64,000 nucleotides of DNA from assembly GCA_903913215.1 (NCBI GenBank), contig CAIWKE010000027.1, forward strand, positions 1-64,000. Direction: 5' to 3'. A model generated the notes under the pieces. The model saw nothing but the letters and a program-made list of their open reading frames with translations. It had not been told where the DNA came from and did not search any database. The translations under genes and the position numbers were made by a program. The stretch comes from an uncultured Holophagaceae bacterium. GTDB lineage: Bacteria; Acidobacteriota; Holophagae; Holophagales; Holophagaceae. Positions 1-64,000 of the stretch are shown one piece after another; positions within the stretch are counted from its first letter, which is position 1; each line of letters opens with the position of its first letter.

Positions 1-1
1 C

Positions 2-685
2 AGCCTCATCGGCCCCAAGCGGGTGGATGTGCCCTGGAAGATGCTGGAGAAGGACGGCTTCATCGCCACGGCCCACTGCCTGGAGATCCGCGTCCCCCAG
101 CCCACGGACGAGCGCATGGAATACGCCGTGGCGGACCAGCGCCAGCGCTTCCGCATCGCCTCGGAGAACAGCCTCAAGCTGGCCGTGGTGGATGAACTGT
201 TGGCGGGGCATCCCAAGGACAACATCCTCATCATCGGCCAGTACCTGGAGCAGCTCCGCATCATCGGCGAGCGCCTGAATGCCCCGGTGCTGACGGGCCA
301 GACGCCCGAGAAGGAGCGGGAAGTTCTGTTCCGGCGCTTCCGCGAGGGCGACCTGCGCATCCTCATCGTGAGCAAGGTGGCCAACTTTGCCATCGACCTG
401 CCGGACGCCAGCGTGGCCATCCAGGTGAGCGGCACCTTCGGTTCGCGGCAGGAGGAAGCCCAGCGCCTGGGCCGCATCCTACGCCCCAAGGGTGACCGGA
501 ACATCAGCTACTTCTACAGCCTCATCAGCCGCGACACCACCGAGCAGGAGTTCGCCCGCAACCGGCAGCTCTTCCTCACAGAGCAGGGCTACCGGTACCT
601 CATCGAAAGCCGCCACTTCATGGAGAGCGGCCACCTGAGCGAACCCAAAGTCTGGAAGACCCTGCTCGAAGACACCGGCGGCTGA
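2..685 (+). CDS. XPB/ERCC3-like DNA helicase, C-terminal part (5' end outside window)
   Basis: The reading frame is open from the window edge, so the apparent GTG at 23 is internal. The visible 227 residues are the second RecA-like domain of a superfamily 2 helicase. They start at the LIGPKR.DVPWK region typical of bacterial XPB, run through the motif IV/V area (ILIIGQYLEQL, ILIVSKVANFAIDLPDA) and reach motif VI (EAQRLGRILRPKGD) with its arginine finger. XPB-type enzymes unwind DNA in an ATP-dependent manner; in bacteria a repair role is presumed. The C terminus (Y-rich, EQEFARNRQLFLTEQGY) is typical of the family. Domain identity is secure; the exact cellular role is inferred. Confidence 0.88.
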   Translation, partial: SLIGPKRVDVPWKMLEKDGFIATAHCLEIRVPQPTDERMEYAVADQRQRFRIASENSLKLAVVDELLAGHPKDNILIIGQYLEQLRIIGERLNAPVLTGQTPEKEREVLFRRFREGDLRILIVSKVANFAIDLPDASVAIQVSGTFGSRQEEAQRLGRILRPKGDRNISYFYSLISRDTTEQEFARNRQLFLTEQGYRYLIESRHFMESGHLSEPKVWKTLLEDTGG

Positions 686-739
686 GGGCGGAACCGCGAA
701 AGGTGCGAAAGATTCGGAAAGCGCCTGGAGGACAGAATT

Positions 740-791
740 CACCACGAAGTAGATCCACTTCTTCCTTCGTGGTCTCCCTGTCTTCGTGGTG
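740..791. repeat. intergenic inverted repeat of the ACCACGAAG type
   Basis: CACCACGAAG at 740-749 is the reverse complement of CTTCGTGGTG at 782-791, with a further CTTCGTGGT at 766-774. It lies between the stops of the helicase gene and the convergent pgpA. Such ACGAAG-unit repeats are a common intergenic element in several bacterial phyla. Here it could form a stem between converging transcripts, but there is no T-run to mark a classical terminator. Confidence 0.6.
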
Positions 792-822
792 ATCAGTCGT
801 ATTTTTGATCCCGTGAACGGGA

Positions 823-1389
823 TCAGCGCCAGAGGCCCGGATGCAGCAGGGACTGGGCGCTGAGCCACTGGTCCAGGGGCCACGTGATGAGGGCGGCGAG
901 CAGGCCCGCCAGGACGTCATCCATGACCACACCCCAGCCGCCGGGCAGGGCCTGGGCGCGGTCCACGATGCCGGGTTTCCAGATGTCGAAGAGGCGGAAC
1001 AGCATGAAGGGCGCCACCAACCGCGCCACCCACAGGGTCATGGGCTGGGGCTGCAGGGTGGCCGTGAAGAGCAGGGGCGTGAGGGCCACCCACAGGCCCG
1101 CCCATTCGTCCGCCACGATGAAGGAGGGATCCTTCTGGCCGGTCTCGCGGACCACTTGTGCAGAAGCCCAGACGGCGACCAGCGTCAGGGCCAAGGTCAG
1201 AAGAGGGACCGCCGCCAGGAGCAGCCAGGGGGGGCAGGAGCCAGCGCAGTGGCGCAGGCCACTCACGACCAGCAACCAGGCGCCCAGCCCTGCCAGGGTG
1301 CCCCAGGTGCCCGGCGCGGGGCGCAGGTAGCCGCTGCCGAAGCCCGTGGCCAGCCACCAGGCCATGCGGGGAGCCCGGGCGCCCTTCAT
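823..1389 (-). CDS. pgpA: phosphatidylglycerophosphatase A
   Basis: PgpA dephosphorylates phosphatidylglycerol phosphate to phosphatidylglycerol at the inner membrane. The family hallmarks are present: an N-terminal GSGYLRPAPGTWGTL motif, a central DEWAG motif with acidic residues thought to bind metal, and the C-terminal GVVMDDVLAG motif, within a protein of several hydrophobic segments. I chose the ATG at 1389 (188 residues) because its ATGA overlaps the stop of the upstream outer-membrane gene and leaves a family-typical N terminus. The longer frame to 1491 would run inside the preceding gene. It is the last gene of a minus-strand block coming from the ABC transporter genes. Confidence 0.9.
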   Translation of the reverse strand: MKGARAPRMAWWLATGFGSGYLRPAPGTWGTLAGLGAWLLVVSGLRHCAGSCPPWLLLAAVPLLTLALTLVAVWASAQVVRETGQKDPSFIVADEWAGLWVALTPLLFTATLQPQPMTLWVARLVAPFMLFRLFDIWKPGIVDRAQALPGGWGVVMDDVLAGLLAALITWPLDQWLSAQSLLHPGLWR

Positions 1390-2102
1390 TTCGGCGACCG
1401 GCCGAAGCGCATGCCGAATTGGAGCGAGGCTTCCCAGCGGGGGGCCATCTGGCGGAGGAGCCCCGATGGCCCCGTTCCGCCCTGCTGCCAAAGGGGTACG
1501 GCCACTTCAAGGCGGGTGAAGGGGTGGGTGTAGTTGCCCCCCTGGGTCAGAACGCCAAGGAGTTCGGCGGCGGGATAGGGAAGGGGGAGCAGGATGCCCC
1601 GGAAGCCCACCTGGCCTCGCAGCCAGGGCCGGACCAGCAGAACCTGATTCCCGGCCAGGGGCGAGGGGCCACTCACCAGGCTGCTGTGCCCCGAGTACTG
1701 CTCCACACGCAGCTCCGCGCCCAGGGCCGCCTGGACCCCGTGGTATTCGCTCCACCAGCTGTGCTGCCAGCCCGCGCCCGCCACGGAGTAGCGCAGGTCC
1801 GAGCTGGAGCCGTTCTGGGCCAGGGCCTGCCACTGGTCCATTTGCAGTTGAGAAGGAGACTGGTCCCAGCCCACACGCAGGTGCAGGGCCGTGGTGTTGT
1901 CCCCCTTGCTGCCCGGGATCGGCCCCTGGGTCGTGAAGCCCACGGTCCCACCCACCGCCACCTCCAGACCATCTGCCCGCAGGGAAAGGCCGCCCAGCAG
2001 TATTGCCATCAACGGCAGTGCTCGGCTCCACCCTTGATGCTTGTCCACCACCGAATCGCGCAGCGATTCGGTCCAACGCGCACCCCCAACACGGCTACAC
2101 AT
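1386..2102 (-). CDS. predicted outer-membrane or exported protein, unknown function
   Basis: The 238-residue frame has a hydrophobic signal-like segment (ALPLMAILLGGLSLRADG) followed by alternating amphipathic stretches rich in W, Y, Q and G (for example WQHSWWSEYHGVQAALGAELRVEQYSG, cut here to its pattern) that look like beta strands. It ends in a strand-like FGMRFGRSPK. I do not recognise the family. The ATG at 2102 has GGAGG nine bases upstream and overlaps the permease stop by 8 bp. However, the signal peptide would be better proportioned from GTG codons at 2051 or 2048, so the start is uncertain. It is translationally coupled to pgpA downstream. Confidence 0.7.
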   Translation of the reverse strand: MCSRVGGARWTESLRDSVVDKHQGWSRALPLMAILLGGLSLRADGLEVAVGGTVGFTTQGPIPGSKGDNTTALHLRVGWDQSPSQLQMDQWQALAQNGSSSDLRYSVAGAGWQHSWWSEYHGVQAALGAELRVEQYSGHSSLVSGPSPLAGNQVLLVRPWLRGQVGFRGILLPLPYPAAELLGVLTQGGNYTHPFTRLEVAVPLWQQGGTGPSGLLRQMAPRWEASLQFGMRFGRSPK

Positions 2103-3339
2103 GCCTCAATGCCTCCACGATGCGGAGCCGCGCCGCCTTGAGACCTGGGAACAGCGCGCTCACCTGGATGGTCAGCTGCAGGCCCAGGGCCACGAGGAGG
2201 TAGACCCAGGGCACGAAGTGGATGAAGAGCTCGTAGCCATGGCTGGAGCCTGGCGGGGCGGGCATCTGGACGTGGAGGGCGTTGAGCCCGGCCCGCAGGA
2301 GCAGGGTGGCCAGGAGGCCCAGGGCGCTGCCCAGGAAGCCCAGGAAGGCGCCTTCCCACTGGAGCAGCACCAGCAGTTGCCGGGGCTGGAGGCCCATGGC
2401 CCGCAGCACGCCAAACTCGCGCACCCGCTCCATGACGGACATGAGCAGGGTGTTGGCCGTGGCCAGCAGCACCACCAGGAAGAGCACCAGGCCCATGAAG
2501 CCGAAGATGGCGAAGTAGAGCAGCTTCACCTGCCGGTAGAAGGAGGCCAGCTCGAACCAGGGCTTCACCGAGGTGCCGGGCAGGAGTCCCTGGAGCCGTG
2601 CCTGTTCCATCGCGGTGTCCTGGGGCCTCTTGAGCATCACACTCAGACGCGACCGCGCCTGGGCCGAGTCCAGGAGCTGATCGGCGGTGCCCAGGCTCAC
2701 GGTGAGGAAGCGATCGTTCAGTTCCCGCAGGCCCAGATCCTGGAGCCCCGCCACTTCGACATCCACGGCGTTGAGGGCGCCCTCGCGGGTGGTGGACATG
2801 AGGGTGAGGCTGCTGCCCACGGAAGCGTCCAGGGCTCGGGCCAAGCCCGTGCCGAGGATGACTTCCCGGGCCGCGGGATCGCCGGAGAGCCAGTGGGAGC
2901 CAACGCCGCCCTTGGTCAGGGCGCCGTTCTGGAGCGCCTCGGCGCAGGCCATGTATTTCGGCTCCAGTACGGGGTCCACGGCGGTGCCCAGGAAGGCCAC
3001 GCTGCGGGGGCCATTGGAGAGCAGGCCCATGAACTGGGTGCGGGGCAGCACTTCGGCCACAGCCGGGTCCTGGCGCAGGCGCTGGGCCAGGGCTTCGCCC
3101 TCGGGCAGGGCCTTTTCCAGGCTCTGGGCCTCGTCCCCCTCCAGGGCGCCCGGAGGCATGACCTGCAGGTGCCCCAGGCCACCGCGGATGGCCGCGTCCG
3201 ATAGCCCCTGGAAGGTCTGGGCCATGAAGCCCCCCGCCAGGCTCAAGGCCAGGAAGCCTGCCACCACCACCATGAGCGTCAGCGCCGTCCGCCGTTGCTG
3301 GCGCAGCAGGTTCCGCAGGGCCAGCCGGGCGAGGATCAT
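2095..3339 (-). CDS. FtsX/LolC-type ABC transporter permease
   Basis: The 414 residues show the MacB/FtsX permease plan: one N-terminal transmembrane helix (about residues 18-42, LTLMVVVAGFLALSLAGGF), a large periplasmic MacB-like domain (about 45-265), then three helices near the C terminus. The ERVREFGVLRAMGLQPRQ motif between the helices is the usual coupling region. The start ATG at 3339 overlaps the stop of the ATPase gene (ATGA), so the two form one transporter. Family members move lipoproteins, peptides or lipids out of the inner membrane; the substrate cannot be told. A predicted outer-membrane protein gene follows and could be a partner, which is inference. Confidence 0.9.
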   Translation of the reverse strand: MILARLALRNLLRQQRRTALTLMVVVAGFLALSLAGGFMAQTFQGLSDAAIRGGLGHLQVMPPGALEGDEAQSLEKALPEGEALAQRLRQDPAVAEVLPRTQFMGLLSNGPRSVAFLGTAVDPVLEPKYMACAEALQNGALTKGGVGSHWLSGDPAAREVILGTGLARALDASVGSSLTLMSTTREGALNAVDVEVAGLQDLGLRELNDRFLTVSLGTADQLLDSAQARSRLSVMLKRPQDTAMEQARLQGLLPGTSVKPWFELASFYRQVKLLYFAIFGFMGLVLFLVVLLATANTLLMSVMERVREFGVLRAMGLQPRQLLVLLQWEGAFLGFLGSALGLLATLLLRAGLNALHVQMPAPPGSSHGYELFIHFVPWVYLLVALGLQLTIQVSALFPGLKAARLRIVEALRHV

Positions 3340-4004
3340 CCGACCTCCACGAGCTTCCCGTCCAGGAGCCGGAAGACGGTGTGGGCTCTGGCGATGACGG
3401 AGGGGTCGTGGCTGGCCACGAGGAAGGTGGCACCGCGCTCCTGGGCCAGTTCGGCCATTAGGTCCAGGAGGGGGCCGCCGTGGGCGTGGTCGAGGCTGGC
3501 CGTGGGCTCGTCCGCCAGCACCAGCAGGGGCTCGGGCGCCAGCGCGCGGGCAATGGCCGTGCGCTGCTGCTGGCCGCCGCTGAGCTGGCCCGGGTGATGG
3601 TGGCGGCGGTCCGCGAGGCCCACCCGCGCCAGGGCGGCCTCGGCCCGCTCCCGGGCTTCGGCCTCAGGGCGGCCCTGGAGTTGCAGGGGCAGCATGACAT
3701 TTTCGAGCGCCGACAGCACCGGCACCAGGTTGAAGGCCTGGAACACGAAGCCCAGGCGGCGCAGGCGCAGGTCGCAGCGGGCCTTTTCAGGCAGGCTGGA
3801 GACCAGCTCGCCAGCCAGGCGCACCTCGCCTTCGTCCGGCGTATCCAGCAGGCCCGCCAGCTGCAGCAGGGTGGTCTTGCCGCTGCCACTAGGCCCCGCC
3901 AGCACAGCCAGGCAGCCCTTGGGCACCGTCAGCGAGACCCCGAACACGCCGGCGCGCTCGCCGCCGAGTTCGTAAGCGCGGGTGATGGCGCGGAATTCCA
4001 GCAT
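3336..4004 (-). CDS. ABC transporter ATP-binding protein (LolD/MacB class)
   Basis: A complete ATPase of 222 residues: Walker A GPSGSGKTTLL, signature LSGGQQQR, Walker B LLVLADEPTASLD and a switch histidine in FLVASHDPSV. The open frame extends to 4259, but the extra 85 residues translate intergenic repeat (LTAEDAESAEKAES), so the start MLEFRAITRAYELGG at 4004 is the true one. It powers the permease encoded directly downstream with a 4-base overlap. LolD-type ATPases drive extraction of lipoproteins or other envelope substrates; the substrate here is unknown. Confidence 0.93.
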   Translation of the reverse strand: MLEFRAITRAYELGGERAGVFGVSLTVPKGCLAVLAGPSGSGKTTLLQLAGLLDTPDEGEVRLAGELVSSLPEKARCDLRLRRLGFVFQAFNLVPVLSALENVMLPLQLQGRPEAEARERAEAALARVGLADRRHHHPGQLSGGQQQRTAIARALAPEPLLVLADEPTASLDHAHGGPLLDLMAELAQERGATFLVASHDPSVIARAHTVFRLLDGKLVEVG

Positions 4005-4352
4005 GCGGACAGTGTAGCCCGGGGAGGGCTGTGGGTTCGTATCCCACAATAAAACGCCAACCGCTGAGAACGCTGAGAAAACATCCAACCGCAGAGAACG
4101 CAGAGAAGGGCATTCAGGGCAGATGACGCAGAGTCTGCGTAGCAGGGTTTGCTCGGGGTCGATGGGACCCCTGTCCCACCGCGCCAAGCTTCTGGATTCA
4201 GCTTTTTCTGCGCTCTCTGCGTCCTCTGCGGTTAAACGTCTTTTGATCGTCTGGAACAAGGTAGGTGCCGGTTCCCAGGCAAGGCCATGGCTACGTGGCC
4301 ACCTCCGCGTTCTCAGCGTTCTCAGCGTTCTCAGCGGTGAAATGACTGCTAG
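4005..4352. repeat. gene-free stretch built of GCAGAGAACG-type repeats
   Basis: About 350 bp between the penicillin acylase stop and the ABC ATPase start. Three blocks of the dispersed repeat lie here: 4059-4112 (AACCGCTGAGAACGCTGAG, then AACCGCAGAGAACGCAGAG), 4196-4236 (reverse orientation, CTCTGCGTCCTCTGCGGTTA) and 4303-4338 (TTCTCAGCG repeated three times, then GTG). The opposite orientations allow long stems. No coding sequence is convincing; small ORFs across it only translate the repeat. Confidence 0.75.
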
Positions 4353-6593
4353 TCAGGGGCGGAATATCAGGGTCTGGACTGCTTTCTGATGCAGCTTTGT
4401 GGTCTTCCCCTCGGGGTCTCCTTCGGCCCAGGCCCGGGTCTGGTCGCCGCGATGGCGGTCGCCCAGGTGGCTGCTCTGGCCCAGGGGAAGGGCCAGTCGG
4501 GTGGCGTCGAGGTCCGCCAGATCCACCACCATACGCATGGACTGGCCGTGGGTGCCCGTGAGCACGCGGATGGCGCGGGCGGCGCCGGGCAGCTGGCGCG
4601 GCGCGGGGTTGAAGAGCCAGCCGAGCAAGCCGCCCCCGTAGCCGAAGGGATGCTTCATGCGCAGCTCGTTCACGACGCCCCAGGGGCGGTTCCAGTCGGG
4701 GCGGGCCATGGCTTCGCCCAGGCAGGCCTGCACGAAGGCTGCCTTGTCGCCCAGGCCGGCAGCCTGCCACTGGGCGGGGCTGGCCTGGGCGGCGGCGAGC
4801 TGCCAGAGCTCATCGCCCGGGTGCCGGTAGTCCAGGGCCTTGAGCTCCGTGCCCCGGAGCAGCCGCTCCAGTAGGCGGCGACGGAAGGCGCGGCGGAGGA
4901 GTTCGGCCCGGGTGAAGGTCAGGCTGTCCGGCTCTGCGGCTCCGGTGAAGCCCGGCAGCAGGCCCAGGGCCTGGATGAAGGCCCGGTGGAAGTTGCTGAC
5001 GGGATCCCGCTGCAGGGCCTCGAAGCCGGGGGCGGTCCAGGGGCCGCCCTGCTCCAGGCGCTCCAGGATGCGTCCAGCGCGGCTCATGCCCGCCCAGCTG
5101 GTGGTCACCGGGTGCGGAAAGCCCGTGCCCACGGTGCGGTTGTTGGCGGTGCCGATCAGGCCTTCAGCTGGATCCAGTACCCGCGGCATCTCGGCGGCGG
5201 GCACGAAGCCGCGCCAGTCAGCTTCAGGGTCGTTGCCGTCATGGATGCGGCTGCCATCGTCGCCGGGACGGCGCAGGGGCACCAGGCCCGAGGCCCGCCA
5301 GCCGATGTGGCCGTCGACGTCCGCGTAGATCATGTTCTGGGGCGGGCCTGGGTGCACATCGATGGCGACGTTGAACTCGGCCCAGTTACGGGCCTCCATG
5401 AGGGCGGCCAGAGGCATCGACAGGCGCCGGGGATCCAGGGCGGGCCAGTGCAGGGAGAGGCCCGGCAGCACCTGGGGGCCGTGCCGCCCCAGGGCCACGT
5501 TCAGCTCCACGGGGGGTTTCCCCTTCACGGCGATGAGCTCCCGGCGCCAGCTCTGAGGGGCCTCCCGGTAGAGGTCCTGGAGGTCCGTGCCCAGGTTGGT
5601 GAAGCCCCAGGCCATGCGCTCGTTGTGGCCGATGACGAGGGTGGGGATGCCGGGTAGGGACACGCCCTGGGCCGAGCGGCCGGCCCATTCCAGGCGCAGG
5701 GGGAACCAGATGCCCGGGGCGCCCAGGTCCAGGTGGGGATCATTGGCCAGCAGGGGCTTGCCGCTGCGGGTACGGCTGCCGGCCACCACCCAGTTGTTGG
5801 AGGCTAGGCGCGTCTCGGAGCCCGGCAGGGACAGCTGGGTTGCGGCCTGCAGCCAGGTGCCCACCTGAGGATCCTGAGCCACCTTGACCGGCGCAGCGGC
5901 AGCTTCCAGGAAGGCGGCGGTATCGGGGCGCAGGGCATGGGCATCCGGCAGCACCGGGCGATCCCCGGCGCCAATGCTGGGCTCCAGGAAGTGACGAAGG
6001 GGCTCGGGCAGGCCCTTGAGGGCTTCGGTCTGCAGCTCAGCCTTCCAGCTGGTGGAGAGGTCCTCGTGCATGAGCAGCAGTACCTTGAGGCTGTCCTCAG
6101 GGCGCCAGGGCTCCGGCCGCAGGCCCAGGAACTGGAACTCCAGGCCCCAGTGGCCCGGGCGCTGGGCGATGAAGGCGTTCACTCCGGCCGCGTAGGCCTC
6201 CAGGGAACGGCGCTCCGCCGGGCCGAGCAGCCGGGCTGCGGCCTCGGCCACCTCCCGGAAGCCGTAGATGCGGTGCAGGCGGTCCAGGGGCAGGGCCCCG
6301 GCGCCCACCAGCTCTGCCAGGCGCCCGTCGGCTTTGCGCCGCATGAGTTCCATCTGGAAGAGCCGCTCCCGGGCTGTGAGGTAGCCCTGAACGCGGTTGG
6401 CGTCATCCAGGGACTGGGCGTGGATGGTGGGGAGGCCCCGGTCATCCAGGTCCACGGAGACCGGTGCGCTGAGCCCGACCAGCGCCGGGACCGCCGTGGT
6501 GGGCAGCTGGCGCCAGACCAGGAAGAAGGCCGTGCCGAAGGCCAGCAGGAGAAGGGCTGCGAGGCCCAGGAGCAGCTTTTTCAGGAGGCGCAT
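4353..6593 (-). CDS. penicillin acylase family protein (Ntn hydrolase)
   Basis: The 746-residue protein starts with a membrane-spanning signal region (MRLLKKLLLGLAALLLLAFG). Next comes the alpha-chain-like part with DDRGLPTIHAQSLDDANRVQGY, and then the autocatalytic site: LASNNWVV, whose serine (about residue 265 from this start) would be the N-terminal nucleophile after cleavage. Beta-chain features follow: GKPLLANDPHL, IGHNERMAWGFTN, and asparagine and arginine sites in GLIGTANNRTV. Family members cleave amide bonds in acyl-homoserine lactones, beta-lactams or peptides; the substrate is not deducible. The upstream open frame (to 6785) runs into intergenic repeat, so 6593 is preferred, with 6617 as an alternative. 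Confidence 0.88.
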   Translation of the reverse strand: MRLLKKLLLGLAALLLLAFGTAFFLVWRQLPTTAVPALVGLSAPVSVDLDDRGLPTIHAQSLDDANRVQGYLTARERLFQMELMRRKADGRLAELVGAGALPLDRLHRIYGFREVAEAAARLLGPAERRSLEAYAAGVNAFIAQRPGHWGLEFQFLGLRPEPWRPEDSLKVLLLMHEDLSTSWKAELQTEALKGLPEPLRHFLEPSIGAGDRPVLPDAHALRPDTAAFLEAAAAPVKVAQDPQVGTWLQAATQLSLPGSETRLASNNWVVAGSRTRSGKPLLANDPHLDLGAPGIWFPLRLEWAGRSAQGVSLPGIPTLVIGHNERMAWGFTNLGTDLQDLYREAPQSWRRELIAVKGKPPVELNVALGRHGPQVLPGLSLHWPALDPRRLSMPLAALMEARNWAEFNVAIDVHPGPPQNMIYADVDGHIGWRASGLVPLRRPGDDGSRIHDGNDPEADWRGFVPAAEMPRVLDPAEGLIGTANNRTVGTGFPHPVTTSWAGMSRAGRILERLEQGGPWTAPGFEALQRDPVSNFHRAFIQALGLLPGFTGAAEPDSLTFTRAELLRRAFRRRLLERLLRGTELKALDYRHPGDELWQLAAAQASPAQWQAAGLGDKAAFVQACLGEAMARPDWNRPWGVVNELRMKHPFGYGGGLLGWLFNPAPRQLPGAARAIRVLTGTHGQSMRMVVDLADLDATRLALPLGQSSHLGDRHRGDQTRAWAEGDPEGKTTKLHQKAVQTLIFRP

Positions 6594-6658
6594 GGGGACT
6601 AGGATAGCCGAGCGCATGGCCAGGCCTGGGCCGCTTGGGAATGGGGAGGAAAAGCAGT

Positions 6659-6729
6659 CAACCGCAAAGAGCGCGGAGGTCGCAGAGGGACATCTGGCTC
6701 CTCCGCGCGCGCTACGTCCTCTGCGGTTA
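6659..6729. repeat. intergenic GCAGAGGNCGCAGAG-type inverted repeat overlapping the rimO stop
   Basis: AACCGCAAAGAGCGCGGAGG begins at 6660 and the inverted partner CGTCCTCTGCGGTTA ends at 6729. The stop codon of rimO (6727-6729) is supplied by the end of the repeat itself. This is the same family as the copies at 4059-4338 and 17038-17112. Confidence 0.65.
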
Positions 6730-8136
6730 GCTATGACGGGCGCGGAAGGCTTCTTCGTAGGCAGCGGTGCTGGATTCGAGGCCACCCTCTTCGACTTCGC
6801 CGATGAGGTCGTAGGCGTGGGCCTTCACGATGCGCACTTTCTGGATGGTGTTCACCTGGGGGGCGCCGTCCACCAGCAGCACGTTGCCGTCGATGTCCGG
6901 GGCCTGGCCCTGGTGGCGGCCCTTGACCAGCAGGTCGGTCTCCTCGTGGGCGCCCTCGACGAGCACGTCGATGACCTGGCCCACCTTGGCCTGGTTCAGC
7001 TCCCGGGCGATCTTCTGCTGCAGTTCCAGGAGGCGGCGCTTGCGGGCCTCCTTGGTGCGCTTGGGTACGGAGTCACCCAGTGCGTAGGCGGAGGTGCCCT
7101 CTTCGGGGCTGTAGGTGAAGACGCCCACGTGGTCGAAGCGGGCCTCCGTCACGAAGGCCTTCAGCTCTTCGAAGGCGGCCTCGTCTTCGCCGGGGAAGCC
7201 CACGATGAAGTTGGACCGGATGGCGATGCCGGGCACGATGCGGCGAACCTTCTGGATGAGCTTCAAAAAGCTGCTGCGGCTGCCGCCCCGGGCCATGGCC
7301 TTGAGGATGGCGGCGTCGGCGTGCTGCAGGGGCATGTCCAGGTAGCGGGCGCAGTTGGGGGTCTCGGCCATGGCATGGAGCAGGCCGTCTGTGAGGCGGT
7401 TGGGGTAGGCGTAGTGGATGCGGAACCAGCGCAGGCCATCGACCTCGCCCAGGGCCCGTACCAGCTTCTCCAGGGCGTCCGGATCGCCGAAATCCCGGCC
7501 GTAGTCCGTGGTGTCCTGGCCCACCAGGCTGATCTCCAGAACGCCTTGGGCCACCAGGTTCCGGGCCTCGGCCACGACGCTTTCGACGCTACGGCTGCGC
7601 TGGGCACCCCGGAGCTGCGGGATGACGCAGAAGGCGCAGGCATGGTCGCAGCCTTCGCTGATCTTGAGGTAGGCGCTGGCCTTGGGGGTGGTCAGCATCC
7701 GGGGGCTGGCCTCGGTGTAGAGGTAGTCCGGGTTGGGGTTCAGCTCGAAGCTGGCCCCGGCGCCGATGACCTCGGCCACCTGCTCAATGTCCCGGGTGCC
7801 CAGGCAGGCGTCGATCTCGGGCATGCCGGCCATGAGCTCATCCCGGTAGCGCTCCACCAGACAGCCGGCCACGATGAGCTTCTCGCAGGCGCCGTCCTTC
7901 TTCATGGCAGCGGCCTGGAGGATGGCCTCGATGCTCTCCTGCTTGGCGGCGTCGATGAAGCCGCAGGTGTTCACCACGAGGACCTGGGCTTCTTCCAGCA
8001 CGGGCGTGATCTCGTAGCCCTTCAGGCGCAGGTGGCCCAGCATGACTTCCGAATCCACCAGGTTTTTGGGGCAGCCCAGCGACATGAAACCGACTTTGGT
8101 CAACGGACCTCCGCACCCCTTCCGGGTGAACCTCAT
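6727..8136 (-). CDS. rimO: ribosomal protein S12 methylthiotransferase RimO
   Basis: RimO is a radical-SAM enzyme that adds a methylthio group to the conserved aspartate of ribosomal protein S12. It has the N-terminal UPF0004 domain with cysteines in SLGCPKNLVDSE and NTCGFIDAAKQES, the radical-SAM cluster motif EGCDHACAFC, and a C-terminal TRAM domain (about the last 70 residues). FIVGFPGED and YADMPLQH-like segments are also present. The length is about 30 residues above E. coli RimO at this start. The TTG at 8103 follows a GGAGG four bases upstream and matches the usual start (TKVGFMSLG), so it may be the real initiator. Confidence 0.93.
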   Translation of the reverse strand: MRFTRKGCGGPLTKVGFMSLGCPKNLVDSEVMLGHLRLKGYEITPVLEEAQVLVVNTCGFIDAAKQESIEAILQAAAMKKDGACEKLIVAGCLVERYRDELMAGMPEIDACLGTRDIEQVAEVIGAGASFELNPNPDYLYTEASPRMLTTPKASAYLKISEGCDHACAFCVIPQLRGAQRSRSVESVVAEARNLVAQGVLEISLVGQDTTDYGRDFGDPDALEKLVRALGEVDGLRWFRIHYAYPNRLTDGLLHAMAETPNCARYLDMPLQHADAAILKAMARGGSRSSFLKLIQKVRRIVPGIAIRSNFIVGFPGEDEAAFEELKAFVTEARFDHVGVFTYSPEEGTSAYALGDSVPKRTKEARKRRLLELQQKIARELNQAKVGQVIDVLVEGAHEETDLLVKGRHQGQAPDIDGNVLLVDGAPQVNTIQKVRIVKAHAYDLIGEVEEGGLESSTAAYEEAFRARHS

Positions 8137-8196
8137 AGGTTACCGCGATCGGCCGATAAGGTCTCCTACGCGTGTTAAACTCAGTGCCCTCTCGGA

Positions 8197-9810
8197 ATGC
8201 CCATGAAGCTCACTCTCCAGGTTGACGGTGCCCTGCACCCCGTGACCCTCACGGAGGAGGGCCTGACCATCGGCCGGGGGGATCTGGCCTCCATCAAGAT
8301 CCACGCGAACGCCGTGAGCCGCATCCATGCCCGCATCTTCCTGAAGGACGGGCAGCCCCACGTCATGGACATGAAGTCCCTGAATGGCACCTCCCTCAAC
8401 GGGGTGACGCTGTCGGAGCCCGCCCCCATGCGGCCTGGGGACACGGTCCTCCTGGGCGAGGCCAAGGTGGTCTGGGTCCCGGAGGGGGTCGGCCCCTCGG
8501 GCCTGAACCTGGATCTGGCCCCCAAGGCCGTGGCCTCCAAGATCTCCCTGGAGGACCGGGCCTTTGATGCCTCGGGCTCCATCCTGGTGCCCCACGCCAG
8601 CCTGGAGGCCATGCTGGCCCAGGCCAGCGGCCAGCATCCCGCTGGCGAGGCCGTGACGCTCTTCCAGCGCTTGGCGAGCATGGCGGGCACCCTGCTCCGG
8701 GCCGCGGGCCTCACGGAGCTGCTTGATTCGGTCATGGGGCTGGTGACGGCCCAGATCCCCTGCCAGCGCGGCTTCATCCTCCTGGCGGATGCCAACGGGG
8801 AGCTGGTGCCAGAACTGCTCTGGGAGGAGACCCCGGGGCAGCACACGAACCCCATCAGCCGCACCATCGCTCGCACCGCCATGAAGGACCGGGTGGCCAT
8901 CCTCACCACGGATGCCCGCATGGATCCCCGCTTCAGTGCCGGGGAGAGCATCAAGATCCACGGGATCACGTCGGCCCTCTGCGCGCCCCTCATCGTGGAG
9001 GACCAGTCCCTGGGCGTCATCTACCTGGAGACCAGCCTCAACAAGGGCGGCTTCAAGCGGGAGGACGAACACCTGCTCAGCGCCATGGCCAACTTCGCCG
9101 CCGTGGGCATCCAGCGTGAGCGCGAGGCCCGCTTCCGGCAACGCCTGGAGCGCTACCACAGCCCCCAGGTGGTCAATCAGATTCTCAAGAACAGCCAGAA
9201 TCTGGAAGGCCCCATCCTCCAGGCCCAGCGCTGTGAGATCAGCGTCCTTTTTGCGGACATCTCGGGCTTCACGCGCATGAGCGAGGGCATGGAGCCCCTG
9301 GTGCTGGCAGGCATCCTCAATCGCACCTTTGAGGCCCTCACGGACCAGATCTTCAGCCGGGGCGGCACTCTGGATAAATACATCGGCGACGCCATCATGG
9401 CCTTCTTCGGCGCCCCCAATCCCGATGCGGAGCACGCGAGCCATGCTCTGGAGGCCGCCGTGGGCATGCAGGAGGCCCTGGAGATCCTCAACGCCGAGCG
9501 CCCCGAAGGCTACCCGGAGCTGCGCATGCGCATCGGCATCAACAGCGGCGAAGCCTTCGCCGGCGACATCGGCTGTGAAAAGCGCATGGACTACACCGTC
9601 ATGGGCAGCACCGTGAACCTCGCCTCCCGCCTGGAGAGCGGGGTGGCCAAGGCCGGCCAGATTGTGGTGGGCCCCCGTACCGCCGAGCTCACAGGCACCA
9701 CCCACCTCAGGCAGCTACCGGGTTTCGCCCTCAAGGGCATCGAGCAGGAGGTCCATCCCTTCGAAGTGATCTGGACCCACGACGGACCCACGGGGACGCA
9801 CCACCTGTAG
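8197..9810 (+). CDS. adenylate cyclase with FHA and GAF domains (class III)
   Basis: The 537 residues divide into an FHA domain (about 5-95: LTIGRGDLASIKI, VSRIHARIF, SLNGTSLNGV), a linker, a GAF domain (about 160-305: CQRGFILLAD, ICAPLIVED-like) and a class III cyclase domain (about 340-530). The cyclase part keeps the metal-binding aspartates in LFADISGFTRM and DKYIGDAIMAFFGAP, plus the lysine and the threonine of MDYTVMGSTVN that mark ATP-using class IIIb enzymes, so cAMP is the expected product. The FHA domain should bind a phosphothreonine partner. A second FHA protein is encoded at 11405-12409. No membrane segment is seen. Confidence 0.92.
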   Translation: MPMKLTLQVDGALHPVTLTEEGLTIGRGDLASIKIHANAVSRIHARIFLKDGQPHVMDMKSLNGTSLNGVTLSEPAPMRPGDTVLLGEAKVVWVPEGVGPSGLNLDLAPKAVASKISLEDRAFDASGSILVPHASLEAMLAQASGQHPAGEAVTLFQRLASMAGTLLRAAGLTELLDSVMGLVTAQIPCQRGFILLADANGELVPELLWEETPGQHTNPISRTIARTAMKDRVAILTTDARMDPRFSAGESIKIHGITSALCAPLIVEDQSLGVIYLETSLNKGGFKREDEHLLSAMANFAAVGIQREREARFRQRLERYHSPQVVNQILKNSQNLEGPILQAQRCEISVLFADISGFTRMSEGMEPLVLAGILNRTFEALTDQIFSRGGTLDKYIGDAIMAFFGAPNPDAEHASHALEAAVGMQEALEILNAERPEGYPELRMRIGINSGEAFAGDIGCEKRMDYTVMGSTVNLASRLESGVAKAGQIVVGPRTAELTGTTHLRQLPGFALKGIEQEVHPFEVIWTHDGPTGTHHL

Positions 9811-9819
9811 CGGGTAGGG

Positions 9820-10092
9820 TCAGCGGCGCTCGTTGGGCCAGGTGCCGAAGGCCAGGATGCACAGGACGATGATCATGCCCACGCCGGGCACGAGGCAGAG
9901 CAGGGCCAGGGCGCCGCTGTAACCGGCCTTCGAAAGAATCCGCCAGAAGCAGAGGATCGGCAGGACCACGCCCACGATGAGGCTGAGCAGGATGAATCCG
10001 CAGCCCAAACCCATCAGGCCCGCCGCAGAAGGTTCGTGGGCCCGTTGCAGCCACGCGAAGGAGGAGAGAATGGTGGACAGGGGCATGGGCAC
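9820..10092 (-). CDS. small membrane protein, unknown function
   Basis: Ninety residues with two strong hydrophobic segments (LMGLGCGFILLSLIVGVVLPI and ALALLCLVPGVGMIIVLCILAF) and a short polar tail NERR. It converges on the cyclase gene with only 9 bp between stops. The PGVG turn between hydrophobic stretches is common in small two-TM proteins of no assigned function. I do not recognise a specific family. Confidence 0.6.
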   Translation of the reverse strand: MPMPLSTILSSFAWLQRAHEPSAAGLMGLGCGFILLSLIVGVVLPILCFWRILSKAGYSGALALLCLVPGVGMIIVLCILAFGTWPNERR

Positions 10093-10173
10093 GTCAGGGA
10101 GTAGGTAGATTTAACCCCATCCGGACCCGGTCACCCCAATTAATGATGGCTTCCCGAACCGGGCACCCAAAGC

Positions 10174-10204
10174 AGGAAGGTATCCGCGTGCGGACATCCT
10201 TCCT
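10174..10204. promoter_or_regulatory. imperfect hairpin between divergent membrane-protein genes
   Basis: AGGAAGG at 10174-10180 pairs with CCTTCCT at 10198-10204, and TCCGC with GCGGA inside it. It lies between two divergently transcribed genes, so it is not at a gene end. Function unknown; it could be an operator or a leader structure. Confidence 0.25.
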
Positions 10205-10305
10205 TGTGTGGTGCCATCGCCGCCCTTAAGCTAGGTTCAACCTGAGTTTCACCATTATTTTCCAGCTGTGCCTCGCAGGGGGCTCCGCCTTTTTCTGGAG
10301 ACCGC

Positions 10306-10746
10306 ATGTCCCATTCTGATTCCAACGCGCTCGCGGCCCTGCTTGGCGGTGGTTGCCTCCTGTTCGTTCTCCTGGGCCTGGCCATCGGCATCGGCATCGC
10401 GGTCTTCTACATCCTCACCATGCAGAAGGCTCTGACCCTGGCGGGTGAGCGTCACCAGAAAATGAAGCCGAGCATGGTCTGGCTCATGCTCATTCCCCTC
10501 TTCAACCTCGCGTGGCATTTCATCGTGGTGAAGAATGTCTCAGATTCCATCAAGAGCTGGGCGGCGGAAAATGGCGCCAGCGTGGATGACGCAGGCTACA
10601 CCCTGGGCCTCATCACCTGCATCGCCCACTGCTGCGGGATCATCCCCTTCATCAACTTCCTGGCGGGTCCCGTGGGCCTGGTCTGCGGCATTCTCTGGTG
10701 GGTGAAGATTGCAGGCTTCAACAAGGTGATGGCCGCCAAGGCCTGA
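10306..10746 (+). CDS. membrane protein with DUF4234-like layout, unknown function
   Basis: A 146-residue protein with an N-terminal helix (LLFVLLGLAIGIGIAVFYIL), a second hydrophobic stretch (SMVWLMLIPLFNLAWHFIVV), then a C-terminal hydrophobic region (CGIIPFINFLAGPVGLVCGILWW) before a short KIAGFNKVMAAKA tail. The polar loop NVSDSIKSWAAENGASVDDAG is predicted to lie in the cytoplasm. Proteins of this shape are common and uncharacterised. It is followed by a strong bidirectional terminator. Confidence 0.75.
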   Translation: MSHSDSNALAALLGGGCLLFVLLGLAIGIGIAVFYILTMQKALTLAGERHQKMKPSMVWLMLIPLFNLAWHFIVVKNVSDSIKSWAAENGASVDDAGYTLGLITCIAHCCGIIPFINFLAGPVGLVCGILWWVKIAGFNKVMAAKA

Positions 10747-10763
10747 TTTTCATCTTTCTTCAC

Positions 10764-10795
10764 ATGCAAAACGGCGCGCAGGCGCCGTTTTGCAT
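10764..10795. terminator. bidirectional Rho-independent terminator
   Basis: A perfect 14-bp stem: ATGCAAAACGGCGC at 10764-10777 and GCGCCGTTTTGCAT at 10782-10795, with loop GCAG. The stem carries T-runs on both strands, so it can stop the membrane-protein gene on plus and dcd on minus, whose stops flank it. Confidence 0.85.
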
Positions 10796-10816
10796 GGCCC
10801 CAAAGCCCGATGGGAC

Positions 10817-11344
10817 CTACTCCTTCAAAAAGTCCTTCCACAACATCGACGGCTGGATCCCCGAGTTGCGCTGGTACTTGCCGGACACGTAGCTGTCGTA
10901 CTCGCCCTCCACGGAGTGGTAGAAGATCTGGCAGATGGCCACGCCAGCATAAATGCGGACGGGCTGGATGCAGCTGATCTCCAGGGTCCAGTAGCCGCAG
11001 AAGCCGATGTCACCGAAGCCCGCGGTGACGTGGACGAAGAGGCCCAGGCGACCTACGCTGCTGCGGCCCTCGAGCATGGGCACCATGCCATGGGTTTCGG
11101 TGTATTCCAGGGTGCGGCCCAGATACAGCGTCCCAGGCTGCAGCAGCAGGCCCTCGGCGGGGATCTTCAGGAACTCGATGCCGTTGGGCTTGGCCATGTC
11201 CAGTTCGCGATCCGTGTAGACCGCCAGATCCTCACCCAGGCGCAGGTTGTAGCTGTTGGGGTTCAGCTGAGCCTCGGACCAGGGCTCGATGCGGAGGCGC
11301 CCCGCCTCCCGCGCCGCGAGGATCTGCCTGCCGGTGAGAATCAT
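10817..11344 (-). CDS. dcd: dCTP deaminase
   Basis: Dcd deaminates dCTP to dUTP for thymidylate synthesis; some homologues also release dUMP. The 175 residues contain the family motifs LNPNSYNLRLG, LEGRSSVGRLGLFVH, TAGFGDIGFCGYWTLE (with the catalytic glutamate) and the C-terminal SGKYQ segment that closes on the nucleotide. Length and motif order match single-domain trimeric dCTP deaminases. Start ATG at 11344. Confidence 0.95.
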   Translation of the reverse strand: MILTGRQILAAREAGRLRIEPWSEAQLNPNSYNLRLGEDLAVYTDRELDMAKPNGIEFLKIPAEGLLLQPGTLYLGRTLEYTETHGMVPMLEGRSSVGRLGLFVHVTAGFGDIGFCGYWTLEISCIQPVRIYAGVAICQIFYHSVEGEYDSYVSGKYQRNSGIQPSMLWKDFLKE

Positions 11345-11361
11345 GGGGGCTCCTAACGAGA

Positions 11362-11383
11362 GGCGCCCGCCGAGGCGGGCGCC
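11362..11383 (-). terminator. GC-rich hairpin downstream of the FHA-RDD gene
   Basis: GGCGCCCGC at 11362-11370 pairs with GCGGGCGCC at 11375-11383. It sits between the FHA-RDD stop and the dcd start on the minus strand. There is no clear T-run after it, so termination is likely but not certain. Confidence 0.5.
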
Positions 11384-11404
11384 GTCTTCGGAATCAGGCG
11401 GCCA

Positions 11405-12409
11405 TTAGCGGTCGACTTTGATGACTTCGGAGGTGGCGATGATGTCGCTGAGGCTGATCCGCTCCTCGCCCTTCACAGCCAAGACGATCAGGTTGAGGGC
11501 AAGGATGTTCCCGAACTGGCGCAGGATGGCGGGGCCCAGGTCCAGGTGACCGGCGGGCTGGCCCAAGGGGATCACGCGCAGCTTCATGGCCTTCTTGCCG
11601 ATGCTGGCGCCGTACTTCGAGACCGTCCAGGGGACGAAGAAGAAGATGTAGGCCATCTGGACCAGGAAGCTCAGGGGCAGGAGCACGCAGCCCACGAAGG
11701 GAATGACGGACAGCACACCGAAGACAATGGAAATGAGGATGGAAGGGACCACATCGATGAGCACTGCCAGCAGGCGCTCACCAAGCTCGCCGCGCTGGCC
11801 CGTGGCCTGGGCCTGGTCGGGGATGGTGGGCAGCAGGTTGCCCAGGAAGGAGGCCTCGGGATTGGCCACGGCCATGGGCCGGGGGGCGGGCGGCGGCGCG
11901 ATGGGGGGGATGGGAGACTTGGCCGGGGTGGCCACGGGGCTGGTGGAGCTGGGGTCCGGCGCCGGAACCGTGTCCAGGGTCATGGCTGGGGTCGGGGCTG
12001 GAGCGGCTTCCTCCGGGGCCCGGCCCAGGTGGATGGCCGCCAGCTGGTCCGCGGACATGCGGACGGTGCCCAGGGGGGGCGCTGCCTCCAGGGCCGAGAT
12101 GGCCACGGTGGCATCCGGCTCGGCCTTGGGGTCCTCGAAGGTGAGCTGGATTTGGCCAAGGGTGATGCGGTCCCCGTGGTGCAGGGGGGAGGCCTGGACC
12201 CGGTTCCCGTTCACCAAGACCCCGTTACTGCTCTGCAGGTCCTGAATCTCGTAGCCACCGCCCACCTTGCGGACGACGCAGTGGTGGCGGCTGATGCTGG
12301 GGTCCGGCAGGCGAAGGGTATTATCCAACTCCCGGCCCATGTGGACCTCATTGTCCACGATCTCAAAATCTCGTACGCCCGCGCTTTCGTGAACCAGCAG
12401 TTTGGCCAT
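11405..12409 (-). CDS. FHA domain and RDD-family membrane protein
   Basis: The protein is 334 residues. An N-terminal FHA domain (about 1-90) shows VHMGRELDNTLRLPD, ISRHHCVV and SSNGVLVNGNRV, predicting phosphothreonine binding. A proline/alanine-rich linker (about 120-200) follows. The C-terminal RDD domain (about 205-330) has hydrophobic segments ERLLAVLIDVVPSILISIVF and FLVQMAYIFFFVPW, then SIGKKAMKLRVI. The start MAKLLVHES at 12409 is preceded by GAGGGG; the longer frame to 12532 is not supported. It is divergent from the MglA gene 135 bp away. It may report phosphorylation to the membrane, which is inference. Confidence 0.9.
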   Translation of the reverse strand: MAKLLVHESAGVRDFEIVDNEVHMGRELDNTLRLPDPSISRHHCVVRKVGGGYEIQDLQSSNGVLVNGNRVQASPLHHGDRITLGQIQLTFEDPKAEPDATVAISALEAAPPLGTVRMSADQLAAIHLGRAPEEAAPAPTPAMTLDTVPAPDPSSTSPVATPAKSPIPPIAPPPAPRPMAVANPEASFLGNLLPTIPDQAQATGQRGELGERLLAVLIDVVPSILISIVFGVLSVIPFVGCVLLPLSFLVQMAYIFFFVPWTVSKYGASIGKKAMKLRVIPLGQPAGHLDLGPAILRQFGNILALNLIVLAVKGEERISLSDIIATSEVIKVDR

Positions 12410-12544
12410 GGAGCCCCTCGAGGATGGTGGGATGGCCGAAAGTGTAGCGCAGCACCATTTGCGACGATAGAGAGGGAATGACGGTTCTTTCTTGACGGGC
12501 CTAGGCTGACCCGCCAATCTTCCCCAAGACACGAAGGTGCAGGC

Positions 12545-13411
12545 ATGGTGCTATTCAACGCGGCCACCAAGGAATTGACGGCCAAGATCGTATATTACGG
12601 CCCCGGTTTGTGCGGGAAGACGACCAATCTGCAGCATGTCTACGACACGCTGCCCGGCGCGGGGCGCGGTAAGATGCTGTCCCTGGCCACCCAGACGGAC
12701 CGCACCCTGTTCTTCGATTTCCTGCCCATCGAACTGGGCACCATCCGCGGCATGAAGACGCGCATCCAGCTCTATACCGTGCCCGGCCAGGTCTTCTACG
12801 ATGCCACCCGGAAGCTGGTGCTGCGGGGCGCAGATGCCGTGGTCTTCGTGGCGGACTCCCAGGCTCCGGCCCTGGAGAGCAACAAGGAGAGCTTCCAGAA
12901 CCTCATAACCAACCTGCGCGACCAGGGTTCGGAGCTGGAGAAGCTTCCGCACGTGATCCAGTGGAACAAGCGGGACACGCCCAATGCGCTGCCCGTGGAG
13001 ATCTTGGAACGGGAGGTCAACCTCTTCGGCGCCCCCACCTTCGAGGCCTGCGCCATGCGGGGCCAGGGCGTGCACGAGACCCTCACGGGCGTAGCCAAGC
13101 TGGTGCTCAAGACCTTGGCCGAGCGCTACGGCGGCGGCGTGGTGGAAGAGCCCCCGCCCATCCTCATGGGCAACGTGCCCCCACCGCCCCCACCGCCACC
13201 CCAGGCCTCCAGGCCCCTCGAAGTGGAGGAGCTGTCCGCCGGCGAGCTGCTAGAGGAGATCGACGAGATCCCCGCCGATCCCGGTTCCCACAGCCCCGCG
13301 CCCACCCACATGCCCCACAACAGCGTGGTGGAGATTCCTGTGGTGCTGGACCGCAGCCTCTTCTCGGGAGACGGGCCCATCGAGATCAAGTTGAAGCTCT
13401 ACATCAAATAG
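12545..13411 (+). CDS. mglA: MglA-type small GTPase with C-terminal extension
   Basis: MglA GTPases set cell polarity in gliding and twitching bacteria, switching with the activator MglB. The G domain (about residues 1-195) has a P-loop GPGLCGKTTN, the TVPGQ switch II and the NKRD base motif, all intact. Beyond it lie about 90 further residues: a polyproline run, an acidic LEEIDEIPADP segment and a strand-like end (IEIKLKLYIK). Standard MglA ends near 195 residues, so this tail is unusual. No mglB is seen nearby. A terminator follows the gene. Confidence 0.9.
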   Translation: MVLFNAATKELTAKIVYYGPGLCGKTTNLQHVYDTLPGAGRGKMLSLATQTDRTLFFDFLPIELGTIRGMKTRIQLYTVPGQVFYDATRKLVLRGADAVVFVADSQAPALESNKESFQNLITNLRDQGSELEKLPHVIQWNKRDTPNALPVEILEREVNLFGAPTFEACAMRGQGVHETLTGVAKLVLKTLAERYGGGVVEEPPPILMGNVPPPPPPPPQASRPLEVEELSAGELLEEIDEIPADPGSHSPAPTHMPHNSVVEIPVVLDRSLFSGDGPIEIKLKLYIK

Positions 13412-13428
13412 ATCTTGTGGAATCCGCT

Positions 13429-13455
13429 AAATTCGCGGCCTTTGGCCGCGAATTT
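13429..13455 (+). terminator. Rho-independent terminator after mglA
   Basis: AAATTCGCGGCC at 13429-13440 and GGCCGCGAATTT at 13444-13455 form a perfect 12-bp stem with loop TTT, 17 bp after the mglA stop and 64 bp before gltX. Confidence 0.85.
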
Positions 13456-13519
13456 CGTTAACCCGCAGGCGCAGCCTGCACGCATTGAGTCACACTGGAA
13501 GATTGCACTCTGAGGTCCC

Positions 13520-14992
13520 ATGTCCCGCCAGATCGTCACCCGCTTCGCTCCGTCCCCTACCGGCATGCTGCACATCGGAGGGGTGCGGACGGCCCTGTTC
13601 TGCTGGCTCTTCGCCCGGCGGCACGGGGGCCGTTTCATCCTGCGCATCGAGGACACAGACCTCAGCCGCAGCACCGACGACAACATCCGCATCATCGAGG
13701 AGGGCATGGCCTGGTGCGGCCTGGATTGGGATGAGGGCCCGGTGGTGGGCGATCCCAGCGCCTGGAAGGGCCCCCACGGCCCCTACCGCCAGATGCAGCG
13801 CATGGACCTCTACCGCACCAAGATCCAGGAGCTGCTGGACAAGGGGCTGGCCTACCGCTGCCGTTGCTCGCGCGAAACCATCGACGAGCGCCGCAAGGCC
13901 GTGGAAGCCGCGGGCAAGGTCTTCCAGTACAACCGTGGCATGGACGCCGGGAAGGGCTGCGCGGACCTGGGCCACGATGCCAGCGAGCCCGCCGCCATCC
14001 GCTTCAAAATGCCCACCGAGGGCGACATCCTGGTGCCCGACCTCATCAAGGGCAACACCCGCTTCCCCGCTGACAGCCTGGACGACTGGATCATCGCCCG
14101 CACCGGCGATGGCCCCGGCCAGATCGGCGTGCCCACCTACAACTTCTGCGTGGTGGTGGACGACACCCACATGGAAGTGAGCCACGTGATCCGGGGCGAC
14201 GACCACCTCAACAACACGCCCAAACAGATCCCCCTCTTCGCCGCCTTCGGTTACGACCTGCCGGCCTTCGCCCACGTGCCCATGATCCTGGGGGCCGATG
14301 GCGCCAAACTGAGCAAGCGGCATGGGGCCACCAGCATCACCGAATACCAGGCCCTGGGCCTGCTGCCCTCCGCCGTGCGCCTGGCCTTGGCCCGGCTCTC
14401 CTGGACCCCCAAGATCGATGGTCGTGCCGTGGAGAGCGCCGAGGAGGAACTCCTCACGGATGAGCAGATGATTCAGCTCTTTGACCTGGCGGACTGCCAG
14501 AAGAGCGCCGCCCGCTTCGACATGGACAAGCTCACCTGGCTGAATCAAAAGCTCATCCAGCGCGCTCCCTGGCAGGAGCTGGAGCCCCACCTGCGCCCCT
14601 TCCTGCCCGCGAGCTGGGACACGCAGCCGGAAGCATGGAAGGCCCAGGCCATCCAGTGCACCCAGAAGGGGAAGTCCCTCACCGACATGGCTGAGGCCCT
14701 GCGCTTCGCCTTCGAGCGGCCCACCACCTTTGACGAGAAGGCCGTGGAGAAGTTCCTCACACCGACGGTCCTGCCCGCCCTGCGGGATCTGGCCGCCCTC
14801 ACGGACTACAGCCATGACGCCCTGGAAGCGGGTTTCACCGCCATCCTGGAACGGCACAGCCTCAAGACCAAGGACCTGGCCCAGGCCCTGCGGGTGGCCC
14901 TCTGCGGGAGGCCCGTGAGCCCAGGCATCTATGACACCCTCATGCTGGTGGGCCGGGACGAGGTCCTGGCACGCCTGGAAAGGTGGCTGTGA
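13520..14992 (+). CDS. gltX: glutamyl-tRNA synthetase
   Basis: GltX charges tRNA-Glu. The class I signatures are clear: SPTGMLHIGGVRTAL (HIGH motif region) at the N terminus and KLSKRHG (KMSKS) near residue 260. The C-terminal anticodon-binding part is of normal length (490 residues in all). The start ATG at 13520 follows a short AGG. Its stop overlaps the start of the next gene (TGATG), implying translational coupling. Confidence 0.96.
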   Translation: MSRQIVTRFAPSPTGMLHIGGVRTALFCWLFARRHGGRFILRIEDTDLSRSTDDNIRIIEEGMAWCGLDWDEGPVVGDPSAWKGPHGPYRQMQRMDLYRTKIQELLDKGLAYRCRCSRETIDERRKAVEAAGKVFQYNRGMDAGKGCADLGHDASEPAAIRFKMPTEGDILVPDLIKGNTRFPADSLDDWIIARTGDGPGQIGVPTYNFCVVVDDTHMEVSHVIRGDDHLNNTPKQIPLFAAFGYDLPAFAHVPMILGADGAKLSKRHGATSITEYQALGLLPSAVRLALARLSWTPKIDGRAVESAEEELLTDEQMIQLFDLADCQKSAARFDMDKLTWLNQKLIQRAPWQELEPHLRPFLPASWDTQPEAWKAQAIQCTQKGKSLTDMAEALRFAFERPTTFDEKAVEKFLTPTVLPALRDLAALTDYSHDALEAGFTAILERHSLKTKDLAQALRVALCGRPVSPGIYDTLMLVGRDEVLARLERWL

Positions 14993-15336
14993 TGGACCTC
15001 GACGAGTTCACCCACATCACCCTCGCGGTGCTGGAAGAAGAGGGCGCCGCCACTTACGCACCCACCATCATCGCCGGCGAGCGGGTCCAGGTGATCCAGG
15101 GCATTCCCGAGGGCCTGGACCACCGGGCCGCGCTCCAGGAAACCATCGTGCGCCTGGGGCTGGGCCAGTCGGACTTCTACTTCGGGGTGAAGTCCGGCCC
15201 CGGCGAGGTCACCACCGGCCACCACACGGTCGTCAGCACCGAGTTCCAGCGCATCTCCGAGATGCAGACCGGCTTTGTGGTCTCCGACCTGGAGGACTGC
15301 GGCTGGTGGACCCTGGGCGAGGGGCGGGACCAGTAG
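14992..15336 (+). CDS. conserved-looking hypothetical protein coupled to gltX
   Basis: A 114-residue soluble protein. Its ATG at 14992 shares one base with the gltX stop; the alternative GTG at 14983 lies inside gltX. The sequence alternates charged helices and strands (FTHITLAVLEEEG, TIIAGERVQVIQGI, SDFYFGVKSGPGEVTTGH) and ends CGWWTLGEG. I do not recognise a domain. The tight coupling suggests co-regulation with aminoacylation, nothing more. Confidence 0.65.
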   Translation: MDLDEFTHITLAVLEEEGAATYAPTIIAGERVQVIQGIPEGLDHRAALQETIVRLGLGQSDFYFGVKSGPGEVTTGHHTVVSTEFQRISEMQTGFVVSDLEDCGWWTLGEGRDQ

Positions 15337-15347
15337 ACCTTAATCGC

Positions 15348-15478
15348 AGGGGCCACAAAGGCTCCTCTTTGTGTCCTTTGTGTCCTTTGCGGCCAATTCC
15401 TTTTTTGTGTTCCCTGCGGCTGGCACTTTAAAGAAATAACTAATAGTCACAAAGAACACAAAGAGCACAGAGCAAAGA
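15348..15478. repeat. intergenic CAAAG/CTTTG repeat block
   Basis: GGCCACAAAGG, then CTCTTTGTGTCCTTTGTGTCCTTTGCGGCC, and at 15450-15475 CACAAAGAACACAAAGAGCACAG. Units of about 9-10 bp (TTTGTGTCC) repeat in both orientations. No gene lies between 15337 and 15524. The plan is the same as the GCAGAGAACG repeats elsewhere, with a different core word. Confidence 0.65.
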
Positions 15479-15524
15479 AAAACCTCCGAGGGGGTTTCTC
15501 GTGGGGGCCCACAGAGCTTTGGGA

Positions 15525-15839
15525 TCAGCCCTGCTGGTTGAAGCTATCCGGCCCGAGGTTCTCCTCTTGCCGGTGCACGTAGGTGATGACCAGCGTGTCG
15601 CCGTGGCGCTCGTAGAGCAGGCGCAGGGGCTTTACCAGGACCTCCCGGTAGAAGCCGGGGCCGAACTCCGGCACCCAGCGGCCTAGATCTGGGAAGCGGA
15701 CCAGCTGTCGCAGGCAGGTATCCACCCGGTGATGCAGGGCCCGGGCGGCCTCGGGGTTGAAGCCACCGATATAGTCCAACCGCTCCGCGAACTGCTCCGC
15801 GGCTGGTTCGGTCCAGAGGAGCTTCAGGGGCCTGGCCAT
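15525..15839 (-). CDS. ParE/RelE-family toxin
   Basis: A 104-residue protein with the ParE fold pattern: LLWTEPAAEQFAERLDYI for the first helices, then ARALHHRVDTCLRQLVRFPDLGR and a C-terminal strand set (REVLVKPLRLLYERHGDTLVITYVHR). ParE toxins poison gyrase and RelE toxins cleave mRNA; the sequence alone favours ParE. It lies 13 bp downstream of its presumed antitoxin, in the usual antitoxin-first order. Confidence 0.85.
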   Translation of the reverse strand: MARPLKLLWTEPAAEQFAERLDYIGGFNPEAARALHHRVDTCLRQLVRFPDLGRWVPEFGPGFYREVLVKPLRLLYERHGDTLVITYVHRQEENLGPDSFNQQG

Positions 15840-15852
15840 GCCGGTTCGGGCC

Positions 15853-16113
15853 TCAGGCCCACTTGGCGGTGCGAGCCAGGACTTCCTTATGGCTCAGCGT
15901 GCGACTCTCGGCCAGGGCCTGCTGCCCCCGGATGATGCCCTCCAGCAGGGCCAGCTTCCGTTCCTGCAGGCGGTAGCTGACCACATCCATGAGAATGGCG
16001 GCCTCGCGGCCGTGCTCCGTGATCATCAGGGTCTCCTGATCCTGCTGCAGACCTGCGATGATTTCCGTGGCCTTGCGCTTGATGTCCGTGACCGGAACCA
16101 GTTTCGGGAGCAT
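15853..16113 (-). CDS. Phd/YefM-family antitoxin
   Basis: Eighty-six residues starting PKLVPVTDIKRKATEII, with the Phd/YefM strand-helix motif LMITEHGREAAILMDV. The C-terminal helix (LLEGIIRGQQALAES) would wrap the toxin. Such antitoxins bind their own promoter and neutralise the partner. A near-perfect TATAAT lies 26 bp upstream of the start, and AT-rich sequence surrounds it. Confidence 0.87.
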   Translation of the reverse strand: MLPKLVPVTDIKRKATEIIAGLQQDQETLMITEHGREAAILMDVVSYRLQERKLALLEGIIRGQQALAESRTLSHKEVLARTAKWA

Positions 16114-16139
16114 GGGGGTTCTCCAGGTGGAATACTCAT

Positions 16140-16145
16140 ATTATA
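16140..16145 (-). promoter_or_regulatory. -10 box of the toxin-antitoxin operon
   Basis: TATAAT reads on the minus strand 26 bp before the antitoxin ATG, in an AT-rich tract (16127-16175) that stands out from the GC-rich surroundings. The -35 is weak (GATACA at 18-bp spacing), fitting an autoregulated operon. Confidence 0.55.
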
Positions 16146-16212
16146 GTTTTATTGTGGTTGAATTGTATCACTTCGCAAACCCCCATTTCGCAGATGTATT
16201 TCTGGAGCAGCC

Positions 16213-17028
16213 ATGACCCAGCACCCCCAGCTCGCCATCCTCGGCTTCGGCACCATGGGCCAGGCCATTTGTTCAGGGCTGGTGGAGGCCTCGGGCTATC
16301 CGGCCGGGCTCATCCACGCCGTCGACGTGCATCCTGCCGCCATGAAGCCCCGGGCCGAGGCGCTGGGAATCCGGCTTTCCAAGGAGGCGGATGGTGCCGT
16401 CAAGGCCGCTGAGGTCGTGCTCCTTTGCGTGAAGCCCAAGGAGCTGAAGGGCCTGCTGGACGGGCTGACGGTGGCAGGAGCCCTGGACCACCGGCCCCTG
16501 CTGGTCTCCATCGCTGCGGGGGTGACCCTGGACTTCCTGGTGGCCCACACCCCTGCAGGCACACCCCTGGTGCGGGCCATGCCCAACACCCCCTGCGCCA
16601 TCCGCCGGGGCATGACAGTGCTGGCGGCGGGGCAGGGCGTCACGGAGGCCCAGCTGGCCCAGGCCCGAACCCTCTTCGAGCCCCTGGGCCGGGTCATGGA
16701 CTTGGACGAGAAGCACATGGATGCGGTCACGGGCCTCAGCGCCAGCGGTCCCGCCTTCATGTTCGTGATCTTGGAGTCCCTGGCCGAGGGTGGCGTGCAG
16801 TGCGGCCTGCCCCGGGCTGTGGCCACGGAGCTGGCCGCGCAAATGACCCTGGGCGCCGCCTCCATGGTGCTGGAGACCGGCCGCCATCCCGCAGCCCTCA
16901 AGGACGAGGTCACCACCCCCGCCGGTTGCACCATCGCCGGGCTCATGGTCCTGGAAGATGGCCGCATCCGCTCCGTCGTGGCCCGGGGCATCGAGCGCGC
17001 CACCCAGGTGGCTGCCGGGTTGGGCTGA
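16213..17028 (+). CDS. proC: pyrroline-5-carboxylate reductase
   Basis: ProC makes the last step of proline synthesis, reducing pyrroline-5-carboxylate with NAD(P)H. The N-terminal Rossmann motif is ILGFGTMGQAI. VLLCVKPKELKGLL and VRAMPNTPCAIRRGM are family signatures, and the C-terminal DEVTTPAGCTIAGL is the substrate-binding loop. Length 271 is normal. GGAG lies five bases before the ATG. It is a single gene followed by repeat sequence. Confidence 0.95.
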   Translation: MTQHPQLAILGFGTMGQAICSGLVEASGYPAGLIHAVDVHPAAMKPRAEALGIRLSKEADGAVKAAEVVLLCVKPKELKGLLDGLTVAGALDHRPLLVSIAAGVTLDFLVAHTPAGTPLVRAMPNTPCAIRRGMTVLAAGQGVTEAQLAQARTLFEPLGRVMDLDEKHMDAVTGLSASGPAFMFVILESLAEGGVQCGLPRAVATELAAQMTLGAASMVLETGRHPAALKDEVTTPAGCTIAGLMVLEDGRIRSVVARGIERATQVAAGLG

Positions 17029-17037
17029 AAAAGCATC

Positions 17038-17112
17038 TAACCGCAGAGAACGCAGAGGGCGCAGAGAAAACCTTCCTCTGCGCTCTCTGCGCTCTCTGCG
17101 TTCTCAGCGGTA
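17038..17112. repeat. intergenic GCAGAGAACG inverted repeat
   Basis: TAACCGCAGAGAACGCAGAGG starts the block at 17038 and the inverted CTCTGCGTTCTCAGCGGTA ends it at 17112, with CTCTGCG repeated three times between. It follows proC closely and could form a long stem in the transcript. Confidence 0.75.
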
Positions 17113-17187
17113 AATGAACCGCCAAGTTGGGTCGCGCCCAAGGTCCATGCCCCGGTTAACCTTATAGATTGCATCCTGTGAGCCTAG

Positions 17188-18897
17188 ATGTCCGCTGACC
17201 TGCCCAATCCTGAACCCAAGAGCCTCCACTTCATCGAGGAGATCGTCGAGGCGGACCGCGCCTCGGGGAAGCATGGCGGACGCCTGCTCACGCGCTTCCC
17301 GCCGGAGCCGAATGGCTACCTGCACATCGGCCACGCCAAGAGCATCTGCCTGAACTTCGGCCTGGCGAAGGCCTACGGGGGCGCCACCAACCTGCGCTTC
17401 GACGATACGAACCCCGTGAAAGAGGATGTCGAATACGTGGACTCCATCCGCGAGGACGTCCAGTGGTTGGGTTTTCAGTGGAAGGGCGAATTCTACGCCT
17501 CGGACTACTTCCCCTTCATGTACGAGTACGCCGAGTACCTCATCAGCCAGGGCAAGGCCTATGTCTGCGACCTGACTGAAGCGGAGATCCGCGAATACCG
17601 AGGCAACTTCCACGTGCCGGGCAAGGCCAGCCCTTTCCGGGACCGCAGCCCCGAGGAGAACTTGGACCTCTTCCGCCGCATGAAGGCGGGCGAGTTTGAG
17701 GACGGCTCCAAAGTGCTCCGCGCCAAGATCGATATGCAGGCCGGCAACATGAACCTGCGCGACCCGCTGATGTACCGCATCCGCCGGGCCCACCACCACC
17801 GTACCGGCGATGAGTGGTGCCTCTACCCCATGTACGACTACGCCCATGGTGTGTCGGACGCCCTCGAGACCATCACCCACTCCATCTGCACCCTGGAGTT
17901 CGAGGATCACCGCCCTCTCTACGAGTGGTTCCTGGCTCAGGACGTGGACGCCAAGTTCTTCCAGCGCCCCCTGCCGCGCCAGATCGAGTTCGCCCGCCTG
18001 AACCTCACCTACACGGTCATGAGCAAGCGCCGACTCCTTCAGCTGGTGCAGGACGGCATCGTGCGGGGCTGGGACGATCCCCGCATGCCCACCATCTGCG
18101 GGCTGCGCCGCCGGGGCTTCACGCCTGAGGCCGTGCGGGCCTTCGCGGAGCGCGTGGGTGTGGCCAAGCGCGACATGGTGGCCGACGCGGGCCTGCTGGA
18201 TTTCTGCATCCGCGAGGATCTGGAGAGGCGCGCCCCCCGCCGCATGGCCGTGTTGCGCCCCCTCAAGGTCGTGATCACCAACATGAGCGCGGCCGATGCC
18301 TTTGAAGTTGAAGTGGCCAACCACCCCGAGGACACCACCCTCGGCACCCGCAAACTGCCATTCACGCATGAGCTGTTCATCGACCAGGACGACTTCCGCG
18401 AGGAAGCCCCCAAGAAGTGGTTCCGCCTGGCCCCGGGGGCTGAGGTGCGCCTGCGCGGAGCCTGCCTCGTGACCTGCAAGGAGGTCATCAAGGACGCCCA
18501 GGGCACCGTGGTGGAGCTGCGCTGCGAGTGGGATCCCGCCTCCAAGGGCGGCAACGCCCCGGACGGCCGCAAGATCAAGGGCACCCTCCACTGGGTGAGC
18601 GCGGTCCACGCCCTACGGGCCGAAGTGCGGCTCTATGAACCCCTCTTCACCCAGGAAGACCCCATGGACGTGCCCGAGGGCCAGGACTGGAAGGCCCTCC
18701 TGAACCCCGCCAGCCTGGAGACCCTCACGGAGGTCCGCGTGGAGCCCAGCCTGGCCGCCGCCCAGCCTGGTGAGCGCTTCCAGTTCGAGCGCACCGGCTA
18801 CTTCTCCGTGGACCCCGACAGCGCCCCAGGCGCCCTGGTATTCAATCGCACCGTGGGGTTGAAGGACAGCTGGTCCAAAATTGAGGCCAAGCAGTAA
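17188..18897 (+). CDS. glnS: glutaminyl-tRNA synthetase
   Basis: GlnS charges tRNA-Gln directly. It has [21 protein letters not shown] (HIGH region), the GlnRS-specific FDDTNP, the amino-acid pocket [12 protein letters not shown] and the KMSKS-like VMSKRRL. The C-terminal two-barrel anticodon-binding domain is complete at 569 residues. Most bacteria that lack GlnRS use the GatCAB amidotransferase, so its presence indicates the direct route here. The start ATG at 17188 has no strong Shine-Dalgarno. Confidence 0.96.
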
Positions 18898-18916
18898 TCC
18901 CACTGAAAACTACATT

Positions 18917-18945
18917 CGCAGAGAACGCGGAGGGCGCGCAGAGGG
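18917..18945. repeat. single-sided GCAGAGAACG repeat
   Basis: CGCAGAGAACGCGGAGGGCG and a trailing GCAGAGGG, 20 bp after glnS. It has no inverted partner, unlike the other copies. Confidence 0.55.
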
Positions 18946-19039
18946 TGGGAAGGCCTGCCTGACGCCGGACCGAACTTCAATGAGCCTCTACCGGCATTCA
19001 GTGGTGGTTGCCATTTCAGGTGCGCGTCATGGAGGTCGA

Positions 19040-21217
19040 ATGAGGTTCATGCCCTTGATCCCTGGCTCGAAAGCCCTCTGGCTGGCCCTCCTCGTGGGGC
19101 TCACCACCTCGGCCCAGGCCCTGGACTTCCCGGGGCCGGAACCCGGCAAGGCCAAGGGGAGCCTCGTCCAGGGCCAGTCGCTGGCCTTGTCCAACCAGGC
19201 CCTGGCCCTGTCCTGGTCCACCTTTGGCGGGCGCCTGCAGCCGACCACCTTCCGGGACCTGCTGGGGGGCCACCTGCTGGAGGCGCCCCTGGAGGCCTTC
19301 ACCCTGGAGTTCCAGGACGGCACGCGCCTCAAGGCCAGCCGCATGCAGGCCACGGCCTTTCAGGTGGAGGCCCTGGTCGGGGATCCGAAGTCCGTGGGTG
19401 AGGCGGGGCGCCTGCCGGGGCAGCGGGTCTCCGCGACCCTGAATGCTCCCAATGGGACGCTGCGAGTCCACTGGCAGGCCACCCTGCGGGACGGCTCCAA
19501 CTACATTCGCCAGGAGCTTCAACTCACGGCCCTGAAAGGTGACGTCGACTTCGCCCGGGTGCGGCTCATCGATCACTGGCTGAAAGGCGCTGAAAGCACG
19601 GGCCGCGTGGCGGGTTCGCCCGTGGTGGCGAACACGATTTTCACGGGGCTGGAGCATCCCATGGCCCGGACCCAGTTGGAGGCCGGGGGGGTCCCGAAGC
19701 TCATTCCCGCGCCGGGCACGGAGGATGGTCCCTTGGCGCCGGACCGCCCGGAATCCCGCGAGACCCGGGAGCCGGAGCCGCGCTGGGGCCGGACCCATGT
19801 CCAGAGCTGGCTGGACCTGGCCCTGCCCCTCCGGGAGGGCCGCAGCCTGCAGCTCTCCTCGGTGCTGGGTGTAGTGCCCCCAGGCCAACTGCGGCGGGGC
19901 TTCCTCTTCTACCTGGAGCGGGAGCGGGCCCACGCCTACCGGCCCTTTCTCCACTACAATTCCTGGTACGACATCGGCTATTTCACGCCCTACAGCGACC
20001 AGGATTGCCTTGGCGTCATCGAGGTCCTGGGGCGGGAGCTAGTCCAAAAGCGGGGCGTGAAGCTGGACTCCTTCCTCTTCGACGACGGCTGGGACGACAC
20101 CGCCAAGGGAGGCCAGTGGGCCTTCCACGCGGGCTTCCCCAGGGGCTTCACACCCCTCAATGAGGCGGCTGAAAAGCTGGGGGCCGGGCCCGGGGTCTGG
20201 CTCTCGCCCTGGGGGGGCTACGGCCCACCCCGCGTGGCCCGGCGGCGCAGCGGCCAGGCTGCGGGTTTCGAGGTGGTGCCGGATCCCTGGGCCAAGGACG
20301 CGGAGTACGGGCAGCTCTTTGCCCTGTCGGGCCCCAAGTACTACGAGAGATTCCATCGGGCCTGCCTGGACCTGGTGACCCGATACGGGATCAACCAGTT
20401 CAAGCTGGACGGCACCGGCAGTGTGAACACCGTGATCCCGGGCAGCCGCTTCGGCAGCGACTTCGAGGCGGCCATCGCCCTCATCGGCGACCTGCGCCAG
20501 GCCCGGCCGGACCTGTTCATCAACCTCACCACGGGCACCTGGCCCTCGCCCTTCTGGCTCACGATCTGCGACAGCATCTGGCGCGGCGGGGAGGACCACG
20601 ACTTCGCCGGCGTGGGCCCGGACCGGGAGCGCTGGATCACTTACCGGGACGCGGACACCTACGAGCGTGTGGTGGCGGCGGGGCCGCTCTATCCCCTGAA
20701 CAGCCTCATGCTCCACGGCATCCTCTACGCCAAGGGGGCCAAGGGGCTGAACACGGATCCAGCCAAGGCCTTTGCCCACGAGGTGCGGAGCTATTTCGGT
20801 TCTGGCACCCAGCTCCAGGAGCTCTACCTCTCGCATGGCCTCCTGAGCCCCGCGGACTGGGATAGCCTGGCCGAGGGGGCCCGCTGGTCTCGGGCCAATG
20901 CCGCCACCCTGGTGGACACCCACTGGGTGGGCGGGAGCCCCCGCAAGCTGGAGGTCTATGGCTGGGCCTCATGGTCCCGTGGGAAGGGCATCCTGACGCT
21001 GCGCAATCCCGGCGCCGAGGCTCAGGGCTTCAGCCTGGACCTGGCCAAGGTGCTGGAGCTGCCCGCCGGTGCGTTCGAGGCCTGCCTGGTCCGACCGGCC
21101 TTCCCCCAGCGGGAGCTGAAGGATCTGGAAGGTCGCCTGAATCCCTGGAAGCCCGTGACCATCACGCTGAAACCCTTCGAGGTGCTGGTTTTTGAGGCCC
21201 TGCCCGCAGCGCGCTAG
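19040..21217 (+). CDS. secreted alpha-galactosidase-like glycoside hydrolase (clan GH-D type)
   Basis: The 725-residue protein starts at ATG 19040, after GGAGG, with a cleavable signal peptide (core ALWLALLVGLTTSAQA). An N-terminal beta-sandwich part is followed by a TIM barrel from about residue 300. The barrel has SFLFDDGWDD, FKLDGTG (candidate nucleophile aspartate) and IWRGGEDHDF (candidate acid/base aspartate), the spacing expected of GH27/GH36 relatives. A short C-terminal beta domain ends it. The natural substrate is probably an alpha-linked galactoside or N-acetylgalactosaminide; this is inference. Relatives are sometimes annotated only as enterotoxin. It faces the periplasm or outside. 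Confidence 0.8.
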   Translation: MRFMPLIPGSKALWLALLVGLTTSAQALDFPGPEPGKAKGSLVQGQSLALSNQALALSWSTFGGRLQPTTFRDLLGGHLLEAPLEAFTLEFQDGTRLKASRMQATAFQVEALVGDPKSVGEAGRLPGQRVSATLNAPNGTLRVHWQATLRDGSNYIRQELQLTALKGDVDFARVRLIDHWLKGAESTGRVAGSPVVANTIFTGLEHPMARTQLEAGGVPKLIPAPGTEDGPLAPDRPESRETREPEPRWGRTHVQSWLDLALPLREGRSLQLSSVLGVVPPGQLRRGFLFYLERERAHAYRPFLHYNSWYDIGYFTPYSDQDCLGVIEVLGRELVQKRGVKLDSFLFDDGWDDTAKGGQWAFHAGFPRGFTPLNEAAEKLGAGPGVWLSPWGGYGPPRVARRRSGQAAGFEVVPDPWAKDAEYGQLFALSGPKYYERFHRACLDLVTRYGINQFKLDGTGSVNTVIPGSRFGSDFEAAIALIGDLRQARPDLFINLTTGTWPSPFWLTICDSIWRGGEDHDFAGVGPDRERWITYRDADTYERVVAAGPLYPLNSLMLHGILYAKGAKGLNTDPAKAFAHEVRSYFGSGTQLQELYLSHGLLSPADWDSLAEGARWSRANAATLVDTHWVGGSPRKLEVYGWASWSRGKGILTLRNPGAEAQGFSLDLAKVLELPAGAFEACLVRPAFPQRELKDLEGRLNPWKPVTITLKPFEVLVFEALPAAR

Positions 21218-21380
21218 GGCCCCGCAGGGGTTCAGGGCCAGGCCTTCCCCGGAGCTGAGGCTGTGATCCAGGTCGCATCGGAGGGGGCAGGGTTCTTTCC
21301 CTCCATGTCGTGAAGGGCGCGCCTCTGATAGTCTCGAAGGGTTGGGCCTCCCCGGGGGCGGCCCTGCCGGGAAGCCGCCC

Positions 21381-22442
21381 ATGGATAAGCTCGCGAGTCT
21401 GCTTCACATGACCCCTGCCATCTTCTGGATGGTTGCCAAGGTCATCATCGTCTTTTCGGGCGTCATGGCCCTGGCGTCCGTGTGGACCTGGGTCGAGCGC
21501 CGAGGCTCGGCCATGATCCAGGACCGCATCGGCCCCAACCGGGCCGCGCTGTTCGGCAAGATCCGGATCATCGGCCTGGCCCAGTTGCTGGCGGATGGCA
21601 TCAAGTTCTTCTTCAAGGAGGACCTGGTCCCCGAGGAGGCCAACAAGGGCCTCTTCTGGCTGGCCCCCTTCCTGGCCTTCGTGCCCGCGCTCATGGGCTT
21701 TGCCGTCATCCCCTTCGGCAAGAGCTTCGTGAGTGACGGTGTGACCTACCACATGGCAGTGCTGGACCCCGGCAATGGCATGGGCCTGCTCTACCCCCTG
21801 GCCATCGGCGGCATGGCTGTCTATGGCGTGCTGCTGGCGGCCTGGTCCAGCAACAACAAGTGGTCCATCCTCGGCGGCATGCGCGCCTCGGCAGCCATGG
21901 TGAGCTACGAGATCGGCATGAGCCTCGCTGTGGTGGCCCTCTTCATGACCACCGGCGGCTACGATCCCTCCGAGGTCATCAAGGTGCAGGGCCACCTCCC
22001 CTGGGCCTGGAACTTCTTCCATCAGCCCCTGGGTTTCCTGGTCTTCTTCACCTGCATGTTCGCCGAGACCAACCGCCTGCCCTTCGACTTCGCCGAAGGT
22101 GAGAGCGAAATCGTGGCCGGCTTCAACACCGAATACGGTGCCATGAAGTTCAGCCTCCTGGCCCTGGCGGAGTATTCGCACCTGATGACCGCCTCGGCCC
22201 TGATCGCCACGCTCTACTTCGGCGGCTGGCAAGTGCCTTTTGTGGCGGATCCCCCGGTGCTGCTGTCCGTGGGTGCCTTCCTGGTGAAGATGCTGTTCTT
22301 CGCCTGGGTCTTCGTCTGGATCCGCTGGACCCTGCCGCGCTTCCGCTACGACCAGCTCATGCACATGGGCTGGAAGGTGATGTTGCCGTTGTCCATGGCC
22401 AACCTGGTCTTCCACGCCTGGCGCATGAGCCAGGGTCATTGA
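21381..22442 (+). CDS. nuoH: NADH-quinone oxidoreductase subunit H
   Basis: The 353-residue membrane subunit next to the quinone site of complex I. It has RRGSAMIQDRIGPNRAALFGK and AETNRLPFDFAEGESE, both hallmark loops of NuoH, and about eight hydrophobic helices. The start MDKLASLL at 21381 is chosen over the upstream in-frame codon at 21342 because it gives the usual short N terminus. It is the first gene of a seven-gene nuo run with spacings under 20 bp. No nuoA-G genes precede it. Confidence 0.95.
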   Translation: MDKLASLLHMTPAIFWMVAKVIIVFSGVMALASVWTWVERRGSAMIQDRIGPNRAALFGKIRIIGLAQLLADGIKFFFKEDLVPEEANKGLFWLAPFLAFVPALMGFAVIPFGKSFVSDGVTYHMAVLDPGNGMGLLYPLAIGGMAVYGVLLAAWSSNNKWSILGGMRASAAMVSYEIGMSLAVVALFMTTGGYDPSEVIKVQGHLPWAWNFFHQPLGFLVFFTCMFAETNRLPFDFAEGESEIVAGFNTEYGAMKFSLLALAEYSHLMTASALIATLYFGGWQVPFVADPPVLLSVGAFLVKMLFFAWVFVWIRWTLPRFRYDQLMHMGWKVMLPLSMANLVFHAWRMSQGH

Positions 22443-22452
22443 GGAGGGGGCG

Positions 22453-23016
22453 ATGGGCGTTGTCGTCGTAAAAGTTGAGCTGAGCTGGCTGGACCGCACC
22501 TATGTCTGGCCGATCCTGAAGGGCATGGGGATCACGTTCCAGCACTTCATCAAGAACCTGTTCACCTCCACAGCCAACCGCTACACGGTCCAGTACCCGG
22601 ACATGAAGCGGGAGATTCCCGCGGGCTACCGGGGCCTCCACGAACTCAAGCGCTTCGAGGACGGGGCCATCAAGTGCGTGGCTTGTTTCATGTGCCAGGA
22701 GGCCTGCCCGGCCCGCTGCATCAGCATCGAGGCCGAGGAGTTCAGCGACCTCAACATCACTCAGGGCTTCGAGGAGAAGCGCCCGGCCAAGTTCTCCATC
22801 GACATGCTGCGCTGCATCTACTGCGGCATGTGCGAAGAAGCCTGCCCCAAGGACGCCATCTGGCTGCGCGACACCTACGAGGTGGCGGCCTATGACCGGC
22901 TCTCCATGAAATTCGGCAAATGGGACCTCATGAACACCTACGCCAAGGCGGACGGCAAGGATGAGATCACCGAGGACACAACCCCCACTGTGCCCCGCCG
23001 CACGATCGTGATGTAG
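22453..23016 (+). CDS. nuoI: NADH-quinone oxidoreductase subunit I
   Basis: NuoI carries the two [4Fe-4S] clusters (N6a, N6b) that hand electrons to the N2 cluster. Both motifs are complete: cysteines at about 75, 78, 81 and 85 (CVACFMCQEACP) and 121, 124, 127 and 131 (CIYCGMCEEACP). Length 187 is normal, and GGAGG precedes the ATG. Gene order H-I-J-K-L-M-N is standard. Confidence 0.96.
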   Translation: MGVVVVKVELSWLDRTYVWPILKGMGITFQHFIKNLFTSTANRYTVQYPDMKREIPAGYRGLHELKRFEDGAIKCVACFMCQEACPARCISIEAEEFSDLNITQGFEEKRPAKFSIDMLRCIYCGMCEEACPKDAIWLRDTYEVAAYDRLSMKFGKWDLMNTYAKADGKDEITEDTTPTVPRRTIVM

Positions 23017-23024
23017 GAGAAGCC

Positions 23025-23519
23025 ATGTTCATCACCTTCGCCCTCATCACCCTCATCGCTGCCTTGGGCATGCTGCTCCAGAAAAACGTCATTGTGGCGG
23101 GCCTCTGCATGGTGGCCGCCTTCTTCGGCGTGGCGGGCCTCTTCCTGCTGCTGGGTAACCCCGTGGCGGCCGCCTTCCAGGTCATCGTCTATACCGGCGC
23201 CATCATGGTGCTGGTGCTCTTCGTGATCATGATGTTGAACAGCCACGAGGAGGAGAAAGCCGAGGTCTCCCACCCCATCCAGCGCTGGGTTTCGGTCGCG
23301 CTGGTGGGTGCGCTCTGTGTCGGCGCCGTGAAGCTGGTGTTGGCCTCTACGGGGCTGAAGGCCCTGAACGCCTCCGGCGCGGCCATGCCCACAGCCATGA
23401 ACCTGCAGAAGGTTGGCTTCTCGCTCTTCGCGGACCAGTTGCTGGGCTTTGAGGTGGCGGGCCTGCTGCTGCTGTCGGCCATGATCGGCGCGGTCGCGCT
23501 GACCAAGCGGAATCTGTGA
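23025..23519 (+). CDS. nuoJ: NADH-quinone oxidoreductase subunit J
   Basis: A 164-residue membrane subunit with five hydrophobic segments and the NuoJ motif NPVAAAFQVIVYTGAIMVL, the pi-bulge helix involved in coupling. It lies between nuoI and nuoK with 8-11 bp gaps, in one operon. Confidence 0.93.
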   Translation: MFITFALITLIAALGMLLQKNVIVAGLCMVAAFFGVAGLFLLLGNPVAAAFQVIVYTGAIMVLVLFVIMMLNSHEEEKAEVSHPIQRWVSVALVGALCVGAVKLVLASTGLKALNASGAAMPTAMNLQKVGFSLFADQLLGFEVAGLLLLSAMIGAVALTKRNL

Positions 23520-23529
23520 GGAGCCAGCG

Positions 23530-23859
23530 ATGACCTGCATGGATTCAATCCTCTGCGGCAGCCTCCAGGGCTACCTGGTGGTGTCCCTCCTCCTCTTCGC
23601 CATCGGCCTGGCAGCGGTGCTGCTGCGCCGCACCCTGCTCATGCAGTTCATGGGTGTGGAGTTGATGCTGAATGCGGCCAATGTGGCCCTGCTGGCCTTT
23701 GCCCGCTTCCGCGGCGGGGATGCCCAGGCCATGGTCTTCTATCTCTTCATCATCGCCGTGGCCGCCTGCGAAGCGGCCGTGGGCCTGGCGCTGATCATCG
23801 GGCTCTACCGTCATCGGGATACCACCGATTCGGACCGGGCCTCGAGCCTGAAGCAGTGA
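23530..23859 (+). CDS. nuoK: NADH-quinone oxidoreductase subunit K
   Basis: A three-helix subunit of 109 residues. It has the conserved glutamate in GVELMLNAANVALLAF and a second in the AACEAAVGLALI helix, both part of the proton path. The N terminus is slightly longer than in E. coli NuoK. An acidic/serine-rich tail (DTTDSDRASSLKQ) ends it. Confidence 0.93.
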   Translation: MTCMDSILCGSLQGYLVVSLLLFAIGLAAVLLRRTLLMQFMGVELMLNAANVALLAFARFRGGDAQAMVFYLFIIAVAACEAAVGLALIIGLYRHRDTTDSDRASSLKQ

Positions 23860-23866
23860 GGGTGCG

Positions 23867-25771
23867 ATGAACAAGTACTACTGGCTCATTCCGATCCTCC
23901 CCCTGATGGGCGCGGCCTTCAACGGCCTGCTGGGGAAGCGCGCCGGCAAGGGCGTCGTCACCTTCGTGGCCCTGGGCGTCGTCCTGGGCTCCCTGCTCCT
24001 GGGTTTCTCGGCCTTCTTCGCCATGAAGGGCCTGCCGGACCACCGCCTGATCCTGAACTATGGCGAGTGGATGGCCACGGGCAGCCTCAGTGTCCCTTTC
24101 GGCCTGGCCATCGATCCCCTCAGCGGGACCATGATGCTGGTCATCACCGGCATCGGCTTCCTCATCCACCTCTACTCCGTGGGGTACATGCATGACGACG
24201 AAGGCTACTACCGGTTCTTCGCCTACCTGAACCTCTTCGTGTTCTTCATGCTCACCCTGGTGCTGGGCTCCAGCCTGGTGCTGATGTTCGTGGGCTGGGA
24301 GGGCGTGGGTCTCTGCTCCTACCTGCTCATCGGCTACTTCTTCGAGACGGACTTCGCGCCGGAGGCCGGCCTCAAGGCCTTCCTCATGAACCGCGTGGGC
24401 GATTTGGGCGTGGCCATCGGCATGATGGTGCTCTTCGCCGCCTTCGGTACCCTGACGGTCTCGGACATCCTCACCCAGGCGGGCCACGTGGCCCCCGAGG
24501 TGGGCTTCGGCGTCCTCACCTTTGCCACCCTCATGCTCTTCGTGGGCGCCACGGGCAAGAGCGCCCAGCTGCCCCTCTACCTCTGGCTGCCGGACGCCAT
24601 GGCGGGCCCCACCCCTGTCAGCGCCCTCATCCACGCGGCCACCATGGTCACCAGCGGCATCTACATGATCTGCCGCCTGGCCCCAGTATTCACCCTCACG
24701 CCCATCACCATGAATGTCGTGGCCTGGGTGGGCGCGGGCACGGCCCTCTTTGCCGCGACCATCGGCCTGGTGCAGCGCGACATCAAGAAGGTCCTGGCCT
24801 ACTCCACGGTCTCCCAGTTGGGCTACATGTTCCTGGGTCTGGGCGCCTCGGGTTTCGCGGCGGGCTTCTTCCACGTTTTCACCCACGCCTGGTTCAAGGC
24901 CCTCCTCTTCCTCGGGGCCGGCAGCGTCATCCCCGCCATGCACCACGAGCAGGACCTCTTCAAGATGGGCGGCCTGCGGAACAAGACCAAGATCACCTTC
25001 TTCACCATGGTCGCTGGCACCGTCGCCATCATGGGCTTCCCCGGCACCAGCGGCTTCTTCAGCAAGGACGAGATCCTCTACCTGGCCTTCCTGAAGAGTC
25101 CCGTCCTGTGGGTGATCGGCGTCATTGCCGCCTGCTGCACCAGCTTCTACATGTGGCGCCTCATGGCCCTGACGTTCTGGGGTGAACCCCGGGACCACCA
25201 CGCCTACGATCACGCGCACGAGAGTCCGTACTCCATGACCGTGCCCCTCATGGTCCTGGCCGCGGGTTCGCTGCTCTGGGGCTTCTGGGGCGTGCCCGAG
25301 GCCTTCGGCGGTCATTTCGCCGTAGGCGAGTGGCTGAAGCCCGCCCTCACCTATGGTCAGACCCACGCCGCCCACGGCCACCATGAGGGCCCGGCGATTT
25401 TGCTGGCGGTTATCTCCACGACCCTGGGCCTGGGCTGCGGCTTCGCTGGCTGGACCATCTTCAAGAAGGGCCCCGCCGCCGAGCTGGCCTTCGCCGCCAA
25501 GTACCCCTTCGTCCACAACCTCTTGCTGAACAAGTACTACGTGGATGAGGGTGTGGAGCTCTACCTGCTGGCGCCCATCCGCTGGTTCGGCAACCTGCTG
25601 TGGAAGCTCTTCGATGTGATCCTCATCGACGGCGTGGGTGTGAACCTGCCGGGCGCGTTGGCCCGGGTCTTCGGGGACTTCACCGCCCTCTTCCAGACCG
25701 GCCGGGTGCGCAACTACGCGCTCAGCATGGCGCTGGGGGCCGCGGTCCTCCTCTATGTCTTCCTGAAGTAG
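23867..25771 (+). CDS. nuoL: NADH-quinone oxidoreductase subunit L
   Basis: The 634-residue antiporter-like subunit with the long lateral helix. It keeps VGWEGVGLCSYLLIGYF, the proton-channel motif PTPVSALIHAATMV, the lysine in QRDIKKVLAYSTVSQLGYM and a His-rich cytoplasmic loop (DHHAYDHAHE). The C-terminal part ends with the lateral-helix region and a final TM. Seven bases separate it from nuoK. Confidence 0.96.
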   Translation: MNKYYWLIPILPLMGAAFNGLLGKRAGKGVVTFVALGVVLGSLLLGFSAFFAMKGLPDHRLILNYGEWMATGSLSVPFGLAIDPLSGTMMLVITGIGFLIHLYSVGYMHDDEGYYRFFAYLNLFVFFMLTLVLGSSLVLMFVGWEGVGLCSYLLIGYFFETDFAPEAGLKAFLMNRVGDLGVAIGMMVLFAAFGTLTVSDILTQAGHVAPEVGFGVLTFATLMLFVGATGKSAQLPLYLWLPDAMAGPTPVSALIHAATMVTSGIYMICRLAPVFTLTPITMNVVAWVGAGTALFAATIGLVQRDIKKVLAYSTVSQLGYMFLGLGASGFAAGFFHVFTHAWFKALLFLGAGSVIPAMHHEQDLFKMGGLRNKTKITFFTMVAGTVAIMGFPGTSGFFSKDEILYLAFLKSPVLWVIGVIAACCTSFYMWRLMALTFWGEPRDHHAYDHAHESPYSMTVPLMVLAAGSLLWGFWGVPEAFGGHFAVGEWLKPALTYGQTHAAHGHHEGPAILLAVISTTLGLGCGFAGWTIFKKGPAAELAFAAKYPFVHNLLLNKYYVDEGVELYLLAPIRWFGNLLWKLFDVILIDGVGVNLPGALARVFGDFTALFQTGRVRNYALSMALGAAVLLYVFLK

Positions 25772-25779
25772 GTGGGGCG

Positions 25780-27399
25780 ATGACCTGGCTGAACTCCCAT
25801 CCCCTGACCTTTCTGGTCTTCGCGCCGACCCTGCTGGGCCTGCTGCTCATGCTGCTGCCCCAGACCCTGGGCCGGCTGGCCCGCATGCTGGGCTTCATGG
25901 GCGCCCTGGCCTTCTTCGCCCTCAGCCTCTCCTGGCTCCTGGGCCACACCGGCAGCCCCATCGTGGAGCGCGCCCCCTGGTTCACCCTGGTGGGCCTGCC
26001 CGTGGACTATGCCCTGGCCGTGGACGGCCTCAACTTCTGGCTGGTGATCCTCACGACCTTCCTGGTGCCGCTCACCATGCTGGGCACATGGGACAGCTTG
26101 AAGGATCGCATTGGCACCTTCGCGGGCCTCTTCCTCCTGCTGGAGACAGGCATGCTGGGCGCCCTGATGGCCCAGGATCTGTTCTTCTTCTACCTGTTCT
26201 GGGAAGCCATGCTCATCCCGATGTATTTCATGATCGGGGTCTGGGGTGGCGATGAGCGCCGCTACGCCGCCAACAAGTTCTTCCTCTACACCCTGGGCGG
26301 CTCCCTGCTCTGGCTGGTGGCCCTCCTCTACCTGGCCAACAAGGCTGGCGGCTTCAACCCCGCACTCATGGGTCAGGCCGCTTCGGCGCTGCCCTTCGGT
26401 GTCCAGTGCTGGCTCTTCGTCGCCTTCGCCGTGGCCTTCGCCATCAAGGTGCCCCTGTTCCCCCTGCACACCTGGCTGCCGGACGCCCACGTCCAGGCGC
26501 CCACGGCGGGCTCCGTCATCCTGGCCGGCGTCCTGCTGAAGCTGGGTGGATACGGCTTCCTCCGCTTCGCCATCCCGATGTTCCCCTCGGCGGCCATGCA
26601 CTACGCCAAGCCCATCGCCATCCTCAGCGTCATCGCCATCGTCTATGGTGCGCTGGTGGCCATGGTGCAGCGCGACATCAAGAAGCTGGTGGCCTATTCC
26701 TCCGTGAGCCACATGGGCTTCGTGATGCTGGGGTTGGCCTCCTTCACGGTCATCGGCACCCAGGGCGCCATCCTCCAGATGCTCAATCACGGCATCAGCA
26801 CCGGCGCGCTCTTCCTCCTGGTGGGCATGATCTACGACCGGGCCCACACGCGCCAGATCGCCGACTTCGGCGGCGTGGCCGTGAAGATGCCGGTGTTCAC
26901 GGGCTTCTTCCTGGTGGTCACCCTCAGCTCCATCGGCCTGCCCCTCACCAACGGGTTCGTGGGCGAGTTCTGGATCCTGAACGGCACCTTCCTGTCGGGC
27001 TTCCCCTGGGGCCGCCTCTACGCCTGCCTCGCCACCTCCGGTGTGCTGCTGGGAGCCGTCTACATGCTCTGGATGTTCAAGCGGGTCTTCTGGGGCCCCG
27101 AGAACAAGGATGAGCACAGCGGCACCCATCACCTGCACAGCGACTTGAACGCCCGGGAAGTGGCCGTATTGCTGCCCCTGGTGGTCCTGATCATCTGGAT
27201 GGGCATCCACCCCAAGACCTTCGTGGCCATCAGTGAGGCCCCCGTGACGGCCCTTCTGGCCGAGGCCAAGGCTCCCGCGGTGCGGACCTTCGTCCTCAAG
27301 CCCGCCGTGCATGAGCCCGCTGCCCATGAAGCCCCCGCGGGCCATGAGGCGGCCCACGAAGCGCACGCCGCCCAACCCGCCGCCCACGAGGTGCACTGA
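25780..27399 (+). CDS. nuoM: NADH-quinone oxidoreductase subunit M with His-rich tail
   Basis: The start is ATG 25780 (539 residues); the longer frame to 25600 lies within nuoL. The antiporter core is typical: LPDAHVQAPTAGSVILAG, QRDIKKLVAYSSVSHMGFV and the FFYLFWEAMLIPMYFMIG region. The last 35 residues or so are not antiporter: they are rich in Ala, His, Glu and Pro (VHEPAAHEAPAGHEAAHEAH) and may be a metal-binding or unstructured tail. The stop overlaps the nuoN start (TGATG). Confidence 0.95.
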   Translation: MTWLNSHPLTFLVFAPTLLGLLLMLLPQTLGRLARMLGFMGALAFFALSLSWLLGHTGSPIVERAPWFTLVGLPVDYALAVDGLNFWLVILTTFLVPLTMLGTWDSLKDRIGTFAGLFLLLETGMLGALMAQDLFFFYLFWEAMLIPMYFMIGVWGGDERRYAANKFFLYTLGGSLLWLVALLYLANKAGGFNPALMGQAASALPFGVQCWLFVAFAVAFAIKVPLFPLHTWLPDAHVQAPTAGSVILAGVLLKLGGYGFLRFAIPMFPSAAMHYAKPIAILSVIAIVYGALVAMVQRDIKKLVAYSSVSHMGFVMLGLASFTVIGTQGAILQMLNHGISTGALFLLVGMIYDRAHTRQIADFGGVAVKMPVFTGFFLVVTLSSIGLPLTNGFVGEFWILNGTFLSGFPWGRLYACLATSGVLLGAVYMLWMFKRVFWGPENKDEHSGTHHLHSDLNAREVAVLLPLVVLIIWMGIHPKTFVAISEAPVTALLAEAKAPAVRTFVLKPAVHEPAAHEAPAGHEAAHEAHAAQPAAHEVH

Positions 27400-28898
27400 T
27401 GAGCCTCACCCCCAGCCAATGGGCGGCCCTGCTGCCGCTGATCTTCCCGGCCTTGGGCGCCTGCCTGATTCCGCTCATGGCCCTCGATAAGGACCAGGCC
27501 ACCTCGAAGGCCATCCGGGGCGTCATGTACGGTACGGCCCTCCTGGCCGTGGGTGCCAGCTTCTGGTACCTGACCGACCTCTGGACCACCGGCGCCCAGC
27601 CCAGCTTCTACCAGTTGCGCATGGATCGCCTGGCCCAGTTCACGGGCATCTTCGTGGGCGTGGCCGCGGCCATGACCATCCTGCAGAGCTGGGACCACTT
27701 CCACCAGGAAGGCTGGGTGAAGGGCGAGACACTTTCCCTGCTGCTGTTCTCCGTCACGGGCATGATGCTCTTCGCCTCCACCACGAACTTCGTCACCCTC
27801 TTCCTGGGGCTGGAGCTCTTCAGCCTGCCCCTCTACGCCATGGTGGGCACCGTGCGGGCCCGCTCTGAAAGTGCCGAAGGCGGCATGAAGTACTTCCTGA
27901 CGGGTGCCGTGGCCTCCAGCTGCTTCCTCATGGGGGGCGTGCTCATCTACGGCCTCAGCGGCACGTTCGAGCTGAGCGCCGCAGCCCTTACGCTTCAACA
28001 CAATGGCCTGGCCCTGGATCCCCTGGTCCTGGCGGGCGCAGCCCTCCTGCTCCTGGGCTTCCTGTTCAAGGTCTCGGCCGTGCCCTTCCACCAGTGGACG
28101 CCCGATGCCTACGAGGCCTCGCCCCATCCCATCGCCGGCTTCATGTCCGTGGCCACCAAGGGCGTGGCCATCATCGCACTCATGCGCGTCTTCCCGGGCA
28201 GCTTCGCGCCCCTGGGGGCCGTGGGCGTGAAGATGCAGTCCGTGCTCGCCCTCCTGGCCCTGGCCACCCTGGTGGTGGGCAACCTCACGGCCCTGGTCCA
28301 GACCAACGTGAAGCGCATGCTGGCCTATTCCAGCATCAGCCACGCAGGCTACCTGCTCCTGGGCTTCGTGGCGGGCACCCCCGCCGCCTACAACGGCATG
28401 CTGTACTACCTTGTCATCTACCTGGCCATGAACATGGGCGCCTTCGGGCTCCTGACGGCCTTCGGGCTGGTGGGCGAGAAGACCACCTTCGACGACCTGC
28501 GGGGTCTGGGGTGGAAACGGCCCGCCATGGGCATCTGCGCAGCCATCTTCATGCTGAGCCTGGCGGGCATCCCCCCCTTCGGCGGCTTCTACGGCAAGTA
28601 CATGATCTTCAAGGAACTGGTCGGCACCGGCCACGTGGGCATGGCCATCGTGGGCGTGATAGCGAGCCTCGTGTCAGCCTATTACTACCTGCGCTTCCTG
28701 GTGGCCCTCTTCCTCCAGTCCCCCAGCGCCGAAGCTGAGCGCCTGGCCTCGGACCGGCCACTGGTCCACGCACCCCTGGCTGGTGCCACGGTCCTGGTGG
28801 CCGCCCTCATCGTGCTGGCGGGGGGCTTCCTGCAGACCTTCCTGGCGGACGGCTTCACCCGGCGGGCCCTAGTGGATGGCCTCGGCCTCCTGCGCTAG
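27399..28898 (+). CDS. nuoN: NADH-quinone oxidoreductase subunit N
   Basis: The 499-residue antiporter-like subunit closing the membrane arm. HQWTPDAYEASPHP and LVQTNVKRMLAYSSISHAGYLL are the diagnostic stretches, and GIPPFGGFYGKYMIFKE follows as in other NuoN. The start overlaps the nuoM stop. It ends the nuo operon; no clear terminator is seen before the next gene 118 bp away. Confidence 0.95.
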   Translation: MSLTPSQWAALLPLIFPALGACLIPLMALDKDQATSKAIRGVMYGTALLAVGASFWYLTDLWTTGAQPSFYQLRMDRLAQFTGIFVGVAAAMTILQSWDHFHQEGWVKGETLSLLLFSVTGMMLFASTTNFVTLFLGLELFSLPLYAMVGTVRARSESAEGGMKYFLTGAVASSCFLMGGVLIYGLSGTFELSAAALTLQHNGLALDPLVLAGAALLLLGFLFKVSAVPFHQWTPDAYEASPHPIAGFMSVATKGVAIIALMRVFPGSFAPLGAVGVKMQSVLALLALATLVVGNLTALVQTNVKRMLAYSSISHAGYLLLGFVAGTPAAYNGMLYYLVIYLAMNMGAFGLLTAFGLVGEKTTFDDLRGLGWKRPAMGICAAIFMLSLAGIPPFGGFYGKYMIFKELVGTGHVGMAIVGVIASLVSAYYYLRFLVALFLQSPSAEAERLASDRPLVHAPLAGATVLVAALIVLAGGFLQTFLADGFTRRALVDGLGLLR

Positions 28899-29015
28899 GT
28901 CACAAATTAGGTTTCAACCAAGCGACCTGTCTGGTGGTCAATACATCGTTATGCGAAGGTTAAGGCTGGTCCTTGCTGAAAAGGCCTGGCCCATTGATAT
29001 CTGGAGCGCGGCGCC

Positions 29016-30599
29016 ATGAAGCGGAACACCTGGATCGGCATTGGAATCGGCCTTGTTCTGGTAGGTGGGGGTACCGTCTACTCCTGCACCCGGCCCAAGG
29101 ACGAAGTGAAGTGGCGCCTGGCCAAGATTGAACGCGGCAACATCACCCAGCGCATCAACGCCACGGGTGCCGTGAACCCCGTGGTGCAAGTGGCCGTGGG
29201 CACCCAGGTCTCGGGCGTCATCTCGGCCCTCTATGTGGACTACAACAGCATTGTGAAGAAGGGCCAGCTCATCGCCCAGATCGACTCCACGGTCTGGGAC
29301 ACCCAGCTTCAGGACGCCGAGGCCACCCTCCTGCGCTCTCAGGCCGCCTTCGACTTTGCCAACGCCGACTGCAACCGGGCCAAACGTCTGGCTGCGGACA
29401 AGCTCTTGGCGGACCAGGATCTGGAGACCAAGGAGACGGCCCTCAAGAACGCCAAGGGGAACCTGGTCTCTGCCAAAGCCTCCCTGGACCGCGCCAAGGC
29501 CAACCGGGCCTATTGCGACATCACGGCCCCCGTGGACGGCGTGGTCATCTCCCGCCTGGCGGATGTGGGCCAGACCGTGGCCGCCAGCTTCAGCACACCC
29601 AACCTCTTCCAGATCGCTCAGGATCTCTCCCAGATGAAGGTGCAGGTCTCCATCGGCGAATCCGACATCGATGACGTGCAGGTGGGTCAGCGCGCCATGT
29701 TCACGGTGGACAGCCTCCCCGACAAGCAGTTCGAGGCCCGGGTCAGCCTGGTCCGCCAGGAACCCATCACCACCTCCAATGTGGTCACCTACGTGGTGGA
29801 GATTATCGTGCCCAACGAGCCCCTGGAGGGCTCTGACAAGTCCATGGGGGCTCCTGCCGCCAAGGGCGGGCACGGCGCCCACGGGAAACCCGAAGCCGTG
29901 CCCGCGGGCAAGGCCGCAGCTCCCGAGGCCGCGCCGGACCCCGAGAAGGCCTGGGAGCGCATGAAGGACCGCATGGCGGCCCAGGGCGTCACCAAGGAGG
30001 CCTTCCTGAAGCGCTTCAAGGAGCGCCAGGCCCAGGAGCGACCCGCGCCGCGCCCCGTTCAAGCCATGGTGCCCAGTGCCGCCAAGATGGATCGTGCGGC
30101 CCTGGCCCACACCCCCGGCGGCGCCAGCCTGCTGGGTGGCCCCAAGTTCACGGGCTCCCTGGCCCTGCGTCCCGGCATGACCGCCAATGTCACCATCGTC
30201 ACCAACCAGCGGAGGGACGTCATCCGCGTGCCCAATGCAGCCCTGCGCTTCAACCCCTCGGCTTTCATCAAGGATGACAAGAAGACCGACGGCCCCCGCC
30301 TGGGCCAGCCCATGATGATGGGCGGTGGGCAGCGTCCCGGCGGCCAGAGTGGGGCCGGCAGCAAGGGCGGCACTGTGGTGAAGCGCCAGGATCGGGTCTG
30401 GGTGCTGGAGAACGGCAAGCCCAAGGCCATCGAGCTCAAGGGTGGCATCACGGACGGCCAGTTCACCGAGCTGGTGGGTGATGGCCTGCAGGAGGGCATG
30501 CAAGTCATAGTGGGCGTGGAGAATAACAAGCAGGCCGGTGGCAGTCCTACGCCTCTGGGTGGCGCACCCGGCGCACCGGGTGGCGGTGGACGGCGTTAG
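29016..30599 (+). CDS. MacA-like periplasmic adaptor (HlyD family) with long insert
   Basis: The N terminus is an anchor helix (WIGIGIGLVLVGGGTVYSC). It is followed by barrel-sandwich strands (GAVNPVVQVAVGTQVSG), a helical hairpin (about 90-165, TLLRSQAAFDFANADCNRAK), and the second half-sandwich CDITAPVDGVVISRLADVGQTV. At residues 275-385 an Ala/Pro/Lys/Met-rich stretch, absent from standard MacA, interrupts the beta-barrel domain, which resumes at TGSLALRPGMTANVTIVT. The total of 527 residues exceeds the usual 370. MacA adaptors link an ABC pump to an outer-membrane channel. The MacB-like permease follows 12 bp later. Confidence 0.9.
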   Translation: MKRNTWIGIGIGLVLVGGGTVYSCTRPKDEVKWRLAKIERGNITQRINATGAVNPVVQVAVGTQVSGVISALYVDYNSIVKKGQLIAQIDSTVWDTQLQDAEATLLRSQAAFDFANADCNRAKRLAADKLLADQDLETKETALKNAKGNLVSAKASLDRAKANRAYCDITAPVDGVVISRLADVGQTVAASFSTPNLFQIAQDLSQMKVQVSIGESDIDDVQVGQRAMFTVDSLPDKQFEARVSLVRQEPITTSNVVTYVVEIIVPNEPLEGSDKSMGAPAAKGGHGAHGKPEAVPAGKAAAPEAAPDPEKAWERMKDRMAAQGVTKEAFLKRFKERQAQERPAPRPVQAMVPSAAKMDRAALAHTPGGASLLGGPKFTGSLALRPGMTANVTIVTNQRRDVIRVPNAALRFNPSAFIKDDKKTDGPRLGQPMMMGGGQRPGGQSGAGSKGGTVVKRQDRVWVLENGKPKAIELKGGITDGQFTELVGDGLQEGMQVIVGVENNKQAGGSPTPLGGAPGAPGGGGRR

Positions 30600-30611
30600 C
30601 CGGGAGATCCC

Positions 30612-31829
30612 ATGCGGTTCCTCGAATTCCTCAAGCTGGCCCTCTTTGCCATCACTCGCAACAAGATGCGGGCCTTCCTCACCATGCTCGGCATCATCGT
30701 GGGCGTGGGGGCCGTCATCGCGATGATTGGCATCGGTGAGGGCTCCAAGCGGGCTTCCATCGCCCTCATCCAGAACATGGGCTCGAACATGCTCCAGATC
30801 TTTCCCGGGGCCGGGAGCAACCGCTTCGGGCCCTCGGCCATGGGCAGTGCCGACATCCTGCTGGAAAGCGACGTCCCCCTCATCGAACAGGAGCTTTCGG
30901 GCAGCAGCGTCGTGGCTGCCAGCCAGCTGGTCCGCGCGGGGCGCACCCTCATCTACCAGACCAACAACTACAGTTCCTCCATCCAGGGCTCCAACCCCAA
31001 CTTCCTGCAGATCCGGGGCTGGGACGTGGAGTCTGGCCGCTTCTTCACGGATGCTGAGGTCCGGGGCATGGCCAAGGTCTGCGTCCTGGGCCAGACCGTG
31101 AAGGACAACCTCTTTCCCGGCGGTGAGGACCCTGTGGGCCAGACCATTCGCATCGGCCCCCTGCCGTTCCTGGTGGTGGGCGTGCTGGAGAAGAAGGGCG
31201 CGGGCATGTTCGGCGACCAGGATGACCTGGTCGTGGCCCCCTACACCACAGTCATGCGCAAGATCATGGGCCGCGACAAGATCCAGCAGATCATGCTGAG
31301 CGCCCAGGAGGGGAAGGCCGACCAGGCTCAGGCCGAGGTCACGGCCCTGCTGCGCCAGCGCCTGAAGGTGGCCCCCAAGGACGACGATCCCTTCATGATC
31401 CGCAAGCAGGACGACATCGTGCAGATGCAGACGCAGCAGGCGGGCATCCTCACGGCCCTTCTGGCCGTGGCCGCCAGCATCTCCCTGGTGGTGGGCGGTA
31501 TCGGCATCTCGAACATCATGCTGGTGAGCGTCACCGAGCGCACCCGGGAGATCGGCATCCGCCGGGCCCTGGGCGCCACCCAGCGCAGCATCCTGTGGCA
31601 GTTCCTCACGGAGGCCGTGGTGCTTTCCTTGCTGGGCGGCATCATCGGCATCGGCTTCGCCTACAGCACGGTCTTCATCCTCCAGAAGTTCAGCATCCCC
31701 GCCGTGACCGAGTCCTGGGCCGTGGCCCTGGGCCTGGGCTTCTCCGGTGTCGTGGGCGTGGCGGCGGGTTTCCTGCCGGCGGTGAAGGCGGCGAATCTGG
31801 ATGTCATCGACGCGCTGAGATACGAGTAG
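30612..31829 (+). CDS. MacB-like ABC permease without ATPase domain
   Basis: A 405-residue permease. It has an N-terminal TM with RNKMRAFLTMLGIIVGVGAVIAM, a large periplasmic domain, then three helices with the coupling motif VTERTREIGIRRALGAT. MacB normally begins with an ATPase domain; here it is absent and no ATPase gene is adjacent, so it must be supplied from elsewhere. Family members export peptides, antibiotics or siderophores. The gene stops 2 bp before the MFS start. Confidence 0.92.
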   Translation: MRFLEFLKLALFAITRNKMRAFLTMLGIIVGVGAVIAMIGIGEGSKRASIALIQNMGSNMLQIFPGAGSNRFGPSAMGSADILLESDVPLIEQELSGSSVVAASQLVRAGRTLIYQTNNYSSSIQGSNPNFLQIRGWDVESGRFFTDAEVRGMAKVCVLGQTVKDNLFPGGEDPVGQTIRIGPLPFLVVGVLEKKGAGMFGDQDDLVVAPYTTVMRKIMGRDKIQQIMLSAQEGKADQAQAEVTALLRQRLKVAPKDDDPFMIRKQDDIVQMQTQQAGILTALLAVAASISLVVGGIGISNIMLVSVTERTREIGIRRALGATQRSILWQFLTEAVVLSLLGGIIGIGFAYSTVFILQKFSIPAVTESWAVALGLGFSGVVGVAAGFLPAVKAANLDVIDALRYE

Positions 31830-31831
31830 CA

Positions 31832-33079
31832 GTGACGGAGCCAAACAGTTCCCACGACCCCTACGCTGCGCTGCGCCACAGCAGCTACCGCTGGTTCGTG
31901 CTGTCTCTGGGCCTCGCCACCCTCGGCATGCAGATGCAGGGTGTGGTCGTGGGCTGGCAGGTCTATGCCCGCACGGGTGACCCCCTGGCCCTTGGCCTCG
32001 TGGGCTTGTCCGAGGCGCTGCCTTTCCTGGCCCTGGTGCTTTTCGGGGGCCACGTGGCGGACCGGGTGAACCGGCTGCGGATCTGCATGGCCACCATCCT
32101 CGGGCTGGCCTTCTGCTCGGCCCTGCTCCTGGCCTTCACCTGGCGCTACCAGGCCGGGGCTCTGGCCCGGGCCGTGTGGCCCATCTATGGCGTCATCTTC
32201 CTCACGGGCCTCGTGCGGGCCTTCTACCGGCCCGCCAACACCGCCCTGGCCACGGACCTGCTGCCCAAGGAACACTATGCCAACGGCTCCACCTGGCGCG
32301 TGGCGGTATTCCACGGCGGCATGGTCGTGGGCCCGGCCATTGGCGGCCTGGTGTACGCCTGGCGCGGCCCCGTGGCGGCCCACTTCCTGGTGATGCTGCT
32401 CCTGAGCAGCGGCTTCCTGGGGCTTTTCTTCATTCAATACGCTCCACGCGCCATTGCCCCCCGGGCGGGCTCCATCCTGGCGAGCCTCGGCGAGGGCCTC
32501 CGTTTCGTGGCTTCCCAGCGACTGTTGCTGGGGGCCATCAGTCTGGACCTCTTCGCGGTACTCTTCGGTGGTGCTGTGGCGGTGCTGCCGATCTTCGCGC
32601 GGGAGATCCTGCACACGGGCCCCCAGGGGCTGGGCGCCCTGCGGGCCGCTCCGGCCGTGGGTTCGGTGCTCATGGGCTTTGCCATGGCCCACATGCCCCC
32701 CCTGCGGCGGGCGGGGCGGACCCTGCTGGTCTGCGTGGCCACATTCGGCCTCACCATGATCGCCTTCGCCCTCAGCCACAGCTTCGCCCTCAGCCTCTGC
32801 CTGCTGGCTGCCAGCGGCGCCGTGGACAATGTCAGCGTGGTGCTGCGCTCCACCCTCCTCCAGATGGTTACCCCGGAGCAGATGCTGGGTCGGGTCTCGG
32901 CCGTGAATCAGGTCTTCATCGGTTCCAGCAACGAGATCGGCGCCTTCGAGAGCGGCCTGGCCGCTCGGCTCCTGGGCCTCGTGCCCTCCGTAGTCTTCGG
33001 CGGCTGCATGACCCTTCTGGTGGTGGGAATCACCAGCTGGAGGGTGCCCGAGCTGCGGAAGATGGATCGGATTGGTTGA
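31832..33079 (+). CDS. MFS transporter (EntS-like, MFS_3 type)
   Basis: GTG start at 31832, right after the permease stop; the upstream in-frame residues would lie inside the permease gene. The 415 residues give about 12 helices with FGGHVADRVNRLRI (the MFS loop 2-3 motif), then GLVRAFYRPANTALATDLLPKE, resembling bacterial drug or siderophore exporters. It is translationally coupled to the MacB-like permease, so it probably acts in the same efflux function. Substrate unknown. A strong terminator follows. Confidence 0.85.
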   Translation: MTEPNSSHDPYAALRHSSYRWFVLSLGLATLGMQMQGVVVGWQVYARTGDPLALGLVGLSEALPFLALVLFGGHVADRVNRLRICMATILGLAFCSALLLAFTWRYQAGALARAVWPIYGVIFLTGLVRAFYRPANTALATDLLPKEHYANGSTWRVAVFHGGMVVGPAIGGLVYAWRGPVAAHFLVMLLLSSGFLGLFFIQYAPRAIAPRAGSILASLGEGLRFVASQRLLLGAISLDLFAVLFGGAVAVLPIFAREILHTGPQGLGALRAAPAVGSVLMGFAMAHMPPLRRAGRTLLVCVATFGLTMIAFALSHSFALSLCLLAASGAVDNVSVVLRSTLLQMVTPEQMLGRVSAVNQVFIGSSNEIGAFESGLAARLLGLVPSVVFGGCMTLLVVGITSWRVPELRKMDRIG

Positions 33080-33170
33080 GACTGGCCGCTGGGCGAGGCC
33101 TGCTCAGCGCGGCTCTTGGCGCCGACCCATCGCAAAGTCCCGGTGCCGCGCTGAGATAGAAAACACTTAA

Positions 33171-33202
33171 GAGAAAACGGCCCTTTTTGGGGCCGTTTTC
33201 TC
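33171..33202. terminator. bidirectional Rho-independent terminator
   Basis: GAGAAAACGGCCC at 33171-33183 and GGGCCGTTTTCTC at 33190-33202 form a 13-bp perfect stem with loop TTTTTG. It lies between the converging MFS and tpx genes. Confidence 0.87.
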
Positions 33203-33219
33203 TGCTGCTGAAGCCTGGG

Positions 33220-33717
<498 letters not shown>

Positions 33718-33828
33718 GTGGGCTCCTGTGGTTGAGAGCCTTCAGTTTACCTGCTCGTGTGACCTTCGCATGGACCCGGGGGACATTGTCAGGAACAATC
33801 GGAACTTCGGTGCCGGGCTCGTTCCTGG

Positions 33829-34092
33829 ATGTTGCGAGGTGGCCTGCTGCCCCTGGAGGCCCAGGCGGGGCTCAGCGCCCTGCAGGCCCAGCTGAAAGCC
33901 CTGAATGAAACCCTCTGGACCATCGAGGACGAGATCCGCGACTGCGAGCGGCACCAGGACTTCGGCCCCCGCTTCATCGAGCTGGCCCGGGCCGTGTACC
34001 ACGAGAACGACGGCCGTGCCCAGGTGAAGCGCCAGATCAACGAGCTCCTGGGCTCGGACCTGGTGGAGGAGAAGTCTTACCAGACCTACTGA
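33829..34092 (+). CDS. DUF6165-like protein, apparently C-terminal part only
   Basis: Eighty-seven residues. LNETLWTIEDEIRDCERHQDFG, FIELARAVYHENDGRAQVKRQIN and LLGSDLVEEKSYQTY follow the pattern I recall for the C-terminal two-thirds of DUF6165 proteins, often found near sugar-transferase genes. The usual N-terminal helix with GELLDKITILEIK is missing. A stop lies in frame 67 bp upstream and no other start is available, so the gene is short or truncated. It converges on the lipoprotein gene with a 4-bp gap. Function unknown. Confidence 0.6.
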   Translation: MLRGGLLPLEAQAGLSALQAQLKALNETLWTIEDEIRDCERHQDFGPRFIELARAVYHENDGRAQVKRQINELLGSDLVEEKSYQTY

Positions 34093-34096
34093 GCGG

Positions 34097-34636
34097 CTAC
34101 TTCGGCGGGAATTTTACGAGAATGTCGCGGACGGCCTTGGGCACCACCTCGTCGGCGTCCTCGGGGTTGCTGAGGCCCGTGAGGGCCCCGGCGGCGGCGC
34201 CCTGCCAGATCATCTGGTTGCTCTTGAAGTCCACGATCTCGATGACGATGGTGCCTTCCTTGTAGTGGCGTACCCGGCTGGTGGTGGTGCTCACGCCACC
34301 GTAGAAGGGACGGTAACCCCAGCCCCAGCCCGTGCGGACGTTGGTGCGGACCTTCCGGTCCGTGACGATGGGGTAGTAGGTCACGAGAAAGTCGGGATCA
34401 GCCTTGGTCTCCATGGTGAAGCCCTTGGCCTGGAGCTCCCGCTCCACGGCGGCCCGCACCCGCTTGTCCATGAGGGTGGTGGTGCCCCCGGTGCCCTTCT
34501 TGGAGGTGTAGTAATCGAAGGTCTTGTATTTGGCGTAGGAGGCCGTGACGTCGTAGTCGTAGGTGACGTTGTAGCTGGAACAGCCCACCAGCAGGGCCAG
34601 GGGCAGCAGGGCGGTGGCGGGGTGGAACAGGCGCAT
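34097..34636 (-). CDS. DUF4136-type lipoprotein
   Basis: The start at 34636 is backed by GGAGG seven bases upstream. The signal peptide ends in a lipobox LLVGC, giving a lipidated protein. The mature part contains YDYDVTASYAKYKTFDYY, LMDKRVRAAVERELQAKGF and DFLVTYYPIVTDRK, then VIEIVDFKSNQMIWQGAA, the plan of DUF4136 proteins. These sit in the outer-membrane or periplasmic face; no activity is known. Confidence 0.85.
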   Translation of the reverse strand: MRLFHPATALLPLALLVGCSSYNVTYDYDVTASYAKYKTFDYYTSKKGTGGTTTLMDKRVRAAVERELQAKGFTMETKADPDFLVTYYPIVTDRKVRTNVRTGWGWGYRPFYGGVSTTTSRVRHYKEGTIVIEIVDFKSNQMIWQGAAAGALTGLSNPEDADEVVPKAVRDILVKFPPK

Positions 34637-34714
34637 GCAACATCCTCCGGGTACCAGTATGGAGGCCCCGAGCCGGGGAATGGTTGAGTCAAAGGCTGTC
34701 AACACCCCCCCCTT

Positions 34715-36004
34715 CTATCCCAGGGGGGGCGCTTCGAGGATCAGGGGTGGGGGCTCATCGGCGATGAGGGCTTCGAACTCCTGCCTGAATTCCTGCAGGC
34801 TCAGCCCGATGGTGGCTGCGAACTTCGCCAACTCATGGGGGTCCTCGAAATCGTCCCGGCGGAGGCGGATCATGTAGCGGCGGGCGATGGCGTAGCGGGT
34901 CGAGTGGATGTCCACCTGGCGCAGCCTCGCCTTCCCGGTCACCGGGTCCAGCATGTGTGCGAAGGGGATGGGCACAAACTGGCCCCCCTGCAGGGAGACC
35001 ATCAGGGCATTGCCGCCGGAGAGCAGCACCTTGGCCGCACAGTAGCCCAGGTCCCGCGTGTATTCCATGTCAAAGGGAATGGGGTCGGCGCAGCGCAGCT
35101 CGTATCCGATGTTTTTCGCCACGATGGTGGACTTGATGCTGAAGGACTGCAGCCGTTTCTGCACCCGGGCCTTCAGGAGCTCTCCCAGGTTGATTTCGGC
35201 CAGGCGGAGGTTGCCATGGGCATCGCGCTCCACTTCCTCCAGTTGGGCCAGATCCTCGGGGGTGATGGACAGCGTCAGCCCCTCAGCCAGGATGGCCACG
35301 CCATCGCGTCGGCCCGAGGAAAGCCGCTTGAGATAGGCGCCCACCAGGGTGTCCACCAAGGTGCTGAGCCGGATCTTCTCGCCCGCGAATTCTTCCGGGA
35401 TCAGTGTCAGGGTGGCACCCGCCGCCTTGCCGATCCCCAAGGCCAGGTGCCCGGCCTTGCGGCCCATGGCGATGACGAAATACCAGCGCGAGGTTGTTTT
35501 GGCGTCCACCATCAGGTTCTTCACGATGTCCACGCCGATGTGGCGGGCGGTCTGGTACCCGAAGGTGTCCACGGATGGCGGCAGGTCCAGGTCGTTGTCG
35601 ATGGTCTTGGGCACATGCACCACGCGGATGCGGCCTCCGGCCTTTTCTTCCACCCGCATGGCCGAATAGGCGGTGTCGTCTCCGCCGATGGTGATGAGCA
35701 TGGAGACGTTCAGGCGGAGCAGGGAGATCACCACGTTTTCCAGGTGCTGGGGATCCCGCGTGGGGTTGGCCCTCGAGATGCCGATGAAGGAACCACCCCG
35801 GAAATGGATGCGGCTCACCTCATCGATATCGAGGACCTGGACATGGTCGATATCCCCCTGCATGATCCATTCGAAGCCGTCCCGGATGCCTAGGACCTCG
35901 ATACCCTCGAGGTTGCAGCGGATGGTGGCCGCGCTGATGACGCTGTTGATCCCCGGCGCCGGTCCCCCACCGACAAGGATGGCAAGTCTCTTGGGGTGGC
36001 TCAT
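34715..36004 (-). CDS. pyrophosphate-type 6-phosphofructokinase
   Basis: The start MSHPKRLAILVGGGPAPGIN at 36004 follows a good GGAGG; the longer frame to 36556 is antisense to the MocR gene. The 429-residue protein has GGDDTAYSA where ATP-enzymes have GGDGS, and PKTIDND where they have PGTIDND. The aspartate and lysine at these places are the known marks of PPi-dependent PFK. MGRKAGHLALGIGKAAGAT and IPEEF follow. The expected reaction is phosphorylation of fructose 6-phosphate by pyrophosphate, reversible in glycolysis. Activity should be tested; related clades can use ATP. Confidence 0.88.
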   Translation of the reverse strand: MSHPKRLAILVGGGPAPGINSVISAATIRCNLEGIEVLGIRDGFEWIMQGDIDHVQVLDIDEVSRIHFRGGSFIGISRANPTRDPQHLENVVISLLRLNVSMLITIGGDDTAYSAMRVEEKAGGRIRVVHVPKTIDNDLDLPPSVDTFGYQTARHIGVDIVKNLMVDAKTTSRWYFVIAMGRKAGHLALGIGKAAGATLTLIPEEFAGEKIRLSTLVDTLVGAYLKRLSSGRRDGVAILAEGLTLSITPEDLAQLEEVERDAHGNLRLAEINLGELLKARVQKRLQSFSIKSTIVAKNIGYELRCADPIPFDMEYTRDLGYCAAKVLLSGGNALMVSLQGGQFVPIPFAHMLDPVTGKARLRQVDIHSTRYAIARRYMIRLRRDDFEDPHELAKFAATIGLSLQEFRQEFEALIADEPPPLILEAPPLG

Positions 36005-36128
36005 GGGCAACCTCCGGCGAGGCTTCCAGGGTACCACCCAGGGGGAGGGGCGCCCCCAAGCGGTGGCTGCGTCCTCATTCGCGCCAACCCACAAAGGAAC
36101 CTGCCAATGCCTGGGGCAACATGGTCTA

Positions 36129-36180
36129 GGGTGGTCTGTAGTTGGGGCCGATTTTACCCCGGGTTCCTGGGGTGGTCTGT
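36129..36180. promoter_or_regulatory. 11-bp direct repeat, candidate operator
   Basis: GGGTGGTCTGT occurs at 36129-36139 and again at 36170-36180, 41 bp apart (close to four helical turns). It lies in the 240-bp gap between the divergent PFK and MocR genes. MocR regulators bind direct repeats, so autoregulation is possible. Confidence 0.4.
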
Positions 36181-36244
36181 TGAGGGCTGTGGGAACTTCG
36201 GTGTTTCTTTGCCCTGGGAGGGTTTTGTGCCGATCCTGTAGGAG

Positions 36245-37708
36245 ATGGTCCTCGATCCCACCCTCGACCCTGGCGCCTCCAGCCCCCTCTACCTGCAGCT
36301 GCAGCGGCGTCTCCGTGCCCTCATCCAGCAGGGCGAGTGGCGGCCGGGCACACGGCTGCCCGCCGTGCCCGAGCTGGCCATCCAGTGGGGCGTCCACCGC
36401 CTCACGGTGCTGAAAGCCCTGGCGGGCCTCAAGCGCACAGGCTGGATCCAGACCGTCCAGGGCCGGGGCAGCTTTGTGGCGCCCCACCTGCCCGAGGCCC
36501 CGGGCCTGCGGGCCAGCAGCGAGTTCCCCTTCGAGGGCTCCCCGCTCCTGGTGCACGACGGCGAGCTGGGCTCCTGGTTAGGCGAGACTCTGGAGCGGGC
36601 CCAGGACCGGCACCTCGTGAGCTTCTCCGCAGGCTTCATTCCTTCCGACCTGCTGCCCGGCGAACAGCTCCGCCGCATAACGGCCCAGGTGCTCAAGGAC
36701 CTGGGCTCCGAGGCCTGGGTCTACTCCGCCCCAGCGGGCCACGCGCCCTACCTGGAGGCCGTGAGCCGCTGGCTCGCCTCCGAGGGCGAGGCCATCGAAG
36801 AGGGCTGGGGCATCCGCGCCCTGCCCGGGGCCCAGTCGGGTCTGGCGCTGGCCCTGGAGTCCTTCACGGTACCGGGGGACCGCGTGCTGGTGGAGAGCCC
36901 TTGCTATGTGGGCATCCTGGCCCTCATCCGCGCCCTGGGCCGTGAGGCCGTGCCTGTGCCCGTGGACCGGCAGGGACTGGATCCCGACCGCCTGGCCTCG
37001 GCCCTGCAGCGCTCCGAAGCCAAGATGCTCTTCACGGTGCCCAGCTTCCACAACCCCACCGGCATGACTCAGTCCAAGGCCCGCCGCGAGCGGGTGCTGG
37101 CCCTCACCCGCACCCATGGCGTGATCCTGGTGACAGACTCCGCCTACGGCGACCTGCGCTTCTCCGGCAACTCTCTGCCGCCCTACCGGCGCCTGGAAGG
37201 GGCCGACCACGTCATCCACCTGGGCAGCTTCTCCAAGTCCCTGGCCGCGGGCCTGCGCCTGGGCTACCTCATCGCAAAAGACGACCTGCTGCGGCGCATG
37301 GCGCCCATCCAGGAGGTGCAGACCATCGCCCAGCCGCCCCTGCTCCAGGCTGTGGTGGCTCGCTTCCTGGATACCGGTGGTTTCCGCCGCCACCTGGCCC
37401 GCCTGCGACGGGCCCTCAAGGAGCGCCGGGACGCCATGGTGGAGGCCATCGCCGAAAGTTTCCCCCCCGGCACCCAGGCCTCGGAGCCCAAGGGCGGCAT
37501 GCACCTCTGGGTGGTCATGCCCGAGCAGTTCTCGGCCCTGGAACTGCACCGGGAGGCGCTCACGCACGGCATCGGCTTCGCGCCGGGTCCCCTCTTTTTT
37601 GCAGACGGCCGGGGTACCAACTGCCTCCGCCTGAATTTCTCCACCCACGATCCAGTGACCACGCGGGAAGCCATCGCGCGGCTCGGGCATCTGGTCCACC
37701 GACCCTGA
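36245..37708 (+). CDS. MocR/PdxR-type transcriptional regulator with aminotransferase domain
   Basis: Residues 1-80 form a GntR-like winged helix (LYLQLQRRLRALIQQGEW, TRLPAVPELAIQWGVHRLTV). Residues 120-480 are a class I/II aminotransferase fold with the PLP lysine in SFSKSLAAGLRLGYL, NPTG in FHNPTGMTQ and a C-terminal arginine (CLRLNFS). Length 487 is typical. MocR proteins sense PLP or amino compounds and regulate neighbours. Direct repeats upstream may be its operator, and ilvE follows 46 bp later. Effector unknown. Confidence 0.9.
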   Translation: MVLDPTLDPGASSPLYLQLQRRLRALIQQGEWRPGTRLPAVPELAIQWGVHRLTVLKALAGLKRTGWIQTVQGRGSFVAPHLPEAPGLRASSEFPFEGSPLLVHDGELGSWLGETLERAQDRHLVSFSAGFIPSDLLPGEQLRRITAQVLKDLGSEAWVYSAPAGHAPYLEAVSRWLASEGEAIEEGWGIRALPGAQSGLALALESFTVPGDRVLVESPCYVGILALIRALGREAVPVPVDRQGLDPDRLASALQRSEAKMLFTVPSFHNPTGMTQSKARRERVLALTRTHGVILVTDSAYGDLRFSGNSLPPYRRLEGADHVIHLGSFSKSLAAGLRLGYLIAKDDLLRRMAPIQEVQTIAQPPLLQAVVARFLDTGGFRRHLARLRRALKERRDAMVEAIAESFPPGTQASEPKGGMHLWVVMPEQFSALELHREALTHGIGFAPGPLFFADGRGTNCLRLNFSTHDPVTTREAIARLGHLVHRP

Positions 37709-37754
37709 TCCCCTCTTTCCAGGGGATACTGGGACTTCCACCACGAGAGACGCC

Positions 37755-38843
37755 ATGATCCAGATCCAGCCCTCCACCCATCCCGCCAGCGCCGAGGAAC
37801 GGGCGCAGCGCATGACGAATCCGGGCTTCGGCCGCATCTTCACCGATCACATGGTGGTGGTCCCCTACAAAGAGGGCGAAGGCTGGGGCAAGGGTGTGCT
37901 GAAGGCCTACGGGCCCATCGAGATGGATCCCGCCGCCTCGGTGCTGCACTATGGCCAGGCCATTTTCGAGGGCTTCAAGGCCTACAAGCAGCAGGACGGC
38001 AGCATCGCCACCTTCAGGCCTGAGGCCAATTCACGGCGTTTCAACACCTCCGCTGCGCGCCTGGCCATGCCTGACCTGCCCGAGGCCATCTTCCTGGAGG
38101 CCGCCAAGGCGCTCATCACTCAGGACCAGGCCTGGGTGCCTGGCGCTGTGGGCGAGAGCCTCTACATGCGCCCCCTCATGATCGGCACCGAGGCGGCCCT
38201 GGGCGTGCGGCCCAGCAACGAATACCTCTTCATCCTCATGGCCAGCCCCAGCGGCGCCTACTTCCCGGCCGGTGTGAAGCCCGTGACGGTCTGGATCTCC
38301 GATGACTACGTCCGCGCGGCTCCCGGCGGCACAGGTTTCGCCAAGTGCGCTGGCAACTACGCTGCCAGCCTCGTGGCTCAGCACCAGGCCAAGGGCGAGG
38401 GCTGTGACCAGGTGGTCTGGCTGGACGCGGTGACCCGCAACTACATCGAAGAGATGGGCGGCATGAACATGTTCTTCGTCTATCAGGAGAACGGTGTCAC
38501 CACCATCGCCACGCCTGAGCTCACGGGCACCCTGCTGCCGGGCATCACGCGTGACAGCCTCCTCCAGCTGGCCCGGGAGCTGGGCTATCGCGCCGAGGAA
38601 CGCAAGATCACCGTGGATGAGTGGCGCGCCGCCATCAAGTCCGGTCGCATGACCGAGGTCTTCGCCTGCGGCACCGCTGCGGTCATCACCCCCGTCGGCC
38701 ACGTGAAGTCCAAGCGCGGCGAGTGGAGCATCAACAAGGGCGAGACCGGCCCCGTGGCTGCGCGGCTCCGCGAGGCGCTGCTCAACCTCCAGCACGGCCT
38801 CGCACCGGACACTCATGGCTGGATGAAGAAGATCGTCGGCTAA
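37755..38843 (+). CDS. ilvE: branched-chain amino acid aminotransferase
   Basis: IlvE transfers the amino group in the last step of valine, leucine and isoleucine synthesis. The 362-residue protein has YGQAIFEGFKAYKQQDG, FRPEANSRRFN, the PLP-lysine region GGTGFAKCAGNYA and EEMGGMNMFFVY, as in fold-type IV class II BCATs. It lies just after the MocR gene. Its stop overlaps the stop of the convergent kinase by 4 bp. Confidence 0.95.
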   Translation: MIQIQPSTHPASAEERAQRMTNPGFGRIFTDHMVVVPYKEGEGWGKGVLKAYGPIEMDPAASVLHYGQAIFEGFKAYKQQDGSIATFRPEANSRRFNTSAARLAMPDLPEAIFLEAAKALITQDQAWVPGAVGESLYMRPLMIGTEAALGVRPSNEYLFILMASPSGAYFPAGVKPVTVWISDDYVRAAPGGTGFAKCAGNYAASLVAQHQAKGEGCDQVVWLDAVTRNYIEEMGGMNMFFVYQENGVTTIATPELTGTLLPGITRDSLLQLARELGYRAEERKITVDEWRAAIKSGRMTEVFACGTAAVITPVGHVKSKRGEWSINKGETGPVAARLREALLNLQHGLAPDTHGWMKKIVG

Positions 38844-41800
38844 AAGCCTAAGATCGTCGATTTCGGCTTGATGCCGAGGTCGGCGATCTTCTGGTCGACC
38901 TCTTTCAGGCTGAAGGGCTTGCGCAGGCTGGTGGCCTCAGGATGCTGGGCCAGCAGGGGGGCGATCTCCAGTTCGCTGTAGCCCGTGGCCATGATGACGG
39001 GCAGGCCGGGATAGAGGGCCAGGATCTGGGGCAGGGTCTCGGCTCCGCTCATGCCGGGCATGTTCATGTCGAGGATCACCAGGTCCATGCTGGCGTCCAG
39101 AGCCAGGGTTCTCAGGGCGAACTCGCCGCCGGGGGCCGTCTCCACTGAGTGGCCCAGGGCCTCGAGCATGGGGGCCACCGCTTCCCGGATGAGGTCGTCG
39201 TCGTCCACCAGCAGGATCTTCAGGTAGGGGGAGGCGGCGATCACGGGTACTGCGATCGCCTGGGCCTGGTCGGCCCGGGCCACCTTGCGACTGGCCGGGA
39301 AGCAAAGTCTCGCTTCGGTCCCGATGCCCGGTTCGCTGTGCAGCTCCAGGGCACCCTCATGGGCCTTCATGGTGCCGTAGACCATGGCCAGGCCCAGCCC
39401 GGTGCCCTTGCCCTGGGGCTTGGTGGTGAAGAAGGGCTCCATGGCCTTGGTGAGCACCTCGGGGGTCATGCCTTCGCCGCTGTCGCGGACGCGGAGGATC
39501 AGGGAATCCTCCGGGCCTCGTCCGGTGGCCACGAGGAGGCTGCCACCGGTGGGCATGGCGTCCATGGCGTTCACGCAGAGGTTCATGAGGGCGTGGCCTA
39601 GGGCGCCGCCATCCGCCATTACCTGGTCCAGGCCCTCGTCCAGGTCCAGCACCAGCTTGATCTGCTTAGGCAGCGTGTGCGCGAGGAGCTGGCAGATGTC
39701 CCGGGCGATCTCGTTGAGGTCTGAGGGGCGTTCCTCCTGCAGGTCCTTTTGCGCGAAGTAGAGGAGGCTCTTCACGGCGTCCCGGCCCCGGAGGCAGGCA
39801 CTGATGATGGTATCGAGGTTCCGGGCCGAGGCCGTTCCGGGGGCGGCCTCCAAGTGCAGGGTGGAAGCCAGGCCCAGGATGGCGCCCATGACGTTGTTCA
39901 TGTCATGGGCCACGCCCCCCGCCAGACTGCCCAGGCTCTCCAGCTTCTGGGACTGCTGCAGCTGGGCTTCCAGGAGGCGCCGCTCCTCCCGGGCCACCTT
40001 GATGCTGGAGATGTCCTCCTTGATGGCGATGAAGTTCGTGAGGACACCGGCCAAGTCCCGCACCGGGGCGATGGTCTCGCGCTCGTGGAAAAGATTGCCG
40101 TCCTTCTTGCGGTTCTGGAACTCACCGCGCCAGACCTCACCCCGGGCCAGGGTTTCCCACATGGCACGGTACTGCTCCGGCGGCGTCTTCCCGGACTTCA
40201 GGATGCGGGGGTTGCGGCCAATGGCCTCCTGGGCGGAGAAGCCGGTGACTGCGGAGAAGCCAGGATTCACGTATTCGATGGTGCCGTGGGGATCCGTGAT
40301 CACAATGGAAAGCGGGCTCTGCTCCACGGCCACCGAGATCTTCCGGAGGGAGGCCTCCACCAGCTTCCGCTCTGTGATGTCCTGGATGACGCCGATGAGC
40401 ACGACGGGACGGTCTTCGGAGTCATATTGGATCTCACCCTGGCCATGTACCCAGCGGCGGGCCCCATCTAAGACTCGCTGGATGGGATAGTCCAGGGCGA
40501 AACGCTCATGGCGTTCAATTATGCCCAGCACGTAGTGGTTCATCTGCCCCCGGAAGTCCGGGTCCACGAGGTTGGTCCAGCCCTGCAGATCCTTTGGGTA
40601 GTCCGGGCCGATGCCGAAGATTCGGTCCAGGTTGGGGCTGCTGGTCCAGAGGTCCTCCTGGATGAACCAGGTGTAGATCCCGACGCCGCCAGCCTCCTGA
40701 GCCTCCAGGAGGAACCGCTCACTCTCCCGCAGTGCACCTTCGGTCTCCAGCCGTCGCCCCGCCTCGGCCAGGTGGTCCAGGGCGTAGGAGATCTCGGTGG
40801 CGGCCTCCTCCAGCAGGGCCGCCTCGTGGACGCCAAAGAACTCCTTCTCGGTGGCATACACCGCCAGGGCCCCGCGGATCTGGCCTCCCTGACTGATGGG
40901 GAAGGCGGCCACGGAGGCCAGACCGGACTGGGCCAGCTCCTTCAGCCAGGCATTGGCCTCGGGCGTGAGCATGAAATCGTTCAGGATGCAGGGACAGCCC
41001 AGGCGGATGGCGGAGCCCATGGCGCCCTGGCCCTCGGGGCTGTCATCGCTGCGGATGACGGCGTGGTCGAGGACGCCCAAGACATCACCGCAGCGGGCGG
41101 CGACCTGCACCACATGGGTGGCAGGGTCATCCCAGCCGATCCAGGCCATGGCGAAGCGCCCGTGTTGAACCATGACCTGGCAGACCCGGTCGAAGAGCTG
41201 CTGGCGGTCCGTGGCGCGCACGATGGCCTGGTTGACCTGGCCCTGGGCGGCGTACATCTGGGTCATGCGCTGCAGTTCCCGCTGCTGGGCTCGGCGCTCG
41301 GTGATGTCCCGGATGAAGCAGATCATCTTCAGCTCGCCGCCGGCCTCCAGGCAGCGGGCGCTGATCTCCACCGGGAAGACGGTGCCATCCCGGTGCTGGT
41401 GGAGGGCCTCGAACTGCTGGGAGCCCGCCTGCCGTACAAGACTGAACTGATCCAGGGCCGAGGCCCGGACCCCGGCGGGACGCAGGTCCAGGAAGCTCAT
41501 GGCCTGCAGTTCCGCCAGGCTGAAGCCATATTGCACCTCGGCTTGGGCATTGGCCTCGATGATGCGGCCTTGGCCGTCCAGGAGGAGGACCATGTCATTG
41601 GCCTCCCGCATGAGCCAAGCGTAACGTTCCGCAAGCTCCAGTTGCTCCCGTGCCGCGGCGGTGTCGCGGTCCCGGAGCCGGAGGCCCAGGCCTGCGGCCA
41701 GGAGGGTCAGCAGGCCCAGCATGGCCAGGCTGCCGACCCAGACGCGCTCCCGAAGCGGGCCGAACACCTCAGCTTCGTCCACCCGGCTCTGAAGGGTCCA

Positions 41801-43186
41801 GGGTGTGCCCGGAATGGCGCGGCGAACCTCCAGTACTGCGCCGCCCCGGCTGCTGGATGACGGGTTGCTCAGGTAGCGCAGGTCTTGGCCCTCGCCGCGG
41901 GTCAGGACCGTCTCGGCGCTGGGGCTGGGGTTTGGCCAGGACTGCACCAGGGGAAAAAGGCTCCGGCGAGGATCGATCATGAGGAGCAGGGCGCCATCGG
42001 CCTTGGCCTCAAGTGCCGGGTTCGCCCCGGGCCGGGGCAGGGCCCGGATGGGAATCCAGATGCCGAGGTAGAGGTTTGGATGATCCGCGTGCTCGTGCAG
42101 GTCCCTGACCCAGACTTCCCGGGCCTGCAGGGCGATCTGAACTTCTTCCTGGTTGGAGCGCTCCTGCTCCAGATCCCGCTGTTCGGGGACCGCGATCCGT
42201 TCGTGGCTCAGGGCATCGAAGAGCGCCACCCTCTGGTAGCCCTGCTTCTGCAGTTCCGCCAGCCAGCTCCGGAGTTGGGCCTCCGGCGGTGCCTGCGCGG
42301 CCCCAGTGAGGTAGCGGTGCAGCTGGTCCTGGAGGAGGGCGCTGGCGAGTACCAGCTGGGCGTCGCTGCGGCGCTCTGCGGTCCAGTCGGCGATCTGGTG
42401 GGCCTTGAGGTCGGCGATGGTGCTGAGGGATTCGAGGGCCTGGCCCCGGGTGGCCTGGAGCTGACTCCGCAGCAGCAGGGATCCCCCGCCGAGCACCAGG
42501 ACGGAAAAGGCCAGGAAGAGGGCGAGGCCACGAAGGGAAGGCACCCGGCCGCTGTGGCCGACGACCTGGGACCTGTGGGAGAAGGTGGCCAGGGGCCAAG
42601 TATCCCAGCCCGCTCGCAGCAGGAGGACGAGGCCGAAACCCACGGCGCAGAAGGCGGCCAGGAGGGACATGGGGGTGCGTCCGGACCCGTAGAGGGAGGG
42701 TGCCCCGGCGGCGAAGCTGACCAACACCAGGCCACCGATCACCAGGGGGACTAGGCCCAGGACGGCGGCCAGCTGCCGTCGCAGCCAAGGCAGAGGCCGG
42801 AGGCTCCGGGAGCAGAGGGCGGAACAGGTGCCGCACAGGATCGCCAGAAACGTGAGGGGCTGCAGGGGAGTAGGGTGGAGCAGCAAGCTGGCCAGGGTCG
42901 CCAGGATCAGGGCCAGGGTGAGGGTCTGGGCCAGCCGGTGGAGCAGGCGGGAGTCCCGGCGGAACTCTCCCGCCACGGTCACGACCACGAAAAGGAACAG
43001 GATCACCGAAGCTAGCGGAGACAGCCCCACCCAGTCCAGGCGGAGAGGCGTGGACGACCAGCCTGCCACCTGAGAGGTCACCAAGGCCAGGCCAGCCAGG
43101 CAGGTGGCCCCGAGGGACGCGGCCCGCCGCATCCCCCAGGGATCCTCCGGTGGCAAGGTGTCTTGCCTCTGGAACAAGCCAGTCAT
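38840..43186 (-). CDS. hybrid sensor histidine kinase, 1448 residues
   Basis: Domains in order: seven or so N-terminal hydrophobic helices (about 20-245), an extracytoplasmic sensor (about 246-485), a helix, PAS (about 525-640), GAF (655-810), two PAS domains with PAC ends (DITERK) to about 1070, HisKA with GGVAHDMNNVMGAILG, and HATPase with VNAMDAMPTGGSLL and GKGTGLGLAMVYG. A receiver (VDDDDLIR, ILDMNMPGMSG, LRKPFS) ends the protein. It probably senses an external signal and several internal ones. The output partner is unknown. It is unusually large and converges on ilvE. Confidence 0.93.
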   Translation of the reverse strand: MTGLFQRQDTLPPEDPWGMRRAASLGATCLAGLALVTSQVAGWSSTPLRLDWVGLSPLASVILFLFVVVTVAGEFRRDSRLLHRLAQTLTLALILATLASLLLHPTPLQPLTFLAILCGTCSALCSRSLRPLPWLRRQLAAVLGLVPLVIGGLVLVSFAAGAPSLYGSGRTPMSLLAAFCAVGFGLVLLLRAGWDTWPLATFSHRSQVVGHSGRVPSLRGLALFLAFSVLVLGGGSLLLRSQLQATRGQALESLSTIADLKAHQIADWTAERRSDAQLVLASALLQDQLHRYLTGAAQAPPEAQLRSWLAELQKQGYQRVALFDALSHERIAVPEQRDLEQERSNQEEVQIALQAREVWVRDLHEHADHPNLYLGIWIPIRALPRPGANPALEAKADGALLLMIDPRRSLFPLVQSWPNPSPSAETVLTRGEGQDLRYLSNPSSSSRGGAVLEVRRAIPGTPWTLQSRVDEAEVFGPLRERVWVGSLAMLGLLTLLAAGLGLRLRDRDTAAAREQLELAERYAWLMREANDMVLLLDGQGRIIEANAQAEVQYGFSLAELQAMSFLDLRPAGVRASALDQFSLVRQAGSQQFEALHQHRDGTVFPVEISARCLEAGGELKMICFIRDITERRAQQRELQRMTQMYAAQGQVNQAIVRATDRQQLFDRVCQVMVQHGRFAMAWIGWDDPATHVVQVAARCGDVLGVLDHAVIRSDDSPEGQGAMGSAIRLGCPCILNDFMLTPEANAWLKELAQSGLASVAAFPISQGGQIRGALAVYATEKEFFGVHEAALLEEAATEISYALDHLAEAGRRLETEGALRESERFLLEAQEAGGVGIYTWFIQEDLWTSSPNLDRIFGIGPDYPKDLQGWTNLVDPDFRGQMNHYVLGIIERHERFALDYPIQRVLDGARRWVHGQGEIQYDSEDRPVVLIGVIQDITERKLVEASLRKISVAVEQSPLSIVITDPHGTIEYVNPGFSAVTGFSAQEAIGRNPRILKSGKTPPEQYRAMWETLARGEVWRGEFQNRKKDGNLFHERETIAPVRDLAGVLTNFIAIKEDISSIKVAREERRLLEAQLQQSQKLESLGSLAGGVAHDMNNVMGAILGLASTLHLEAAPGTASARNLDTIISACLRGRDAVKSLLYFAQKDLQEERPSDLNEIARDICQLLAHTLPKQIKLVLDLDEGLDQVMADGGALGHALMNLCVNAMDAMPTGGSLLVATGRGPEDSLILRVRDSGEGMTPEVLTKAMEPFFTTKPQGKGTGLGLAMVYGTMKAHEGALELHSEPGIGTEARLCFPASRKVARADQAQAIAVPVIAASPYLKILLVDDDDLIREAVAPMLEALGHSVETAPGGEFALRTLALDASMDLVILDMNMPGMSGAETLPQILALYPGLPVIMATGYSELEIAPLLAQHPEATSLRKPFSLKEVDQKIADLGIKPKSTILGF

Positions 43187-43407
43187 TTCCGAACCATTCC
43201 TCTTAGTTCGGCTCGAGCCGCCGGGAAGTGGTGTTCAGCACCCGATTTGCGCCGCCCATGTGATGAAGGTCACACACGTGTCGTCAATAACTTTCCACCC
43301 TACGGGGACCGCCGATGAACTAGAGGTGTCGAGTTGGGGAAGACCTTGCCCAGTCGCATGGGTGATGAATGCAGATTAGAAAAAAAAGATAAATCCATGG
43401 AGGATCC

Positions 43408-43668
43408 ATGCTCACCAACCTGAAGATCGGCACTCGGATGGCTGTCGGCTTTTCGCTGATCCTGGCCTTGCTGCTGGTCATCACAGGGCTCGGCATCAAC
43501 CGCATGGGCAGTCTGGCGGCGAACACGGACGAAACTGTCACCCGTGCCCCTAAGACCAGCCGCCGACAGTCGCCCCGGCCGGAACTGGCTGCGGCCAAGA
43601 AGCCCATGGCCACGCCCGCGGGCGATGACGATGGTCAGTGGGAGGCCTTCTCGGGCTCCCAGGTATGA
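43408..43668 (+). pseudogene. internally deleted methyl-accepting chemotaxis protein (remnant or micro-MCP)
   Basis: An 86-residue frame with GGAGG four bases upstream. Residues 1-33 are a typical MCP N terminus with TM1 (LKIGTRMAVGFSLILALLLV) and residues 56-86 look like an MCP C-terminal tail ending in GDDDGQWEAFSGSQV. That tail resembles the WE.F pentapeptide that tethers CheR and CheB. The ligand domain, TM2, HAMP and signalling hairpin are all missing, and the joint lies at about residues 43-55. The frame is preserved, so it may be a fossil or a small expressed peptide. It precedes cheW by 86 bp. Confidence 0.72.
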
Positions 43669-43754
43669 ATTGCCTTGAAAACTTGCCGATCTGATCACAC
43701 TCGCCGAAAGGGGTCTATCCCCAGCCCCCCAGGCGGGCCGTTGTGGAGAACAAC

Positions 43755-44258
43755 ATGGCCAACATTGATGCTGCAACCCAGGGACTCCAGCAGGTCCTCT
43801 GTTTCGCCCTCGCGGGCGAGGCCTATGCCCTGCCCATCCTGAAAGTTCGGGAGATCCAGGCCCAGGCCACGATCACCCGCATTCCCAAGGCCCCGTCCTA
43901 CATGCCGGGGGTCATCAACCTCCGGGGCGCCATCGTGCCGATCCTGGAACTTCGTGACCGGTTCAGCCTGGGTGTGCCGCCCGAAGACACCCGGCCGGTC
44001 ATCATCATCGTGGAAGTCCAGGGCCGCACTTTGGGGATCCGCGTGGATTCAGTGTCCGACGTGCTGGACCTGGATCCCACCGCCATCCGCCCGGCCCCGG
44101 AACTCGGGGCTCAGACGGCTCTGGGGCGGGAATTCATTGCAGGACTCGCCTCCCTGCCCGGCTCCACCGGCTCAGACACCATGCTGATCCTGTTGGACCT
44201 GGATCGACTCCTTTCGGACAAGGAACTTCTCGCGCTCGACAGCGCCGCTATGGCCTAA
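43755..44258 (+). CDS. cheW: chemotaxis coupling protein CheW
   Basis: CheW bridges receptors to CheA. The 167-residue protein has two SH3-like subdomains: VLCFALAGEAYALPILKVREI and PSYMPGVINLRGAIVPILELRDRF. The latter includes the NLRG loop that contacts CheA P5. The start ATG 43755 follows GGAG; the GTG at 43743 is less likely. It is the first intact gene of the chemotaxis operon. Confidence 0.95.
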   Translation: MANIDAATQGLQQVLCFALAGEAYALPILKVREIQAQATITRIPKAPSYMPGVINLRGAIVPILELRDRFSLGVPPEDTRPVIIIVEVQGRTLGIRVDSVSDVLDLDPTAIRPAPELGAQTALGREFIAGLASLPGSTGSDTMLILLDLDRLLSDKELLALDSAAMA

Positions 44259-44261
44259 ACC

Positions 44262-44564
44262 ATGACCACCAAGAAGGCAGCCCCCGCCCCCCGTACCCTC
44301 CCCCTGGAAGGGGATCTGGACGTGTTCTCAATCCATAACCAGTGGGAGCTCCTGCAGCCTCTGGCCCAGGGTGGGGGCCCCCTCACCCTGGATTTCAGTG
44401 CCGTGGCAGATCTGGACCTTTCGGGCCTCCAGTTGCTCGCCACCCTACGCCGGGACCTGGCCGCCAAGGGGATGCCTCTGGCCCTGGTCGGCGCCCGGGC
44501 CGATTGGTCCAAGCGCTTCGCGGTGCTGGGACTGGCCGACCTCTTCGAGGAGAAGGCTCAATGA
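44262..44564 (+). CDS. STAS-domain protein
   Basis: One hundred residues with the STAS plan: LTLDFSAVADLDLSGLQLLATL holds the DLSG motif whose serine is phosphorylated in anti-sigma antagonists. It starts 4 bp after cheW. STAS genes also occur beside MCP-like genes in several alpha-proteobacterial che clusters, so a role in tuning the next gene's product is plausible but unproved. The ATGA stop overlaps that gene. Confidence 0.88.
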   Translation: MTTKKAAPAPRTLPLEGDLDVFSIHNQWELLQPLAQGGGPLTLDFSAVADLDLSGLQLLATLRRDLAAKGMPLALVGARADWSKRFAVLGLADLFEEKAQ

Positions 44565-45634
44565 CGTCCTGGTTCCAGAGTACGCCGAAGGCTGAGCCCG
44601 TAATCGAACCCGGCCCCAGCCTTTCCCTGCCGCCGCCCACGGCTGCGGTGGAGTCCAACGACGTGCTCCAGCGCCTGGCGGCCCGCGAGGCCTCCATGCT
44701 TGAGGCCCAGGTGAACTTCCTCACGCCTGAACTGTTGCAGGTGGACAGCCTGGTGCGGGAGGCTGCGGGCACTCTGGAAGATGCCCTGAAGACCCTGAAC
44801 AAGAGCGTCACCCAGCAGCACCTCCTGGCCGGCGAGATCCAGGCCGCCATGCACGGCTCCCTACAGGGCGAAGGTGAGGGCGAATCCATGGGGGGCACCA
44901 TCATGGGCACCCTGGATGGCTTCGTGCACCACATCACCGAGATCTCCGAATCCACGGGGCTCCTGGTGGAGCAGGTGGACGAGATCCGGGAGCGATCCGA
45001 GCGCATGGAGGAGATGTTGGGTGAGCTGACGGAGATCGCCGGGCGCACCCATCTGCTCTCCCTCAACGCCAGCATCGAGGCGGCCCACGCCCGGCAATTC
45101 GGGGCGGGCTTCGCCGTGGTGGCCGGCGAGGTCTCCAAGCTGGCTGACCGCAGCACGGCGCTGAGCTCCACCATCCAGGAGCAGATCCACGGCACCCGTC
45201 AGGCCCTGGAGCGCACAGATGCCCACATGCAGTCCATTGCCAGCAAGGACATGGATGTGGCCCTGCGTTCCAAGGAGCAGGCTCAGGAGCTGGTGCAGTC
45301 CCTGCAAATCACCAACTTCATCGTGCGGGATCTGGTGGGGCAGCTGGAGGAGAACGCCGGCAAGGTGGCGCAGCAGGTGGGTCATGTGGTGCGCAGTCTC
45401 CAGTTCGAGGATCTGGTCCACCAGACCTTGGTGGCCTGCCTCAAGGAGCTGGGCAATCTGCTGGACCAGTCCCAGGCCTGGAAGGCCCTGGAGGGACGGC
45501 TGGCGGCCGGCGAGCCCCAGGGCCCGGCCTTGGCCGATCTGGAAGCGAAGCTGGTCGAGATCGAAGGCGCCCGCGTACAGTTCCGGGCGGTGAAGAGCGG
45601 CTCGCTGGCAGCGGGTGAAGTGGACCTTTTCTGA
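44561..45634 (+). CDS. soluble methyl-accepting chemotaxis-like signalling protein
   Basis: The true start is ATG 44561, overlapping the STAS stop; the longer frame lies in that gene. The 357 residues have no membrane segment. The central region has the MCP hairpin tip THLLSLNASIEAAHARQFG and VAGEVSKLADRS. N- and C-terminal coiled-coil arms flank it. There is no CheR tether at the end (SLAAGEVDLF). Its sensor input is probably the disordered N terminus or the STAS protein. It should contact CheW and CheA. Confidence 0.88.
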   Translation: MTSWFQSTPKAEPVIEPGPSLSLPPPTAAVESNDVLQRLAAREASMLEAQVNFLTPELLQVDSLVREAAGTLEDALKTLNKSVTQQHLLAGEIQAAMHGSLQGEGEGESMGGTIMGTLDGFVHHITEISESTGLLVEQVDEIRERSERMEEMLGELTEIAGRTHLLSLNASIEAAHARQFGAGFAVVAGEVSKLADRSTALSSTIQEQIHGTRQALERTDAHMQSIASKDMDVALRSKEQAQELVQSLQITNFIVRDLVGQLEENAGKVAQQVGHVVRSLQFEDLVHQTLVACLKELGNLLDQSQAWKALEGRLAAGEPQGPALADLEAKLVEIEGARVQFRAVKSGSLAAGEVDLF

Positions 45635-45648
45635 TCAGGAGCTGACTG

Positions 45649-46011
45649 ATGGCCCGTTGCATTCTCACGGTGGATGACTCAAGCACCATGCGGCAGATGA
45701 TCACCTTCACCTTGAAGGGGGCCAACTTCGATGTGGTGGAGGCCGAGGACGGCGTGCACGCCCTAGAGGTGGCGAAGGGGAGGAAGCTGGACCTGATCAT
45801 CACGGATGTGAACATGCCGCGTATGGACGGGCTGACCCTGGTGGCGCGGTTGCGGGCGCTGCCGGAGTTCAAGTTCACGCCGATCTTGGTGCTGACGACG
45901 GAGTCTGACCAGAGCATGAAGATGCGCGGCAAGGAAGCGGGGGCCACAGGCTGGATCGTGAAGCCCTTCAGCCCCGAGAAGCTTATGGATGTTGTGAACA
46001 AGGTCATCTGA
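45649..46011 (+). CDS. cheY: chemotaxis response regulator CheY
   Basis: A single receiver domain of 120 residues: TVDDSSTMRQM (acidic pocket), LIITDVNMPRMDGL (phospho-aspartate), LVLTTES (switch Thr) and GWIVKPFSPEKL (conserved Lys). CheA phosphorylates it and it binds the flagellar or pilus switch. Its N terminus is close to the fossil at 53067-53141. Confidence 0.95.
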   Translation: MARCILTVDDSSTMRQMITFTLKGANFDVVEAEDGVHALEVAKGRKLDLIITDVNMPRMDGLTLVARLRALPEFKFTPILVLTTESDQSMKMRGKEAGATGWIVKPFSPEKLMDVVNKVI

Positions 46012-46018
46012 GGTAGCC

Positions 46019-48097
46019 GTGTCCAATCCGATGGATCAATTCCGAGATGCCTTTTTTGAAGAGGCCACTGAGCTCGCCGATGGCATGGAGGCGACCCTGC
46101 TCTCCATGGACCTGACGGCGGTGGAGCCCGAGGATCTGCACACGCTGTTCCGGGCGGCCCACTCCATCAAGGGCAATGCGGCCACCTTCGGCTTTCCGGC
46201 CGTGGCCTCCTTCACGCATCAGCTGGAGAGCACTCTGGAGCCCGTGCGCCAGGGCACCCGGCCCCTCACAGATGATCTGCGGGAGATCCTGCTGCAGGGC
46301 GTGGACCTCATTCGCAGTCACCTGTTCCACGCGCGTCGGGACGAGGTCCTGCCCGAAAAGGACCAACAGGCCCAGGCCGCCCTGGTGATCAAGCTCAAGG
46401 AGGATGGCTCAGCTCCTGCGGCAGCCGTCGTGGCGGCACCTGTCGCCCCCATGGTGAGCGGGACGGGCTTCTCCATCCGCTTCGAGGCCCCCCGGGACAC
46501 CTTCCGCCGGGGCATCAACCTGGAGAGATTGTTCCGGGACCTGGCCAAGCTGGGCACTCTGCACACTTGGCCGGACCTGAGCGGGGTTCCTGCGCTGGAG
46601 CTGATGGAACCTGAGGACTGCTACCTGGCCTGGGATCTGCGCTTGGAGACCACGCGGCCCCGGGCGGATGTGGATGACGTGTTCGAGTTCGTGGCTGAGG
46701 GTGAGAACCTCCACATTGAAAACCTGCCCCAGGAGGGCGCTGTGCCCCAGCTGGGAGAGATCCTCCAGGCCGAGGCGGGCGTCAGCCCCAAGGACATCCG
46801 CGAGGCTCTGTCTCAGCAGAAGCAGCTGGGCGAGTTGCTGGTGGATATGGGCAAGGTCAAGCCTGAGGCCGTGACCAAGGCCCTGGACCAGCAGCAGAAG
46901 AAGAAGAACCAGGCCGAGGCCTCCACGGTGCGGGTGGCCACTGAGAAGATCGACCGGCTGGTGAACCTGGTGGGCGAGCTGGTGATCACCCAGGCGATGC
47001 TGACGCAGGCGAGCCAGGCGGGGCACACCATGCAGGGCGAGGAGCAGATGAGCGCGGCCCTGCTGCAGCTGGACCGACACACCCGGGAGCTGCAGGAGCG
47101 AGTGATGGGCATCCGCATGGTGCCCGTGGAGATGGTGTTCTCGCGCTTCCCGCGCATGGTGCACGAGCTGGGCAAGCAGCTGGGCAAGGACGTGGAGCTG
47201 GTGATGGAGGGGCAGGCCACGGAGCTGGACAAGACCTTCATCGAAATGCTGGTGGACCCCCTGACGCACCTGGTGCGGAACGCCGTGGACCACGGCATGG
47301 AGGAGCGGGCCGAGCGGGCCCTCACGGGCAAGCCGGCCATGGGAACCATCGCCCTGAAGGCCGCGAGCCGCGGCGGACACATCCACATCGAGGTGAAGGA
47401 CGACGGCAAGGGGCTGAACCGGGATCGTATCCTGGAGAAGGCGCTGGCCAAGGGCATGATTCAGCCCGGCGCCCGGCCCTCGGACGAGGAGCTGAACCTG
47501 CTCATCTTCGAGCCGGGCTTCTCCACGCTGGAGCAGGTCTCGGACCTCTCGGGGCGGGGCGTGGGCATGGATGTGGTGCGCCAGAACGTGCGGAGCCTGG
47601 GGGGCAGGATCGAAGTGGAAAGTCAGCCCGGGCAGGGCACGACGATCCGGCTGGTACTGCCGCTGACCCTGGCGATCCTGGACGGGCTCACGGTGCGGGT
47701 AGGGGAGGAGACCTTTGTCTTTGCCCTGGCCTCGGTGCTGGAGAGCTTCTCTCGGCTGGGCGCAGATGTGCAGACCGTGAAGGGTGACCGGGAGGTGATC
47801 AACCTGCGGGGCGAGTTCATTCCCGTGGTGCGGCTGCAGAAGCTGCTGGGCTTTGGCACTTCCGGTGAGGCAGCAGCCCGGCCCCTGCTGGTGCTGGTGG
47901 AATCCGAAGGACGTCGCGCGGCCATGGCCGTGGACGAGCTGCTGGGCCAGCAGCAGGTGGTCATCAAGAGCCTGGAGACCCACTACAAGCGCGTGGAGGG
48001 CATCTCCGGCGCCACGATCCTGGGCGATGGCCGCGTGGCCCTCATCCTTGACGTCCAGGGCCTCCTCCGCCTCGAAGCCGGCCTGGTCGAGGCATGA
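46019..48097 (+). CDS. cheA: chemotaxis histidine kinase CheA
   Basis: GTG start at 46019 after an AGG; an ATG at 46031 is possible but lacks a Shine-Dalgarno. Domains: HPt P1 with the phosphorylated histidine in AAHSIKGNAATFG (H48), a divergent P2-like region (about 160-245), a short helical linker (LGELLVDMGKVKPEAVTKAL), dimerisation (RLVNLVGELVITQAML), HATPase (NAVDHGMEERAERALTG; GRGVGMDVVRQNV) and CheW-like P5 to residue 692. The operon continues with cheR after an ATGA overlap. Confidence 0.96.
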   Translation: MSNPMDQFRDAFFEEATELADGMEATLLSMDLTAVEPEDLHTLFRAAHSIKGNAATFGFPAVASFTHQLESTLEPVRQGTRPLTDDLREILLQGVDLIRSHLFHARRDEVLPEKDQQAQAALVIKLKEDGSAPAAAVVAAPVAPMVSGTGFSIRFEAPRDTFRRGINLERLFRDLAKLGTLHTWPDLSGVPALELMEPEDCYLAWDLRLETTRPRADVDDVFEFVAEGENLHIENLPQEGAVPQLGEILQAEAGVSPKDIREALSQQKQLGELLVDMGKVKPEAVTKALDQQQKKKNQAEASTVRVATEKIDRLVNLVGELVITQAMLTQASQAGHTMQGEEQMSAALLQLDRHTRELQERVMGIRMVPVEMVFSRFPRMVHELGKQLGKDVELVMEGQATELDKTFIEMLVDPLTHLVRNAVDHGMEERAERALTGKPAMGTIALKAASRGGHIHIEVKDDGKGLNRDRILEKALAKGMIQPGARPSDEELNLLIFEPGFSTLEQVSDLSGRGVGMDVVRQNVRSLGGRIEVESQPGQGTTIRLVLPLTLAILDGLTVRVGEETFVFALASVLESFSRLGADVQTVKGDREVINLRGEFIPVVRLQKLLGFGTSGEAAARPLLVLVESEGRRAAMAVDELLGQQQVVIKSLETHYKRVEGISGATILGDGRVALILDVQGLLRLEAGLVEA

Positions 48098-48957
48098 GCA
48101 TGGCGGCACCACCCAGGCACGAGCCCCTGAGCCTGGACCGGATCCCCCTTACTGGGGAGACCTTCAAGGCTCTGCGGGATCTGCTGTATGAGCACTCGGG
48201 CATCGCCCTGGCCGAGCACAAGCTGACCATGGTCCAGTCCCGCCTGGCCAAGCGGTTGCGGGCCCTGGGCCTGCGGACCTACGAGGAATACTTCGACGAG
48301 ATCCGCAACCCTGATTCCCCGGAGTGGACCGAGTTCGTCAATGCCCTCACCACCAACCTCACCAGCTTCTTCCGGGAGGGCCACCACTTCACCAAGCTGG
48401 TGGAGCTCCTGAAGCCAGCTTACGAGTCCTCGCGCCGCATCCGCATCTGGAGCGCCGGCTGCTCCACGGGGGAGGAACCCTACACCCTGGCCATGACCCT
48501 GCTGAAGGGCTTCGGCCCCTCTACTTCCATCTCAATCCTCGCCACGGACCTGGACACCGCCGTGCTCCAGACCGCCGCCCGGGGGGTCTACCCCATGGCC
48601 CGCATCGAGGGCGTCGACGAGGCCTGGCGACGGCTGGCCTTCCAGCGGGGCACCGGCGAACAACGGGACCAGGTGCGGATCCGGCCCGAGGTGAAGAAGC
48701 TCATCAGCTTCCAGCAGCTGAACCTGCTGGATGCCAAGTGGGATCTCGAGGGGGCCCCCTTCCAGGCCATCTTCTGCCGGAACGTCATGATCTATTTCGA
48801 CAAGCCCACCCAGCGCCGGCTGCTGAGCCGCTACCACCAGCTCCTGGAGCCCGGTGGCCTGCTGTTCGTGGGGCACTCTGAGGCGCTCCTGGACAACAGC
48901 CTGGGCTTCACTTCGCTGGGCCAAACCATCTATCGCCGCAGCCTGGGGGCTCCATGA
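48094..48957 (+). CDS. cheR: chemotaxis protein methyltransferase CheR
   Basis: CheR methylates receptor glutamates with SAM. It has an N-terminal helical domain (FKALRDLLYEHSGIALAE), then a SAM-binding domain: RIRIWSAGCSTGEEPYTLAM, ILATDLDTAVLQTA and FQAIFCRNVMIYFD. Length 287 is normal. The ATGA start overlaps the cheA stop. Confidence 0.96.
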   Translation: MSMAAPPRHEPLSLDRIPLTGETFKALRDLLYEHSGIALAEHKLTMVQSRLAKRLRALGLRTYEEYFDEIRNPDSPEWTEFVNALTTNLTSFFREGHHFTKLVELLKPAYESSRRIRIWSAGCSTGEEPYTLAMTLLKGFGPSTSISILATDLDTAVLQTAARGVYPMARIEGVDEAWRRLAFQRGTGEQRDQVRIRPEVKKLISFQQLNLLDAKWDLEGAPFQAIFCRNVMIYFDKPTQRRLLSRYHQLLEPGGLLFVGHSEALLDNSLGFTSLGQTIYRRSLGAP

Positions 48958-49568
48958 GCTCCACCGCGGTGCCCATGGTCCATGGCCGGGCCTCCAAGTA
49001 CCTGGATCGCAGCTTCAACCGCCAGGCCATGAAGATCCTCCCGGGGGAGTTCTACGCCACCACCGAAGACGAGGTCATCGTCACCGTGCTGGGCAGCTGT
49101 GTGGCCGCCTGTGTGATGGACCCCATCGCCATGGTGGGCGGCATGAACCACTTCATGCTGCCGGTGAAGCAGGGGGACCGGGATCCGGACGTGTTCTTCG
49201 CGGCACGCTACGGGGCCGCGGCCATGGAATACCTCATCAACAATCTGCTTCACCTGGGGGCCCAGCGGGATCGCCTGGTTGCCAAGGCCTTCGGTGGGGG
49301 CAACGTGCTGCCGGGCATGTCCTCGGATGTGGGCGGCCAGAATGTAGCCTTCGTGCGGACCTTCCTCAGCAATGAGGGCATCCCTCTCTGGAGTGAAGAC
49401 ATGGGCGGTCCACATCCCCGCAAAGTCTACTTCTTCCCCCACACGGGTCAGGTGCTGGTGAAGCGCATGGAGCGCGCCCACAACAACACCGTCCTGAACC
49501 GCGAACTGTCCTACATCAAGGAATTCACCGGACCCTCAATGGCCGGTGAGGTGGAGCTGTTCTCATGA
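48954..49568 (+). CDS. cheD: chemotaxis protein deamidase CheD
   Basis: CheD deamidates receptor glutamines. It has the catalytic cysteine in VLGSCVAACVMD and the histidine in GGMNHFMLP, then AKAFGGGNVLPGM. Its 204 residues include an N-terminal extension of about 25. It starts within the cheR stop (ATGA). Confidence 0.94.
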   Translation: MSSTAVPMVHGRASKYLDRSFNRQAMKILPGEFYATTEDEVIVTVLGSCVAACVMDPIAMVGGMNHFMLPVKQGDRDPDVFFAARYGAAAMEYLINNLLHLGAQRDRLVAKAFGGGNVLPGMSSDVGGQNVAFVRTFLSNEGIPLWSEDMGGPHPRKVYFFPHTGQVLVKRMERAHNNTVLNRELSYIKEFTGPSMAGEVELFS

Positions 49569-50623
49569 CTTCCGAAGCGAAACGCCGTGTCCTCATCGTG
49601 GACGACAGCGCCCTGGTGCGTCAGGTACTCAGCGGCATCCTCTCCCGCCATCCCCACCTGGAAGTGGTGGGCACGGCGCAGGATCCCTACGATGCCCGGG
49701 AGCGCATCAGAGAGCTGAACCCCGACGTCCTGACCCTGGACGTGGAGATGCCGCGCATGGATGGCATCACCTTCCTGGGCAAGCTCATGAAGGGCCACCC
49801 CATGCCGGCGGTGATGCTCTCCAGCCTCACGGCCAAGGGCACGGACACGGCCCTGGACGCCCTGGCCCTGGGCGCCGTGGACGTCATCGGCAAGCCCGTG
49901 CTGGATCAGGCGGCGGGTCTGGAGGCCATGGGCGCTGAGATCGCCGAAACGGTCTACGCAGCCTCCCTGGCCCAGGTCTTCGAGCAGCGGCCCCAGGCCG
50001 CCATCCGCCCGGCCGCACTGGCCTCCCTGGCCCAGCGGGCCAAGGCCGGGCGCTCGCTCATCGCCGTGGGCTCCAGCACCGGTGGCACTGAGGCCCTGCG
50101 CCAGATTTTTGATGCCATTCCCGGCAACCTTCCCCCCATCGTCGTGGTTCAGCACATGCTCCCGGGCTTCACCAATGCCTTTGCCGAACGCCTGGATCGC
50201 AGCTCCCAGGCCCGGGTGAAAATGGCGCTGGATGGCGAGGCACTGAAACCCGGCACCGTCTACTTCGCCCCCAGTGATACTCACATGGCCGTGGCTCGGC
50301 GCGGGGCCGGCCTGGTGGCCCTGCTGAAGGGGGGTGACCGGGTCTCCCGCCACCTGCCCTCTGTGGACGTGCTCTTTGATTCCGTGGCCGATGACTGTGG
50401 CGCCCACGCCATGGGGGTGATCCTCACGGGCATGGGCGACGACGGCAGCCGGGGGCTGCTGCGCATGCGCCAGAAGGGGGCCCACACCCTGGGCCAGGAC
50501 GAGGCCAGCTGTGTGGTCTACGGCATGCCGCGGGCCGCCTGGATGCGAGGGGCGGTGGCAGAGCAGGCCGCCCTGTCCGTCATACCCAGCCGCATGGTCG
50601 CCTGGTGCGAACGCGAAAGCTGA
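49565..50623 (+). CDS. cheB: chemotaxis methylesterase CheB
   Basis: CheB removes receptor methyl groups when phosphorylated. The receiver domain (residues 1-125) has VDDSALVRQV and D59 in LTLDVEMPRMDG. The methylesterase domain has the catalytic triad: serine in AVGSSTGGTEAL, histidine in VQHMLPGFT and aspartate in GMGDDGSRGL. Length 352. It ends the che operon; the next gene is 33 bp away. Confidence 0.96.
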   Translation: MTSEAKRRVLIVDDSALVRQVLSGILSRHPHLEVVGTAQDPYDARERIRELNPDVLTLDVEMPRMDGITFLGKLMKGHPMPAVMLSSLTAKGTDTALDALALGAVDVIGKPVLDQAAGLEAMGAEIAETVYAASLAQVFEQRPQAAIRPAALASLAQRAKAGRSLIAVGSSTGGTEALRQIFDAIPGNLPPIVVVQHMLPGFTNAFAERLDRSSQARVKMALDGEALKPGTVYFAPSDTHMAVARRGAGLVALLKGGDRVSRHLPSVDVLFDSVADDCGAHAMGVILTGMGDDGSRGLLRMRQKGAHTLGQDEASCVVYGMPRAAWMRGAVAEQAALSVIPSRMVAWCERES

Positions 50624-50656
50624 ACGCTCAAACCCACCCACAGACTGATCCTACCC

Positions 50657-52915
50657 ATGCCCATCCAGCTCTCCCCAGCCCTCCTCCGCTCCGGCACGCT
50701 CAGACCTTTTGCCGTGCTCTTCGGCACCTGGACCCTGATCGTGGCGGGCATCCTGGGCGTCACCCTCTACTTCTCCAACCATGAAGAGCGGGAGATCGCC
50801 CTGAACCGGGCCATGGACAGCTACCACAAGGACCTGGCCTACCGGAAGTGGGCTGCGGAGCGGGGCGGTGTCTACGTACCCGCGGACGAAAAGACCCCAC
50901 CGAATCCCTATCTGGCGGGTCGGCCAGATCGGGATGTCACCACCACCACGGGGCGGAAGCTCACCCTGGTGAACCCCGCCTACATGACCCGGATGGTGCA
51001 CGAGCTGGGAGCCAAGGCCTATGGGCTCCAGGGTCACCTCACGAGCCTCAATCCCATCCGCCCGGAGAACGGGCCGGACGCCTGGGAGCGTCGGGCATTG
51101 GAACGGTTGAGACTCGGGCAGAAGGACTACGCGGAGGTGATCTCTGGCCCCACGGGTCCCATGCTCCGCTACATGGGCGTGTTCCTGGTGGAGCCGAGCT
51201 GCCTGGGCTGCCACGCGGCCCAGGGCTACCGCGTGGGTGACGTTCGGGGTGGCATCAGTGTCACCGTGCCCCTGGGTAGCGGACCCACTCGGCTGGGGCT
51301 CAGCCACAAAAGCAGCGCCACATACGCCATCCTGGCCTTCTGGGTGATGGGCGGCATGGCCATCTACTTCTGGGTGCGGCGCCTGATGGTCGCGGCGGAG
51401 GACCAGCAGCGGATGCTGGAGGAAGTTGATGACAGTTCTCGCCGCTTCCGGCAGCTGTTTGAAGCCTCTCCCGCGCCCATGTTCATCCACCGGGCAGGCC
51501 GCATCATCGAGGTGAATGAGGCGGCCCTCCGGTTGGTTGAAGCAGAGGCCCCTGCCGGTCTCATTAATCGCCCCGTGCTGGAGATGATCCATCCTGATTT
51601 CAAGCAGGCGGTCGATCAACGCATCCGCCAGCTCCTTGAATCGGGGCAACCTACCCCGGCCGTGGAGGAACTCTTCATCACCCTCAAGGGACGGGAGGTC
51701 TGGGTTGAGGTCCAGCCCACATTGCTGGACCTGCCCGGGGGCCCCGCGGTGCTGGTCTTTGCCCAGGACCTCACGGATCGCCGCACCTCCGATGCGGAAC
51801 GACGGCGGCTGGAAGCCGAGGTCCAGCACACCCAGAAGCTGGAGAGCCTGGGCAGTCTGGCGGGCGGCATCGCCCACGACATGAACAATGTCCTGGCGGC
51901 CATCATGGGCATGTCCTCGCTGCTGCAGACCCGGCATGAGGGGGATGCCTCCATCGTCAAGTCGCTGCGGACCATTGAGAAGGCCGCCACCCGCGGGCGG
52001 GACCTGGTGAAGGGCCTTACGGACTTTGCGCGGAAGGGGTTGGAGCAGCCCAAGATCATGGACCTCAATGCCCTGGTCCAGATGGAGCTGGACCTCCTGG
52101 TCCGCACCAGCCGCCAACGCTTCACGTTCGAGGTGGATCTGGATGCGGAGCTGCCGGCCATCATGGGCGAGCCCAGCATCCTCGGCAGTGCTTTCATGAA
52201 CCTTTGCGTGAACGCCTTCGATGCCATGCCCAAGGGAGGCACCCTCCGCATCCAGACCCGCCGGGCTTCGGGGCACGTGGAGCTGGTGGTGGCAGACACT
52301 GGTGAGGGCATTCCTGCCGACATCCTCTCCCGGGTGACGGATCCCTTCTTCACCACCAAGCCCGCGGGCCGCGGCACGGGGCTGGGGCTGGCCATGGTCT
52401 ACGGAGCCATGAAGGCCCACGGCGGGATCCTGGACATCAAGAGCGAAGTGGGCCGTGGAACCCAGATCACCCTCCGCTTCCCGGCGGTCCTGGTGCCGCT
52501 CCAGAGTCCAGAGCCGCTGCTGCCACTGGCGGCAGGCGAGACCCGCCTCCAGATCCTCCTGGTGGACGATGACGAACTCGTCCGCAGCACCCTGCCTCAG
52601 ATGCTGGAGCAGCTGGGGCATCAGGTGGAGACGGCCGCCAGTGGGCTGGAGGCCATCCGCAGGCTGGACGCAGGTCTGGCGGCGGACCTGGTGATCCTCG
52701 ACCACAACATGCCCGGCATGAGCGGCGCCGAGACCTTGCCCCGCATCCTCCAACTGCGGCCGGCGGCGCGGATCATCCTTGCCACGGGCTTCCTGGACAC
52801 TGAACTGAAGCTGCTCCTGGCAGGTTTTCCCGCAGTCCACACCCTGCAGAAGCCCTTCTCCATGGCAGAGCTCCACCAGGTGCTGCAGGCGGCGACCACG
52901 GGGCTTGGAAGCTGA
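50657..52915 (+). CDS. hybrid histidine kinase with a haem c-binding DUF3365 sensor domain
   Basis: TM1 is at about 18-38. Periplasmic DUF3365-like residues 45-215 include SCLGCHAAQGYRVGDVRGG with a CxxCH haem c motif (C182, C185, H186), and TM2 is at about 222-240. PAS (262-380), HisKA with GGIAHDMNNVLAAIMG, HATPase (GEGIPADILSRV, GRGTGLGLAMVYG) and a receiver (VDDDELVR, ILDHNMPGMSG) complete 752 residues. Covalent haem suggests sensing of redox state, NO or O2. It lies 33 bp after cheB and may be co-transcribed with the chemotaxis genes. Confidence 0.9.
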   Translation: MPIQLSPALLRSGTLRPFAVLFGTWTLIVAGILGVTLYFSNHEEREIALNRAMDSYHKDLAYRKWAAERGGVYVPADEKTPPNPYLAGRPDRDVTTTTGRKLTLVNPAYMTRMVHELGAKAYGLQGHLTSLNPIRPENGPDAWERRALERLRLGQKDYAEVISGPTGPMLRYMGVFLVEPSCLGCHAAQGYRVGDVRGGISVTVPLGSGPTRLGLSHKSSATYAILAFWVMGGMAIYFWVRRLMVAAEDQQRMLEEVDDSSRRFRQLFEASPAPMFIHRAGRIIEVNEAALRLVEAEAPAGLINRPVLEMIHPDFKQAVDQRIRQLLESGQPTPAVEELFITLKGREVWVEVQPTLLDLPGGPAVLVFAQDLTDRRTSDAERRRLEAEVQHTQKLESLGSLAGGIAHDMNNVLAAIMGMSSLLQTRHEGDASIVKSLRTIEKAATRGRDLVKGLTDFARKGLEQPKIMDLNALVQMELDLLVRTSRQRFTFEVDLDAELPAIMGEPSILGSAFMNLCVNAFDAMPKGGTLRIQTRRASGHVELVVADTGEGIPADILSRVTDPFFTTKPAGRGTGLGLAMVYGAMKAHGGILDIKSEVGRGTQITLRFPAVLVPLQSPEPLLPLAAGETRLQILLVDDDELVRSTLPQMLEQLGHQVETAASGLEAIRRLDAGLAADLVILDHNMPGMSGAETLPRILQLRPAARIILATGFLDTELKLLLAGFPAVHTLQKPFSMAELHQVLQAATTGLGS

Positions 52916-53325
52916 TAAGGCCGAGCCAGGGCGGGGTTCCTGGACTGAACAGGTCTTGCGACAGGATAAAATTAAATATCTGACAATTTGCTGCAATTGT
53001 ATGAAATTGAAATATTTCAGGCGGCATATTTCGGTAGGCTAATCCATCTCGGAAAGCCTCATCGGAATTCGCCCCCCTCAGCGTGAAGCTGATCATCTCG
53101 CGCATCGTGTTCGAATCATCGACGGAGAGCATGCTACCCATGGGCTAGTCCCGGCTAAAAGGTCCTGCCCGGTCTCCGGCGCACCGTCCTGGTGATGCTC
53201 AAAATGCGATGGCTGGAGCTTTATTTTTCAGAAATCAGCAGCAATCTCGGGCTTCGGCACCCCCTTGCCCCAGACTGGTCCCAATCCCTCTCTACAATCC
53301 ACCCGACCCTGACCCCGGAGGATTC
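52916..53325. other. gene-free stretch with a cheY fossil and AT-rich segment
   Basis: About 410 bp. The part at 52965-53040 is visibly AT-rich compared with its surroundings (AAATTAAATATCTGACAATT). The cheY fragment follows at 53067-53141. After it I see only sequence leading to the Shine-Dalgarno of the exported protein gene. Confidence 0.6.
53067..53141 (-). pseudogene. truncated cheY fragment
   Basis: The minus strand encodes MLSVDDSNTMREMISFTLRG after MGS, matching the N terminus of CheY at 45649 (ILTVDDSSTMRQMITFTLKG). The similarity stops right after GAN, where the frame runs on into unrelated AT-rich sequence. It is a 25-codon CheY remnant, probably from a second copy lost by deletion. 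Confidence 0.75.
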
Positions 53326-54054
53326 ATGCGATTGCCCCGACCGTACCTCGTCCCCAGCGCTCTGCTGGCCTTGGTCCTGAGCAGCTGCCCCGCTTCCGCC
53401 CAGGGGAAGATGAGCCCCCAGGACGAGGCCATATACCGGCAGATGGTCCAGAGCATGGGAGCGAACCCGGACGCCGCCATGGCGGCGACAAAACAGGCGG
53501 ATGCCTCCCGCAAATGGACCGAGGCCAAGGGTGGCCTGATCCACTACCGCATTGAAGGAGTGTTCCAGGGGCAGGTCAACGTGGTGGGAGGCAGCACCTG
53601 GATCGGCTTTGCGGATGTCACGGATCGCGTGGTGATCGAGCTGGATTGGAACCTCGGCCAGTCGAAGCTGTCGGGCGTGCCCCTGATCCAGAACACCAAG
53701 GCCACCACTCGGAATCTGCGCAACCCGGAACCCAAGTGCCTGCCTCCGATCCTCAAGGGCGACTACGAGCACTACGATCTGCTGGGGGTCAAGAATGGCC
53801 TGAGCGGGGCGCTGGAACTGCAGGTCCGCACGGCCTACCCCGCTGTTGAGGTCGCTCAGAACTGCACGGGTGCGCGCACCCGGGTTCCCGCCAGCCTGAA
53901 GACGCGGCCAGAGGCCCTCGTGGTGCTTTCACCCGTGCTGCTGGACAGTCATGGGCCCGACTCGGACAACCTGAGCCTCTCGAAGGACCGGAAGTCGATG
54001 ATCCACAAACAGGGTGGATGGACCTGGACCTATACGCCGAGTCTGCGGAAGTAA
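53326..54054 (+). CDS. exported protein of unknown function
   Basis: The start ATG at 53326 follows GGAG. The signal region (YLVPSALLALVLSSC) can be read as a lipobox LSSC or as a Sec cleavage at ASA-QG. The mature 215 residues include GGLIHYRIEGVFQGQVNVVG and WIGFADVTDRVVIELDWNLGQ, suggestive of beta strands. Two cysteines (CLPP, NCTG) could pair in the periplasm. I recognise no family. Confidence 0.75.
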   Translation: MRLPRPYLVPSALLALVLSSCPASAQGKMSPQDEAIYRQMVQSMGANPDAAMAATKQADASRKWTEAKGGLIHYRIEGVFQGQVNVVGGSTWIGFADVTDRVVIELDWNLGQSKLSGVPLIQNTKATTRNLRNPEPKCLPPILKGDYEHYDLLGVKNGLSGALELQVRTAYPAVEVAQNCTGARTRVPASLKTRPEALVVLSPVLLDSHGPDSDNLSLSKDRKSMIHKQGGWTWTYTPSLRK

Positions 54055-54263
54055 TGCGGCCCTTGGGCTGAATCCCTCTTTGCCTAAAGTTGTGGTGGTT
54101 TTGGCAAGGGGGATTCCCTCCAGGGCCACGGCTGCGCCGCGTCCCTTCCGGCCGCACGAAATGCTGGCACGGCCCTGATCGCCTTCGGCAGCCCCCCGGG
54201 CTGCCTTCGGCGGGGCCTACCTGCCAGCATTTCTGTGACTTCGAATCCCCACTCTCCGCCACG

Positions 54264-54286
54264 AAAAAGCCGCCTTGCGGCGGCTT
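54264..54286 (-). terminator. terminator of tRNA-Ser(GCU)
   Basis: AAGCCGCC at 54267-54274 and GGCGGCTT at 54279-54286 pair around TTGC. On the minus strand the stem is followed by TTTTTCG, a proper T-run just after the tRNA 3' end. Confidence 0.8.
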
Positions 54287-54291
54287 CAACG

Positions 54292-54384
54292 TGGCGGAGA
54301 GAGGGGGATTCGAACCCCCGGTGCTGGTTTACCCAACACACTCGCTTAGCAGGCGAGCCCGATCGGCCACTCCGGCATCTCTCC
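54292..54384 (-). tRNA. tRNA-Ser (anticodon GCU)
   Basis: On the minus strand the gene begins GGAGAGATGCCGGAGTGGCC and ends in GGGGGTTCGAATCCCCC, the T arm, then CTCTCCGCCA with an encoded CCA. The anticodon stem CTCGC/GCGAG holds the loop CTGCTAA, giving GCT for serine AGC/AGU codons. A long variable arm (GTGTTGGGTAAACCAGCAC) is typical of tRNA-Ser. Length 93 with CCA. Confidence 0.95.
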
Positions 54385-54549
54385 AAGGCCTTCTAGGTTA
54401 CCGTTTGGGGCCCCCGGACACAAGGCTTCTTGGCTGGGGGCCCCCGGGTTCAGGGGTTGTGGGCCGATGAAAGGCGCGAATTCCATAAAATATTCCGGGC
54501 CTTCGGCCGTCTTCAAGGGTAGAAGGAGGAAACCCTGGACACGACCTGG

Positions 54550-55104
54550 ATGCCTGAACGAGACCCCCAGCTGACCGAGACCGTCGTACGCGAGCAGGGT
54601 CGGCTGAAGCACTTCATCCGCAAGTGGGTGGGCGACGAGGCGGATGTGGAGGATGTTCTGCAGGACGTCTTCTACGAGCTGGTCCAGGCCCAGCAGTTCA
54701 TGAAGCCTTTGCAGAACGCCACGGCCTGGATGTACCGGGTGGCCCGGAACCGCATCACGGACCTGTTCCGGCGGCGGCGCACGGAATTTAAACGACTCAA
54801 CCCCTTCGATCAGGCTGACGACGACACCCTCTCCCTCGAGGAGTGGCTCCCTTCCAAGGAGGCCGGACCCGAGGCCGCTTATGCCCGACGGGTGCTGCTG
54901 GAGGAGCTGGACGCAGCCCTCGAGGAACTCCCCAAGGAACAACGCGACGTCTTCATCGCCCACGAACTCGAAGGCCTCAGTTTCAAGGAACTCGCCGAGC
55001 AGACGGGCCTGTCCGTGAACACCCTCCTTTCCCGAAAGCACTACGCCGTGATCCATCTCCGCCAACGTCTGAAATCCATCTACGAGGAGTACCTCCATGT
55101 TTAA
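54550..55104 (+). CDS. ECF-type RNA polymerase sigma factor
   Basis: The 184-residue protein has a region 2 (EADVEDVLQDVFYELV; ATAWMYRVARNRITDLFRRRR) and a region 4 (LEELPKEQRDVFIAHELEGLSFKEL; TLLSRKHYAVIHLRQRL), without region 3. The Shine-Dalgarno GGAGG at 54525-54529 lies 20 bases before this ATG but five before an in-frame CTG at 54535, which may be the true initiator. It overlaps the next gene by 8 bp. The anti-sigma is not obvious. Confidence 0.92.
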   Translation: MPERDPQLTETVVREQGRLKHFIRKWVGDEADVEDVLQDVFYELVQAQQFMKPLQNATAWMYRVARNRITDLFRRRRTEFKRLNPFDQADDDTLSLEEWLPSKEAGPEAAYARRVLLEELDAALEELPKEQRDVFIAHELEGLSFKELAEQTGLSVNTLLSRKHYAVIHLRQRLKSIYEEYLHV

Positions 55105-55456
55105 CCACCGCGACATGAACCACCGTCACCCGCGCAAGTTCCTGGGCTTCATCCTCCTGGGCGCCGTCGGCATCGCCGCCCTGGGCCTCCTGGTCATGAG
55201 CCTTTGGAATGCCCTGCTCCCGGCGCTTTTCGGCCTGAAGGTCATCCACTTCTGGCAGGCCCTGGGCCTCCTGGCCCTCAGCCGCATCCTGTTTGGTGGC
55301 TTCCACCACCGCCATGGCCGAGGCTTCGGTCCCGGCTTGCGTCACCGTCAGCACATCATCCAGCGCTGGGAGAGCATGAGCCCCGAGGAGCGCGAGACGT
55401 TCAAGGCAGGCATGCGCAGCCGCTTTGGGAAGTGCCGGGGCGGACAGGAGGCTTGA
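55097..55456 (+). CDS. small membrane protein coupled to the sigma factor
   Basis: 119 residues with two hydrophobic helices (KFLGFILLGAVGIAALGLLV and IHFWQALGLLALSRILFGGF). A histidine/arginine-rich cytoplasmic stretch follows (HHRHGRGFGPGLRHRQH), then WESMSPEERETFKAGMRSRF. Its start overlaps the sigma gene. It might anchor or regulate the sigma factor; this is inference, as no known anti-sigma motif is present. Confidence 0.78.
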   Translation: MFNHRDMNHRHPRKFLGFILLGAVGIAALGLLVMSLWNALLPALFGLKVIHFWQALGLLALSRILFGGFHHRHGRGFGPGLRHRQHIIQRWESMSPEERETFKAGMRSRFGKCRGGQEA

Positions 55457-55500
55457 GCCTGGCGAAGCATTGCCTCGAATCCTTCACCCTCCGCCAAATC

Positions 55501-55518
55501 GGGCCCCATTCGGGGCCC
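55501..55518 (-). terminator. GC-rich hairpin after tRNA-Ser(UGA)
   Basis: GGGCCCC at 55501-55507 and GGGGCCC at 55512-55518 pair around ATTC, just beyond the tRNA 3' end at 55526. On minus it is followed by GATTTGG, a short T-run. Confidence 0.6.
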
Positions 55519-55525
55519 ATTTTGC

Positions 55526-55613
55526 TGGCGGAGGGTGAGGGATTCGAACCCCCGAACGCTTGCACGTCTCCAGTTTTCAAGACTGGCGCCATCAACCACT
55601 CGGCCAACCCTCC
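55526..55613 (-). tRNA. tRNA-Ser (anticodon UGA)
   Basis: The minus strand begins GGAGGGTTGGCCGAGTGG and ends GGGGGTTCGAATCCCTC, then ACCCTCCGCCA. The anticodon stem CCAGT/ACTGG encloses CTTGAAA, anticodon TGA for UCN serine codons. The long variable arm and encoded CCA are as expected. Length 88. Its 5' side adjoins the RadC remnant and the accessory region. Confidence 0.95.
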
Positions 55614-55680
55614 TGAAGTCTCAAGTCTGCCATGGGGCCGCGTGCGGCGGCTAGCTGAGCGCCGACTTGGATCGAGTGCC

Positions 55681-55794
55681 TCACCCCCGCTGGTCCCAGC
55701 CTTCCGCCGCCCGGAAGCTGTGGTAGCGATCGGAGCCCAGGATGAGGTGGTCCGCCAGGGGGACGCCCAGGGACTCGCCTGCGGCCTGGATGTC
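55681..55794 (-). pseudogene. radC: RadC (JAB/MPN-domain) C-terminal remnant
   Basis: The minus strand reads DIQAAGESLGVPLADHLILG followed by SDRYHSFRAAEG and a stop at 55681. This is the conserved tail of RadC (the AGE.LGI...DHLIvG...Y.SF pattern). Upstream of codon D (55792-55794) the similarity breaks at once into AT-rich, unrelated sequence. No ORF start supports the fragment, so a chromosomal radC has lost its first part, probably by insertion or deletion at the border of the accessory region. Confidence 0.75.
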
Positions 55795-56004
55795 ACTTCC
55801 TGAAGATAGTGAAACCAGCAACCGTATTTTTTCTTAAATTCCACCTAGCTTGGCGAAATTACTACATAAGTCGAGAAAACTATGTTCAGAACTTACACGA
55901 GTTGATGGAACCAATCGTCGGCTTATTTGGGATCTTCGCTGGTCGGTGTGGGTAGGGGCAGCCGGGAGGCCGGTTTGAGCCGAATGATCGTGGCATGGAG
56001 CCTA

Positions 56005-56404
56005 ACACCCTCTCCACCAAGGCGCTCGGTCTGCCCCCTACCCTTGGGAGGCGATGGGGTTGGCGTTCGACCCCGAGGGGAAGGGGGTCGGCATCCGGGT
56101 GGATTTCGTATGGGGCGTGACCTTCCCGTGTCCTGAATGAATACGGGAAGGCTAGCGGGGTCTATGACACCAAGGAACGGTCCTGGCGGCACTTGGACTT
56201 CTACCAGCACCAGGCCACATCACGACCAAGGTGCCAGGCTGCCGCCACGGTCGGTACGGAGTCCGACACGTCAAAGTGCCTTGGGCGAGACTGTGGTCGG
56301 CGTTCAAGGAATGCCCGGAGCTGCGCCGCAGCCAACACCTCTGGCTTAGGACTCCCGGCAACCTCCTGGTCGGCCAGGAATCATTTCTGGCCGTTGCGGA
56401 GCCT
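56005..56404 (+). mobile_element. degenerate ISL3-family transposase fragment
   Basis: Read across frames: STKALGLPP, then PWEAMGLAFDPEGKGVGIRV, DFVWGVTFPCPE, YGKASGVYDTKERSWRHLDF, then GVRHVKVPWARLWSAF and LRRSQHLWLRTPGNLLVGQ. These follow the ISL3 order of N-terminal zinc ribbon, WRHLDF, VPWA and a late R.LWL..P.NL motif. At least three frameshifts and a large internal deletion separate the pieces, so it is inactive. Confidence 0.7.
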
Positions 56405-56488
56405 TTATGCGATGGGGGACCCACTGGCGGACGAAATACTCGCCCGGCACGCCAATGGCAGCATCCGGGTTGGCGCAAGCACTGACGT

Positions 56489-57385
56489 TTAGCAACGCCT
56501 TCTTCTCGCTCTGGGGTTCGGACTTGGGCCTCGACATGGCCACCTTTCGCGGACACGCACTAGGGCGGATCTGGCTGCGGCCACGATAGAGTCCAGATTG
56601 TCCAGAAGTTGGGTTATTGGATGCCATTCATGATGGGAACCGGTGGCCGAAATTCCCTTCTGCTGGTGACTTGCTGATTCAGCGGCCGCGTGAGGGCTGG
56701 TCAGGAAGATCCCCAACTCGATCGTCAGGGCGAACAATGACAGGATGGCGAAGGCGATGTGCGGGGCAGGTATTCCTACCGCCCGCCCGATCAATTCATA
56801 GAGGCTTCGGCGGGAGTTCCCGCGGGCTGCATGGTCCTGGGCGCGCCAAGCTTCAATCCGCGCCCCGGCTTCCCTCCTCCGGTCGACATATCCATCGATG
56901 CGAGACAGGGATTCCGTAATCGCCTTGCGGATCTGGGCGACTTGAGCCGCCTGCATCGCCGGATCAAGTTGGACCACGGCTGCCTGGCGCTGGGCGATCT
57001 GGACACGCAGCGTGCTGATCTGCTCATCGTAGTCGGTCATGGCGGCGCGTTCGGACGCGGATATCCCATCATGGTCCAGCACCTCAGTGATGGCCTCCAT
57101 CCGGTCGACCGTGGACAGGGCGTACCCTAGGCAGGCCACCAGGCTGTAAGAGGCAACCACAGCGTAGACAAGGTAGTAACCCATTCCTCGCCCCCAGGAA
57201 TGGCGCCTGATAGCTGTGTTGGCCGTGACGAGGGCGTACGCCTTCAACCCTTCCAGGATCAGGGACCCTGCTACCAGGGCTCCCTTCTCGACGGGGGTCG
57301 TTCCAAGCCCCAGGGCGAGGTTCAGGGTGAAGAACGCCGAGACGACGATCAATGCAATGAAGGTCAAGAATTGAAAAACGCGCAT
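56489..57385 (-). CDS. four-TM membrane protein with coiled-coil segment, unknown
   Basis: 298 residues. Hydrophobic segments lie at about 5-27 (FLTFIALIVVSAFFTLNLAL), 36-55 and 70-92 (YYLVYAVVASYSLVACLGYA), with a last one near 215-232 (IAFAILSLFALTIELGIFL). Between them a predicted coiled coil holds SASERAAMTDYDEQISTLRV and neighbouring heptads (about 105-185). The C-terminal 40 residues are arginine-rich. The ATG is at 57385, where AGGTGA gives a weak Shine-Dalgarno. I recognise no family; it lies among IS remnants. Confidence 0.6.
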   Translation of the reverse strand: MRVFQFLTFIALIVVSAFFTLNLALGLGTTPVEKGALVAGSLILEGLKAYALVTANTAIRRHSWGRGMGYYLVYAVVASYSLVACLGYALSTVDRMEAITEVLDHDGISASERAAMTDYDEQISTLRVQIAQRQAAVVQLDPAMQAAQVAQIRKAITESLSRIDGYVDRRREAGARIEAWRAQDHAARGNSRRSLYELIGRAVGIPAPHIAFAILSLFALTIELGIFLTSPHAAAESASHQQKGISATGSHHEWHPITQLLDNLDSIVAAARSALVRVRERWPCRGPSPNPRARRRRC

Positions 57386-57389
57386 AAAG

Positions 57390-57605
57390 TCACCTGTTTA
57401 GAATGCTTCGCGAATTCCATACCATGGCTATCATGGAGGACAACGCGCTAGCCCGAAGCGGCACGGGAAGGACGAGTTTGGAGTTTCTGGCCAAGCCGGT
57501 AGTGACTGGAATGGCTTTTCCTTCGATCATCGAGCCTGTTTCCAGATGTTTCCCGAGTTCGAGGTGCATCTTGGCCTTGGCCTCCCACTTAATATCCTTC
57601 TGCAT
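57390..57605 (-). CDS. short ORF, possible truncated gene upstream of the membrane protein
   Basis: The frame MQKDIKWEAKAKMHLELGKH (71 residues from ATG 57605; 87 from a TTG at 57653) stops 4 bp before the membrane gene, whose ribosome site uses the stop codon region. There is no good Shine-Dalgarno, and upstream sequence is IS5 and IS3 debris. It may be the tail of a gene cut by those insertions. Function unknown. Confidence 0.35.
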   Translation of the reverse strand: MQKDIKWEAKAKMHLELGKHLETGSMIEGKAIPVTTGLARNSKLVLPVPLRASALSSMIAMVWNSRSILNR

Positions 57606-57639
57606 GAAGTAAAAAACGGCTACAAGGGGACCTACACCC

Positions 57640-57713
57640 AAGCCCCAGGGCAAACGCGGGGTGGCTTCTCAACCAAAGTCCACCTGATCGGGGACGCCCA
57701 CGGCAATCCCTTG
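57640..57713 (+). mobile_element. IS5-family transposase fragment
   Basis: The plus strand encodes GQTRGGFSTKVHLIGDAHGN followed by PL, the GRSRGGFSTKIHL motif of IS5/IS427-like transposases. It then runs into the IS3 orfB debris at about 57713. Only about 25 codons survive. Confidence 0.6.
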
Positions 57714-58310
57714 TATTCGTGCTTCTTTGGGCGGCGGCGAACCTGAAGCCCATGCGCCTTGAACACGCGATGAACCCGTTTCAGGTTCACCAGCACTTGC
57801 AGGCGCCTCATCAGCGCGTAGATTCGACAATGCCCATAGCGGGGATGGCTTGGGCCAGTAGGACAATCCGCTCGTCCACCCCGTCGACCTTGGCTCGACG
57901 GCGGTACCGAACGCAGGAACGGCTGAGCTCAAGATCCCGGCTGGCGCGTCGCTGGGAGAAACCGGCCACCGTCAGGAAGGCCGCTCCCTCCTTTCGCTGC
58001 GACGCGCCCGTCATCTTTTTCGGACGACGGCCTTCAACGCAGCGATGTCGAGATCCCGCTCGGCCAGAAGACGCTTCAACTGGGCATTCTCACACGCCAA
58101 TCGCCGCATTTCTTGCACATCCGTGACCTCGATGCCGCCGAACTTCTTTCGCCAGCGGTAATAGGTCTGAACCGTGATGCCACGGTTGCGGCAGAGGGCC
58201 TCGATGGTCACCTCCCCCTTCTCCGCCTCCCGCAGAAGCCCCACGATCTGCTCCTCGGTGAACTTGCTGGTCCTCATTGGACCCCTCTCCTATGAGAGTG
58301 GACCCTAACA
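57713..58310 (-). mobile_element. truncated IS3-family element (orfA intact, orfB broken)
   Basis: From the outer end near 58310 (TGTTAGGGTCCACTC on minus) the element runs into orfA and a shortened orfB. OrfB begins at 58014 with an ATGA overlap, near the run GAAAAAG. It reads QRRASRDLELSRSCVRYRRR, and then a frameshift is needed to reach PRYGHCRIYALMRRLQVLVN and RRRPKKHEYKG. It then ends at the IS5 fragment, so the right part of the element is lost. The other inverted repeat is absent. Confidence 0.7.
58011..58277 (-). CDS. IS3-family transposase OrfA
   Basis: 88 residues, complete: FTEEQIVGLLREAEKGEVTI, ITVQTYYRWRKKFGGIEV and ENAQLKRLLAERDLDIAALK, i.e. a helix-turn-helix followed by the leucine-zipper helix of IS3 OrfA. 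It overlaps orfB by ATGA. It cannot act without OrfB, which is broken. Confidence 0.88.
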   Translation of the reverse strand: MRTSKFTEEQIVGLLREAEKGEVTIEALCRNRGITVQTYYRWRKKFGGIEVTDVQEMRRLACENAQLKRLLAERDLDIAALKAVVRKR

Positions 58311-58368
58311 TTTTTGACGGCCCTAATCACCGGGAGCAGGCCAGACCGAGATGCTGGGGCTGATCAGT

Positions 58369-58806
58369 TCATTTCGCTTCGACAAGAGCTTTCCGCTTGG
58401 CATCCAGCGCATCCGCCCAGGCTTCCGCCTTGGGGAGTATTTCTTCGATGGATTCGCCGTAGAACCAAGTGGTGTAGCAGCTTCCCCAGGTGAAGCTCGC
58501 CCCACCAACCCCCTTGGTGAATTCCATGACGGGGTGGGCCACTCTGATAAGGAAGCCCCACTTCCCATGGTCATGGAACTGGTAGTAGAACGAACCGTCA
58601 TCATCATCCCTGGGTTCGGATAGGAACGGGAGGTCAGGCAGGAGTGTCGCCATGACGTGATCATCGAAGTCATCCTTGAACCTCTGTGCTTCCCCGAAAC
58701 CGCTCAGACAACCGGGATCATCAATGCCAGCAAGAAGGATGATCGATTCGATGCGAACGGTCATCTCCCCAAGCGCGTTGGCGATTTCAAGGTTGGTTCT
58801 GTTCAT
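58369..58806 (-). CDS. hypothetical protein in accessory region
   Basis: 145 residues from ATG 58806, chosen over 58818 because GGGAG lies five bases before it. Features: NLEIANALGEMTVRIESIIL, an acidic DDDDGSFYYQFHDHGKWGFL, GVGGASFTWGSCYTTWFYGE and a helical C terminus (EAWADALDAKRKALVEAK). No recognised domain. It is soluble and probably intact, between IS3 debris and the DUF4747-like operon. Confidence 0.65.
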   Translation of the reverse strand: MNRTNLEIANALGEMTVRIESIILLAGIDDPGCLSGFGEAQRFKDDFDDHVMATLLPDLPFLSEPRDDDDGSFYYQFHDHGKWGFLIRVAHPVMEFTKGVGGASFTWGSCYTTWFYGESIEEILPKAEAWADALDAKRKALVEAK

Positions 58807-58996
58807 GGTGTCTCCCATGCGCTAGGCAGCATGCCTGGCAGAGCAGATCTTTCCCCCGGAACGTCCCAGGGGCAACATGACCGCTGAGCGGTATCTTTTC
58901 GCCTCCAATCGGTTGGCACGATGATTTTCGACATGAGATGGACATCACCTATCGATCCGTACAGACTCCACGAATAACTCATAGCCAGGAGTGTTC

Positions 58997-59890
58997 ATGG
59001 CCCGCGATCTTAAACTGACCATCGGTGCGGTCAACATCACGACCCATCCGCATTCTCCGGCGAACTACAAGGCTCTGTTCAAGGCGGCCTTCGGGCTGAA
59101 ACTAGGGATCCATCTGGCGGGGCAACGGCACGCGGTCCTCGGATCCGTGATCAACGCCGATGAAGCCGATGATGCCACGCCTCTATGCGGTGAGGTCCTC
59201 TGCTACACGAAGATCGACAGCAATGGCAATTGGCTAAACCTATCGAACTTCGAGATCTTGGACGATGATGAAAAGAAGCGGGAGATCCGCCTGCCCAAGG
59301 ACCTCATGCCGGACACCTTGGCCATCCAATACGTGTTCTACCCCAAGACCCACCTCTTGTTCTTTGAGGTGTATCACCGTCGCAGCAAAATGAGCCCGCA
59401 GACGATGGGGAAGTTCCTGATCGGCCTGTTCAGCTCGAACAGCATCCAGGAACAATTCGGCGAGGTGAACGTCACGGTCATCCCCAGCCACGAATCCCTA
59501 GATCAGATCCTGCGGATGCCAAGGATCACTCGCCTCAACATCTCGATCCGCAGGCCAAACGCCGATGATCAGGAAGAGCTTGAGAAATACGTGCTTCAGA
59601 CGATGACCGACCAGGGCGTGATTAAGATGGACACCGAATACACATCTGGACGCGGTGGCACCCTGAAGCCCGACAAGGCCATCAGGGACCTAGCCTTCAT
59701 CGCCGCCAGGAACGGCCTTGTCGAGGCACAGGGAGAGGACACGGAAGGGAACAGCGCGAAGGAATCGACCAACGATCATCCCTTCCTGGACACCACCATG
59801 TTCAACGAGAAGACACAGACCCTCCGTCAGGCCATCATGGATCTGTCCGCGCAGATGATGCGTAGTATCAAACAAATTATTCCCAGGTAA
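58997..59890 (+). CDS. DUF4747-like protein, first gene of a two-gene operon
   Basis: The start ATG 58997 has AGGAG five bases upstream; the GTG at 58991 is less likely. The 297 residues follow the pattern I associate with DUF4747: IGAVNITTHPHSPANYKALF, GEVLCYTKIDSNGNWLNLSN, LAIQYVFYPKTHLLFFEVYH, GEVNVTVIPSHESLDQIL and ISIRRPNADDQEELE. Family function is not known to me. The next gene, a membrane protein, starts 3 bp after the stop, so the pair is surely an operon. The body lacks a membrane segment; a sensor-effector design is possible but only inferred. Confidence 0.8.
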   Translation: MARDLKLTIGAVNITTHPHSPANYKALFKAAFGLKLGIHLAGQRHAVLGSVINADEADDATPLCGEVLCYTKIDSNGNWLNLSNFEILDDDEKKREIRLPKDLMPDTLAIQYVFYPKTHLLFFEVYHRRSKMSPQTMGKFLIGLFSSNSIQEQFGEVNVTVIPSHESLDQILRMPRITRLNISIRRPNADDQEELEKYVLQTMTDQGVIKMDTEYTSGRGGTLKPDKAIRDLAFIAARNGLVEAQGEDTEGNSAKESTNDHPFLDTTMFNEKTQTLRQAIMDLSAQMMRSIKQIIPR

Positions 59891-59893
59891 CCG

Positions 59894-60490
59894 ATGCGCT
59901 TCCCCAAATCCTATCAGGGCCCCGCCGACCTCATAGGCAGGTATTGGAAGGCATGTGGCGGATGGCATGACCTGATCCGGTCGGCCTACCTTCACGTGTC
60001 GTTCATATTCGCGGGGCTCACCTCATCGGTACTGGCCGACTTGAAGTGGGCAGACATCGTGCTTCAGGTGATACCGAACTTGGTCGGGTTCTCGCTAGCT
60101 GGATATTCGGTCCTGCTGGGCTTCGGTGACGAGAAGTTCAAGAAGATCCTCGCCGATACGACAATTCGGAAAAAGGACGAGGAGTTTGGGCATTCGGCCT
60201 TCATCGGATTCAACGCAGCTTTCATTAGTTTCATCGCCTTTCAGATCATCGCCATGGCAATGGCCATCATGGCCAAGTCCAGCCCCTTCGTGTTCATCGG
60301 GAGGATGACTGGGTTGCATGTCGGCAATTGGATCCCGGCCATCCTCCCATGGTACGGGCCCATCACGAAAATCTGTTGGTTCATGTGTTGGTGGGTCTTC
60401 ATCTATGCTTTGTCCCTGGCCCTGGCGGCAACACTGTCGATCTTCCGGTTGGCGGGGCTCTACGACAAGCTTCTCTCCGGCAAGGGATAA
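59894..60490 (+). CDS. four-TM membrane protein, partner of the DUF4747-like protein
   Basis: 198 residues. Hydrophobic segments are at about 30-50 (HVSFIFAGLTSSVLA), 55-78 (IVLQVIPNLVGFSLAGYSVL), 102-130 (FIGFNAAFISFIAFQIIAMA) and 158-188 (WFMCWWVFIYALSLALAATL). Short charged loops (DEKFKKILADTTIRKKDEEF) face one side. It starts 3 bp after the previous gene. No homologous family is evident to me. In many defence pairs the second gene is a membrane effector; here this is a hypothesis. Confidence 0.75.
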   Translation: MRFPKSYQGPADLIGRYWKACGGWHDLIRSAYLHVSFIFAGLTSSVLADLKWADIVLQVIPNLVGFSLAGYSVLLGFGDEKFKKILADTTIRKKDEEFGHSAFIGFNAAFISFIAFQIIAMAMAIMAKSSPFVFIGRMTGLHVGNWIPAILPWYGPITKICWFMCWWVFIYALSLALAATLSIFRLAGLYDKLLSGKG

Positions 60491-60786
60491 AGACAGGCAG
60501 CACTGGTTCTGCGCGACCGGTCAGGTGTTCGCCGCACGGATGCCAAAAGGTAGTTCGTTGGGGTAAAACGGCAGAGAGGCAAGAATGAAAGAACTTCACG
60601 CCAAAGGCCGAACCAGCCATGTAGACTCCTCGTCATGCGCCGGTATCCGTTGGAAAGACAACCAAAGGGATTCAAAGGCATTGGAATGCTGAATATAAAG
60701 GCGTCAGCAAGGCCCAATGTTCAACGGAATCTTGGTCTTCATCGAGTACCTTGGCGGTCCACTCCGATTGATCAAGTGGTGAAGCC

Positions 60787-61310
60787 TTGGATGGATTCGG
60801 CCGCCTTAGTGGCAGGACCGTCCCTCCCGCCCGAGACACCCCTTGTGGCGCAGGCCGGTGGCATCGTCCTGGCGGCTTCACCTGTGCTCCAACCTCTCCC
60901 GCGGACATCCTGAAGCTGTATCAGGAAGGGGACGCCAATCTTGCGCTCCGGGTCCTGATTCGGCGTTGGATGGTAGACCGGCTCGCCGATGGGAAGGTCC
61001 CGGATGAGTTCCTGTTCCAGAAGATGGTGGCTGTGCTCACCTGGAATGAGGCAGGCGTGCTCCAACTTTCCACGGCGGGTCTCGACAAGGGCGTCCTGCG
61101 GGCGCTGGCGATCGCCAAGCCCTTGGCCTGCCCCAGGAAGCCCGGGACCGCCTGACCAAGGCCGAACTGGATCCCAGGGGCACTGCCATGCTGGTTGCGG
61201 CGCCATCCACTCCATTGTCCCCCATGGGATGGGCGGCCATAGGTGCCATGGCCGCCCATCCCATGGCCAACAACCCGATGTTCAAAGCTCAATTCGATTG
61301 GAAGGAATTT
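60787..61310 (+). pseudogene. frameshifted unknown gene
   Basis: One frame encodes SPADILKLYQEGDANLALRV and LADGKVPDEFLFQKM up to LRALAIAKPL. A second frame takes over near 61130 as GLPQEARDRLTKAELDPRGT and AAPSTPLSPMGWAAIGAMA. The two read smoothly only if one shift is assumed. The GC-rich third positions look coding. The family is unknown. Confidence 0.35.
61222..61266. repeat. perfect 19-bp inverted repeat
   Basis: CCATGGGATGGGCGGCCAT at 61222-61240 and its exact reverse complement at 61248-61266, with a 7-base spacer AGGTGCC. It lies inside the degraded gene, where it encodes MGWAAIGAMAAHPM. There is no T-run, so a terminator is unlikely. Confidence 0.85.
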
Positions 61311-62123
61311 CTGCTTCGGCTAGCAGCCTGTCCAGAGCCTGATTCCTTACCCAATCGTCCTTTCCTGGATCTTTCCACAAATCTCGCAGGTTCTCTGCTG
61401 ACGATCTTCTTTACCTCTTCCTGTTTCCTCTCCATCCATGTGGTACCGGATGTTCACGTCGAACGGTTTCGACCAAGCAGACCACCTATGGAAATGAAAA
61501 AATTGGAAATTCATATGGGACCTCCGTTTGCCATTATCTCAGGCTGGAATGGGCATCCAGGATAGATCACTCGACGTGGGGCAGGGGGGCCTATGCTCGT
61601 AGCTCAACTGCTTCTGACATGATGTCGGGTTGCCAGGACTGATGGCTTTAGCGACCTTGCTAGGCGTTCTGTTCGCCATGGGCCTGCCTTTCCGTATGTG
61701 GAATTTTAGGATTAGGCAATCGGATCCGATTTCCCCTGCCTATCATTCTTGCCGGATCAGGCCAAGACTGGCCAACCATGGGGCCAATATGCCGGGTTCG
61801 AGTGTGGATCGCCCCGCCAAGCAACACCACCCCGATCAACCCATATTCCACGAAAAGACCGGGCTAATCCTGGGGGAACGTCATTTTTTCAAGCCACCAC
61901 AGTGGCGATTTGAACCAGTTTGTGGTTGGAACACAAAGGTGCTAGCTGTGATCTCGAAGGAGTCCTACAAGAGCACGGCCAATACACAGTGCGTATTTCG
62001 CCAGTGTCCCGCGACCGAATACATGGGCACTGTATTGGCGGCTTGCAAGGGTGATCCCGCCCTGCGAGGACCTTGGACGCCCATAGGATAGGTGTTCCCT
62101 GCTGACCGGTTTATCCTCTTTGT

Positions 62124-63593
62124 ATGCGCTTCCTATTGGACACAAATGTCCTTATCCCCCTGGAAGATTCCCAGGTTGCATTGGCCCCAAGCCTCGCACT
62201 CTTCGTCCGTCTTGCGAATGACCATGGCCATCCGCTGGTCTACCACCCATCATCCCAACTGGACATAAACAAAGACAGGGATCCCGCGCGTCGTCGGCAG
62301 ACCCTCGAACGCCTGCATCAATATGTCCGCCTGGATCATCTCCCGGCCTGCCCGTGGAACGACGAGCGGACAGATTCGAACGATGCCATCGACAATGAGA
62401 TCCTTCACGCTATCTCAAACCATGCGGCCAGGTTCCTGGTCACCGAGGACCTTGGGATCCACCGAAAGGCTCGTTCCCGGGGGTTGGAAGATAGGGTCCT
62501 TACAATCCAGATGGCTGCGGACCTACTGCGCCGCCTTCACGAACGCGTCCAAGTTCATCTCCCGAACATTAACGAAGTTCCGCTTCACGCGATCGTTCAT
62601 CAATTGCCCACCCCCTTCTTTGATAGCCTGCGCGAGGGTTATCAGGGATTCGACCATTGGTTCCGCGGCAAGGCCGAGGATGGGCGCAACGCATGGGTCT
62701 GCCGGGCCCCATCTGGCACCCTTCGGGGTCTATGCGTTTTCGCGGTCCAGACCGATGAACGTGTCACGGATGGTGGCGTTTCGCTTTCTGGCCCTGCCCT
62801 CAAGCTGTGTACCTTCAAGGTCGCTGAGCAGGAACGCGGCCAAAAGGTCGGAGAACTTCTACTGAAGGCGGCGTTCCAGTACGCTTCCCGGAACAGGGTC
62901 GAGCACATTTTCATCACAGCCGATGGGGATCGGCAACAGCGTCTCATTGAACTACTTGAGGATTTCGGGTTCGGGTGTATCGGGAACCATGGTCGTGATG
63001 CGGTCTATGTGAAGCGCCATCCCTCAACCGCCCCGCCCCCTTGGCCCGATCCTGTGTCCTATCACCGGGCGTTCTTCCCCCACAATATGGATGGCGAAGG
63101 TATCCGAAAGTTCATTGTGCCGGTCGTCCCCAGGTTCCATCAGGTCCTGTTCCCCGATTACCACCGCACCGGCGACCCGACACCTCTTTTCGAAATCCCC
63201 CAGGAAATAGCCGTTGGCAACGCCATTAAACTGGCTTACCTGTGCCATGGAACCACAAATCAGGTTCGCCCTGGGGATCTGGTCTTCTTTTATCGGTCAG
63301 GGGACCACAAGGCAGTCACCAGTCTGGGGGTGGTCGAGCGATTCGAGACGCTAGAAGAAGCCGAAGCCATCATCGGACTGGTCCGGCGGCGGACCGTATA
63401 CTCCATGGATGAGATCCAGGGGATGGCGGACAGGCCGACCAAGGTGATGCTTTTCAGGCTTGTCCAACACTTCCGCCGAAATGTTCCCTTTCCCCGCCTA
63501 CTACGTGAATCAGTGTTGAAAGGTCCGCCCCAGAGCATCACGCAAATTTCACACGAGAAATACCAAAGACTGATGGAAGCGAGCCTTGCCTAG
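62124..63593 (+). CDS. PIN-GNAT-PUA-like fusion protein
   Basis: 489 residues in three parts. Residues 1-130 form a PIN nuclease domain: MRFLLDTNVLIPLED (D6), SNDAIDNEILHAI (D90, E92) and LVTEDLGIHRKA (D109), all catalytic acids kept. Residues about 180-300 resemble a GNAT acetyltransferase with the acetyl-CoA loop EQERGQKVGELLLKAA and GFGCIGNHGRDAVYVKR. Residues about 328-480 resemble an ASCH/EVE (PUA-like) domain: KFIVPVVP, GNAIKLAYLC, RPGDLVFFYRSGD and LGVVERFETL. Such fusions are associated with RNA-targeting toxins or stress systems, which is inference. The next gene overlaps. Confidence 0.82.
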   Translation: MRFLLDTNVLIPLEDSQVALAPSLALFVRLANDHGHPLVYHPSSQLDINKDRDPARRRQTLERLHQYVRLDHLPACPWNDERTDSNDAIDNEILHAISNHAARFLVTEDLGIHRKARSRGLEDRVLTIQMAADLLRRLHERVQVHLPNINEVPLHAIVHQLPTPFFDSLREGYQGFDHWFRGKAEDGRNAWVCRAPSGTLRGLCVFAVQTDERVTDGGVSLSGPALKLCTFKVAEQERGQKVGELLLKAAFQYASRNRVEHIFITADGDRQQRLIELLEDFGFGCIGNHGRDAVYVKRHPSTAPPPWPDPVSYHRAFFPHNMDGEGIRKFIVPVVPRFHQVLFPDYHRTGDPTPLFEIPQEIAVGNAIKLAYLCHGTTNQVRPGDLVFFYRSGDHKAVTSLGVVERFETLEEAEAIIGLVRRRTVYSMDEIQGMADRPTKVMLFRLVQHFRRNVPFPRLLRESVLKGPPQSITQISHEKYQRLMEASLA

Positions 63594-64000
63594 AACCCTG
63601 CTGATCTCCATTCACCCCAGATTCGTTGATTTGATCCTCAATGGCGAAAAACGGATCGAATTTCGGCGTTCCTGGGCCAAGGAGCCCGTGGACCGCATAG
63701 TGATCTACGCAACCGCGCCCGTGATGCGGATCATGGCCGTGGCGTCCATCGCCGAGGTACATCGGGAATCGGTGACAGGTTTGTGGGAATTGGCAAAGGA
63801 ACACGGCGGAGGGCTCACCCGCCAGGAATTGCGGGGGTACCTTCGGGGCAAACCGCAAGGGTACGGAATCCGTTTGGGGAAAGTCACGAGGCTCCAGAAC
63901 CCAAAAAAACCCATGTCTATGTTCTCGACTTGCCACATCCCGCAATCCTTCCGCTATCTCACAGATGGCGAACTTGACGCGCTGGAATGGGAACTGAGGA
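63586..64000 (+). CDS. ASCH-domain protein (3' end outside window)
   Basis: The frame opens at TTG 63586, which overlaps the end of the fusion gene by 8 bp. It starts LPRTLLISIHPRFVDLILNG with the ASCH signature GEKRIEFRR, then VDRIVIYATAPVMRIMAVAS and RGYLRGKPQGYGIRLGK. At least 138 residues are visible and no stop occurs. ASCH domains bind RNA or nucleotides. It is the second gene of a PIN-GNAT-PUA plus ASCH module. The TTG start is the best guess; no ATG is available near. Confidence 0.75.
   Translation, partial: MPRTLLISIHPRFVDLILNGEKRIEFRRSWAKEPVDRIVIYATAPVMRIMAVASIAEVHRESVTGLWELAKEHGGGLTRQELRGYLRGKPQGYGIRLGKVTRLQNPKKPMSMFSTCHIPQSFRYLTDGELDALEWELR

Follow-up and report, generated by a model that had tools for sequence, protein, structure and literature searches.

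The 86-codon open frame that heads the che operon in the analysed window (a stretch of 64,000 nucleotides, contig CAIWKE010000027.1, from an uncultured Holophagaceae bacterium) is probably a fairly recent in-frame deletion remnant, that is, a pseudogene, of the MCP gene of the che locus, and not a docking micro-protein. The product of the frame is MLTNLKIGTRMAVGFSLILALLLVITGLGINRMGSLAANTDETVTRAPKTSRRQSPRPELAAAKKPMATPAGDDDGQWEAFSGSQV; the frame starts with ATG and is unbroken throughout. An internal deletion would have removed the ligand-binding, TM2, HAMP and signalling parts of a receptor of the type present at the che locus of Geothrix, the two ends would have stayed in frame by chance (one case in three), and a further mutation would have removed the stop codon after the terminal pentapeptide. 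Such a product would be unable to sense, to signal or to be methylated.

The features of the locus are collected in Table 1. An earlier, sequence-only reading had described an 86-residue frame with a Shine-Dalgarno sequence, intact across a deletion, in which the first MCP transmembrane helix is joined directly to the MCP C-terminal tail, lying at the head of a che operon. All of these points were confirmed: the start, the ribosome-binding motif and the unbroken frame are present, both ends match MCPs, and cheW and the following che genes lie downstream.

Table 1. Features of the che locus in the window (positions of the whole stretch).
Feature	Position	Strand	Basis
86-codon open frame, probable remnant of the che-locus MCP gene	43408–43668	+	homology of both ends to MCP, locus comparison
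Shine-Dalgarno GGAGG	43399–43403	+	same motif before the MCP start in most relatives
TM1, residues 12–30	43441–43497	+	best 19-residue Kyte-Doolittle mean 2.55
Deletion junction, residues 46–56, RAPKTSRRQSP	43543–43575	+	similarity borders of the two pieces
MCP C-terminal linker tail ending in QWEAF	43561–43650	+	match to MCP tails; QWEAF at 43636–43650
Run-on SGSQV and TGA after the pentapeptide	43651–43668	+	tail comparison; MCP stop lost
CRP/FNR-like palindrome TGTGATGAAGGTCACA	43259–43274	.	sole perfect TGTGAN6TCACA match in the window; conserved upstream of MCP in relatives
GCCGATGA element, possible promoter element	43311–43318	+	52 bp after the palindrome start
cheW, start probably ATG 43755, intact next gene	43743–44258	+	
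Rest of the che operon: STAS protein, soluble MCP-signal protein, cheY, cheA, cheR, cheD, cheB	44262–50623	+	all open frames
Divergent PAS/GAF hybrid histidine kinase	38840–43186	-	left border of the locus in relatives

The full-length receptor gene in related genomes

The product of the frame was matched in 24 of the 60 searched genomes. Residues 1–46 showed up to ~70–72% identity to MCP N-termini, with E-values down to ~1e-16, and residues 50–84 showed up to 66% identity to MCP C-terminal tails, with E-values down to ~1e-9. Across the 60 genomes, the matches to residues 1–49 and 37–85 are separate pieces located ~1.5 kb apart within long open frames. In six genomes of the genus to which the window belongs, Geothrix (G001, G002, G010, G018, G023 and G032), the equivalent position, flanked by the divergent hybrid kinase and cheW, is taken by a full MCP of 574–577 aa that shares both its N-terminus and its tail with the frame. 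The lack of a full-length MCP matching both ends in related genomes, named in the sequence-only reading as grounds for its refutation, was thus not observed: such receptors stand at the same locus. Chance similarity was rejected, as the syntenic gene of relatives matches both ends.

The gene order common to the relatives is: divergent hybrid histidine kinase, MCP, cheW, STAS protein, soluble MCP-signal protein, cheY, cheA, cheR, cheD and cheB. An MCP signalling core is found upstream of cheW in every locus that extends far enough. Two tandem MCPs occupy the slot in G019 and L097, and in L104 (G012) it holds a single full MCP with an N-terminus of a different type. Judged by the MCP-signal protein (72–73%), the relatives closest to the window include G019, L104 and L085. 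As the tandem pair occurs in one of these, G019, two receptors may have been present in the ancestor; in that case the deletion may have spanned ~3.2 kb, against ~1.5 kb if a single MCP was present.

The remnant shares with the Geothrix che-locus MCP (tail ...DDDGQWEAF) the locus, the N-terminus with TM1, the tail, the pentapeptide, the Shine-Dalgarno sequence and the upstream elements, and differs from it by the absence of ~490 codons (~85% of the receptor gene length) and of the stop after the pentapeptide. The missing part comprises the ligand-binding domain, TM2, HAMP and the entire signalling domain. The Pfam analysis of the 86-residue product did not reveal the MCP signalling domain (PF00015), and the N-terminal matches remained below threshold (4HB_MCP_1, 21.4 bits with a cut-off of 27 bits; TarH, 20.8 bits with a cut-off of 25.2 bits). 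Likewise, no second hydrophobic stretch was found in the tail on the Kyte-Doolittle scale, and the two-TM arrangement around a ligand-binding domain that marks a transmembrane MCP is lacking. As expected of a deletion pseudogene, relatives have an intact gene at the orthologous locus, and both of its ends are recognisable in the frame. Further down the operon, the soluble protein at 44561–45634 carries an MCP signalling domain (PF00015, 75 bits) and is kept at this position in the relatives examined.

Assembly, age and selection

The window's genome is a draft of 41 contigs (3.9 Mb, 95% complete), and the deletion state was seen in that one genome. It is conceivable, albeit unlikely, that an assembly or strain mixture produced the short form, with a full MCP in the real genome or in most cells and a deleted path in the contig. 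The draft state of the genome is consistent with such an artefact, as are the breaks of relatives' contigs in the MCP core, where paralogues hardly differ (contigs C27 and C28 of G028, which both end after 262 codons of MCP, and L086, L088 and L098), and the fact that in the window's own genome contig C14 begins and contig C16 ends inside an MCP gene. The N-terminal similarity ends at about residue 46 and the tail similarity begins at about residue 50–57. However, the junction lies in variable sequence (just after TM1 / C-terminal linker), outside the core shared by paralogues where assemblers collapse repeats. Moreover, both flanks are syntenic, none of the other contigs carries the missing ligand-binding domain, and the loss of the stop codon is a change separate from the deletion.

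A chimeric join of unrelated contig pieces was also rejected, given the synteny on either side. A move of the missing middle to another place in the genome was rejected as well, as a search with the ligand-binding domain of the G023 orthologue gave one weak paralogous match (29% identity) and no close copy in the assembly. Contig breaks inside the MCP core occur in several drafts of the genus (L075, L076, L086, L088 and L098), and MCP gene counts from such drafts are therefore probably too low.

The analysis of divergence agrees with a deletion remnant of fairly recent origin. Identity to the orthologues is 59–70% for residues 1–46 and 47–67% for the tail. Compared with each other, the relatives show 50–93% identity in the N-terminal part and 56–85% in the tail (the near-identical pair G002/G032 left out), and the retained parts of the remnant diverge much as those of the relatives do; the tail may have diverged slightly faster. 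The pN/pS values against other genomes, 0.28–0.52 for the N-terminal part and 0.23–0.40 for the tail, are not raised, with little power from just 46 and 26 codons. This pattern is compatible with a deletion that postdates the species splits, but it does not separate decay from function; unraised pN/pS is also expected of a recent deletion. No other case of the short form, without a gap between both ends, was found among 47 genomes of the same genus, and no other species carried the same deletion among 20 loci taken from genome contigs.

Pentapeptide tail, CheR and membrane topology

The sequence-only reading placed QWEAF at the end of the frame. The pentapeptide is indeed present, but the true end is QWEAFSGSQV, five codons further. 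Every such tail in the loci examined was compared: the other distinct tails (27/27) stop directly after the pentapeptide, and the window's tail alone reads on. The loss of the stop could be explained by a TAG to TCG change or by a small indel. The CheR/CheB tether is defined as an xZxxZ pentapeptide at the very C-terminus (PMC7390727). As the stop was lost and five residues were added, QWEAF is not C-terminal in the 86-residue product, and judging by its sequence the remnant's tail has the wrong end for CheR tethering.

The topology of the predicted product points in the same direction. TM1 of MCPs inserts with the N-terminus inside. If the helix keeps this native orientation, the loss of TM2 would place the tail on the periplasmic side of the membrane, apart from the cytoplasmic CheR and CheB. 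There are two K/R residues before the helix, one in the next 15 residues (plus two acidic ones there) and eight in the whole tail. The charge bias close to the helix favours the N-in orientation of the 86-residue product; inverted insertion, with a cytoplasmic C-in tail, would be possible given the eight K/R in the tail against two before the helix, and it is the weak point of the argument for an exported tail.

These results bear on the proposal, made in the sequence-only reading, that the frame displays a CheR/CheB docking peptide at the membrane. A working micro-protein that tethers CheR/CheB in this way is highly improbable. The retained frame and Shine-Dalgarno sequence are in line with it, and the charge of the tail leaves room for C-in insertion. 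The CheR of the operon also speaks for it: its closest resemblance is to Salmonella CheR (E 4e-68), and four of the six pentapeptide-contacting residues listed in PMC2577667 (R187, G188, G190 and R197) are retained, with the loop free of gaps. Pentapeptide tails thus probably matter in this genus. However, the pentapeptide of the window's frame is internal (0/27 other tails are so), the tail would be periplasmic with TM1 in the native orientation favoured by the nearby charges, the product has no signalling domain to seat it in the array near methylation sites, and no second genome carries the short form. With an internal pentapeptide and a tail that should be exported, the deletion remnant most likely does not tether CheR/CheB.

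Two further receptor genes of the same genome lie at contig borders. The MCP gene at the end of contig C16 (L024) runs off the contig, and its C-terminus is missing. The receptor on contig C14 (L065 1–3141) is very long, has many tandem HAMP-like repeats and ends in EWESF, followed by a second cheW; a similar gene is present in G015 (L084). Among the MCP genes of this genome with readable ends, the C14 receptor has the only other pentapeptide tail, and adaptation may therefore rest on a different receptor than in relatives.

Probable upstream control region and comparison with truncated receptors

Palindromic boxes similar to that of the window are located 107–220 bp before the MCP start in eight other loci, and (G)CCGATG recurs at ~50 bp after the palindrome in most relatives. 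Proteins of the CRP family are encoded in the window's genome. This region, between the divergent hybrid kinase and the che operon, is conserved across Geothrix and probably serves to control one of the two or both. We do not claim a sigma-28 promoter for TAAC...GCCGAT, since the spacing in the window is longer than the consensus allows and conservation is limited to GCCGATG. The control region and the Shine-Dalgarno sequence would have remained in front of the remnant because they are part of the downstream che operon.

The retained frame, the good Shine-Dalgarno sequence and the coding-like GC3 (~0.8) speak against decay to the extent that they make translation possible. Further points against it are the pN/pS values, which show no relaxation of constraint, and the occurrence of the short form in a single genome. 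A translated leader that helps cheW and the later operon genes to be expressed, with a product that has no role, would suit the first-gene position behind a conserved control region and Shine-Dalgarno sequence. However, 86 nt separate the remnant's stop from the likely ATG of cheW, which has its own SD-like GGAG, making tight translational coupling unlikely, and we regard this explanation as quite improbable.

As ordinary gene decay, the deletion matters little: it would add one more species without a receptor heading the che operon, the operon being kept. Should it be expressed and have a function, the remnant would represent a chemoreceptor derivative that kept a role despite extreme reduction. 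Broken receptor genes are known from Campylobacter, where tlp25 has a very large internal deletion and a Tlp2 is truncated after 80 aa (PMC6433261). Like the remnant, these genes carry a large internal deletion or a truncation and are expected to be non-functional; they belong to a different phylum, and a further difference is that the frame of the remnant is open from TM1 to the tail. A second parallel is Tls, which arose from Trg by truncation in E. coli B2 strains and which sequesters FlhDC and controls flagellar genes (PMC12623472). The remnant could be an expressed micro-protein that spans the membrane once and, if the tail is cytoplasmic, competes for CheR/CheB, or it could act on motility in some other way, as Tls does, though we give such a new role only a very slim chance. 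The Tls example shows that truncated MCPs can be repurposed, and the chance of function is therefore not zero. Both are MCP leftovers, and Tls was long taken for a pseudogene; Tls differs from what is known of the remnant in that it keeps part of the cytoplasmic domain, has a new N-terminus, is conserved across a phylogroup and has a demonstrated function.
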